From positions 1-35,091 of the forward strand of contig PWID01000124.1 of NCBI GenBank assembly GCA_003555145.1: DNA of 35,091 nucleotides, read 5' to 3'. The notes under the pieces are model-generated. The model ran no database searches and was not told where the DNA came from. It saw only the letters and a program-made list of their open reading frames with translations. Shown here piece by piece: positions 1-35,091 of this stretch. The translations under genes and the position numbers were made by a program. The stretch comes from Balneolia bacterium (GTDB taxonomy: Bacteria; Bacteroidota; Rhodothermia; Balneolales; Cyclonatronaceae). Each line of letters begins with the position of its first letter. The stretch's first letter is position 1.

Positions 1-66
1 ACACGGCCGTTAAGCTCTCCAGCGCCGATGGTACTGCCACAAGCGGAAGAGTAGGTCGCCGCCTCA
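1..66 (+). rRNA. rrf: 5S ribosomal RNA, 3' end (partial)
   Basis: The first bases contain the conserved 3' half of bacterial 5S rRNA: TTAAGCTCTCCAGCGCCGAT, then GGTACTGCC and the closing GAGTAGGTCGCCGCC strand. The 5' half lies before the window, so this is the tail of a gene and probably the end of an rRNA operon read on the plus strand. A perfect terminator hairpin follows within 20 bases. The exact 3' end is uncertain by a few bases because the pairing 5' strand is not visible. Confidence 0.92.
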
Positions 67-82
67 TCTTTTTTTCTACCCT

Positions 83-114
83 AAGCCCTGTTCGCCTTGA
101 ACAGGGCTTTTTTT
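83..114 (+). terminator. Intrinsic terminator of the rRNA operon
   Basis: A perfect 11-bp stem, AAGCCCTGTTC (83-93) with GAACAGGGCTT (99-109), encloses the 5-base loop GCCTT and runs into seven T residues (108-114). It lies directly after the 5S rRNA end and should stop transcription before the glycan genes. Confidence 0.93.
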
Positions 115-183
115 ATGCGCTTTATTCATATATTCGTCCCCAAGCGTTTAGACATCGTATTCCAATAGCTTCATAGTTAGTTA

Positions 184-981
184 ATGAAACAAAATCTGCT
201 TTCCCTTCTCAGAGCTTTGAACCTTCTGCATTTTGCAGACCGAATAAACTTTATGAGACAGCAACTGCTTAATTTGCCTTCAAACAGAGCGTTCAGGAAG
301 AACTTTCCTGATATTTCGTTACCACCTGACTACCTCATGTATGAGTCTTTTTCTCTAAATTATGAGCAGTATTATGTGGCCAGCAGGAATGCTAGCGAAG
401 CTATTGCCGATACAATAAAAAAACACCTCAAAGTAAAGGATAATCTTTCGGTATTGGACTGGGGATGCGGACCCGGCAGGATTATTCGGCACATGAGTGA
501 TTTTTTTCCGAATGCGTCATTGTATGGCACAGATCCTAATAACAAATCAATAAACTGGTGCCAGGAAAACCTTAACGGTACTTACAATACAAATTCTTTA
601 GAGCCTCCGCTTCGATATGATGATAATGCCTTCGATGTAATCTATGGTATTTCAATCTTTACACATCTTTCTGAAGAAATGCATGATGCGTGGATGGCTG
701 AACTTCTCAGAGTTCTTAAACCTGGCGGTATTATGTATCAGACCACGCATGGTGATGCAACCAAAATCCGATTAAATTCTGATGAAGTGCGTCATTTTGA
801 TGATGGCAATATTGTGGTGCGCGGAAAAGTTGTTGAAGGTCACCGAATATATACAGCATATCAACCGGCACGATATATGAATAATCTGATTAATTCTCAT
901 GGTGGTGTCGTACTTGAGCATATCAGCCCAGTTGAGAAGAAAAGAATTCCTCCAAAGGATATTTGGCTGATTACTAAATAG
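184..981 (+). CDS. Class I SAM-dependent methyltransferase
   Basis: This 265-residue protein carries a class I (Rossmann-fold) methyltransferase core. Motif I is LDWGCGPGRI (residues 91-100), which binds S-adenosylmethionine. The acidic GTD pocket is near 115-117, and the FDVIYGISIFTHL stretch (about 150-162) matches motif IV/post-IV of the Methyltransf_11/25 families. No signal peptide or membrane segment is visible, so it should be cytosolic. The substrate cannot be read from sequence. Its place directly before a GT2 glycosyltransferase suggests methylation of a sugar or a glycan precursor, which is inference. The ATG at 184 has no clear Shine-Dalgarno, as is common in this window. It is probably the first gene after the rRNA terminator. 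Confidence 0.85.
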   Translation: MKQNLLSLLRALNLLHFADRINFMRQQLLNLPSNRAFRKNFPDISLPPDYLMYESFSLNYEQYYVASRNASEAIADTIKKHLKVKDNLSVLDWGCGPGRIIRHMSDFFPNASLYGTDPNNKSINWCQENLNGTYNTNSLEPPLRYDDNAFDVIYGISIFTHLSEEMHDAWMAELLRVLKPGGIMYQTTHGDATKIRLNSDEVRHFDDGNIVVRGKVVEGHRIYTAYQPARYMNNLINSHGGVVLEHISPVEKKRIPPKDIWLITK

Positions 982-1045
982 TGTATCATCTACGCTGTAT
1001 GATTTTGTATTTTCCTCACTGACTGTCAATCATATTTATACCAGC

Positions 1046-3202
1046 GTGACTAAACCTGAATTCGGAACCGAACCAGATATATCTCTTGTAATCGTTAATT
1101 ATAACGTAAAGGAGTATTTGGCCAATTTACTTCATTCTGTATATCGTGCTCATCACGACTTCAGACTTGAAATCTTTGTAGTAGATAACTATTCCACGGA
1201 TGGTTCGGTAGAGTTTCTGAGGCAGCGCTTTCCTGACGTACATTATATAGCCAACGACACCAATCTTGGCTTCGGAAAAGCTAATAATCAGGCTATCAGG
1301 CAGTGTAAGGGTAGGTACACTCTTATTGTAAACCCTGACGTTCTCATTGGTGAGGACACCCTACAGGTGCTTTACGATCATATGGAAACAAACCCAGGAA
1401 CTGGTGCGAGCGGGTGTAAAATTCTCAATCCCGACGGCACTTTTGCTCCAGAGTCCCGTCGTTCTATTCCCACCCCTATGAAGGCCATGTATAAAGTGCT
1501 TGGCCTTACGACCCTTTTCCCCAAAAGCAGTCGTTTCGCCTCCTACTATATGGGAGGAACCGATGAAAATACACCTTCCCGTGTGGAGGTTCTTTCCGGT
1601 TCTTTTATGTTTTACCGCACGGATGTGCTTCAGGAGCTTGGGGGGTTCGACGAGAGATTCTTTATGTATGGTGAAGACATCGATTTGTGCTATAGAACCC
1701 TTCAAAAAGGTTACAATATTGATTATGTGCCCGAAACGAGCATTATTCATTACAAGGGTGAAAGTACCAAGAAGGAGAATCTGAGGTACATCATCACCTT
1801 TAATAAAGCGCTCTATCAGTTTTTTGAGAAGCATTACAGCTATGGCTACAGCTTCTTTTTCCGACTTTTTATCCTGCTGGGTATAGTGGTTAAGTCGGCT
1901 GCATCTTATGTGCTCACCCTGTTTAATAAAGCGCTGCGGCCCGTGATAGACCTTGGGCTTCTCAATCTGGTTACCATCATCTTTTTCCTTTACCGGTATG
2001 AGATTCATCCGCTGAGTATTCTTCAGGACTACCAGCCGGTTTTTTTGGTGGTTAATTTAATGTGTTCGGTCTTTTATCTTCTTTTTGCCAAATATTATTC
2101 CCTCTACGGCATCAACAAGTATTCGATCAGCAGTCAGGTGAAAGCTATTATACTCACGTTTGTTTCGGTCGTGGTGATTTCATTCTTTGTAAGAGACTTT
2201 GCGTTTTCGCGGCTGGTACTTGTTGCAAGCGCATCCGTTCTTCTCGTGCTGCTGCCCGTGCTCAGATACATGAGCTCGCGCTATTTTAACCGCTCGGCAT
2301 CGGGCAGGGACAGGCTCAAGGCCATACGGGTTATTATCGCAGGGATAGATGAAAAGACGCAGTCAGCAATACGTAAAATACGCTCAGAGGTAGAGTGGAA
2401 CTACGAAATCGTAGGACTCGTATCTCAGGACGAAGACGTGAAGCAGGAGCCTATAGATGATGTGCCATTGCTTGGCCACATTTCCCAGCTGCCCGAGCTG
2501 GTTGCATCTTATAAAGCGGATCAGGTTGTTTTTATACTGGATAAAGTACGCCATATAGATGTACTTAAATCACTTTCTCAATTAAGGGACACTCCGGTTG
2601 TATCGAAGGTTGTTCCGAACTCGCTGGACTACATTATCGGGAAATCAAATGTAGAATATTTCGATGATGTACCTGTCGTGGATCTTGAACTGTCGTCTCT
2701 TAACGCATGGAACAGGTTTCTGAAAAGGAATCTTGATTTCTGGATTTCGGGTTTGGGCATCATTCTGCTGTCTCCGGTTTACATCGTACAAAAGCTGAGT
2801 AGATTCACATCAAGGCCGTCTAAAATGAACGTGAATATCTTTCTGGACTCGTCTTCAACGCTTAACGTGAAGTTTATGAGTCCTCCGGCAAAACATAAGC
2901 TTATAAATACCTATCTGTTCCTGCTGAGAGTATTTACAGGTGAGTTCAGTCTGGTAGGCGCTCCAATCATTAAAGAACGGCAGGGCAGGTTTATTTACTA
3001 TAAGCCGGGTTTAACGGGTCTGAGACAGCTTAATGAGCACAGGCTGTTTCGCGATGAAGAAAAGGAGCGGTACGAAATGCACTATCTTCAGTCGTACACG
3101 ATCTGGAAAGATCTGGAGATTTTGTTTGCAAGCCTGCGTTCGAAGCAAAGCATGCATTTCACAGAGTATATTGGTGATAGCAGTGTCGCCTCAGAAAATT
3201 AA
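1046..3202 (+). CDS. GT2 glycosyltransferase fused to a degenerate polyprenyl glycosylphosphotransferase-like region
   Basis: This 718-residue protein has three parts. Residues 12-245 are a GT2 domain of the rhamnosyltransferase (WbbL) type, with SLVIVNYN, VVDNYSTDGS, NPDV and YGEDIDLCYR. Residues about 268-410 hold several hydrophobic segments. Residues 427-540 look like the Rossmann/CoA-binding domain of WbaP-type enzymes, and 556-718 resemble the bacterial sugar transferase domain (SLVGAP, KPGLTGLRQL). In that last domain the catalytic Asp-Glu pair, DE in the neighbour at 4561, aligns to Asn621-Thr622, and KFRSM is reduced to KFMSP. The GT2 half therefore looks active and the C-terminal half looks dead. 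The start is GTG at 1046; no good ATG precedes SLVIVNYN. The 3' end lies in a 12-bp hairpin shared with the convergent tgt. Confidence is high for GT2 and moderate for the pseudoenzyme reading. Confidence 0.88.
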   Translation: MTKPEFGTEPDISLVIVNYNVKEYLANLLHSVYRAHHDFRLEIFVVDNYSTDGSVEFLRQRFPDVHYIANDTNLGFGKANNQAIRQCKGRYTLIVNPDVLIGEDTLQVLYDHMETNPGTGASGCKILNPDGTFAPESRRSIPTPMKAMYKVLGLTTLFPKSSRFASYYMGGTDENTPSRVEVLSGSFMFYRTDVLQELGGFDERFFMYGEDIDLCYRTLQKGYNIDYVPETSIIHYKGESTKKENLRYIITFNKALYQFFEKHYSYGYSFFFRLFILLGIVVKSAASYVLTLFNKALRPVIDLGLLNLVTIIFFLYRYEIHPLSILQDYQPVFLVVNLMCSVFYLLFAKYYSLYGINKYSISSQVKAIILTFVSVVVISFFVRDFAFSRLVLVASASVLLVLLPVLRYMSSRYFNRSASGRDRLKAIRVIIAGIDEKTQSAIRKIRSEVEWNYEIVGLVSQDEDVKQEPIDDVPLLGHISQLPELVASYKADQVVFILDKVRHIDVLKSLSQLRDTPVVSKVVPNSLDYIIGKSNVEYFDDVPVVDLELSSLNAWNRFLKRNLDFWISGLGIILLSPVYIVQKLSRFTSRPSKMNVNIFLDSSSTLNVKFMSPPAKHKLINTYLFLLRVFTGEFSLVGAPIIKERQGRFIYYKPGLTGLRQLNEHRLFRDEEKERYEMHYLQSYTIWKDLEILFASLRSKQSMHFTEYIGDSSVASEN

Positions 3203-3215
3203 TTGAGGCGACACT
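3182..3215. terminator. Perfect 12-bp hairpin between convergent GT2-fusion and tgt genes
   Basis: AGTGTCGCCTCA (3182-3193) and TGAGGCGACACT (3204-3215) are exact reverse complements around a 10-base A/T-rich loop. The left arm encodes the last residues of the upstream protein and the loop holds its stop codon; tgt ends 10 bases further on. It probably terminates or stabilises both convergent transcripts. Neither side has a long U tract, so an intrinsic terminator is likely but not certain. Confidence 0.6.
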
Positions 3216-3224
3216 TAGCTTCAG

Positions 3225-4352
3225 CTACAGCCTGTTTGTAACCTTTTCGATCATTTGCGGATACCAGCTGCCAAAGGTTCCGGCATCGATATGGCTTCGT
3301 ATTTCTTCCATCAGCCAGAGGTAAAAGGTGAGGTTATGTACGGAAGCTATCATCATTCCAAGAATTTCGTTGCAGCGGAACAGGTGATGAATATAGGCCA
3401 TCGTATAGGTTGACGTAAAGTCTGTTCCAAAGGACTCGTCAAGAAACTGATGATGGTTTTTCCATTTCGCATTTTTCATATTGACGATACCTTCGCGGGT
3501 AAAAACGGTTCCGTTTCTTGCGTTCCGCGTCGGCATTACGCAGTCGAACATATCAACTCCATTGGCAACTCCGTGCAGCAGGTCTGCCGGGGTGCCAACG
3601 CCCATAAGGTAGCGTGCTTTTTCTGCGGGAAGAACATCAGTAACAAGGTCTGTCATTTCGTACATCAGCTCGTTCGGTTCACCCACGCTTAGTCCGCCAA
3701 TGGCGTTTCCGTCGAAATCCATTTCGGCAATAGCTTCCGCAGATTGTGTTCTCAGGTCTTTGTATGTACTGCCCTGGCATATCCCAAATAAATGCTGTTT
3801 GTGCCCGTAGTGCCCTTCCGAATTATCAAAAGCAGTCTTGCATCTTTTCGCCCAGCGATGGGTGAGCTCCATAGAGTTTTTGGCATATTCGTAGGTTGAT
3901 GGGTAGGGCGGACACTCGTCGAGCACCATCATAATATCGGAACCGAGTACCCGTTCGGTATGCACAACGCTTTCCGGGGTAAACTGATGCTTCGAGCCGT
4001 CTAAATGACTTTTGAAAGTCACTCCCCGTTCTTCAAGCTTTCGGTTGTCTGAAAGTGAAAAAACCTGGTATCCGCCGGAGTCAGTGAGAATAGGCCCGTT
4101 CCATTTCATAAACTTATGAAGACCGCCTGCCGCAGACATGATTTCATTCCCGGGCCTCAGATACAGGTGATAGGTGTTGCCAAGAATAATTTGTGCTTTA
4201 ATCTTCTCTGCCAAATCGATCTGGTTCACGGCTTTTACCGTGGCAATAGTTCCAACCGGCATAAAAATGGGCGTTTGGATTGTGCCATGGTCGGTTTTGA
4301 GCTCTCCGAGCCTGGCCTTTGTGTCGGTATCGTTCTTAATAAGTTGGAACAC
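3225..4352 (-). CDS. tgt: Queuine/preQ1 tRNA-ribosyltransferase
   Basis: Tgt exchanges guanine-34 in the anticodon of Asn, Asp, His and Tyr tRNAs for the queuosine precursor preQ1. The 375-residue length fits the family. Clear motifs are ILTDSGGYQVFSL (substrate pocket with the conserved Asp), GGLSVGEP, MGVGTP and FDCVMPTRNARNG, which carries the nucleophilic Asp. The usual zinc site CxCxxC before the AYxHH motif is missing: the three Cys positions read Phe, Thr and Thr. As I recall, Bacteroidota Tgt proteins also lack these Cys, so this is probably a lineage trait rather than decay. The start is GTG (4352), with AGGA about 15 bases upstream. The gene sits alone on the minus strand inside the glycan locus, and I saw no preQ1 riboswitch upstream. 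Confidence 0.95.
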   Translation of the reverse strand: MFQLIKNDTDTKARLGELKTDHGTIQTPIFMPVGTIATVKAVNQIDLAEKIKAQIILGNTYHLYLRPGNEIMSAAGGLHKFMKWNGPILTDSGGYQVFSLSDNRKLEERGVTFKSHLDGSKHQFTPESVVHTERVLGSDIMMVLDECPPYPSTYEYAKNSMELTHRWAKRCKTAFDNSEGHYGHKQHLFGICQGSTYKDLRTQSAEAIAEMDFDGNAIGGLSVGEPNELMYEMTDLVTDVLPAEKARYLMGVGTPADLLHGVANGVDMFDCVMPTRNARNGTVFTREGIVNMKNAKWKNHHQFLDESFGTDFTSTYTMAYIHHLFRCNEILGMMIASVHNLTFYLWLMEEIRSHIDAGTFGSWYPQMIEKVTNRL

Positions 4353-4560
4353 TTTTATGCTTTATTCCTTATTTTATTTGATTGTAGTAAATGAGCTGTG
4401 ATTAAAATCGCCTGAATCCTGATAAAAAATATAGAATCGACAACATGGACCTCTGCAGCAGCCTGGTTTTTGTACAGCAGATGGGAAGATAAGTGATTTT
4501 GAGCATAAAATTCGATCAAGCCTGATGAACCGCCGAAGTCTAAACGGAGAAAACTGAACC
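4353..4560. promoter_or_regulatory. Divergent intergenic region between tgt and the sugar transferase
   Basis: This 208-bp A/T-rich gap separates two divergently transcribed genes, so it must hold promoters for both. I could not identify clear -33/-7 boxes. It contains two copies of the window's 7-bp repeat (CCTGAAT, CCTGATA) at 4411-4424. No convincing small gene was seen. Confidence 0.5.
4411..4424. repeat. CTG-heptad repeat, two units
   Basis: CCTGAAT followed directly by CCTGATA. Both heptads also occur in the longer array at 25464-25505, and CCTGATA occurs at 9099-9119. With two units this could be chance on its own; it is listed because of the other loci. Confidence 0.4.
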
Positions 4561-5979
4561 TTGGAGCGCAAAAGAGATATCATATTTACCTTACTGGCAG
4601 ACTTTATTGCTTTGCTGGCGGTGTGGTACGTGTTTTATCATATTCGTTTTGAGCTGCAGTTATTCGATTCTCCTCAACTGGTTGCTCCTGCAAGTATTTT
4701 GCTGCCCGCCATCGTAACGGCATTCTACTGGATTGCCGTTTTTGCCTTCTTTGGCCTTTATAAACGGCTGTACATGATTTCCCGTTTCGATGAGATTCTG
4801 CGGGTTGGTAAAATTACCATCATCGGCACGCTTATCTTTTTCTTTTTGCTGTTTACGGATGATCTGAACTGGAATTCGAGCAATATCAGCTACGCCAAAA
4901 ATTATACGATTATATACTGGCTGCTAACCTTTTCGTTTGTGGCATTTAACAGGCTGATTGTGCGTACCATCCAGAAAGCCACGGTTATGCGCGGAGTGGG
5001 CCTGCATAAAGCAATTATTGTGGGTGTGGGTGAAACGGCGCGGCAGGTACATGAAGACATCGAGCGCCACAAGACATCGGGTCTCAATGTAGTGGGTTTT
5101 GTAGATCAGACGGCAAAAGAAGAAGATGCCGATCCTAAAGTCGAGCCGGAAATGGTGCTGGGTACCATCGACGAAATTAATGAGATTGTTGATAAATACG
5201 GGGTTGAAGACGTAATTGTGGCAATGGAGCCTCAGGATCGGTTCAAACTGGTGAATATCCTGGATTCTATCGAAAAGCCGAACGTTACCATCAAAATACT
5301 GCCGGACTTTTATCAGATTATTAGTGGCTTGAACCAGACGAACCAAATTTTCGGGCTTCCGCTTATTGTTGTTATGCCGGACCCGATGCCTCCATGGGAA
5401 AAAACGGTTAAGCGATTGATGGACATCATTCTGTCGCTTATAATTCTGATTGCTACGCTACCGGTAATGATCGTAACCGCTCTGCTGATACGGTTTACCT
5501 CTGAAGGCCCGGTTGTATTTGCCCAGGAGCGCGTGGGCCTGCATGGCGAACCTTTTACGATGTACAAGTTCAGAAGTATGTACCAGAATGCGGAGAAAAA
5601 GACGGGGCCGACCTGGGCTACCGACGACGATCCGCGAATTACGCCACTAGGTATCTGGCTGCGAAAGCTCAGGCTCGATGAACTGCCTCAGCTGCTTAAT
5701 GTATTAAAAGGTGATATGAGTCTGGTCGGGCCACGTCCGGAGCGACAGTTTTTTGTCAATCAGTTTAAAAAGCAAATTCCTTTGTACAACCGTCGCCTCA
5801 GGGTACGCCCCGGTATTACGGGCTGGGCACAGGTAAAGTGGAAGTATGATGAAACCTTCGACGATGTAATCGAAAAGACTAAATACGATCTGTTTTATGT
5901 GGAGAACATCTCGCTTAAAATGGACCTTAAAATTCTAATAAATACCATTTTTACTATGCTGGCCGGGAAAGGCAAATAG
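4561..5979 (+). CDS. Polyprenyl-phosphate glycosylphosphotransferase (undecaprenyl-phosphate sugar phosphotransferase)
   Basis: This 472-residue membrane enzyme should start glycan synthesis by moving a sugar-1-phosphate from a nucleotide sugar to undecaprenyl phosphate. The N-terminal ~125 residues hold about four hydrophobic segments. A Rossmann/CoA-binding-3 domain follows (about 145-275; KAIIVGVGETARQV, VVGFVD). From about 285 comes the bacterial sugar transferase domain, with KRLMDIILS, VFAQERVGLHGEPFTMYKFRSM, the catalytic RLDELPQLLNV (Asp373-Glu374), SLVGPRP and RPGITGWAQV. Length and order match WbaP/WcaJ-type (TIGR03025) enzymes. The start is TTG at 4561; the next in-frame ATG would remove the first membrane segments. 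GGAG lies about 12 bases upstream. The sugar is not predictable. It is the active relative of the degenerate domain in the 1046-3202 gene. Confidence 0.93.
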   Translation: MERKRDIIFTLLADFIALLAVWYVFYHIRFELQLFDSPQLVAPASILLPAIVTAFYWIAVFAFFGLYKRLYMISRFDEILRVGKITIIGTLIFFFLLFTDDLNWNSSNISYAKNYTIIYWLLTFSFVAFNRLIVRTIQKATVMRGVGLHKAIIVGVGETARQVHEDIERHKTSGLNVVGFVDQTAKEEDADPKVEPEMVLGTIDEINEIVDKYGVEDVIVAMEPQDRFKLVNILDSIEKPNVTIKILPDFYQIISGLNQTNQIFGLPLIVVMPDPMPPWEKTVKRLMDIILSLIILIATLPVMIVTALLIRFTSEGPVVFAQERVGLHGEPFTMYKFRSMYQNAEKKTGPTWATDDDPRITPLGIWLRKLRLDELPQLLNVLKGDMSLVGPRPERQFFVNQFKKQIPLYNRRLRVRPGITGWAQVKWKYDETFDDVIEKTKYDLFYVENISLKMDLKILINTIFTMLAGKGK

Positions 5980-6017
5980 TTCGCCCTCTTTCCTGTAATA
6001 GCATCTGCTAAACAGAC

Positions 6018-6743
6018 ATGTCCGATATTTTAGTAATCATACCGACGTATAACGAGGCCACAAATGTAGCGCGGCTTATTCCCGTTATGATGACACTCCA
6101 GCCGGAAGTGGAAGTTCTTTTTGTGGACGATAATTCTCCCGACGGAACCCAGGATATCATAAAAAAACAGGCTGAAGCTTTTCCGGAACGCATTCATCTG
6201 CTGGCTCGTGAAAAAAAATCAGGATTGGGCTCGGCTTATGTTGCCGGTTTTAAATACGCACTGGAAAAAGACTATGAGTACATCTGCGAAATGGATGCCG
6301 ACTTTTCGCACGACCCGAATGATATCACCCGGCTGGTTGATGCCGTAAAAAGTGGTGAAGGAAGCCTGGTAATAGGTTCGCGCTACCACAATGGAATAAG
6401 CATAGTGAACTGGCCTTTAAGCCGCCTCATTTTATCTTATTCTGCGAATATGTACGCGCGCTTTATAACAGGTTTGCCTGTTAAAGATACAACAGCAGGT
6501 TTCAAGTGCTTTCGCCGCGATGTGCTTGAGGCCATACAACTTCACAGGATTAAGTCCAATGGCTACGCTTTCCAGATAGAACTGCATTTTCGGGCCTGGA
6601 TGGCCGGATTTAAACTAAGCGAAGTTTCCATTATATTCAGGGAGCGTGAGGAAGGTGAATCTAAAATGTCTAAGAATATTATTTTTGAAGCAGTCTGGAT
6701 GGTCTGGGCGCTTAAACTACGCAGTATGATTAACAGATTGTGA
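6018..6743 (+). CDS. Polyprenol monophosphomannose synthase-like GT2 glycosyltransferase
   Basis: This 241-residue GT2 protein matches the dolichol-phosphate mannose synthase (DPM1/Ppm1) type. It carries VIIPTYNEA (7-15), VDDNSPDGT (36-44), the metal-binding EMDADFSHDP (91-100), IGSRYHNG and DTTAGFKCFRRDVL. Such enzymes transfer mannose or glucose from GDP/UDP-sugar to a polyprenyl phosphate, producing a lipid-linked donor for membrane glycosyltransferases. There are no C-terminal membrane helices, so it is the soluble or peripheral form. It begins 38 bases after the sugar-transferase gene on the same strand and is probably co-transcribed with it. ATG at 6018 has no Shine-Dalgarno. The exact donor sugar is inference. 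Confidence 0.9.
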   Translation: MSDILVIIPTYNEATNVARLIPVMMTLQPEVEVLFVDDNSPDGTQDIIKKQAEAFPERIHLLAREKKSGLGSAYVAGFKYALEKDYEYICEMDADFSHDPNDITRLVDAVKSGEGSLVIGSRYHNGISIVNWPLSRLILSYSANMYARFITGLPVKDTTAGFKCFRRDVLEAIQLHRIKSNGYAFQIELHFRAWMAGFKLSEVSIIFREREEGESKMSKNIIFEAVWMVWALKLRSMINRL

Positions 6744-6777
6744 TTTTAACAGCATCAACAGAACTTAGTAAGTAAAC

Positions 6778-6799
6778 GAACGTTCAGGAGCCCGGCTCC
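6778..6799. promoter_or_regulatory. Two adjacent palindromes upstream of accA
   Basis: GAACGTTC (6778-6785, 8-bp palindrome) is followed one base later by GGAGCCCGGCTCC (6787-6799, 6-bp arms around one base). They lie 15-36 bases before the accA start and could be an operator or a leader structure. Such short palindromes can also occur by chance. Confidence 0.25.
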
Positions 6800-6813
6800 G
6801 ACTAACCACTTAT

Positions 6814-7785
6814 ATGATTATGAATACGAACTACCTCGATTTCGAAAAACCAATTGCAGAGCTTGAAAAGAAAATTGAAGAGCTCAACTCTATCCGAATA
6901 CCCGAAAACGACGTTCTTCGTCCGGAAATTGAGCGCCTGCAGCAGCGAGTACACGAGTTGCGGATCTCTATTTTTTCCAATCTTACTGCATGGCAGAAGG
7001 TACAGCTTGCGCGACACCCGGACCGCCCCTACACGCTGGATTATATTTACAACATCTGTGAACACTTCACCGAACTTCACGGCGACCGTAACGTAGGCGA
7101 CGATAAAGCCATAGTCGGTGGATTTGCCACTATCGATGGTTTATCGGTAATGGTGATAGGTCAGCAGAAAGGGCGCGATACAAGCAGCCGTAAATACCGC
7201 AACTTTGGTATGCCGAATCCGGAAGGATACAGAAAGGCGCTGCGGCTAATGAAGCTGGCCGAAAAATTCGGGATCCCGGTTATCACACTCGTGGATACTC
7301 CTGGCGCATTTCCCGGCCTTGAGGCCGAGGAGCGTGGGCAGGCTGAAGCCATTGCCGTTAACCTGAGAGAAATGGCCGTACTTAAGGTTCCTATCATCAC
7401 CGTAATTATTGGTGAAGGCGCCAGTGGCGGCGCGTTGGGTATCGGTATGGGTAACGAGGTGTATATGATGGAGAACACCTGGTATTCGGTTATCTCACCG
7501 GAATCCTGCTCCTCCATTCTCTGGAAAACATGGGAGTACAAAGAGCAGGCCGCGGCCGCTCTGAAGCTCACTGCTAAAGACCTGATGGAACTAAAAGTGA
7601 TTGACGGTATCATTGCTGAGCCTCTTGGTGGTGCGCATCGCGACTACGATGCAGCCGCACAGGCACTCAAAAAACAGCTGCTCGAAAGCCTTGACCGCCT
7701 CGGGAAAATGAAGACCGATAAGCTGGTTAATCAGCGAATCGACAAGTATGCGGCAATGGGCGTTTGGGAGACGGTAGAGGCCTGA
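6814..7785 (+). CDS. accA: Acetyl-CoA carboxylase carboxyltransferase subunit alpha
   Basis: AccA forms the alpha2beta2 carboxyltransferase with AccD and moves the carboxyl group from carboxybiotin to acetyl-CoA, giving malonyl-CoA for fatty acid synthesis. The 323-residue length is typical. The N-terminal helical part ([17 protein letters not shown]) is characteristic. It is followed by [14 protein letters not shown]-type sequence (here [14 protein letters not shown], about 66-79), [16 protein letters not shown] (131-146), [19 protein letters not shown] (158-176) and the oxyanion-hole stretch [14 protein letters not shown] (198-211). Two starts are possible, ATG 6814 or ATG 6820; neither has a Shine-Dalgarno at normal spacing. 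A thioesterase gene begins four bases after the stop, so the two are probably translated from one transcript. Confidence 0.96.
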
Positions 7786-7789
7786 TTTT

Positions 7790-8242
7790 ATGGCACAAAC
7801 TGAACCCAAAGAGAGACGGGAACCACTTTTAGTTTACGAACACCAGCTGCGAAGCCGGTATGCGGAGACCGACCAGATGGGGTATGTATACCACGGTCGT
7901 TTTCTGGAGTATTTCGAGGAAGCCCGTACGGAGATGATCCGTGAAGCCGGTGTTTCCTACAAAGCCCTTGAAGATGCCGGAGTGATGCTTCCCGTTATGC
8001 ACGTAAGCCTGGACTACAAACGCCCCGCTTTTTACGATGAGCTGCTCACTATCAGGGTGAAAATCTATGATGAACCCGCCACCAGACTATTTACTCATTA
8101 TGAGGTAGTTGGCACCGATAATAAAGTGAAAATTACCGGTTTGGTTGTACTGTGTTTTGTTGATTTTAAAACGCGGCGACCGTGCCCGCCACCCGACTTG
8201 TTTGTTGCTGGAATGAAATCATTTATGGAGTCTCATGGATAA
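7790..8242 (+). CDS. YbgC/4-hydroxybenzoyl-CoA-type acyl-CoA thioesterase
   Basis: This 150-residue hotdog-fold protein resembles the YbgC/FcbC group, which hydrolyses acyl-CoA thioesters. The active-site segment RYAETDQMGYVYHGRFLEYF (residues 23-42) has the catalytic Asp and the conserved YHGRF/YFEEAR pattern. Residues 62-80 (VMHVSLDYKRPAFYDELL) form the following strands. No signal or membrane segment is seen. It starts four bases after accA and overlaps nadC by eight bases, so it lies in a tight operon. A role in trimming acyl-CoA linked to fatty acid supply is plausible, but the substrate is not evident from sequence. Confidence 0.9.
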   Translation: MAQTEPKERREPLLVYEHQLRSRYAETDQMGYVYHGRFLEYFEEARTEMIREAGVSYKALEDAGVMLPVMHVSLDYKRPAFYDELLTIRVKIYDEPATRLFTHYEVVGTDNKVKITGLVVLCFVDFKTRRPCPPPDLFVAGMKSFMESHG

Positions 8243-9074
8243 ACTGGTTCAAACTATCGTCGATCTTGCACTTCTCGAAGATATTCGCGACGGCGATATT
8301 ACGACAGAAGCCATTTTTAAGGGTGATGAAACGGCCGAAGCTGCCTTCATAGCTAAAGAGTCCGGCGTACTGGCCGGGATTGAACTTGTCGCCTTTATCC
8401 TTAAGCGCGTGGACACCAGCTTGGCATTTACTCCCTTAGTAGAAGACGGCTCTGTAATACACAGGGGAGATACAATCGCGGAGGTTAAAGGAAACGCGGG
8501 CTCTATCTTAACGGCCGAACGCACCTGCCTGAACTTTATGCAGCGGATGAGCGGCATTGCGACTAAAACACGTCGTTACTGCGATGCTATTTCCGGTACG
8601 AGTACAAAACTGCTTGATACCCGCAAAACCATGCCGGGGCAGCGCTACCTGGATAAGTGGGCTGTAAGGCTTGGCGGCGGCACAAACCACCGGTTCTGTC
8701 TGGATGATATGTACCTGATTAAGGAAAACCATATTGCCGTGGCCGGCGGCATTACACAGGCGCTGGATCAGTGTGATGCACATCGTGCTAAAGCGGGCAG
8801 TAAGGCCAAAATCGAAATCGAGCTGGAATCAATAGCCCAAATCAAAGAAGCTCTGGAATCGGGCAAGGCAGACATCATGCTTCTGGATAACATGGATCTG
8901 AAGGAACTCTCCAAAGCCGTAGCGCTGATCGATGGCCGTGCTAAAACCGAAGCCTCTGGTAATATGACGCTCGACCGGCTTCCGGAAGTTGCTGCAACTG
9001 GCGTAGACTTTATTTCGGTAGGCGGCATTACCCACTCGGTACATGCCCTGGATATCTCGCTGCTATTTGAATAA
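8235..9074 (+). CDS. nadC: Nicotinate-nucleotide pyrophosphorylase (quinolinate phosphoribosyltransferase)
   Basis: NadC converts quinolinate and PRPP to nicotinate mononucleotide in de novo NAD synthesis. The 279-residue length is standard. Family motifs include LLEDIRDGDITTEAI (13-27), TAERTCLNFMQRMSGIAT (93-110), LLDTRKTMPGQR (126-137), WAVRLGGGTNHR (142-153, substrate-binding Arg/His), LIKENHIAVAGG and EIELES. The PRPP-binding end is DFISVGGITHS. The start codon overlaps the thioesterase stop (ATGGATAA), which suggests translational coupling. nadA and nadB are not in this window. Confidence 0.96.
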   Translation: MDKLVQTIVDLALLEDIRDGDITTEAIFKGDETAEAAFIAKESGVLAGIELVAFILKRVDTSLAFTPLVEDGSVIHRGDTIAEVKGNAGSILTAERTCLNFMQRMSGIATKTRRYCDAISGTSTKLLDTRKTMPGQRYLDKWAVRLGGGTNHRFCLDDMYLIKENHIAVAGGITQALDQCDAHRAKAGSKAKIEIELESIAQIKEALESGKADIMLLDNMDLKELSKAVALIDGRAKTEASGNMTLDRLPEVAATGVDFISVGGITHSVHALDISLLFE

Positions 9075-9091
9075 GCAAACGACATCAACAA

Positions 9092-9126
9092 TTTGATACC
9101 TGATACCTGATACCTGATACCTGACA
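9092..9126. repeat. CTG-heptad repeat array, five units, abutting a start codon
   Basis: Five 7-bp units lie end to end: TTTGATA, CCTGATA three times, and CCTGACA. The array ends three bases before the ATG at 9130 and takes the place where a ribosome-binding site would be. The same unit recurs at 25464-25505, and related units occur at 4411-4424 and 34798-34825. Confidence 0.85.
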
Positions 9127-9129
9127 CAC

Positions 9130-9579
9130 ATGCGCTCAAAACCTGACTCTGTATTTTATATGCTGGCTGCCGTAAGCGGTATTATTGTGCTGCTTGCTTC
9201 GGGCTTTGTGTTTGTGGATGCACCTTTGCTGCACAGCTTAACGCGTGAGGCTTTCCGGGATTTATGTCATCAGTTTTCGTTCAGGAGCTTTTCCGGCGAT
9301 GGTAGCCATATGGCCGTATGCGCCCGTTGTTTCGGAATTTACTCCGGCTTTTTTGCCTCAGCTGCCGGGGGGCTTTTGGTCTGGAAACGCATCACCTTAA
9401 CGCTGCGTACATCCTTGCTTTTAACAGCGCTTGCAGTTTTTATAAACATAGCAGATGTAGGTGGTAATCTGTTGGGATTCTGGACGAATACACTCGGCAG
9501 TAGATTTTTTGCCGGTTTGTTCGCAGGCATAAGCCTGATATTGATTATCTTCACAGCTGGCAAACATCATTCTAATTAA
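9130..9579 (+). CDS. DUF2085 family membrane protein
   Basis: This 149-residue protein has about four hydrophobic segments (roughly 12-32, 72-88, 92-115, 122-142). It shows the DUF2085 signature: LCHQFSFRSFSGDG followed by MAVCARCFGIYSGFF, with one Cys before HQ and a CxxC pair that may bind metal or heme. The function of the family is unknown; it is common in Bacteroidota and related phyla. The ATG at 9130 is preceded not by a Shine-Dalgarno but by a 7-bp repeat array. It follows nadC by 55 bases and precedes the next membrane gene by six bases. Confidence 0.82.
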   Translation: MRSKPDSVFYMLAAVSGIIVLLASGFVFVDAPLLHSLTREAFRDLCHQFSFRSFSGDGSHMAVCARCFGIYSGFFASAAGGLLVWKRITLTLRTSLLLTALAVFINIADVGGNLLGFWTNTLGSRFFAGLFAGISLILIIFTAGKHHSN

Positions 9580-9585
9580 AAAAAT

Positions 9586-10119
9586 ATGGAACCCAGAGAA
9601 GCACATCCGTTTTTTGAAACCTCTGCTATAATCGGCGCTGTAATGGCGCTTGCAGCATCATTCTTTTTGTATGGAACCCTGCTTCTTTTTCCGGAAAGCA
9701 TTGGTGGGCTTTTGCTGGCCTGCCTGGGCTGCTGCGGGTTGATGCTTGCTCCGGGGCTGGTAGCTACACGGCTTCAAGTTAAAAAAAGCGGTTATACTAT
9801 CGAACTAGGCCGTGGGGCGTTAATCGGCTTCGTTACTGGTCTTGTTTTTGCAGTAGTTTTTAGCTTTATGGATGTAATATGGGCGCTCTTTTCGATTAAT
9901 GCCAACGAACTGCTGCTTGGCTCACTGGAATACTTCGTACGGGAATACGGGGATCCAGATGCTGCATCAGATATGGAAGACATGATGGCCGAGGCTGGTT
10001 CAGGTGGATTCTCAATAGGAGGGCTAATTATGAGCAGTATCGTTATCGGTTTACTTAACCTGATTACCGGAATGATTGGCACCGCCGTTTTTAAAGGAGA
10101 AGAAACCCTTGAACTCTGA
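9586..10119 (+). CDS. Unrecognised integral membrane protein
   Basis: This 177-residue protein has four or five hydrophobic segments (about 13-33, 38-58, 80-105, 146-168), rich in Gly and Ala. Between the third and fourth is a soluble loop with an acidic, Met-rich stretch (DPDAASDMEDMMAEAG). I do not recognise a family with confidence; a remote link to small DUF4199-like membrane proteins is possible. It starts six bases after the DUF2085 gene, in an A-rich context (TTAAAAAAAT) without Shine-Dalgarno. Its 3' end carries the ribosome-binding site of the next gene, so the three genes are probably co-expressed. Confidence 0.7.
   Translation: MEPREAHPFFETSAIIGAVMALAASFFLYGTLLLFPESIGGLLLACLGCCGLMLAPGLVATRLQVKKSGYTIELGRGALIGFVTGLVFAVVFSFMDVIWALFSINANELLLGSLEYFVREYGDPDAASDMEDMMAEAGSGGFSIGGLIMSSIVIGLLNLITGMIGTAVFKGEETLEL
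10093..10099 (+). promoter_or_regulatory. Strong ribosome-binding site that sets the CPBP protease start
   Basis: AAAGGAG lies nine bases before the TTG at 10109. This is one of the few clear Shine-Dalgarno sequences in the window. It supports TTG 10109 over the ORF-track start (TTG 10076), which would overlap the upstream gene by 44 bases. Confidence 0.7.
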
Positions 10120-11038
10120 TTTCGAGCAAACTGGTTACAGTAATCCGGAGACCGCTGGCGGGCAGCGATCCTGGTTCGAGCGCAAAGGCTTTCCAGAATG
10201 GCTGATAGCCCTGATGTGGATTTTCGGAGGTATGGTACTCTTTCAGATGATCGGAGCAACGTTTATGATTGGCTCCATCATTGTTACGGAAGGAGTGGGG
10301 GGGATTACCGAGCAGAACATGCTTTCCCAGCCGGCCCTTATGCTCACAGGCAATTCGATCGGGCAGATTTTTGGGTTAGCTATTGCGACTATGCTAATTG
10401 CAACGCTGGCAACCATAAAAGGCCGTTACCGCAGTTTTATGCGATTCAGGATGCCATCGACACCGGCCGTCGTATTTGGTTTATCCTTTGCCCTCATTTT
10501 CGTGGCTCAGCCGTTAATCTGGTTCCTGGGCTGGGCTAACCAACAGATTCCAATGCCGGATTTTGCCCTCGAAATGGCTCAGTCCAGCGCTCAGCTTACG
10601 GCTACTATTCTCACCAGCGGACTCGCTCTGTGGTTTCTGGTGCTAAATATTGGCGTTGTTCCGGCCGTGTGCGAGGAAATAATGTTCCGCTCGTTTCTGC
10701 ACCGCCTCTTTGAAAATGCTTTTGGTATAGGTGCAGCACTTATTATTACAGGAGTTGTATTTGGCCTGTTTCACCTTAATTTACCGCAGGTAATCCCACT
10801 TGCGGCTATTGGTATATTGCTTGGCTTTTTAACCGTTTACTCAGGCTCGGTATATCCGGCCATAATGGTGCATTTTCTTCATAATTCGGGTACAGTTACA
10901 GCCGTACATATTCAGCCAGAGCTTGCCGAAATGTCTGAAGCTGCAGAGATGCCGGAGCTTTGGCTCGTTGCAGTTAGTTTGATTCTTACCGTTTATTTAA
11001 TTTACTTGTTTAAAAGAGTCGTCAATCCCACCGCTTAG
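10109..11038 (+). CDS. CPBP family intramembrane metalloprotease
   Basis: This membrane protein of about 309 residues belongs to the CPBP (CAAX protease/bacteriocin-processing, Abi) family. It has the three family motifs: EEIMFR (glutamate dyad plus Arg, near residue 190), FGLFHLN (FxxxH) and HFLHN (HxxxN/B). These residues line the active site within the membrane. About eight hydrophobic segments are visible. The biological substrate is unknown; relatives process prenylated proteins or peptides. I set the start at TTG 10109 because of an AAAGGAG ribosome-binding site, trimming 11 residues from the ORF track. The 11-base overlap with the preceding gene suggests coupling. Confidence 0.88.
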   Translation: MNSDFEQTGYSNPETAGGQRSWFERKGFPEWLIALMWIFGGMVLFQMIGATFMIGSIIVTEGVGGITEQNMLSQPALMLTGNSIGQIFGLAIATMLIATLATIKGRYRSFMRFRMPSTPAVVFGLSFALIFVAQPLIWFLGWANQQIPMPDFALEMAQSSAQLTATILTSGLALWFLVLNIGVVPAVCEEIMFRSFLHRLFENAFGIGAALIITGVVFGLFHLNLPQVIPLAAIGILLGFLTVYSGSVYPAIMVHFLHNSGTVTAVHIQPELAEMSEAAEMPELWLVAVSLILTVYLIYLFKRVVNPTA

Positions 11039-11055
11039 CACAGGAGAACTCAGTA

Positions 11056-11334
11056 ATGTTTGGAAATGATCCCAAAGCAAACGAAATAAAAGACTGGACG
11101 CTGGTTTTTGAAACCAACCAGGCATTCGAAGCTGAAATGATGAATAACTATCTCCACGATCGTGGGATTAAGGCCCAGATTTTGTCCAAGAAAGATTCGG
11201 CCTACTCTGTAAATCATTCTCAGCTGTCGCTCATTTATGTATATGTGCCTAACGATAAGCTGGAGCGTGCAAAACAAGCCATCCGTGAATTTGAAGACGG
11301 CGAACTTCTCGATGATATGCCCGAAGGCGATTAA
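11056..11334 (+). CDS. DUF2007 domain small protein
   Basis: This 92-residue protein matches the DUF2007 (putative signal-transducing) pattern: WTLVFETNQAFEAEMMNNYL, then RGIKAQIL, and YVYVPNDKLERAKQAI near the end. Such proteins have a small ferredoxin-like fold and may bind a ligand; the family's role is unproven. No signal peptide is seen. AGGAG lies nine bases before the ATG, a good ribosome-binding site. It sits between a CPBP protease and cdsA on the same strand. Confidence 0.85.
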   Translation: MFGNDPKANEIKDWTLVFETNQAFEAEMMNNYLHDRGIKAQILSKKDSAYSVNHSQLSLIYVYVPNDKLERAKQAIREFEDGELLDDMPEGD

Positions 11335-11378
11335 ACCTCGGTTATTTTTTCTGCCAACATGTACTTTAAACATGAATC

Positions 11379-12197
11379 GTGTCTGAATTAAAAAAGCGCG
11401 TGCTTCTGGCGCTGATTGCCGCACCACTATTTTTGGGGGTTGTATGGATGGGGGGCTGGTCCTTCAAAATTATGATGACGGCCGTGGCGCTCATCATTCA
11501 GTGGGAAATGGCTTGTATGTTCGATCAGGGAGAGTACCGCCCTAGCCGGCCCTTTATGTACGCTATAGGTATCTGGGTGATGCTGCTACCGCACATTCCC
11601 TACAACTATCTTATTGGCCTGGGTCTTTTTCTCATGCTTATACTCACCGAAATCGTGCGGGGAGCAGACCGCTCCTATAATTCGCTGGTCACAACCATTT
11701 TCTGCGGATTGTATGCCCCAATCGGTATACTCACTTTAATTTTGCTGAGAGGCTGGTTTTTTGATGAACCTCTCGCCGGTTTCATACTTACGGTTTCGGT
11801 AATTATGATGGTCTGGGGAAATGACGTTTTTGCCTACTTTATTGGGAAAAACTTCGGGAAACATTTATTAGCACCGAAAATTAGTCCCAAAAAAACCTGG
11901 GAAGGTTTTGGGGGCGGCGTGCTAGGTGCATTTGCAGGGCTTTTGATAGTATGGCTGGCAGCACCAGAGTTTACGATTCCGTTTATGCTAATGCTGCCCG
12001 CAGTTGTTCTGGTCTCAATTTTTGGGCCAATTGGTGACCTCGCCGCCAGCAAGCTGAAACGTATGTACGATACCAAGGACTCTTCGAATATTTTACCCGG
12101 ACACGGCGGTTTTTTTGACCGCTTCGATGCGCTGCTTCTTGCCGCGCCGGCCGTATTTCTGTATGTGGACGTGCTCCGCATCAGCGGCCTGATCTGA
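11379..12197 (+). CDS. cdsA: Phosphatidate cytidylyltransferase
   Basis: CdsA makes CDP-diacylglycerol from CTP and phosphatidate, the branch point for bacterial phospholipids. The 272-residue protein has about seven hydrophobic segments. It carries the family hallmarks: WGNDVFAYFIGKNFGKH, the ISPKKTWEG stretch, and near the C-terminus (about 225-250) the CDP-alcohol motif KLKRMYDTKDSSNILPGHGG followed by FFDRFD. The start is GTG at 11379. A nearby in-frame ATG was not found, and no strong ribosome-binding site is visible. It follows the DUF2007 gene by 44 bases. Confidence 0.95.
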   Translation: MSELKKRVLLALIAAPLFLGVVWMGGWSFKIMMTAVALIIQWEMACMFDQGEYRPSRPFMYAIGIWVMLLPHIPYNYLIGLGLFLMLILTEIVRGADRSYNSLVTTIFCGLYAPIGILTLILLRGWFFDEPLAGFILTVSVIMMVWGNDVFAYFIGKNFGKHLLAPKISPKKTWEGFGGGVLGAFAGLLIVWLAAPEFTIPFMLMLPAVVLVSIFGPIGDLAASKLKRMYDTKDSSNILPGHGGFFDRFDALLLAAPAVFLYVDVLRISGLI

Positions 12198-12232
12198 CTT
12201 GATCTGATACTCACTCATAAATAAATAAACCA

Positions 12233-13135
12233 ATGAGAGCTTGTATAACCGGGGGAACCGGCTTTGTAGGTACGACCCTGTCTCACTTTCTGGCTGAAAA
12301 AGGATATGAGGTTGTAATCTTTTCCAGAAGTCCGGAAGGGAAAAAGGATGATGTTCATCCAGACAAGATCTCTTTTGCTTCATATGATGAATTGAAACCG
12401 GTAATTGCCGGTTCTAAGGTTGTAATTAACCTCGCGGGAGAAAACCTGTTCGACCAGCGATGGACCGATGAAGTGAAATCCCGTATTCTCAAAAGCAGGG
12501 TGAAGACAACCCGCGCGGTAGTCAAAGCCATAGTTGCCGCAGAAACCAAACCCGATGTGCTTATTTCGGCCTCAGCGGTTGGATATTACGGAACCCGTGG
12601 TGATGAGTTCCTGAACGAAGATGCGGGCTCTGGCGCTGATTTCCTCTCGAAGGTGTGCCTTCAATGGGAGGAAGAGGCTGAAGAAGTCCGGAAAACCGGA
12701 GTAAGGCTTGCGGTACCGCGAATTGGAATCGTATTGGAAAAAAACGGCGGAGCGCTCGAAAAAATGATTACGCCATTCAGCATGTTCGTAGGCGGCCCGC
12801 TTGGTAACGGCAAGCAGTTCTTCCCGTGGGTTCACATGGATGATGTTAGCAATGCGCTATGGTTCGCTATTAGTGAAGAAAAGCTTGATGGTCCATTTAA
12901 TTTGTGTTCCCCAAATCCGGTAACCATGAAGGAGTTTGCTTCTGAACTGGGCAAAGCCATGAATCGCCCTTCCTTTTTTCCAGTGCCGGAAGTTGCTCTG
13001 AAGCTTCTTGTGGGCGAAGCCGCCGCAGCTCTAACCGCCAGCCAGCGCGCTGTGCCGGAAAAGCTGCAAAGCCTTGGCTTCAAGTTCCGCTTTAGTGAGC
13101 CCGGACAGGCTTTGAAGCAAATCCTGTCCGAGTAG
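12233..13135 (+). CDS. TIGR01777 family NAD(P)-dependent epimerase/SDR (YfcH-like)
   Basis: This 300-residue protein is an atypical short-chain dehydrogenase of the SDR39U1/TIGR01777 family. It begins with the nucleotide-binding ITGGTGFVG (5-13). It continues with VINLAGENLFDQRWTDE, LISASAVGYYG (catalytic-type Tyr), FPWVHMDDVSNAL and the FNLCSPNPVTMKEFA substrate-region signature. The C-terminal DUF1731-like tail (VPEVALKLLVGEAA) is present. The physiological substrate is unknown. The ATG at 12233 is preceded by an A/T-rich leader with TAAATAAATAAA and no Shine-Dalgarno. It ends five bases before the convergent lipoprotein gene. Confidence 0.9.
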   Translation: MRACITGGTGFVGTTLSHFLAEKGYEVVIFSRSPEGKKDDVHPDKISFASYDELKPVIAGSKVVINLAGENLFDQRWTDEVKSRILKSRVKTTRAVVKAIVAAETKPDVLISASAVGYYGTRGDEFLNEDAGSGADFLSKVCLQWEEEAEEVRKTGVRLAVPRIGIVLEKNGGALEKMITPFSMFVGGPLGNGKQFFPWVHMDDVSNALWFAISEEKLDGPFNLCSPNPVTMKEFASELGKAMNRPSFFPVPEVALKLLVGEAAAALTASQRAVPEKLQSLGFKFRFSEPGQALKQILSE

Positions 13136-13139
13136 CTTT

Positions 13140-15839
13140 TTAGTTACTAACTGCCCAGGTCCGAACCCCGTCGCGTGTGCCGCCTATAATGTTAATGAGG
13201 CCGTCTGAGCCTAGTCGCGAGGCAACCGGGTAGCGAACGGCTGTGGAAGGAAGTCCGTCGTACGAAGATTCAGTTTCAATGGTCCAGGCGTACATGCGGC
13301 CAAACTGTGCTACGCTCACAATTTCCGGGCGGCCATTTCTGTTCAGGTCAGAGATAATTAATGAAGCCTCCTGAAGTGCAGGCTGTCCCATAGACCGGGT
13401 GAAACGCAGCCTTCCGTCGGTGCTGTACAGGAAAACGGATCCGTTCTGACTGTGCGCGGCAATTACGTCCATCTGTTCGAGACTGGCAGATGAGCCTTCA
13501 CTTCCATCGTCGCGAACCCTAACCCTCAGGTTAAGGACCTGATTAACAATCAGAGGGCTGTCGGATGCATTTATTGCCTGTATTCTAAAACCGGAGTTAC
13601 CGTTTGAGCTACCAGATGAGATAAGGGTAATCTCATCATCGAAAACGCCGTCGGCAGATATGGCGTACAGGTTTCCATCTGCGCCTCCAGCAAAAATCCG
13701 GTTGTTACTAATTACCGGCTGCCCCATTAGCGGGGCTTCTGTAAACACGGGAAATCCATTACGTGTGCTTCCGTCTGCATTCCAACCTAAAACGGCATTT
13801 TCGGCGAAGGCCCACAGGCTTCGGCTTCCGTCTATGGCTTCGAAAACGGGCTTGTGGCGTATAACACTGTTGGCTGTCTTAGGCCAGCCGTCGATACTTG
13901 TTCCCCGGCCGCTTAGAACATTCAGGTTTCGGTCGGCAGTAGCAACAATGGCTTCAGGAAGTCCGCTTCTGCTAATATCTGCTACAAGAAGAGGTGATGT
14001 AATGGGCTCGGAGAGCACAAATGGGAAGTTAGGCAATAGCTGGCCGCGGTTGTTCCAGCCATAAATTTTGTTCCCGGCAGCTACGAGTACAGCCTGCTGG
14101 TTATTGGCGTACCAGTCGTAAATAACCGGCGAGCCAATTGGAGTGTCATCACCGGTGGATGCTGTAAATATTTCCGTACCGTCTGAGGCCACTGCCGTAA
14201 CGCGATTGTTATCGGTAGCAAAAACGACATCATTACGGGACTCCTGGAAAAGGTTTCCAACTACAGCAGGTCCGGTAAGTTCGGCACCGGAAACGGGAAA
14301 ATACCAGCGGTCGGCAAACGGCTGGGAAGCCCGCTCCAGCTGATGGAGATCCATACGGATTTCGGATTCATCAGAGGTTGATTGGGAAGAGTAGGTGAGC
14401 ACGTCGAAAAACTGCGTATAAGCCATTGCATTCGATACAGGATCGGTATAAGGCTCTATAAACGAACGGAAAGTCTGGTTGTCGATATACAAAAATGAGC
14501 TCAGCTGATCGGGGTGGGCAGACCGGAAAGAGGCGTACTCATCATCAAAAAACAAAACCCTGCGGCGCTCTACGTCGTTTATTACACGCTGTATAAGCCC
14601 GCCACGCTGTGAAATCACGATAAAATCGCCCGAAATTCCGACCAGAAAGTCCTGATAGGGGGAGAGCTTGCTGCCCAGCACTTGTGCGAGAAGCGAACTG
14701 CGGAAATTATAAAAGTTACGTGTCTGTAAACCATATTCGTCTTCAACCAGCCGGTCCAGCTCTTCCCGTAAAGCCGTTCTGTCGGAAACCTGCCGCACAA
14801 AAACGGTTTCCTCAAGGGGTGAGAAGCCAAGGGTATAGAAACCCGCAAAGCCTGCCTGATTACCCAATGCGGATGAAATTCTCGAGATTCGGTTTTCGTT
14901 TTCGGTTAGCAGTGAATCCAATCCGGTAACCGGTTCAAAGCTTTCTGGTGCAGTCCGAATTCGATCCGTGGTAAACATGCCAAAAATGGCTGCATCGGAA
15001 GGGATATAGCGGTCCATGCGCAGCGTTGCAGGCGAACCGTTCATTTCACTAACAAGTACAGAAGAGTCGGAACCCAAAGGAATACGGCTTTCCAGCCGGG
15101 TGAGTCGACCGTTATTGGCTGTTTGCCCGCTTATGGTCACCTCTGCAGCGCCCAGCCCGGAGAAAGCCCCTTCAATCAGCGGGCGAAACCGGGGGCTGCC
15201 AAGCTGCTTTGCAAAGTTGCCGAATTCACCATAGTTAACATAAACACTACCGCCTGAAATCTGATCAGCTGAAGGTAAATCCATAGAGCCGGACCGGCCA
15301 AGGTAGCTTTTTATACCCGACTCTAAAGCCCCGCTGTTTGGTGAAACGAGCATCAGTTGATTAAGCTGTGCAGCGTAATATATTGTGGCATCCTGCATAA
15401 AAAGCCGGTGGATAGTTTGCCCGAGAAACTGATAAGAGTTCTGCGTAAAATCGCGCCTGAAACGGTCTGCTATATCGGAAGCGGTATACTGCCTGTAGCT
15501 GCCAATCCAGACCGGAGACCAATCGTTGGCTCCGGTTGGTTCAATGAACATAGCTTTCAGCAATAGGTCGGCGGTCGTTGCGTTTTCAACCTCAGTAACA
15601 TTTAGCAGGTCCGTTTCGCTTATCTCGTTGAGAAAAGTAACGGGTCCGGAATTGAGTGCATCGGTAAGCGTGGTGCCATCGTCGAAAACATAGAGCGCGG
15701 TAGCTGATGCAGGAATGGCTTCAGTCCATGGATTTGAGGGCGTTCTGTTGCAGGCGAAAAGAAGGAATGGTAGCAGAATGAAAACGGCCGGCACTAGGTT
15801 AATCCTGGATTCTGATGTCATCTTTTGTGGTTTATACAT
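13140..15839 (-). CDS. Large lipoprotein: DUF3352-like N-terminus plus beta-propeller-like C-terminus
   Basis: This 899-residue protein begins with a lipoprotein signal: a basic start, a hydrophobic stretch and the lipobox LLFAC, so it should be anchored in the envelope by a lipidated Cys. The next ~500 residues resemble DUF3352 (IPASATALYVFDD, repeated beta/alpha segments). From about residue 520 to the end are FG-GAP/PQQ-like blades, with motifs such as GPAVVGNLFQES, VVFATDNNRVTAVASDG, DLNRNGRPEIV and GWPKTANSV. This suggests a seven- or eight-bladed propeller like BamB. No enzyme motif is seen; a scaffold or sensor role is inference. Start choice is uncertain: Met1, or Met7 (MTSESRI). It is divergent from the BatA-like gene with a 105-bp gap. 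Confidence 0.72.
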   Translation of the reverse strand: MYKPQKMTSESRINLVPAVFILLPFLLFACNRTPSNPWTEAIPASATALYVFDDGTTLTDALNSGPVTFLNEISETDLLNVTEVENATTADLLLKAMFIEPTGANDWSPVWIGSYRQYTASDIADRFRRDFTQNSYQFLGQTIHRLFMQDATIYYAAQLNQLMLVSPNSGALESGIKSYLGRSGSMDLPSADQISGGSVYVNYGEFGNFAKQLGSPRFRPLIEGAFSGLGAAEVTISGQTANNGRLTRLESRIPLGSDSSVLVSEMNGSPATLRMDRYIPSDAAIFGMFTTDRIRTAPESFEPVTGLDSLLTENENRISRISSALGNQAGFAGFYTLGFSPLEETVFVRQVSDRTALREELDRLVEDEYGLQTRNFYNFRSSLLAQVLGSKLSPYQDFLVGISGDFIVISQRGGLIQRVINDVERRRVLFFDDEYASFRSAHPDQLSSFLYIDNQTFRSFIEPYTDPVSNAMAYTQFFDVLTYSSQSTSDESEIRMDLHQLERASQPFADRWYFPVSGAELTGPAVVGNLFQESRNDVVFATDNNRVTAVASDGTEIFTASTGDDTPIGSPVIYDWYANNQQAVLVAAGNKIYGWNNRGQLLPNFPFVLSEPITSPLLVADISRSGLPEAIVATADRNLNVLSGRGTSIDGWPKTANSVIRHKPVFEAIDGSRSLWAFAENAVLGWNADGSTRNGFPVFTEAPLMGQPVISNNRIFAGGADGNLYAISADGVFDDEITLISSGSSNGNSGFRIQAINASDSPLIVNQVLNLRVRVRDDGSEGSSASLEQMDVIAAHSQNGSVFLYSTDGRLRFTRSMGQPALQEASLIISDLNRNGRPEIVSVAQFGRMYAWTIETESSYDGLPSTAVRYPVASRLGSDGLINIIGGTRDGVRTWAVSN

Positions 15840-15944
15840 AAAATTAATTGATGGCGCCTTGCTTCAGCTTTTATAATCATCAAATGGTAAATATCTTAGC
15901 GGGACACATATCCGCTTGCAAGCTTCTAAATTAACATTTTCTGA
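15840..15944. promoter_or_regulatory. Divergent promoter region, lipoprotein / BatA-like gene
   Basis: This 105-bp A/T-rich gap lies between two divergent genes and must carry both promoters. I could not define -33/-7 boxes on either strand. No open reading frame or structure stands out. Confidence 0.5.
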
Positions 15945-18068
15945 ATGAGTTTTCTTACCCCGTTTTTTCTGCTTGGGATGCTGGCTATAGCCATCCCAAT
16001 CATCCTGCATCTTATTAACTTCAGGAAGCCGAAAAAACAGGCTTTTTCTACACTGGTTTTTTTTCAGCAGCTTCAGAAAAGCTCCATGAAGCGGCTCAAG
16101 CTAAAGAAACGGATACTACTGGCTATTCGTGTGCTCGCCATTATACTTCTGGCACTTGCCCTCGCCCGGCCTATGCTTTCACCCGGTTCGGGCCTCAACT
16201 TTGGATCCGGCTCGGTTGTTTATATGATATTACTGGAAAACGGACCGGCAATGTCTCAGATTGATGAACGCGGTCCTCTCATGGATACGGCCGTGGAGGC
16301 TGTGGAGGAGCTCATCAGTACTGCAGCTTCCGACGATCGCTTTCTCATTTATAATACGCACGGGCCGCTTATACAGCAGGAGGAGATGGGCGCCGCTCAA
16401 GCCCTTCAAATGCTGAACGGGCTGGAACCAGTAAATGCAGGAAACTTCACCACGTCCAGAATTTCGCAGCTGTTAAGCAGAGCCGGGGCTACCGACCGCG
16501 AGAACAGAAGTCTTTATGTTGTGGGCAGGGGAAGCCAAGAGCTCGAATCCAGACTGGACGAATTTTCTGCAGAGGCTTCTTTCAATTTGGAACTTATGCC
16601 CTTAACGCTGGTGCAGACTGGCGAGGACCCAGCTTCGAACGTGGCTATTACCGATATTCGCAGCAGTAACCAGATTGTAGCCGGTGGCCGGCCGGTAGCT
16701 CTCGAGGTCGAAGTTCAGAACATGGGCGAAAGAGAAGTATTTAACTATTTTTTGTCTGTGGAAACCGGAGATGAGATTGCGGGCCAGTATCAGATTAATC
16801 TGGATCCGGGCCAGGCTTCGGTCTTTTCTTTTGAAGTTATTCCACCTCCAACGGGTGCGCTTAAAGGTCGTGCTGTTTTGGAGGGTGATGCCATCTCGTT
16901 CGATAACGAACGCTTTTTTGCATTCGAACTTCCTGAAGCCCGAAGCATTCTGCTAATAACGCCAGAAAAAGCAAGAAACGGCAGGGCATCCTGGATTGAG
17001 CCCGTATTTGAAGCAGCTCGCCGGTCAACCGGAAGCGTGGATTTACGCCGCACCAATTGGGACGGTTTCTCGCCGGCAATGGAGCAGCAGGCCCCGGACG
17101 CCATCATCCTGGAAGGAGTTAACGACATTCCGGAATACGCCTGGACGGAGCTTCTGTCGTTTGTTCAGCAGGGCGGTGGCCTGGTGATTTTTCCCGGTGA
17201 AGGCGGCACGCCAGAGCGGTTTAACCGTTTTCTGGAGCGCGCAAATGCCGGTCGCTTTACAGGACTTATTGGAGATCCCGGTCGTTTTGAGGCTGTAGCA
17301 CAGGTAGGGCGTGTAGTTCGCGGGCACCCTATACTGGACGACATTTTTGAAATTGAAGAGGATGAAGACGTTCGACTGGATATGCCGCCGATCTTTCATT
17401 ACTGGCGCTATTCGACCGCCGGCGGAAGTGCGTCTCAGCAGATTTTGCGCACAAATTTAGACGATCCGCTGCTGGTGCAGCACAATCTGGGTGAAGGCCG
17501 CATTTTTGTTTCGGCCATTCATACGAGTCCGGGCTGGTCGGGTTTTACGGTAAATCCATTGTTTGCCCCCTTATTCTATCGCCTTGGTCTGTACGCAGCT
17601 GCAGGAGAATCGGGCGGACTTAATGAATTTATACTGGGTACCGGATTCGAATGGTACTCAACCGGCCGGTTTAATCAGGCGGTAATAAGTCTTAACGAGA
17701 TTGATACGGTTCCCGACATTTCATCGGTGAGCAGGGGCGTACGTTTATTAAGCAGCACAGAGGAATGGGAGCCGGGAATTGCGCGAATCGGATCGGAGAC
17801 CGATACGCTTCATATTGCTGTAAATCAGCACATAACAGAATCAAACCTTCGTACGTTAGAAGAGCAGGAATTACGCGCTTTGTTCGCTGCTCATTTTACA
17901 GTAAGTAGTTACGTGAAGCTCGGGCAGGAGCAGCAGACGAATCTTGCTGCACAGCTTGGAGCAGCCGGTGCAGGGCGCGAAATATGGAATTGGTTTGTTA
18001 TTATTGGTATTATTTTGTTACTATCTGAAAGTATCGTAACCAGAAAGCTCGATGGAGATAAAAGCTGA
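15945..18068 (+). CDS. BatA-like membrane protein lacking a VWA metal site
   Basis: This 707-residue protein starts with the BatA N-terminal signature (TIGR02226): FLLGMLAIAIPIILHLINFR (membrane helix 1) and, after a basic stretch with KRLKLKKRILL, a second helix ending ALALARPML (about 57-78). In BatA/BatB a von Willebrand A domain with the DxSxS metal motif follows; here the matching strand reads LLENGPAMSQ (96-105), so the metal site is absent. The middle has beta-rich sequence and a segment like glutamine-amidotransferase folds (LLSFVQQGGGLVIFPGEGG). A final helix lies at about 680-698. Many Bacteroidota/Balneolota genomes carry such long BatA-like proteins of unknown role near MoxR/BatB genes; those are not present here. 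The next gene overlaps by one base. Confidence 0.82.
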   Translation: MSFLTPFFLLGMLAIAIPIILHLINFRKPKKQAFSTLVFFQQLQKSSMKRLKLKKRILLAIRVLAIILLALALARPMLSPGSGLNFGSGSVVYMILLENGPAMSQIDERGPLMDTAVEAVEELISTAASDDRFLIYNTHGPLIQQEEMGAAQALQMLNGLEPVNAGNFTTSRISQLLSRAGATDRENRSLYVVGRGSQELESRLDEFSAEASFNLELMPLTLVQTGEDPASNVAITDIRSSNQIVAGGRPVALEVEVQNMGEREVFNYFLSVETGDEIAGQYQINLDPGQASVFSFEVIPPPTGALKGRAVLEGDAISFDNERFFAFELPEARSILLITPEKARNGRASWIEPVFEAARRSTGSVDLRRTNWDGFSPAMEQQAPDAIILEGVNDIPEYAWTELLSFVQQGGGLVIFPGEGGTPERFNRFLERANAGRFTGLIGDPGRFEAVAQVGRVVRGHPILDDIFEIEEDEDVRLDMPPIFHYWRYSTAGGSASQQILRTNLDDPLLVQHNLGEGRIFVSAIHTSPGWSGFTVNPLFAPLFYRLGLYAAAGESGGLNEFILGTGFEWYSTGRFNQAVISLNEIDTVPDISSVSRGVRLLSSTEEWEPGIARIGSETDTLHIAVNQHITESNLRTLEEQELRALFAAHFTVSSYVKLGQEQQTNLAAQLGAAGAGREIWNWFVIIGIILLLSESIVTRKLDGDKS

Positions 18069-18679
18069 TGTCTTTAGACACCTACACATTTGAACTGTAC
18101 TACCTGCTACTGGCAGTTCTTGTGTTTTTTAGCGTGGCCTCGTTTGTTTTGGCGGCTGTTACGATTTCAAATGCGCTGCGTTTGAGAAACGTATTGCTAA
18201 GCTGGCGGGCTGGCCGGTTTAACGGTTTTCCGCTGTTTGCAACCTTGTTTTTGGGTTTATCTCTCATACTTGGCGGTATGGCATGGTACTTCGGCATGAG
18301 CAGCTACTATCCGGTAACGGGCGCATATATGTTTTTGGCAGCAAACTGGGTTATATCCAGCTATTTTATGTCGAAACGATACATTACTGATCACGGCATC
18401 ATGAAGAACATAAATGATCCGTCCCAGACCGTTTCGTGGCGCTCAGTTGATGACTTCGTGGAACAGCCCGGCGAGAACAGCAATACCTACGCTTTTATCT
18501 ACAAAAAAAACAGCAGTGAAAACGATACCTTAAATTATCACCGCCTTGAAGTACAGGTTCCGGCGCATCACGTTGCGGCTTTCAGAAAAATACTGAACCA
18601 CAAGCTGGGAAGACGCTTTCAGCATACATTTTCAGATGAGCCGGCATTCGGTACCATCAATATAGACAACGCAGATTAA
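18068..18679 (+). CDS. Unrecognised membrane protein with C-terminal soluble domain
   Basis: This 203-residue protein has three hydrophobic segments (about 12-34, 54-74, 80-98). A soluble part follows, with alternating beta-like stretches (ISSYFMSKRYITDHGIM, VSWRSVDDFVEQ, YHRLEVQVPAHHVAAFRKIL). The order (membrane helices, then a strand-rich domain ending in a helix) resembles bacterial PH-like domains, but I cannot assign it. Its ATG overlaps the BatA-like stop (TGATG), implying translational coupling and possibly a membrane complex with that protein. It is followed by hflX 55 bases downstream. Confidence 0.65.
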   Translation: MSLDTYTFELYYLLLAVLVFFSVASFVLAAVTISNALRLRNVLLSWRAGRFNGFPLFATLFLGLSLILGGMAWYFGMSSYYPVTGAYMFLAANWVISSYFMSKRYITDHGIMKNINDPSQTVSWRSVDDFVEQPGENSNTYAFIYKKNSSENDTLNYHRLEVQVPAHHVAAFRKILNHKLGRRFQHTFSDEPAFGTINIDNAD

Positions 18680-18734
18680 AACAGCCGCAAGAGGCGGTTG
18701 AAGTTCTGCACCCACCTCATTCAAATCTATTTAT

Positions 18735-20033
18735 TTGAGCTTTACAGAATCACTTCAAAAGAAATCTCAGGAGCCGGAAAAAACCGTGCTTGTTGGCCTT
18801 TATGGCCTCGAAACTCCCATTACGAAAGCCGGGGAATACATAGACGAGCTGGAAATGCTCGTAAATACGGCAGGCGGGAAGGTTATTGATAAAATCCTTC
18901 AGAATCGCGACAAACCCGATCCGACTACCTACATCGGTAAAGGGAAACTTGCCGAAATTGCAGCTTCCGCCAAGCAGATGGAAGCCGATATAATCATTTT
19001 TGATGATGATTTGTCTCCCACACAGGCTCGAAACATAGAGCGGGAAACGAAGATTAAAATTCTGGACCGAAGCGGTCTCATTCTGGATATTTTTGCATCC
19101 AGAGCGAAAACGGCGGCTGCCAAGACACAGGTTGAGCTTGCGCAGCTTCAGTATTTGCTACCACGACTTACCCGCTACTGGACTCACCTTTCCCGCCAAA
19201 AAGGTGGTATCGGAACCAAAGGCCCCGGTGAGACGCAGATCGAGACGGATCGTCGCCTTATCGGCAAGCGAATCTCCGTTTTGAAAAGTAAGCTTGAAAA
19301 GCTCGATAAGCAGCGCAAAACACAGCGTAAGGGGCGTGAAGGTACGCTACGTATTGCCCTGGTTGGCTATACAAACGTAGGAAAGTCATCTTTGTTGAAT
19401 GCGCTAACATCTACTGATGTTCTTGCGGAAAATAAACTTTTCGCCACTTTGGATTCGACTGTGCGTCGCTTTGATACCAACAGTACCTCTGTTTTACTTT
19501 CCGATACGGTAGGCTTCATAAGGAAGCTTCCCCATCACCTTGTGGACAGCTTTAAATCTACTCTCGATGAAATTCGTGAGTCGGATATGCTAATCCATGT
19601 GATGGACACCGCGTCTGATTCGGTGCTTGAGTACAAAAAAGTAGTGGATGAAACGCTTAAGGGTATAGGTAGCGACGACAAGCCAACAATTCTGGCGTTT
19701 AATAAAATTGATGCTGTATCCGATCCTGAAACTCTTGCCGGCCTTAAGCGAGAATTTCCGGATGCGGTATTTATTTCAGCCTCCAGAGGTATTGGTCTCG
19801 GCAAGCTTGAAAACAAAATTGAAACCTATGCAATGGCCGATTATGTGAAAACCGACATGAAAATCAGCCTGCAGAACTTCAAAGCTATAAGCTACATCTT
19901 CGATTCTGCAGAAGTATTTCATAAAAAGTATTTTGATGAGTACATTGATATCAGCTTCCTTATCAGAAAAGACAAGCTTGCCCGGCTGGAGGATATGCTC
20001 GAACCGGAAGATCTTGTAGATGAGCTCGCCTGA
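18735..20033 (+). CDS. hflX: GTPase HflX
   Basis: HflX is a ribosome-associated GTPase that splits stalled or heat-stressed 70S ribosomes. The 432-residue length is typical. The N-terminal domain contains DPTTYIGKGKLAEI and IIFDDDLSPTQARNIE, then the linker RLTRYWTHLSRQKGGIGTKGPGETQIE with LIGKRI. GTPase motifs follow: GYTNVGKSSLLNAL (G1, about 211-224), the segment after TLDST that includes DTVGFI (G3), and NKID (G4). The start is TTG at 18735. The next in-frame Met is about 40 residues in and would remove conserved sequence. No clear Shine-Dalgarno is visible. Confidence 0.96.
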   Translation: MSFTESLQKKSQEPEKTVLVGLYGLETPITKAGEYIDELEMLVNTAGGKVIDKILQNRDKPDPTTYIGKGKLAEIAASAKQMEADIIIFDDDLSPTQARNIERETKIKILDRSGLILDIFASRAKTAAAKTQVELAQLQYLLPRLTRYWTHLSRQKGGIGTKGPGETQIETDRRLIGKRISVLKSKLEKLDKQRKTQRKGREGTLRIALVGYTNVGKSSLLNALTSTDVLAENKLFATLDSTVRRFDTNSTSVLLSDTVGFIRKLPHHLVDSFKSTLDEIRESDMLIHVMDTASDSVLEYKKVVDETLKGIGSDDKPTILAFNKIDAVSDPETLAGLKREFPDAVFISASRGIGLGKLENKIETYAMADYVKTDMKISLQNFKAISYIFDSAEVFHKKYFDEYIDISFLIRKDKLARLEDMLEPEDLVDELA

Positions 20034-20045
20034 GAAATGTTTAGA

Positions 20046-20063
20046 CGTTACCAAGCGTTACCA
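20046..20063. repeat. 10-bp-spaced direct repeat upstream of the CBS gene
   Basis: CGTTACCA occurs at 20046-20053 and again at 20056-20063, one DNA helical turn apart, in the 63-bp gap between hflX and the CBS gene. This spacing is typical of operator half-sites, but the function is unproven. Confidence 0.3.
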
Positions 20064-20096
20064 TACTAACTAAACCTCAGACTTAACGTTTTTATC

Positions 20097-20765
20097 ATGT
20101 ATCTGCACGAAATAGTAAATCCAGCCTACGTGCCACTGCGCGCGACCAATACCATTGCTGATGGTCTGGATGCGATGCATGAACAAGACGTTGATACGGT
20201 TGCCCTCATCGATTTTACGACTGGCCATTTGCTGGGAACAGCACATTTAGCCGATATTGAAACCGAAAAAGACAGATCCCAAACGCTGTTTTCCAAAGTG
20301 AGGAAAAAGCCCTTCACCCTTAAGGCGAGCCTGCATATTGCGGATGCGATTCACGAAATGGCTACACAGAGCAAGGATTTCGCAGTTGTAATGGATGCGG
20401 AAAACATGTTTTCCGGCCTTGTATTTCGTGCCGATGCCGAACGTGCCCTCGCTGGTTTATTTAATGCCGATAAGGAAGGGGCTGTTATTATGATTGAGGT
20501 TACCCCAAACGATTACAGCCTCATAGATCTGGTTCGCTTAACGGAACAGGAGAGCATTAAAATTCTGAGTCTTGGAGTAGATGCCCCGGAGATTGCCGGA
20601 CAGCGTTTCCGAATTTCGATGAAGGTAAACACCACCGATATAGGCAACCTGCTTCGGGCGCTAAACCGGTATGGCTATGTGATTACTTCCAAAACCGAAG
20701 ACGAAGAAACCGATGAAGATCTGCACGACCGGGCCGATGAATTTATGCGTTTTCTCAATATTTGA
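20097..20765 (+). CDS. CBS-pair protein with C-terminal ACT-like domain
   Basis: This 222-residue cytosolic protein has two CBS motifs (about 8-65: TIADGLDAMHEQDVDTVALID; about 75-135: LHIADAIHEMATQSKDFAVVMD), which usually bind adenine nucleotides. A region like an ACT/AcuB C-terminus follows (about 140-205: AVIMIEVTPNDYSLIDLVRL, FRISMKVNTTDIGNLLRALNRYGY). The tail is acidic. The target is unknown. Family members sense energy state, so a regulatory role is an inference. ATG 20097 has no Shine-Dalgarno. Two 8-bp direct repeats (CGTTACCA) 10 bases apart precede it at 20046-20063. Confidence 0.85.
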   Translation: MYLHEIVNPAYVPLRATNTIADGLDAMHEQDVDTVALIDFTTGHLLGTAHLADIETEKDRSQTLFSKVRKKPFTLKASLHIADAIHEMATQSKDFAVVMDAENMFSGLVFRADAERALAGLFNADKEGAVIMIEVTPNDYSLIDLVRLTEQESIKILSLGVDAPEIAGQRFRISMKVNTTDIGNLLRALNRYGYVITSKTEDEETDEDLHDRADEFMRFLNI

Positions 20766-20980
20766 GTAAATCCCCGCCACTGCCTGCCTAATCTTTTGCT
20801 AACCCCGCAAAAACACTGGTTAGAACGATATTTTATCGTGTAACTTGTATGTGAAACGCAGCCTCTGGTGCGTTAACTTGCGTAAGCCACCGTAATGATA
20901 GCACTGCATCTTGTCGTAAACTTCTATTATATTACAGTGTTTTTTGTACAGCGTACCCATCATTCTAAATCCTAACGGCG
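20766..20980. other. 215-bp intergenic region upstream of the TPR gene
   Basis: No gene was recognised. It holds a 6-bp inverted repeat CTAACC/GGTTAG (20799-20823) without a U tract, and the dyad ACGATA-TTT-TATCGT (20825-20839), which could be an operator. A promoter for the TPR/aroA unit is likely here, but I could not place it. Confidence 0.4.
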
Positions 20981-23971
20981 TTGGTCAATTTTTTCAGATT
21001 TTTCACTCTTCTTCTGGTTTTAATAACCGCCACACAGTTTACTGCTGAGGTTCATGCCCAGCACGATCAGACCCCGGAAGCCGATCTTTTGTTCACAGGC
21101 ATCACACTGTATGAAAACGGACAGTTCGATGAAGCCGTCCGTGCCCTGGAAGCTTTTAAGGAAAATGAAGGAAATGAGCGTCAGCGCCGGACAGCCATGT
21201 ACTATATTGCGCTGTCTCAGGCTGCCCTGGAGCCCGACCGCACCATCATGTATTTTGATACTTTTATTGCGGAATATCCGGAAAGCCGTGAAGCTGCTCA
21301 GCTATATGTCGATTTGGCTCACCGCTACAGCTACGAGGGTAATCTGGATGAAGCCATTGCGCTTTATGAAAAAGCCCTGAGTCTTCAGCTGCCGGCCGAT
21401 CTCGCTCCACAAGTACTTTACTGGACGGCCGAATCCTATGTGAGCAAGCGTGATTATGAACAGGCTCACCACTTTTTCGGGCGTATTCCCGATGAACATC
21501 CGGGCTCCCGCTTTGCCCCGAAGGCGCTGTATACGCAGGGACGCCTTCACCTTATGGAAAACGAGAACGACGCCGCCGCGGCAAAGTTCGAGCGCCTTAG
21601 AAACAGCTACCCGGTAGCAGAGGTGGTCGGGCGCATCGGTACAGCGTTGGGTGAAGCATATTACCGGCAGGGTCGTTACCGCGAGGCTATTGAGTCGCTG
21701 AGCGGAGAAATGGGGCGGCTGGACTCACGACAGCAGTCTAAAGCATCCCTTATTATTGCCGAAAGCTACAACTACCTCGATGAGCTGGATAACGCTGCAA
21801 CCTGGTATCGTCGCTATATCCGCCTCAATGAAGGCACCGAAGAAGAGCGTCTGGCACACTACGGCCTTGGCTGGGTGTTTCATAAACAGGGTGTCTACCA
21901 CTGGGCAGCGGAATCCTTTGGTCGTGCGGTAACATCGCGAGACGATGTCTCCCGCCGTGCCATGTATTATAAAGCCGTAAACCAGAAGCTGGCTGGTCGT
22001 TACGATCAGGCGCTGAATACTTTCGAAGAATTTTCAAAAACCTTCACAACCGGCCCCTGGGTTGAGCAGGCTTATTACGAGTGGGCCATCATCCTTTTTG
22101 AGATAGGTGATCATGTTTCGGCAATCGAGCGACTTCTGTATGTAGTTCGCAATCTGGAGCCGCTGGATAATCCCGGTGCGGTTTACACCCTCCTAGGTGA
22201 AGCCTACTTCGCGAATGCAGAGTATACCCGGGCTATTGAGTCGTTCCAGCGTGCCGAAGCTTCCGGGGAGGTAACGCCTGAAGCTCAGCTTGAAGCCAGG
22301 TTTCAGCGTGCGTGGGTATTGTATCAGAATCGTGCCTTCGACGAGGCACAGCCTATATTCGAAAGCGTATACGTACAAAGTCCGGATTCTGAACTGGGCG
22401 GAGAAGCCTTGTTCTGGAGTGCCGACAGCTACTATAATATTCGTGAGTTCGGTCCGGCCAGCGCCCGTTTTCAGCGCTATCTTGCTGAATTCCGCGATGG
22501 AGAGTTCAGATCAGCTGCAAGGTATTCACTGGGCTGGAGCTACTTTATGCTGGGAGAATTTGAGCGGGCAATTCCGCCGCTTCGACAGTTTCTCGATAAC
22601 TTTGAGGAGCCTGAAATAGCAATCTTTCCATACGACATTGATGCCAAGCTTCGCATAGCCGACGCCAATTTTGCCCTTCGTAATTACGACGAAGCTATTG
22701 CCTTCTACGAAAATGCCCAGGCATTTGAGCGCAGCGCAGACTATGCAACTTACCAGATTGCCAACAGCTTCTATCGTAACGATCAGACTTTTGAAGCTGT
22801 ACGTACATTCCGCCAGCTTATCAGCGACTTCCCGCAGAGCGGATTCCGCGAGCAGGCGCAGTACAGCATTGGCTACATTTATCTGCTTTCAGGTAATTAT
22901 TCGCAGGCCATTCAGGAGTTTGAGCGTACCATCGAGCGCTTTCCACGCTCGCAGTGGGCCGCCCGGGCGCAGTACAATATTGGTAACGCTCACTTCAATG
23001 CGGGTGAATATACAGCGGCTATAGCTGCCTACCAGCGGGTTCTGGACCGCTATCCGCAGAGCGACCTTATTATTGAGGCTGTTAACGGTATTCAGTTTGC
23101 GCAGGAAGCTGCGGGTCAGAGCGACACAAGTACCCAAAAGCTGGAAGAGTTTATAGCATCTAACCCTCAGGCAGGGACGGCTGATCAGCTGCGTTTTCGT
23201 CAGGCACAGTCCCTTCTTGAAACCTCCGATTATGAAGGCGCGGTGCAGTCGTTCAGACAGTATATCCGCGTTACGAACAACGAGCGCATGATACCCGAGG
23301 CCTGGTACAACATTGCTGAAGCACACAGAAGGGCAGGACAGCGGGATCAGGCAAGAGAAGCATACCGAACCGTGATAGATGATTTCCCCAACAGTGATCG
23401 TCGCGGTACCGCTTTACTCGAGCTGGGTAATATGCATTTAAGTGCCGGTGAATACGACAACGCCATGACCCGCTTTAGTCAGCTTGCTGAAAGCAGCCGA
23501 AGCCTGCGTTTCGACGCCAGAATCGGCATGGGTAATGCCGCGCTCGGAAAGGGTGATATTTCTGCGGCTGAATCCAGCTTCAATCAGGCGGCCGGTTTGG
23601 GTGGCGATCAGAATCAGGTGCAGCTTGGATTGGCTAAAGTGGATTTTCAGCGGAATAATTTCAGTCAGGCCCGGGACAAGTTCCGTGAAGTATCGGAAAG
23701 CAGTTCGGGAGTAACCGGTGCTGAAGCTCAGTTCCGCTACGGCTTATCGCTGCAGCGTATGAACAGCCATATCGATGCCATAAGAGAGTTTGGAAACGTA
23801 CGTATCTTTTTCGGGGCCTACACAAACTGGGTTGCAGAGGCCATGCTGGCGTCTATCGACTCGAATCTGGCCCTGGGCAACCGCACGGAAGCCGAGCAGA
23901 TAAGCCGAATGGTGCGGGAAGAATATCCCGGAACCGGTTATGCTCAAAGGGCACAGTCTAAAATCAGATAA
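20981..23971 (+). CDS. Exported tetratricopeptide-repeat protein
   Basis: This 996-residue protein begins with a Sec signal peptide (FFRFFTLLLVLITATQF, then AEVHAQ, with cleavage likely after the final A of VHA). The rest is nearly continuous tetratricopeptide repeats of about 34-37 residues. Examples are LLFTGITLYENGQFDEAVRA, AQYNIGNAHFNAGEYTAAIA and AWYNIAEAHRRAGQRDQARE; about 20 or more repeats are visible. It should be a periplasmic helical solenoid that binds partner proteins, similar in style to BamD, YbgF or gliding/secretion scaffolds. No partner is given by the sequence. The start is TTG at 20981; no ATG precedes the signal peptide. It overlaps the ORF-track aroA start, though the true aroA start is probably downstream. 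Confidence 0.85.
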   Translation: MVNFFRFFTLLLVLITATQFTAEVHAQHDQTPEADLLFTGITLYENGQFDEAVRALEAFKENEGNERQRRTAMYYIALSQAALEPDRTIMYFDTFIAEYPESREAAQLYVDLAHRYSYEGNLDEAIALYEKALSLQLPADLAPQVLYWTAESYVSKRDYEQAHHFFGRIPDEHPGSRFAPKALYTQGRLHLMENENDAAAAKFERLRNSYPVAEVVGRIGTALGEAYYRQGRYREAIESLSGEMGRLDSRQQSKASLIIAESYNYLDELDNAATWYRRYIRLNEGTEEERLAHYGLGWVFHKQGVYHWAAESFGRAVTSRDDVSRRAMYYKAVNQKLAGRYDQALNTFEEFSKTFTTGPWVEQAYYEWAIILFEIGDHVSAIERLLYVVRNLEPLDNPGAVYTLLGEAYFANAEYTRAIESFQRAEASGEVTPEAQLEARFQRAWVLYQNRAFDEAQPIFESVYVQSPDSELGGEALFWSADSYYNIREFGPASARFQRYLAEFRDGEFRSAARYSLGWSYFMLGEFERAIPPLRQFLDNFEEPEIAIFPYDIDAKLRIADANFALRNYDEAIAFYENAQAFERSADYATYQIANSFYRNDQTFEAVRTFRQLISDFPQSGFREQAQYSIGYIYLLSGNYSQAIQEFERTIERFPRSQWAARAQYNIGNAHFNAGEYTAAIAAYQRVLDRYPQSDLIIEAVNGIQFAQEAAGQSDTSTQKLEEFIASNPQAGTADQLRFRQAQSLLETSDYEGAVQSFRQYIRVTNNERMIPEAWYNIAEAHRRAGQRDQAREAYRTVIDDFPNSDRRGTALLELGNMHLSAGEYDNAMTRFSQLAESSRSLRFDARIGMGNAALGKGDISAAESSFNQAAGLGGDQNQVQLGLAKVDFQRNNFSQARDKFREVSESSSGVTGAEAQFRYGLSLQRMNSHIDAIREFGNVRIFFGAYTNWVAEAMLASIDSNLALGNRTEAEQISRMVREEYPGTGYAQRAQSKIR

Positions 23972-24008
23972 GCTTCATTTTTCAGATCAGACCTACTCAC
24001 ACAATTTC

Positions 24009-25313
24009 ATGATTAAAACGATAGAGCCGGTACGCTCTCTCAACGGTGTAATTACCGATCTGCCGGCCGATAAATCCATTGCGCACCGCGCTGCTCTTTT
24101 TGCTGCAATAGCAAAAGGAGACTCAACGATTAAAAATTACTCTAACGCAGCCGATCCGCAAAGTACGCTCGAATGCCTCAAGGGGCTGGGTGTAGACATC
24201 ACTATGAAAGGAAGCACCATTGTGATTCACGGCAGAGGTCGTAAAGGACTCCGGCCGGTGCACGAAAAGCTGGACTGCGGCAACTCAGGTACAACCATGC
24301 GATTGCTGAGTGGTATTCTTAGCGGCAGTAATCAGCAGGTATGTTTAACGGGTGATGCTTCCCTTTCCTCACGGCCCATGGCTCGCGTGCTTAACCCGCT
24401 GAGGGAAATGGGCGCCTTGTGCGAAAGCACTGAAGGCGAACGCGCACCTCTTTGTTTTAAGAATCACGGTGGCCTTGAAGCCATCACTTATGAACTTCCG
24501 ATGGCCAGTGCTCAGGTGAAATCCTGCGTTTTACTTGCCGGACTTTTTGCCCGGGGTGAAACCAGGGTGGTAGAGAACCTTCCCAGCCGCGACCATACGG
24601 AGCGTATGCTGGGTTTGGAAATCGATTTTAACGCAGACGGAACACGAGTTATAAAAAGCAGCCGGAGCGTGGAGTTGAGGCCAATTAATATGAGCATACC
24701 CGGCGATATATCTGGCGCTGCATTTTGGATGGTGGCCGGATCGCTTGTTCCTGATTCGCGTATCGAACTGAAGCAGGTAGGTATAAATCCTACCCGGAGC
24801 GCGGTCATGAGTATACTGAAGCGTATGGGGGCTGACATAAGAATTGCCAATACGGTAGACGATGCATCGCTTCAGGGCGGAGAGCCCACGGCAGACATCA
24901 TAATAAAAAGCAATAATCTTAAAGCTGTAGAGCTTCTACCGGCCGAAATTCCGAACGCCATCGACGAGATTCCCGTGCTGGCCGTGGCAATGTGCATGGC
25001 TAAAGGAACGTCAAAAGTGCGGGGAGCATCCGAGCTTCGGGCCAAGGAAACCGATCGCATCAGCGCAGTGGTGGAAATGCTCACCAAGGCCGGTGCAGAC
25101 GTAACCGAATATGAAGACGGTTTCGAAGTTAAAGGAAACCCTGATTTTGTGCCCAAACCTGCGGTTTATGCATCACACCATGATCATCGAATAGCAATGG
25201 CCTCAGCCGTAATGGCGATGTGCGCATCGGACTCGTCATCTATAGAAGGCGCCGACTGTGTGGCGGTTTCGTATCCATCGTTTTTCGAGCATCTGGCCAA
25301 GTTAACCTCGTAA
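24009..25313 (+). CDS. aroA: 3-phosphoshikimate 1-carboxyvinyltransferase (EPSP synthase)
   Basis: AroA joins phosphoenolpyruvate to shikimate-3-phosphate in the aromatic amino acid pathway. I place the start at ATG 24009 (about 434 residues), because homologues begin near MIKTIEPV; the track's ATG 23940 adds 23 unconserved residues that overlap the TPR gene. Motifs include LPADKSIAHRAALFA (Lys and Arg of the PEP/S3P site), CGNSGTTMRLLSGIL (about 90-104), SSRPMARVLNPL, PGDISGAAF, the AKETDRI segment and HHDHRIAMA. The ADKS and GNSGTT forms resemble the Gram-positive (class II) type of EPSPS rather than the E. coli type; glyphosate response cannot be read reliably. It lies 37 bases after the TPR gene. 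Confidence 0.95.
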   Translation: MIKTIEPVRSLNGVITDLPADKSIAHRAALFAAIAKGDSTIKNYSNAADPQSTLECLKGLGVDITMKGSTIVIHGRGRKGLRPVHEKLDCGNSGTTMRLLSGILSGSNQQVCLTGDASLSSRPMARVLNPLREMGALCESTEGERAPLCFKNHGGLEAITYELPMASAQVKSCVLLAGLFARGETRVVENLPSRDHTERMLGLEIDFNADGTRVIKSSRSVELRPINMSIPGDISGAAFWMVAGSLVPDSRIELKQVGINPTRSAVMSILKRMGADIRIANTVDDASLQGGEPTADIIIKSNNLKAVELLPAEIPNAIDEIPVLAVAMCMAKGTSKVRGASELRAKETDRISAVVEMLTKAGADVTEYEDGFEVKGNPDFVPKPAVYASHHDHRIAMASAVMAMCASDSSSIEGADCVAVSYPSFFEHLAKLTS

Positions 25314-25440
25314 GAGGAGACGGAAGGATGGAGGAAAGCGCAGCGACAGCGAGCTAACAGCGAAGCGGAGCGTAGCCAAACTGGCGCAGGCTCTGCTGAC
25401 AAGCGGAGACCGCCCCAAACGGTGCGAAGCACCCAAACAG
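25314..25440. other. Structured-looking intergenic segment after aroA
   Basis: A 127-bp segment begins with a purine-rich stretch and has a run of GCG-rich pentamer-like steps (AGCGAAGCGGAGCGTAGCC). Two small hairpins follow, GCGG-AGA-CCGC (25403-25413) and GGTGC-GAA-GCACC (25421-25433), each followed by CCCAAAC. Base composition differs from the A/T-rich gaps elsewhere. It could be a dispersed intergenic repeat or a small RNA; no gene is supported. Confidence 0.35.
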
Positions 25441-25463
25441 TATTAATCTGCATCTGAGCAGCT

Positions 25464-25505
25464 CCTGTCACCTGATACCTGTCACCTGAATCCTGCTCCC
25501 TGACA
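25464..25505. repeat. CTG-heptad repeat array, six units
   Basis: Six contiguous 7-bp units are present: CCTGTCA, CCTGATA, CCTGTCA, CCTGAAT, CCTGCTC, CCTGACA. The first four bases (CCTG) are invariant and the last three vary. Like the array at 9092-9126, it ends in CCTGACA. It lies upstream of the hsp20 promoter. Confidence 0.8.
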
Positions 25506-25555
25506 GACTGTTCCCTCCGGTTGCCAATACGGCAGTTAGTTAATGGCATAATTTT

Positions 25556-25571
25556 TTGGCACTATGTTTGC
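25556..25571 (+). promoter_or_regulatory. Sigma-54-type -24/-12 promoter of hsp20
   Basis: TTGGCAC (25556-25562), five bases, then TTGC (25568-25571) match the RpoN consensus TTGGCAC-N5-TTGC exactly, with GG and GC 12 bases apart as required. It lies 30 bases before the hsp20 ATG. The same bases also contain TATGTTTG (25563-25570), which fits the Bacteroidota sigma-A -7 box TAnnTTTG, though no good -33 TTG lies at the usual distance. Either reading makes this the probable hsp20 promoter. Confidence 0.5.
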
Positions 25572-25600
25572 CTCTTTGAAGGAAAACAGGATTCAAAATT

Positions 25601-26029
25601 ATGTCACATTTCAACTTTAGCGAATTGGAACAGCGCCTTAACGAGCTTGGAGAGGATTTTTCCGGGTTTATGGAGCGCGTGGTTTCCAAAACCGAAAAAA
25701 GCGAAGGCTTTCGGCCGACACTGGATGTTATAAAAGGTGATGATACCATCATACTTGTAATGGATCTTCCGGGCATGGAAAAATCTGATGTGGTGATTTC
25801 TCACCGGAATCAGGTTTTAAGCATTTCGGGAACGCGCCGTACAAACTATACGGCTGAAACTGAATTTTTGAAACAAGAGCGGAGCACAGGTTCTTTTACA
25901 CGCTCATTCACGCTGCCTGTAAATGTCAATTCGACAGAAATAAAGGCATCGATGAAGCAAGGTGTACTTGAGGTAAGTGTGCCGTTAAAAGGTGATGCAC
26001 CCGAGTCTGAAACGATTATAATTGAATAG
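25601..26029 (+). CDS. Small heat shock protein, Hsp20/alpha-crystallin family
   Basis: This 142-residue protein holds an alpha-crystallin domain from about residue 38 to 130. The features are RPTLDVIKGDDTIILVMDLPGM, VVISHRNQVLSISGTR, SFTRSFTLPVNVN and the closing GVLEVSVPL (the conserved G-x-L strand). Hsp20 proteins hold unfolding proteins for refolding by DnaK, whose gene follows after 34 bases. The short N- and C-terminal arms suggest a small oligomer. AGGA (25588-25591) lies nine bases before the ATG. A sigma-54-type element precedes the gene. I found no CIRCE (HrcA) operator. Confidence 0.95.
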   Translation: MSHFNFSELEQRLNELGEDFSGFMERVVSKTEKSEGFRPTLDVIKGDDTIILVMDLPGMEKSDVVISHRNQVLSISGTRRTNYTAETEFLKQERSTGSFTRSFTLPVNVNSTEIKASMKQGVLEVSVPLKGDAPESETIIIE

Positions 26030-26063
26030 AATAAGAACAGTAAAATTAAACGTATAAAAGAAA

Positions 26064-27995
26064 ATGGGAAAAATAATAGGAATTGACCTTGGTACCACTA
26101 ACTCCTGCGTCTCGGTAATGGAAGGAAACGACCCGGTCGTTATCCCCAACGCTGAGGGCGGGCGCACGACTCCATCGGTTGTGGCCTTCACCAAAGACGG
26201 CGAACGTCTTGTGGGAGCACCTGCCAAGCGTCAGGCGATTACCAATCCAACGAAAACTGTTGCATCAATCAAGCGCTTCATGGGTCGTAAATTCGACGAG
26301 GTTGCCAATGAAATCTCCGATAACGCCTACGAGGTTGTTAAAGGTGATGACGGCACAGCCCGTGTAAACATTGATGACCGCAAGTATGCGCCGCAGGAAA
26401 TTTCTGCCATGGTTCTTCAGAAAATGAAGCAGACCGCTGAAGAATACCTCGGCGAGAAAGTAACTGAAGCCGTTATCACCGTACCGGCTTACTTCAACGA
26501 TTCCCAGCGTAAGGCCACACAGGAAGCCGGCGCTATTGCAGGTCTTGAAGTGAAGCGTATCATTAACGAGCCAACCGCTGCGGCTCTGGCCTACGGTCTT
26601 GATAAAAAAGACAAGAACCAGACTATTGCCGTGTATGACCTTGGTGGTGGTACATTCGATATCTCTATCCTGGAGCTTGGTGATGGCGTATTTGAAGTAA
26701 AATCCACAAATGGTGATACTCACCTCGGTGGTGATGACTTCGACTCCCGTCTGATTAAATTCCTCGTTTCGGAATTCAAAAACTCCGACGGAATCGACCT
26801 CACTAAAGATGCCATGGCTATGCAGCGCCTCAAAGACGCCGCTGAAAAAGCCAAAATTGAGCTTTCAAGCTCTGCCAAAACCAACGTGAATCTTCCGTTC
26901 ATTACGGCTGATCAGGCTGGACCTAAGCACCTTAACGTAGACATCTCCCGCTCCAAGTTTGAGCAATTGGTTGATGACCTCGTGAAGCGCACGCTTGAGC
27001 CTTGCCAGAAAGCTATTAAGGATGCCAAAGTTTCCAAGACCGAAATCGATCAGATCATTCTGGTAGGTGGATCAACACGTATTCCTAAAATTCAGGAAGC
27101 CGTTAAGGAATTCTTCGGAAAAGAGCCAAGCAAAGGCGTAAACCCGGATGAAGTAGTTGCCGTAGGTGCTGCTATTCAGGGTGGTGTTCTTGCCGGTGAT
27201 GTGAAAGACGTAATTCTGCTCGACGTAACCCCGCTCTCTCTGGGTATCGAAACCCTTGGCGGCGTAATGACCAAGTTGATTGACGCCAACACAACCATCC
27301 CGACCAGCAAGAAAGAGTCTTTCTCTACTGCTGCCGACAACCAGACTTCTGTGGAAATCCACATTCTGCAGGGTGAACGCACCAGAGCAGCGGACAACCG
27401 CACGCTAGGTAAGTTCCACCTCGACGGAATTCCGCCGGCACCACGCGGCATGCCACAAGTCGAAGTTTCCTTCGATATTGATGCAAACGGTGTGCTTAAC
27501 GTGAGCGCCAAAGACAAGGCGACTGGTAAAGAGCAGAACATCCGCATCGAATCCAGCTCAGGACTTTCTGAGGAGGAAATCGAAAATATGCGTAAGGCTG
27601 CCGAAGAGCATGCCGACGAAGATAAGCAGGTACGTGAGCGTATAGACAAGCTGAACCAGGCTGATTCCATGGTGTTCTCCAGCGAGAAGAATCTGGGTGA
27701 GTATGGCGATAAGCTTTCTGACGACACCAAGTCTAAAATTCAGGCTGCACTCGATGAGCTCAAAGAAGCCCACAAGGCTGAAAACGTTGATGCTATTGAC
27801 GGCTTAATCGAAAACCTGAACAAAACCTGGGCAGACGCCACGCAGGAAATGCAGGCAGCCGGTGCACAGCCGGGTGCTGAAGGCGCTGAAGGCGGAGCGC
27901 AGGCAGAAGGTTCAGCCGAAGCCGGCGGATCAGACGACGACGCAGTCGATGCCGACTACGAAGTTGTAGACGAAGATGAGAAGAAAAAAGACTGA
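26064..27995 (+). CDS. dnaK: Molecular chaperone DnaK (Hsp70)
   Basis: This 643-residue Hsp70 has the full ATPase domain: [16 protein letters not shown] (phosphate 1), [26 protein letters not shown] (phosphate 2) and [13 protein letters not shown] (adenosine). The substrate domain ([24 protein letters not shown]) is followed by the helical lid and a Gly/Ala-rich linker, with an acidic tail ending [13 protein letters not shown] that recruits cofactors. It refolds proteins with DnaJ and GrpE, which are not in the window. It follows hsp20 by 34 bases and may be read from the same promoter. A strong terminator is found 37 bases after the stop. Confidence 0.98.
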
Positions 27996-28031
27996 TAGCT
28001 CGGTTTTAAAATCATCTTACTGATGAATATG

Positions 28032-28069
28032 AAGCCCGTTCCGGCATTTGTCCGGGGCGGGCTTTTTTT
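28032..28069 (+). terminator. Intrinsic terminator of dnaK
   Basis: AAGCCCGTTCCGG (28032-28044) pairs with CCGGGGCGGGCTT (28052-28064), with two G-U pairs, around a 7-base loop and runs into seven T residues. It lies just after dnaK. Confidence 0.92.
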
Positions 28070-28107
28070 ATGATCCAGGACAACAGTCTATTCATAAAGC
28101 TAAAACA

Positions 28108-28144
28108 AAAAAGCTCCTTCGACCGAAGACCGAAGGAGCTTTTT
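28108..28144. terminator. Bidirectional terminator hairpin
   Basis: AAAAAGCTCCTTCG (28108-28121) and CGAAGGAGCTTTTT (28131-28144) form a perfect 14-bp stem with a 9-base loop. A tracts and T tracts flank both sides, so it can end transcription from both strands. It separates dnaK from the convergent lipoprotein gene. Confidence 0.92.
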
Positions 28145-28171
28145 GTTGAGAAGAATCGAAACTAGTTTAAC

Positions 28172-28849
28172 TTACTCTTCTTCGTGGGGCCATTCGGCCA
28201 GTGCAGAGAATCCATCTCCATCCCGGAAGGATTGTCCTGTACCGTTGGGGATGCGTTCGTCCACATCGCTATTTTCAATCATCACGCCGGCATAATGTGG
28301 TTCTTCAATACCGTCGGCTGTGAGAATACCGGAGTAGAGACTAATCATGGTTACTGTTCCTTCTTCAAACTCCTGCACCTGCTCTACAAAAATGGTAAAG
28401 GCATTACCATCGCCTGAAATAAAGCTGCTGGTTGGTAATATCGTAGGTTCGTGGGCTAGCGTCATTTCCAGCGTTAACTCATTATCGTCCATATTCTGAT
28501 CACTGAAACGGATGTACATATCATACCAGGTACATCCACCACCTGCACATGGATCGTCGGGTACCAGCGTTTCTATTAGCTTCATGGGTGCCATAATTAT
28601 AGTTGGAGCGAGAGCATTCTTTTGACCGCCTGATAAGGTGCTTACTACATCTGGCGGGGTAAGTCCACGGTGAATCGGAATATCTAATTCATCTTCAAAA
28701 AGGCTCATGAGTTCATCATCTACCAGGTCTCTGATGTTTTCACTCAGGTCGTCTTGTATTTCATCAGCATCGCTGCCGGAAACATCGCAAGAAATTAACG
28801 TAAATGTTAAACCAAGAATAAGGAAATAGATGTACAGCTGAATTGGCAT
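28172..28849 (-). CDS. Small lipoprotein of unknown function
   Basis: I set the start at the ATG at 28849 (MPIQLYIY), giving about 225 residues; the ORF track adds 20 residues. The start is followed by a hydrophobic stretch and the lipobox LISC, so the mature protein begins at a lipidated Cys. The next residues are acidic (DVSGSDADEIQDD), typical of an exposed lipoprotein linker. The remainder looks strand-rich and acidic, with VSTLSGGQKNALAPTIIM, CAGGGCTW (two close Cys) and a C-terminal EWPHEEE. I recognise no family. Another in-frame ATG at 28864 is possible. It is followed by the bidirectional terminator at 28108-28144. Confidence 0.65.
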   Translation of the reverse strand: MPIQLYIYFLILGLTFTLISCDVSGSDADEIQDDLSENIRDLVDDELMSLFEDELDIPIHRGLTPPDVVSTLSGGQKNALAPTIIMAPMKLIETLVPDDPCAGGGCTWYDMYIRFSDQNMDDNELTLEMTLAHEPTILPTSSFISGDGNAFTIFVEQVQEFEEGTVTMISLYSGILTADGIEEPHYAGVMIENSDVDERIPNGTGQSFRDGDGFSALAEWPHEEE

Positions 28850-29103
28850 TCTGGTAGAAATCATAAATGTAATCGTGGTATTATATTGATAATAAGTCGT
28901 TTGTATCATATTTCGGACAAGTTTTGCCTGAAAGCTGTTATAGAGTGCGAATAAATACCATAGACTCGTTCATTTTTTTATTTAATTCTGAGCGGTTTAT
29001 TTATGGGTAGTGTTATAAAGCAAATATTCCCTGAAATGCATCCTTTTGAGTGAACAATGAACACCGGCCTGAATAGTATAAGGTGTCCTTAAGTGTTAGG
29101 AAT
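28850..29103. other. Intergenic region between two minus-strand genes
   Basis: About 250 bases without a convincing gene. It should contain the promoter of the lipoprotein gene at 28849 and is A/T-rich with no clear -33/-7 boxes. The terminator of the upstream minus-strand gene is at its right edge. Confidence 0.5.
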
Positions 29104-29136
29104 AAAAAAGCCCCTCCGATCAAAGAACGAAGGGGC
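29104..29136 (-). terminator. Intrinsic terminator of the T9SS cargo gene
   Basis: Read on the minus strand, GCCCCTTCG and CGGAGGGGC form a 9-bp stem (one G-U pair) with a 9-base loop, ending in six T residues (29109-29104). It lies 33 bases after the stop codon of the 855-residue gene. Confidence 0.88.
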
Positions 29137-29168
29137 AAGCTTAATGAGAGCGGTATTATCAAATATCT

Positions 29169-31700
29169 CTACTTTATCAACAGCATTTTCCGGGTCTCAG
29201 AAACACCATTAGCCGTAATTTGGTAAAGGTATATGCCGCTGGATAATCGTGTTGCATCGAACACAGAGAAGTGGGTACCCTGTGCCTGATTCTCATTTAC
29301 CAGCGTAGCAATTCGCTGCCCGGCAATATTGTACACATCGAGCCGTACCTGTGCGTTTTCGGGCAGCGTGTACTGTATAGTTGTAGTCGGATTGAATGGA
29401 TTTGGATAGTTCTGATACAACTTAACTGTATTGGGAAGATCTATTGGATCTGGTCCGATGCTTACAGGAGGCGTGTAGTCAAGGTCAAGACTCCATACGG
29501 TTAAACCTGCTGCCGGCTGATTTCCGGCACGGGTAAAGCGACCGCTTAGCCAGAGATCGGTTTCCCAAACCAGAAAATCATCAACCCTTCCGTTTACTCC
29601 AAAACCAAGGGGCAACCAGCTTGTTCCGTTATCTGCCAGCCGGGCGATGTTGTTTAGCTGGGTGCCCATGTAGCTGTCGAACAGTCCGCCTATGTACAAT
29701 GTGCCTTCCAGCATGGCCAGCGCTCGCACGCCAAACCCTGAGCCTGAGTCGAGCGTATTACCTGCTCGTTCCCAATCTCCTTGTCCAGACAAATTAAGTT
29801 TGGCAACATAGCGCGCGGAAGACTCAACCAGGTTCGTAAAATTACCGCCGATATAGAGGTAGTTGTCGTGAACCATCAGTGTATATACATCGTTGTTGGG
29901 CTGGACGGTAGCTACCGGCTCCCACACTTCTTCAGTGAGATGATACCGTGCTACACGTCCAGTGTTAATTCCGCCAGCCTGAGAAAATGCTCCGGCGGCA
30001 TAGAGGTAGTCATCATGGATAGCTATATCATAGATTATTCCGTTCGTTCCGTCACCAAGAGGGTGGAAGCTGCCGGTTGGTATGTGGTAGCGCATAATTC
30101 TGTTTCCGGAAACTCCACCTGCCGAAGCGAAACCGCCGGCAAAAATGAGGTTGTCCTCGTGCACAGCAAATGCATAAATGGTGCCGCCCATCGTCTGCCC
30201 CTCGGGAATTAAAGCTTCCCATTCGTTAGTGCTGAGGTTGTATTTTGCTATTCGATTCAGATTTGTCGCAGTTGATGTTCCGAAGTTTCCGCCTACATAA
30301 ATATATCCATCGTGCTTTTTTAAGGAATGTACTTCTCCGTTGAAGGTGACTGCAGATGGGAACGGGGTCACCTGAGTCCAGTTTCGGCTTCCGGGGTTAA
30401 ACGAAGCCACACGGTCGGCGCGCAGATTTCCGGAGTTTATGAAAAAGCCACCGAGGATAATATTGTCACCTGCCCGGTACAAAGCATTGACACGTCCTTC
30501 ATGCGTTATTCCATTTCCGAGACTCCTCATTTTATCTTCCGCGGGAATGTAGGTAAATATTCGTCCGCTGTTAATGCCGCGAATCCTTGGCATGGAGCCG
30601 TAAGCAAGGATTTCATCACGAAAATGGTCTAACCCGAAGTATGTGCCGGATACGGCTAAGTCGGGGCTTTCAATTGGCTCCCACTGGCTGGATGGAAGAT
30701 GGAGTTTAGAAAAACCGCGGATGTTATCGTCGCCTATAGTGCTGTCCCAGTTATGTCCGCCCACATACAGATAATCTCCCGCCCGCAGCAAAGATCGCAG
30801 GAAGCTCTGTTGTTCAATTTCGTCGCCGACTGATGAAAACGTTTGCTCACTTCTGCTGTATTGAACCAGACTGCGAACCTGTGAGCCATCCGGCGCGGTG
30901 CTGAACGATCCTGCCAGCCAGATATAGTCTTCATCAAATTCAATATCATAGAAAGTGCCAGTAGCCTGATTCCCTATGGTGCTCCAGTCTCCGGTTTCCA
31001 TATTATAAATGGCTATTGAAGGAGAGTCAAGCCCGCTTATTGACGGGAAGTTGCCGAGCACGTACAGATGGTTACCTTCAGAGGCCAGTCGTTGAATACG
31101 GTCGCCTGCTACAGGAACTCCACCACCCATGTTGTCCCATTCGTTGTTTGTAAAGCTGTAGCGAGCTATGCTATTGGCGTCGATTCCGTCAACAGAGGAG
31201 AAGTCTCCGGCGATAAACATATAATCGCCCGATATATGAATATGTCTCACCTGATTATTAATTTCATGATTGAAGGGCTCCCATTCTTTAGTATCAATAT
31301 TCCATATCACCATGTAATCCGCAGATTCACCGGCAACCTGGGAAAAATCACCACCCAGATAAAGACGGTTTTCAAACCGGTCGATTGTTCGGGCAAAGCC
31401 TTGCCCCGGTCCGTCGGGTGTGGGATCCCATTGATCGGTTTTTCCGTCATAAATGGCAAAGCTGAATGCTTCAAGTCCACCTGCCAGATTAAGACGGCCC
31501 ACGGCATAAATAGTTTCTCCGTCAATTACGACATCCTGAACGGTTCTGGTTGGGTTTGGACCCTCAATTCCCGGTGATGAATTTGGCCAATTCCAGTTAT
31601 CGTTGGTAAGATCATCCTGCTGGGCAAACAAGGATGAAGCAGGAAGCAAAAAGATCAGAATTAGACCGGTTAAACGGATGGATTTTAATAGCGTTTTCAT
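29169..31700 (-). CDS. Secreted beta-propeller-repeat protein with type 9 secretion sorting domain
   Basis: I place the start at the ATG at 31700 (MKTLLKSIRLTG), which gives a clean Sec signal peptide: a basic start, LILIFLLPASS and LFAQ. The ORF track adds 12 residues. The body consists of repeats of about 50 residues built on a Gly-Gly-Phe/Asn-Phe turn and an ARY/RIARY strand (for example YLYVGGNF and IFAGGFASAGG). They resemble the propeller-like Rax2/delta-60 style repeats. The last 85 residues (VKLYQNYPNPFNPTT to RKMLLIK) are a Por/T9SS type A sorting domain, so the protein should leave the cell or stay on its surface. No enzyme motif is seen. A terminator follows. Confidence 0.85.
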   Translation of the reverse strand: MKTLLKSIRLTGLILIFLLPASSLFAQQDDLTNDNWNWPNSSPGIEGPNPTRTVQDVVIDGETIYAVGRLNLAGGLEAFSFAIYDGKTDQWDPTPDGPGQGFARTIDRFENRLYLGGDFSQVAGESADYMVIWNIDTKEWEPFNHEINNQVRHIHISGDYMFIAGDFSSVDGIDANSIARYSFTNNEWDNMGGGVPVAGDRIQRLASEGNHLYVLGNFPSISGLDSPSIAIYNMETGDWSTIGNQATGTFYDIEFDEDYIWLAGSFSTAPDGSQVRSLVQYSRSEQTFSSVGDEIEQQSFLRSLLRAGDYLYVGGHNWDSTIGDDNIRGFSKLHLPSSQWEPIESPDLAVSGTYFGLDHFRDEILAYGSMPRIRGINSGRIFTYIPAEDKMRSLGNGITHEGRVNALYRAGDNIILGGFFINSGNLRADRVASFNPGSRNWTQVTPFPSAVTFNGEVHSLKKHDGYIYVGGNFGTSTATNLNRIAKYNLSTNEWEALIPEGQTMGGTIYAFAVHEDNLIFAGGFASAGGVSGNRIMRYHIPTGSFHPLGDGTNGIIYDIAIHDDYLYAAGAFSQAGGINTGRVARYHLTEEVWEPVATVQPNNDVYTLMVHDNYLYIGGNFTNLVESSARYVAKLNLSGQGDWERAGNTLDSGSGFGVRALAMLEGTLYIGGLFDSYMGTQLNNIARLADNGTSWLPLGFGVNGRVDDFLVWETDLWLSGRFTRAGNQPAAGLTVWSLDLDYTPPVSIGPDPIDLPNTVKLYQNYPNPFNPTTTIQYTLPENAQVRLDVYNIAGQRIATLVNENQAQGTHFSVFDATRLSSGIYLYQITANGVSETRKMLLIK

Positions 31701-31738
31701 AGGTATAAGATTTGATTCCGTGTTGGCAAGGTGCAAAA

Positions 31739-31758
31739 GAAATGCTCGTAAGCATTTC
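31739..31758. promoter_or_regulatory. 8-bp inverted repeat upstream of the T9SS cargo gene
   Basis: GAAATGCT and AGCATTTC form a perfect 8-bp stem with loop CGTA, 38 bases before the minus-strand start at 31700. It may be an operator or a 5'-leader hairpin. Confidence 0.35.
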
Positions 31759-32008
31759 CTGATAAATAATGCGGAAAAAGTCCCGGATTTTCCCGCCGGG
31801 TTGGTGCATTTTATGGAGCAGGATATTGAATTTTAGCTAAATAGAACTAAGTAGATATATTTCAATCCCTGAAGCAGTTAATCGAAATTCTGCAAGAGGT
31901 AATAAAATTCTGGGTAGTAGCCGGAAGTAATAGAAGACTTAGAGTCTGTTGAATTCCTGTTCTTGTCTGTTCACAAAATCTAATAAACTTATTAGAAATT
32001 GCTCCGGC

Positions 32009-32042
32009 TTGAAATTATCTTCATAAACTTTCCTTACCTTTA
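32009..32042 (+). promoter_or_regulatory. Candidate Bacteroidota-type promoter of ackA
   Basis: TTG at 32009-32011 and TACCTTTA at 32035-32042 are 23 bases apart, close to the TTG-N17-23-TAnnTTTG pattern of Bacteroidota sigma-A promoters; the last base of the -7 box differs. It lies about 45 bases before the ackA start. Confidence 0.35.
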
Positions 32043-32086
32043 GACCTAGCTATGAAATTGACAAACCCCCAAAGAATACGAGAAGA

Positions 32087-33310
32087 ATGCTTGTACTTGT
32101 AATAAACTGCGGAAGTTCATCCGTTAAATATGATTTAATCAACACCGAAGATCAGACCGGGCTTTGCCGCGGACTGGTGGAGCGCATCGGTGCCGTTACG
32201 GCCATTGTGAAGCATGAGCCAACGGGGCAGAAAAAGGTAAAGGAAACTAAAACGATTCAGAATCATACCGAGGCGCTAAAGGAAATTCTGGGTTTTCTTC
32301 TGAGTCCTGATTCGCAGATTGTTAAGTCAGCATCCGACATTAAAGCAGTGGGTCATCGGGTGGTGCACGGTAGCGATATGTTTAAGGATTCCGTTCTGAT
32401 CGACGATGATGTGAAGGAAGCCATCGAGCAGGCCATCGATCTGGCGCCGCTTCACAACCCGCCCAATCTGAAGGGTATTGAGGCCGCCATGGAAGCTCTG
32501 CCCGACGTGCCGCATGTGGCCGTTTTTGACACCGCTTTTCATCACTCTTTGCCGGCCAAGGCGTATTTATACGGCATTCCAAACCGTCTGTACCGCCGCT
32601 ATAAAATCCGTAAGTACGGATTCCACGGCACATCACACTATTATGTGAGCCGGCAGTATTACAAGCTGATTCTGAAAGACTCAAAAGACACCAAAGTAAT
32701 CAGCTGCCATTTAGGTAACGGAGCGTCGATTGCCGCTATTGAGGGCGGTCAGTCGGTGGATACGACCATGGGCTTCACTCCGCTTTCCGGACTGGTGATG
32801 GGTACCCGAAGCGGTGATCTGGATCCGTCCATTTTGTTTTATCTGGTGGAGAAAGAAGAGTTACCGCTCAGTGATCTTCACGCATTGTTGAACAGACACA
32901 GCGGACTGATTGGCCTCAGCGGATACGCGGCCGACATGCGTGACCTCATTGCGGAAGCCGAAAAAGGAGATCGTCGTTGTCAGCAGGCAATTGATGTCTT
33001 CACCTACAAAATAAAGCAGTACATCGGCTCCTACATGGCTACGATGAACGGCTGTGACGCCATTCTGTTCACCGCCGGTATTGGTGAGAACTCGGCCCTG
33101 ATCAGAAAGAAGGCTGTCGAGAATATGGAATACCTTGGCATCAAGCTGGATGATGACCGCAACAATGATGTACAACCCGGCGAAATGACTCGTATAAGCG
33201 CCGATGACTCCAAGGTTGATGTCTATGTGGTGCCAACCAATGAAGAGCTTGTAATCGCCATAGACGCGGCCAAAATCGCGCAGGCATCGGCTCAGTCGCC
33301 CTGGATATAA
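32087..33310 (+). CDS. ackA: Acetate kinase
   Basis: AckA interconverts acetyl phosphate plus ADP with acetate plus ATP, usually with phosphotransacetylase, which is not in the window. The 407-residue protein has INCGSSSVKYDL (6-17), GHRVVHGSDMF, FDTAFHHSLP, YGFHGTSHYYVS, SCHLGNGASIAAIEGG, DTTMGFTPLSGLVMGTRSGD and FTAGIGENSALIRKK. All are classic acetate/butyrate kinase signatures covering nucleotide binding and the catalytic Arg/His/Asp. ATG at 32087 follows GAGAAG about three to eight bases upstream. A terminator lies about 95 bases after the stop. It is divergent from the T9SS cargo gene. Confidence 0.97.
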   Translation: MLVLVINCGSSSVKYDLINTEDQTGLCRGLVERIGAVTAIVKHEPTGQKKVKETKTIQNHTEALKEILGFLLSPDSQIVKSASDIKAVGHRVVHGSDMFKDSVLIDDDVKEAIEQAIDLAPLHNPPNLKGIEAAMEALPDVPHVAVFDTAFHHSLPAKAYLYGIPNRLYRRYKIRKYGFHGTSHYYVSRQYYKLILKDSKDTKVISCHLGNGASIAAIEGGQSVDTTMGFTPLSGLVMGTRSGDLDPSILFYLVEKEELPLSDLHALLNRHSGLIGLSGYAADMRDLIAEAEKGDRRCQQAIDVFTYKIKQYIGSYMATMNGCDAILFTAGIGENSALIRKKAVENMEYLGIKLDDDRNNDVQPGEMTRISADDSKVDVYVVPTNEELVIAIDAAKIAQASAQSPWI

Positions 33311-33347
33311 GGTTGAGACTGAGGTTAAGGTTTAAGGACGCGGATTG

Positions 33348-33368
33348 GCGCTGATTTTAGCGCTGATT
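33348..33368. repeat. Short direct repeat downstream of ackA
   Basis: GCGCTGATT occurs at 33348-33356 and 33360-33368, with a similar GCGGATTG before and AACGCAGAT after. The pattern looks like the GGATT/GATTAACGC-type dispersed intergenic repeats I recall from many environmental genomes; that link is a recollection, not a search. Confidence 0.45.
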
Positions 33369-33403
33369 AACGCAGATGTTTAGTATGATGGAAAACTTTG
33401 GCG

Positions 33404-33442
33404 AGCCCCGGATTGGTTAATGACTGGTTTGGGGCTTTTTTT
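33404..33442 (+). terminator. Probable intrinsic terminator of ackA
   Basis: AGCCCC (33404-33409) pairs with GGGGCT (33431-33436), followed by seven T residues. The loop is long (21 bases) and the stem short, so it is weaker than the others. The T tract overlaps the stop codon of the convergent lipoprotein gene. Confidence 0.6.
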
Positions 33443-34502
33443 ATTCCGGAAAAGCCTCTTCATTGATGCCGTAGATATGGAGCTCAATGTGTTCATCCAT
33501 GTGATGAATTTCGTGGATGTAGCCCTGGCTGATCATGTTGGTCCAGTTGTTTTCCTCAGGAATTCGCGTGTAGAACTGGGCATTGTCTGATAGCCGGTAG
33601 ATAAGATAATAATCATCATCATTCTCACGTGGTATCATGGTCGGTGTTGAAAACAGAATATAATCGTCGCTAAGAGAACCCATTCCTGCGACAATCATGT
33701 GCGGGCCGATTTCGGACATCCACTTAAACATATTTTCTCTGAACATCCGCTCGTTAAACCCGGGATTAACGCCATCAAAAATCCCGTCAAACAGAGGTGA
33801 CTTCATATCTGTAAACTCACCGGTTTCGATATCAAGAATATGCAGTTCGGGAGCGGAAGAAGTGGTGACAAATGCCAGGCCGTCCTGACTTACGGCTATT
33901 CCGCCGCCCATCATTCTGTATGAAAAAGCAGGATTGGGATGGTTCTCAAATCTTGTTTCCCAGATAGTGTTGCCGTTTGAATCGAAGCGCATCAGCAGCG
34001 GGATTTCTTCACCCGGGCGGGTTAAGTACCCCAAAAAACCGTCGTTCAGCCCTTTTATGAAATATGGAACGGGGAAGGAGTCGGTAAAGCGGCTCCCGCA
34101 GCTGCTGTCGCGCATGAAGCTGTGACCGGAAAGGGAAGGGGAATTGATAAGGAAAATGTGATCATCAGAAAAAGCCGCGCTGATGATGTACGTATCAACC
34201 CCGGGATGACAATCATCAATAACCAGTTCGGTCCAGCTGTCGCTCTCACTCAGGTAGAGCCAGACCTCTTGATTGCTCTCATCACCAATAAGCAAATCCC
34301 CGTTAGAGGCACGCTCAATATGAGAAAAATTACCAAATACAAACTCTGGCAAAAGCAGCTTCTCCTGAAGCAAAAATGCCGACTCGAAAGGAATATCGAT
34401 GGGGGAGTTGGTGTTTTGTAATCCATCTTCACCGCTACACGAAAGGAGGTTTAGCGAAATTATAAGTACAACCGACAAATGAAAGGATATCAGGCGTGTC
34501 AT
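33441..34502 (-). CDS. Beta-propeller-like lipoprotein
   Basis: This 353-residue protein starts with a lipoprotein signal: a hydrophobic stretch (FHLSVVLIISLN) and the lipobox LLSC, so it is probably lipid-anchored. The mature part resembles the '6-bladed beta-propeller' lipoproteins common in Bacteroidota, with IERASNGDLLIGDESNQEVWLY, ISAAFSDDHIFLIN and MGGGIAVSQDGLAFVTTSSAPELHILD as blade-like units. No catalytic motif is visible and the function is unknown. ATG at 34502 is the natural start. Its stop codon (33441-33443) sits inside the ackA terminator's T tract, marking a tight convergent junction. Confidence 0.68.
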   Translation of the reverse strand: MTRLISFHLSVVLIISLNLLSCSGEDGLQNTNSPIDIPFESAFLLQEKLLLPEFVFGNFSHIERASNGDLLIGDESNQEVWLYLSESDSWTELVIDDCHPGVDTYIISAAFSDDHIFLINSPSLSGHSFMRDSSCGSRFTDSFPVPYFIKGLNDGFLGYLTRPGEEIPLLMRFDSNGNTIWETRFENHPNPAFSYRMMGGGIAVSQDGLAFVTTSSAPELHILDIETGEFTDMKSPLFDGIFDGVNPGFNERMFRENMFKWMSEIGPHMIVAGMGSLSDDYILFSTPTMIPRENDDDYYLIYRLSDNAQFYTRIPEENNWTNMISQGYIHEIHHMDEHIELHIYGINEEAFPE

Positions 34503-34816
34503 GTACAGAATGAAAGGTTTGGGTGATGTATTTAAAATAGCTTCCGTGTGGTTTTACCGGTAATAAAACCTTGTTAACGAGTTATTGTTCGGCTCAAAAT
34601 CAATCTCAATCAGAAACAGACCTGACAGGTTTCTAAAAATCTGTCAGGTCTGCAATTTTGCCATATTCGTCCGGTGGCATTGTTTGTGTTGATTATGATC
34701 CATGAAATACCGGCACCGTTCTGAAAATCAAACAGATGAAATTATCATCATGAAACCATCATCAGGCACATGAACAATGATCCAACCCCAAATTATCACT
34801 GATTACTGTTTACTGA
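34503..34816. other. Intergenic region between the lipoprotein gene and a TPR-like gene
   Basis: About 314 bases with no convincing gene. It holds the promoter region of the lipoprotein, a 12-bp perfect dyad (34617-34652) and the start of a 7-bp repeat array. The track ORF 34777..35007 on the plus strand is a shadow of the minus-strand gene. Confidence 0.55.
34617..34652. repeat. Perfect 12-bp inverted repeat (CCTGACAG dyad)
   Basis: CAGACCTGACAG (34617-34628) and CTGTCAGGTCTG (34641-34652) are exact reverse complements around a 12-base A/T-rich loop. From memory, similar GACCTGACAGG...CCTGTCAGGTC dyads are dispersed in Bacteroidota genomes. It might be a REP-like element or a terminator, though no T tract follows. 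Confidence 0.75.
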
Positions 34817-34825
34817 TCACTGACA
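34798..34825. repeat. CTG-heptad repeat array, four degenerate units across a stop codon
   Basis: In the same phase as the other arrays the units read ACTGATT, ACTGTTT, ACTGATC and ACTGACA. The last unit again ends in CTGACA. The array covers the stop codon (34817-34819) of the minus-strand gene. Confidence 0.5.
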
Positions 34826-35091
34826 AACTGCAATCCCTCTCATCATCCTTTCACCAAGCTCGCTTTCAGCAGTTTCCCGCCAGTATTGAAGGGATATTTC
34901 AAGCAGGGCTTGGCCTTCATCTATATTCCCGGTTTGGCAAAGGATTCCGGCTTCGATGGCGCGTTGTTCGGCCAGGAAGGGGCTTTGGTCGTGTCCGGCG
35001 GCTGTGAGGATTTCGTGAGCCGTACGGATGCTATTCCGGGCCGCATCATCATCACCTATTGATAAATGATGGCGCGCCTCGAGCATATGAT
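34817..35091 (-). CDS. TPR-like protein, C-terminal part (gene continues beyond the window)
   Basis: The reading frame is open to the right edge of the window, and the codon before the track's Met at 35086 is His, so that Met is probably internal. The visible ~90 residues are helical and TPR-like: LEARHHLSIGDDDAARNSIR, LAEQRAIEAGILCQTGNID and EGQALLEISLQYW. They resemble the repeat-rich C-termini of large signalling ATPases or adenylate-cyclase-like regulators. The parent protein cannot be named. No start or signal region is seen. Confidence 0.6.
   Translation of the reverse strand, partial: HMLEARHHLSIGDDDAARNSIRTAHEILTAAGHDQSPFLAEQRAIEAGILCQTGNIDEGQALLEISLQYWRETAESELGERMMRGIAVCQ

Follow-up and report, generated by a model that had tools for sequence, protein, structure and literature searches.

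Large PGTs of the WbaP/WcaJ type (PF13727 + PF02397; PDB 8t53) form dimers in which the PF13727 domains swap hairpins (PMC10942596). In Bi-PGTs, bifunctional monoPGTs, a functional domain is fused to the monoPGT domain (PMC10942596). Both large PGTs and PGT fusions are already known. In the small PGT PglC (PDB 8g1n, 8e37), reentrant topology, contact with lipid and fold are determined by a Lys7-Arg8 dyad, a Ser23-Pro24 break and Asp169 (PMC6133551). A 718-aa protein encoded by a Balneolia bacterium shares with large PGTs the order of the parts (4-helix bundle, PF13727, PF02397), as well as the Lys-Arg dyad, the helix-break Pro, the SLVG and PGLTG motifs and the PF13727 hairpin. Unlike WbaP/WcaJ, it carries a GT2 domain at the N-terminus, and has lost the catalytic Asp-Glu, the KFRSM segment and the PRP arginine. 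It is built like Bi-PGTs, but in these, as described, the partner joins a catalytic PGT, whereas here the PGT appears to be dead, and the catalytic one is encoded by a separate gene. The fold of the C-terminal domain is common to PglC, from which the protein differs in missing the catalytic dyad and in its long N-terminal additions. Intact NPD and GED motifs are shared with GT2 enzymes (PF00535/PF13641; EPS, rhamnosyl transfer), but ordinary GT2s do not bear a 450-residue pseudo-PGT tail. In the open-access literature searched, which omits most subscription journals, we found no account of a PGT pseudoenzyme, nor of a conserved dead PGT joined to a GT2 and retained jointly with an active PGT; priority therefore cannot be claimed.

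The window, i.e. the whole stretch of DNA analysed, measures 35,091 nucleotides (contig PWID01000124.1), and the fusion gene and the neighbours described with it lie on its forward strand, tgt excepted. The fusion gene (positions 1046–3202) starts with GTG, and is defined by the ORF call, Pfam, an AlphaFold2 model and orthologues. The GT2 domain (PF00535/PF13641) spans residues ~8–262 (1067–1831), with the NPD and GEDID motifs retained. Residues 13–198 match PF00535 (E 8e-25), and N96-P97-D98 and E210-D211 are invariant in 25 orthologues; by these, the N-terminus is a GT2 with intact catalytic motifs. The helical membrane region (residues ~263–414; 1832–2287) resembles in the AlphaFold2 model the 4-helix bundle of large PGTs, with helices at residues 266–317, 331–350, 361–381 and 389–414. 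The PF13727 (CoA_binding_3/DUF) Rossmann domain and its terminal beta-hairpin, recognized by Pfam and AlphaFold2, occupy residues ~425–549 (2318–2692), the Pfam match covering residues 367–523 (E 2e-17). A degenerate PGT core (PF02397; residues ~550–700; 2693–3145) is marked by Pfam, alignments, hhalign and Foldseek. The Bac_transf profile PF02397 matches residues 626–697 only (profile positions 94–174 of 179, E 1e-9), its N-terminal half having no Pfam match in the fusion. None of 25 NCBIfam models among the matches listed reached its cut-off. Pfam and AlphaFold2 agree in this respect with a preliminary description of the locus, which had reported a GT2 joined to a WbaP-like membrane, Rossmann and sugar-transferase architecture.

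The same description held that the catalytic Asp-Glu pair is replaced by Asn621-Thr622 (AAT ACC, 2906–2911), and the orthologue alignment bears this out. In a gap-free alignment anchored on the common SLVG motif, these residues face Asp373-Glu374 of the protein encoded at 4561–5979. The position of the catalytic Asp is occupied by Asn in 37/37 orthologues of the order reaching it; the Glu position is never Glu in these sequences (Arg in 22, Thr in 5, Phe in 3, other residues in the remainder). Gaps around Asn621 are placed differently by MAFFT and hhalign, and neither program puts DE at the active site. The fusion and its orthologues lack the KFRSM loop, within a deletion of ~20–30 residues, and the PRP-motif arginine is absent from the PGT core. 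KFMSP, previously read as a remnant of KFRSM, is a chance resemblance, since the KFRSM segment is deleted and unrelated residues are found there in orthologues. In profile–profile comparisons the core is homologous to active PGTs (hhalign, E 3e-19), as are relatives from outside the order (E 5e-17). No catalytic DE was found in the C-termini of ~90 relatives from Bacteroidota, Ignavibacteria, Calditrichota, Neomarinimicrobiota and other groups. An intact DE elsewhere in residues 556–718 is rejected, as the remaining D-E strings lie off the active site: LDExP, found in four relatives, corresponds to a hairpin upstream of the membrane helix, outside the active site, and the RDEEK pair sits after PGLTG and varies among orthologues. 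Conservation across many genera and purifying selection exclude recent decay or a sequencing error. The degenerate PGT should be unable to form the Asp-phosphosugar intermediate, because Asp, Glu, KFRSM loop and PRP arginine are all gone. Judged from the alignments, the C-terminal domain is a PGT pseudoenzyme, which lost the catalytic residues and is conserved and under selection.

Other elements persist. The Lys560-Arg561 dyad and the partner Asp689 are each kept in 36/36 aligned orthologues; the helix-break Pro577 is found at the exact position in 22/36, and a Pro within range in 35/36. When equal-length matched stretches are read without gaps, Asp689 falls on chain position 173 of PglC 8g1n, and would be the counterpart of PglC Asp169 if the 8g1n construct has four extra residues. 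GxxSLVG, PGLTGxxQ and YYLQNYSIW are similarly retained, and the persistence of the SLVG and PGLTG regions, noticed earlier in the single protein, extends to the orthologues. Residues K533, V536, Y538 and P543 of the PF13727 hairpin are almost invariant in orthologues, and the hairpin strands are predicted in the AlphaFold2 model. The surviving elements are those to which studies of PglC attribute membrane embedding and fold. Foldseek aligns the model to WbaP 8t53 (E 2e-11) and to PglC 8g1n (E 3e-5, TM 0.62 by target length); whole-model TM-scores against WbaP are low, because the domains are differently placed. In the pseudo-domain pN is 0.19–0.29 and synonymous sites are saturated (pS ~0.77–0.85), and for this saturation dN/dS is not computable per domain. 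Low pN in the presence of saturated synonymous sites argues that the pseudo-PGT domain is under purifying selection, less strict than that acting on the GT2 domain.

The gene at 4561–5979 encodes an active large PGT, WbaP/WcaJ-like (PF02397, E 9e-71), which carries KFRSM, LDELP and SLVGPRP, the complete catalytic motif set. The pseudoenzyme is therefore flanked by an intact relative, as had been proposed. In Balneolales loci the two genes are separated by tgt (queuine tRNA-ribosyltransferase; 3225–4352, reverse strand; Pfam, loci), a flanking gene outside the pathway which serves as landmark for joint losses. A Dpm-like GT2 gene (6018–6743) follows; it adjoins in many FCB genomes, and is kept when fusion and PGT are lost. 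Co-occurrence was counted by hand in 113 genomes of the order, with completeness of at least 80%, taking as orthologues matches stronger than 1e-50 (fusion) and 1e-100 (PGT), thresholds chosen so that the orthologue match far exceeds the paralogue background. Fusion and active PGT are both present in 65 genomes and both absent in 46, and are hence concordant in 111/113. The 65 take in G009, G117 and G118, where the PGT is kept with a shorter, diverged GT2 matching the fusion profile, and three genomes whose GT2 lost the pseudo-domain. Among the two discordant genomes, G008 has the fusion only and G020 the PGT only; the contig of the latter stops within tgt, and its fusion may be merely unassembled. 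The PGT is missing from 11 inspected loci, in which tgt directly neighbours dpm. The tgt+dpm tree requires three joint losses, two of which are forced by supported branches. Smaller PGTs remain in most genomes that lost the pair, so one pathway, rather than surface glycans generally, would have been lost. Conserved neighbourhood and joint presence/absence support a functional coupling of the fusion to the active PGT.

In several Balneolales genomes the locus adjoins an rRNA operon (L263, 8134–13333; L270, 233–4051; L054, 13–120), which in L263 includes 23S, 16S and 5S genes and two tRNAs. Many contigs break a few kb from the fusion gene, probably for this reason.

The dead copy is no peculiarity of this locus. 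According to the grouping of genomes used, family members occur throughout the order, its class and its phylum, including a relative of the same order in Gracilimonas mengyeensis (Balneolales, L209). Named records come from Ignavibacteria, Kryptonium, Calditrichota, KSB1, Neomarinimicrobiota and Chlorobiota, as from Bacteroidales, Flavobacteriales, Cytophagales and Saprospiraceae. Fusion and active-site loss, as read in the sequences, are spread over the FCB group; they are widespread, not universal, as some of the sampled genera and families appear with a GT2 only, or without orthologue. PGT, Dpm-like GT2, fusion, accA, thioesterase and nadC genes make up a frequent arrangement of the family loci. 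Outside the order Asn621 is not retained, and the pseudo-PGT domain is shorter still. With a function assigned to the family, many proteins whose best curated label is merely 'glycosyltransferase' would acquire a role.

Some family members are truncated. Three close relatives, in L072–L074, keep the active PGT, and have a GT2 devoid of 4-helix bundle, hairpin and pseudo-PGT; a similar truncation is found in L122/L140, which belong to a family outside the order. A part of the Rossmann domain survives in both sets, which favours a function for this domain over a pure anchor. Next to tgt, where the fusion would be expected, L276 (7292–8110) and L277 (6940–7770) have a diverged GT2 of ~275 aa; both come from small genomes (1.5 Mb) in which the active PGT is kept. 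This GT2 may be a replacement or an extreme reduction of the fusion.

The reading preferred here, to which a probability of about 0.5 is assigned, is that the fusion is a membrane-bound GT2 acting at the second step, after the neighbouring PGT, with the dead PGT docking it to the membrane and, probably, to the active PGT. The protein encoded at 4561–5979 would move a phospho-sugar from a nucleotide-sugar onto the polyprenyl-phosphate carrier, and the GT2 domain of the fusion would then add the next sugar to the lipid-linked one. The dead PGT scaffold, embedded in the cytoplasmic membrane face, would bring the GT2 to the lipid carrier, and probably dock it at the active PGT, most likely via the pairing of large-PGT scaffolds. 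We infer the addition of a second sugar, the binding of the carrier lipid by the module, and its pairing with the active PGT; the latter is suggested by the PF13727 hairpin, through which large PGTs pair, and which is strongly conserved in the fusion. That dead and living large PGTs pair in a complex for initiation and addition of the second sugar, channelling the polyprenyl-PP-sugar and widespread in FCB bacteria, is a more tentative proposal, rather less probable than the former. In Neomarinimicrobiota and Calditrichota the fusion is accompanied by rmlD-like and dpm-like genes; the stretches examined around these loci showed no PGT, which counts against the mechanism. Docking by the pseudo-PGT would not be essential everywhere, since L072–L074 and L122/L140 dropped the module. 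The scaffold or regulator role proposed in the preliminary description accordingly stands in part: functional coupling is supported by the concordance and by the approximately three joint losses, but the module proved dispensable in L072–L074. Little is settled about what keeps the two opening steps of polyprenyl-linked glycan synthesis at one place on the membrane, and the fusion provides a natural test system.

The dead PGT could also be an inherited membrane scaffold for the GT2, making no contact with the active PGT, in which case the two enzymes would be lost together merely because they work on the same glycan. Retention of topology and fold residues fits, as do the faster drift, relative to the GT2 domain, of the sequence outside the motifs and the further reduction of the pseudo-PGT outside the order. 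Yet L072–L074 and L122/L140 independently lost the membrane bundle and kept the Rossmann part, the reverse of what a scaffold of this kind predicts, and the motifs GxxSLVG and PGLTGxxQ, located on the globular face, are retained; on balance this explanation is rather unlikely. Survival of the Rossmann domain in truncated forms would suit a regulator, in which PF13727 senses a nucleotide such as UMP, a role assigned to this domain in WbaP (PMC10942596), and the dead PGT throttles active PGT or GT2 according to supply. Nucleotide binding is hypothetical here, however, and conservation is highest in the GT2 domain rather than in the regulator-like part, making regulation improbable. Invariance of Asn621 in the order (37/37) exceeds what structure alone obviously needs, and might denote an activity retained or gained by the domain, in which this residue participates; but Asn621 is not kept outside the order, no conserved acid lies beside it, and very little weight is given to such an activity.

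The fusion might finally belong to the Man-Rha core of the protein O-glycans of Bacteroidota, the Dpm-like GT2 making the first lipid-linked sugar and the GT2 of the fusion adding rhamnose. The core enzymes were described as unknown in 2025 (PMC12871550), leaving room for such an assignment, and Dpm-like genes adjoin the fusion in many phyla, lying directly upstream in ~30 of 80 FCB loci. An rmlD-like gene is found upstream in nine loci (L203, L205, L207, L213, L214, L215, L222, L240, L252), where rmlD-like gene, dpm-like GT2 and fusion are consecutive and accA mostly comes next; these loci are from Neomarinimicrobiota, Calditrichota and KSB1. This arrangement hints that the GT2 may transfer rhamnose there; one of the nine rmlD-like genes passes the curated RmlD cut-off. 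But Balneolales lineages lacking the fusion all keep dpm and have lost the PGT instead, and a dedicated partnership of fusion and Dpm-like GT2 is weakened, as dpm persists where fusion and PGT are gone. Nor did a single, weak test show D-S/T motifs enriched in exported proteins of a genome having the gene: with a crude export rule, 400 kb samples and no positive control, the O/E of D-[ST]-[AILVMT] was 1.04 in exported and 1.17 in cytosolic proteins, and that of the D-S/T motif 0.87 in a genome without the gene. Participation in the O-glycan core is thus quite doubtful, and a link to O-glycans in other phyla likewise has low probability.

Two more genes of the window deserve mention. The 996-residue product of positions 20981–23971 consists mostly of tetratricopeptide repeats; its gene adjoins one of the EPSP-synthase family. 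An 855-residue kelch/beta-propeller protein, encoded at 29169–31736, bears at its C-terminus a Por secretion (type IX) sorting domain.
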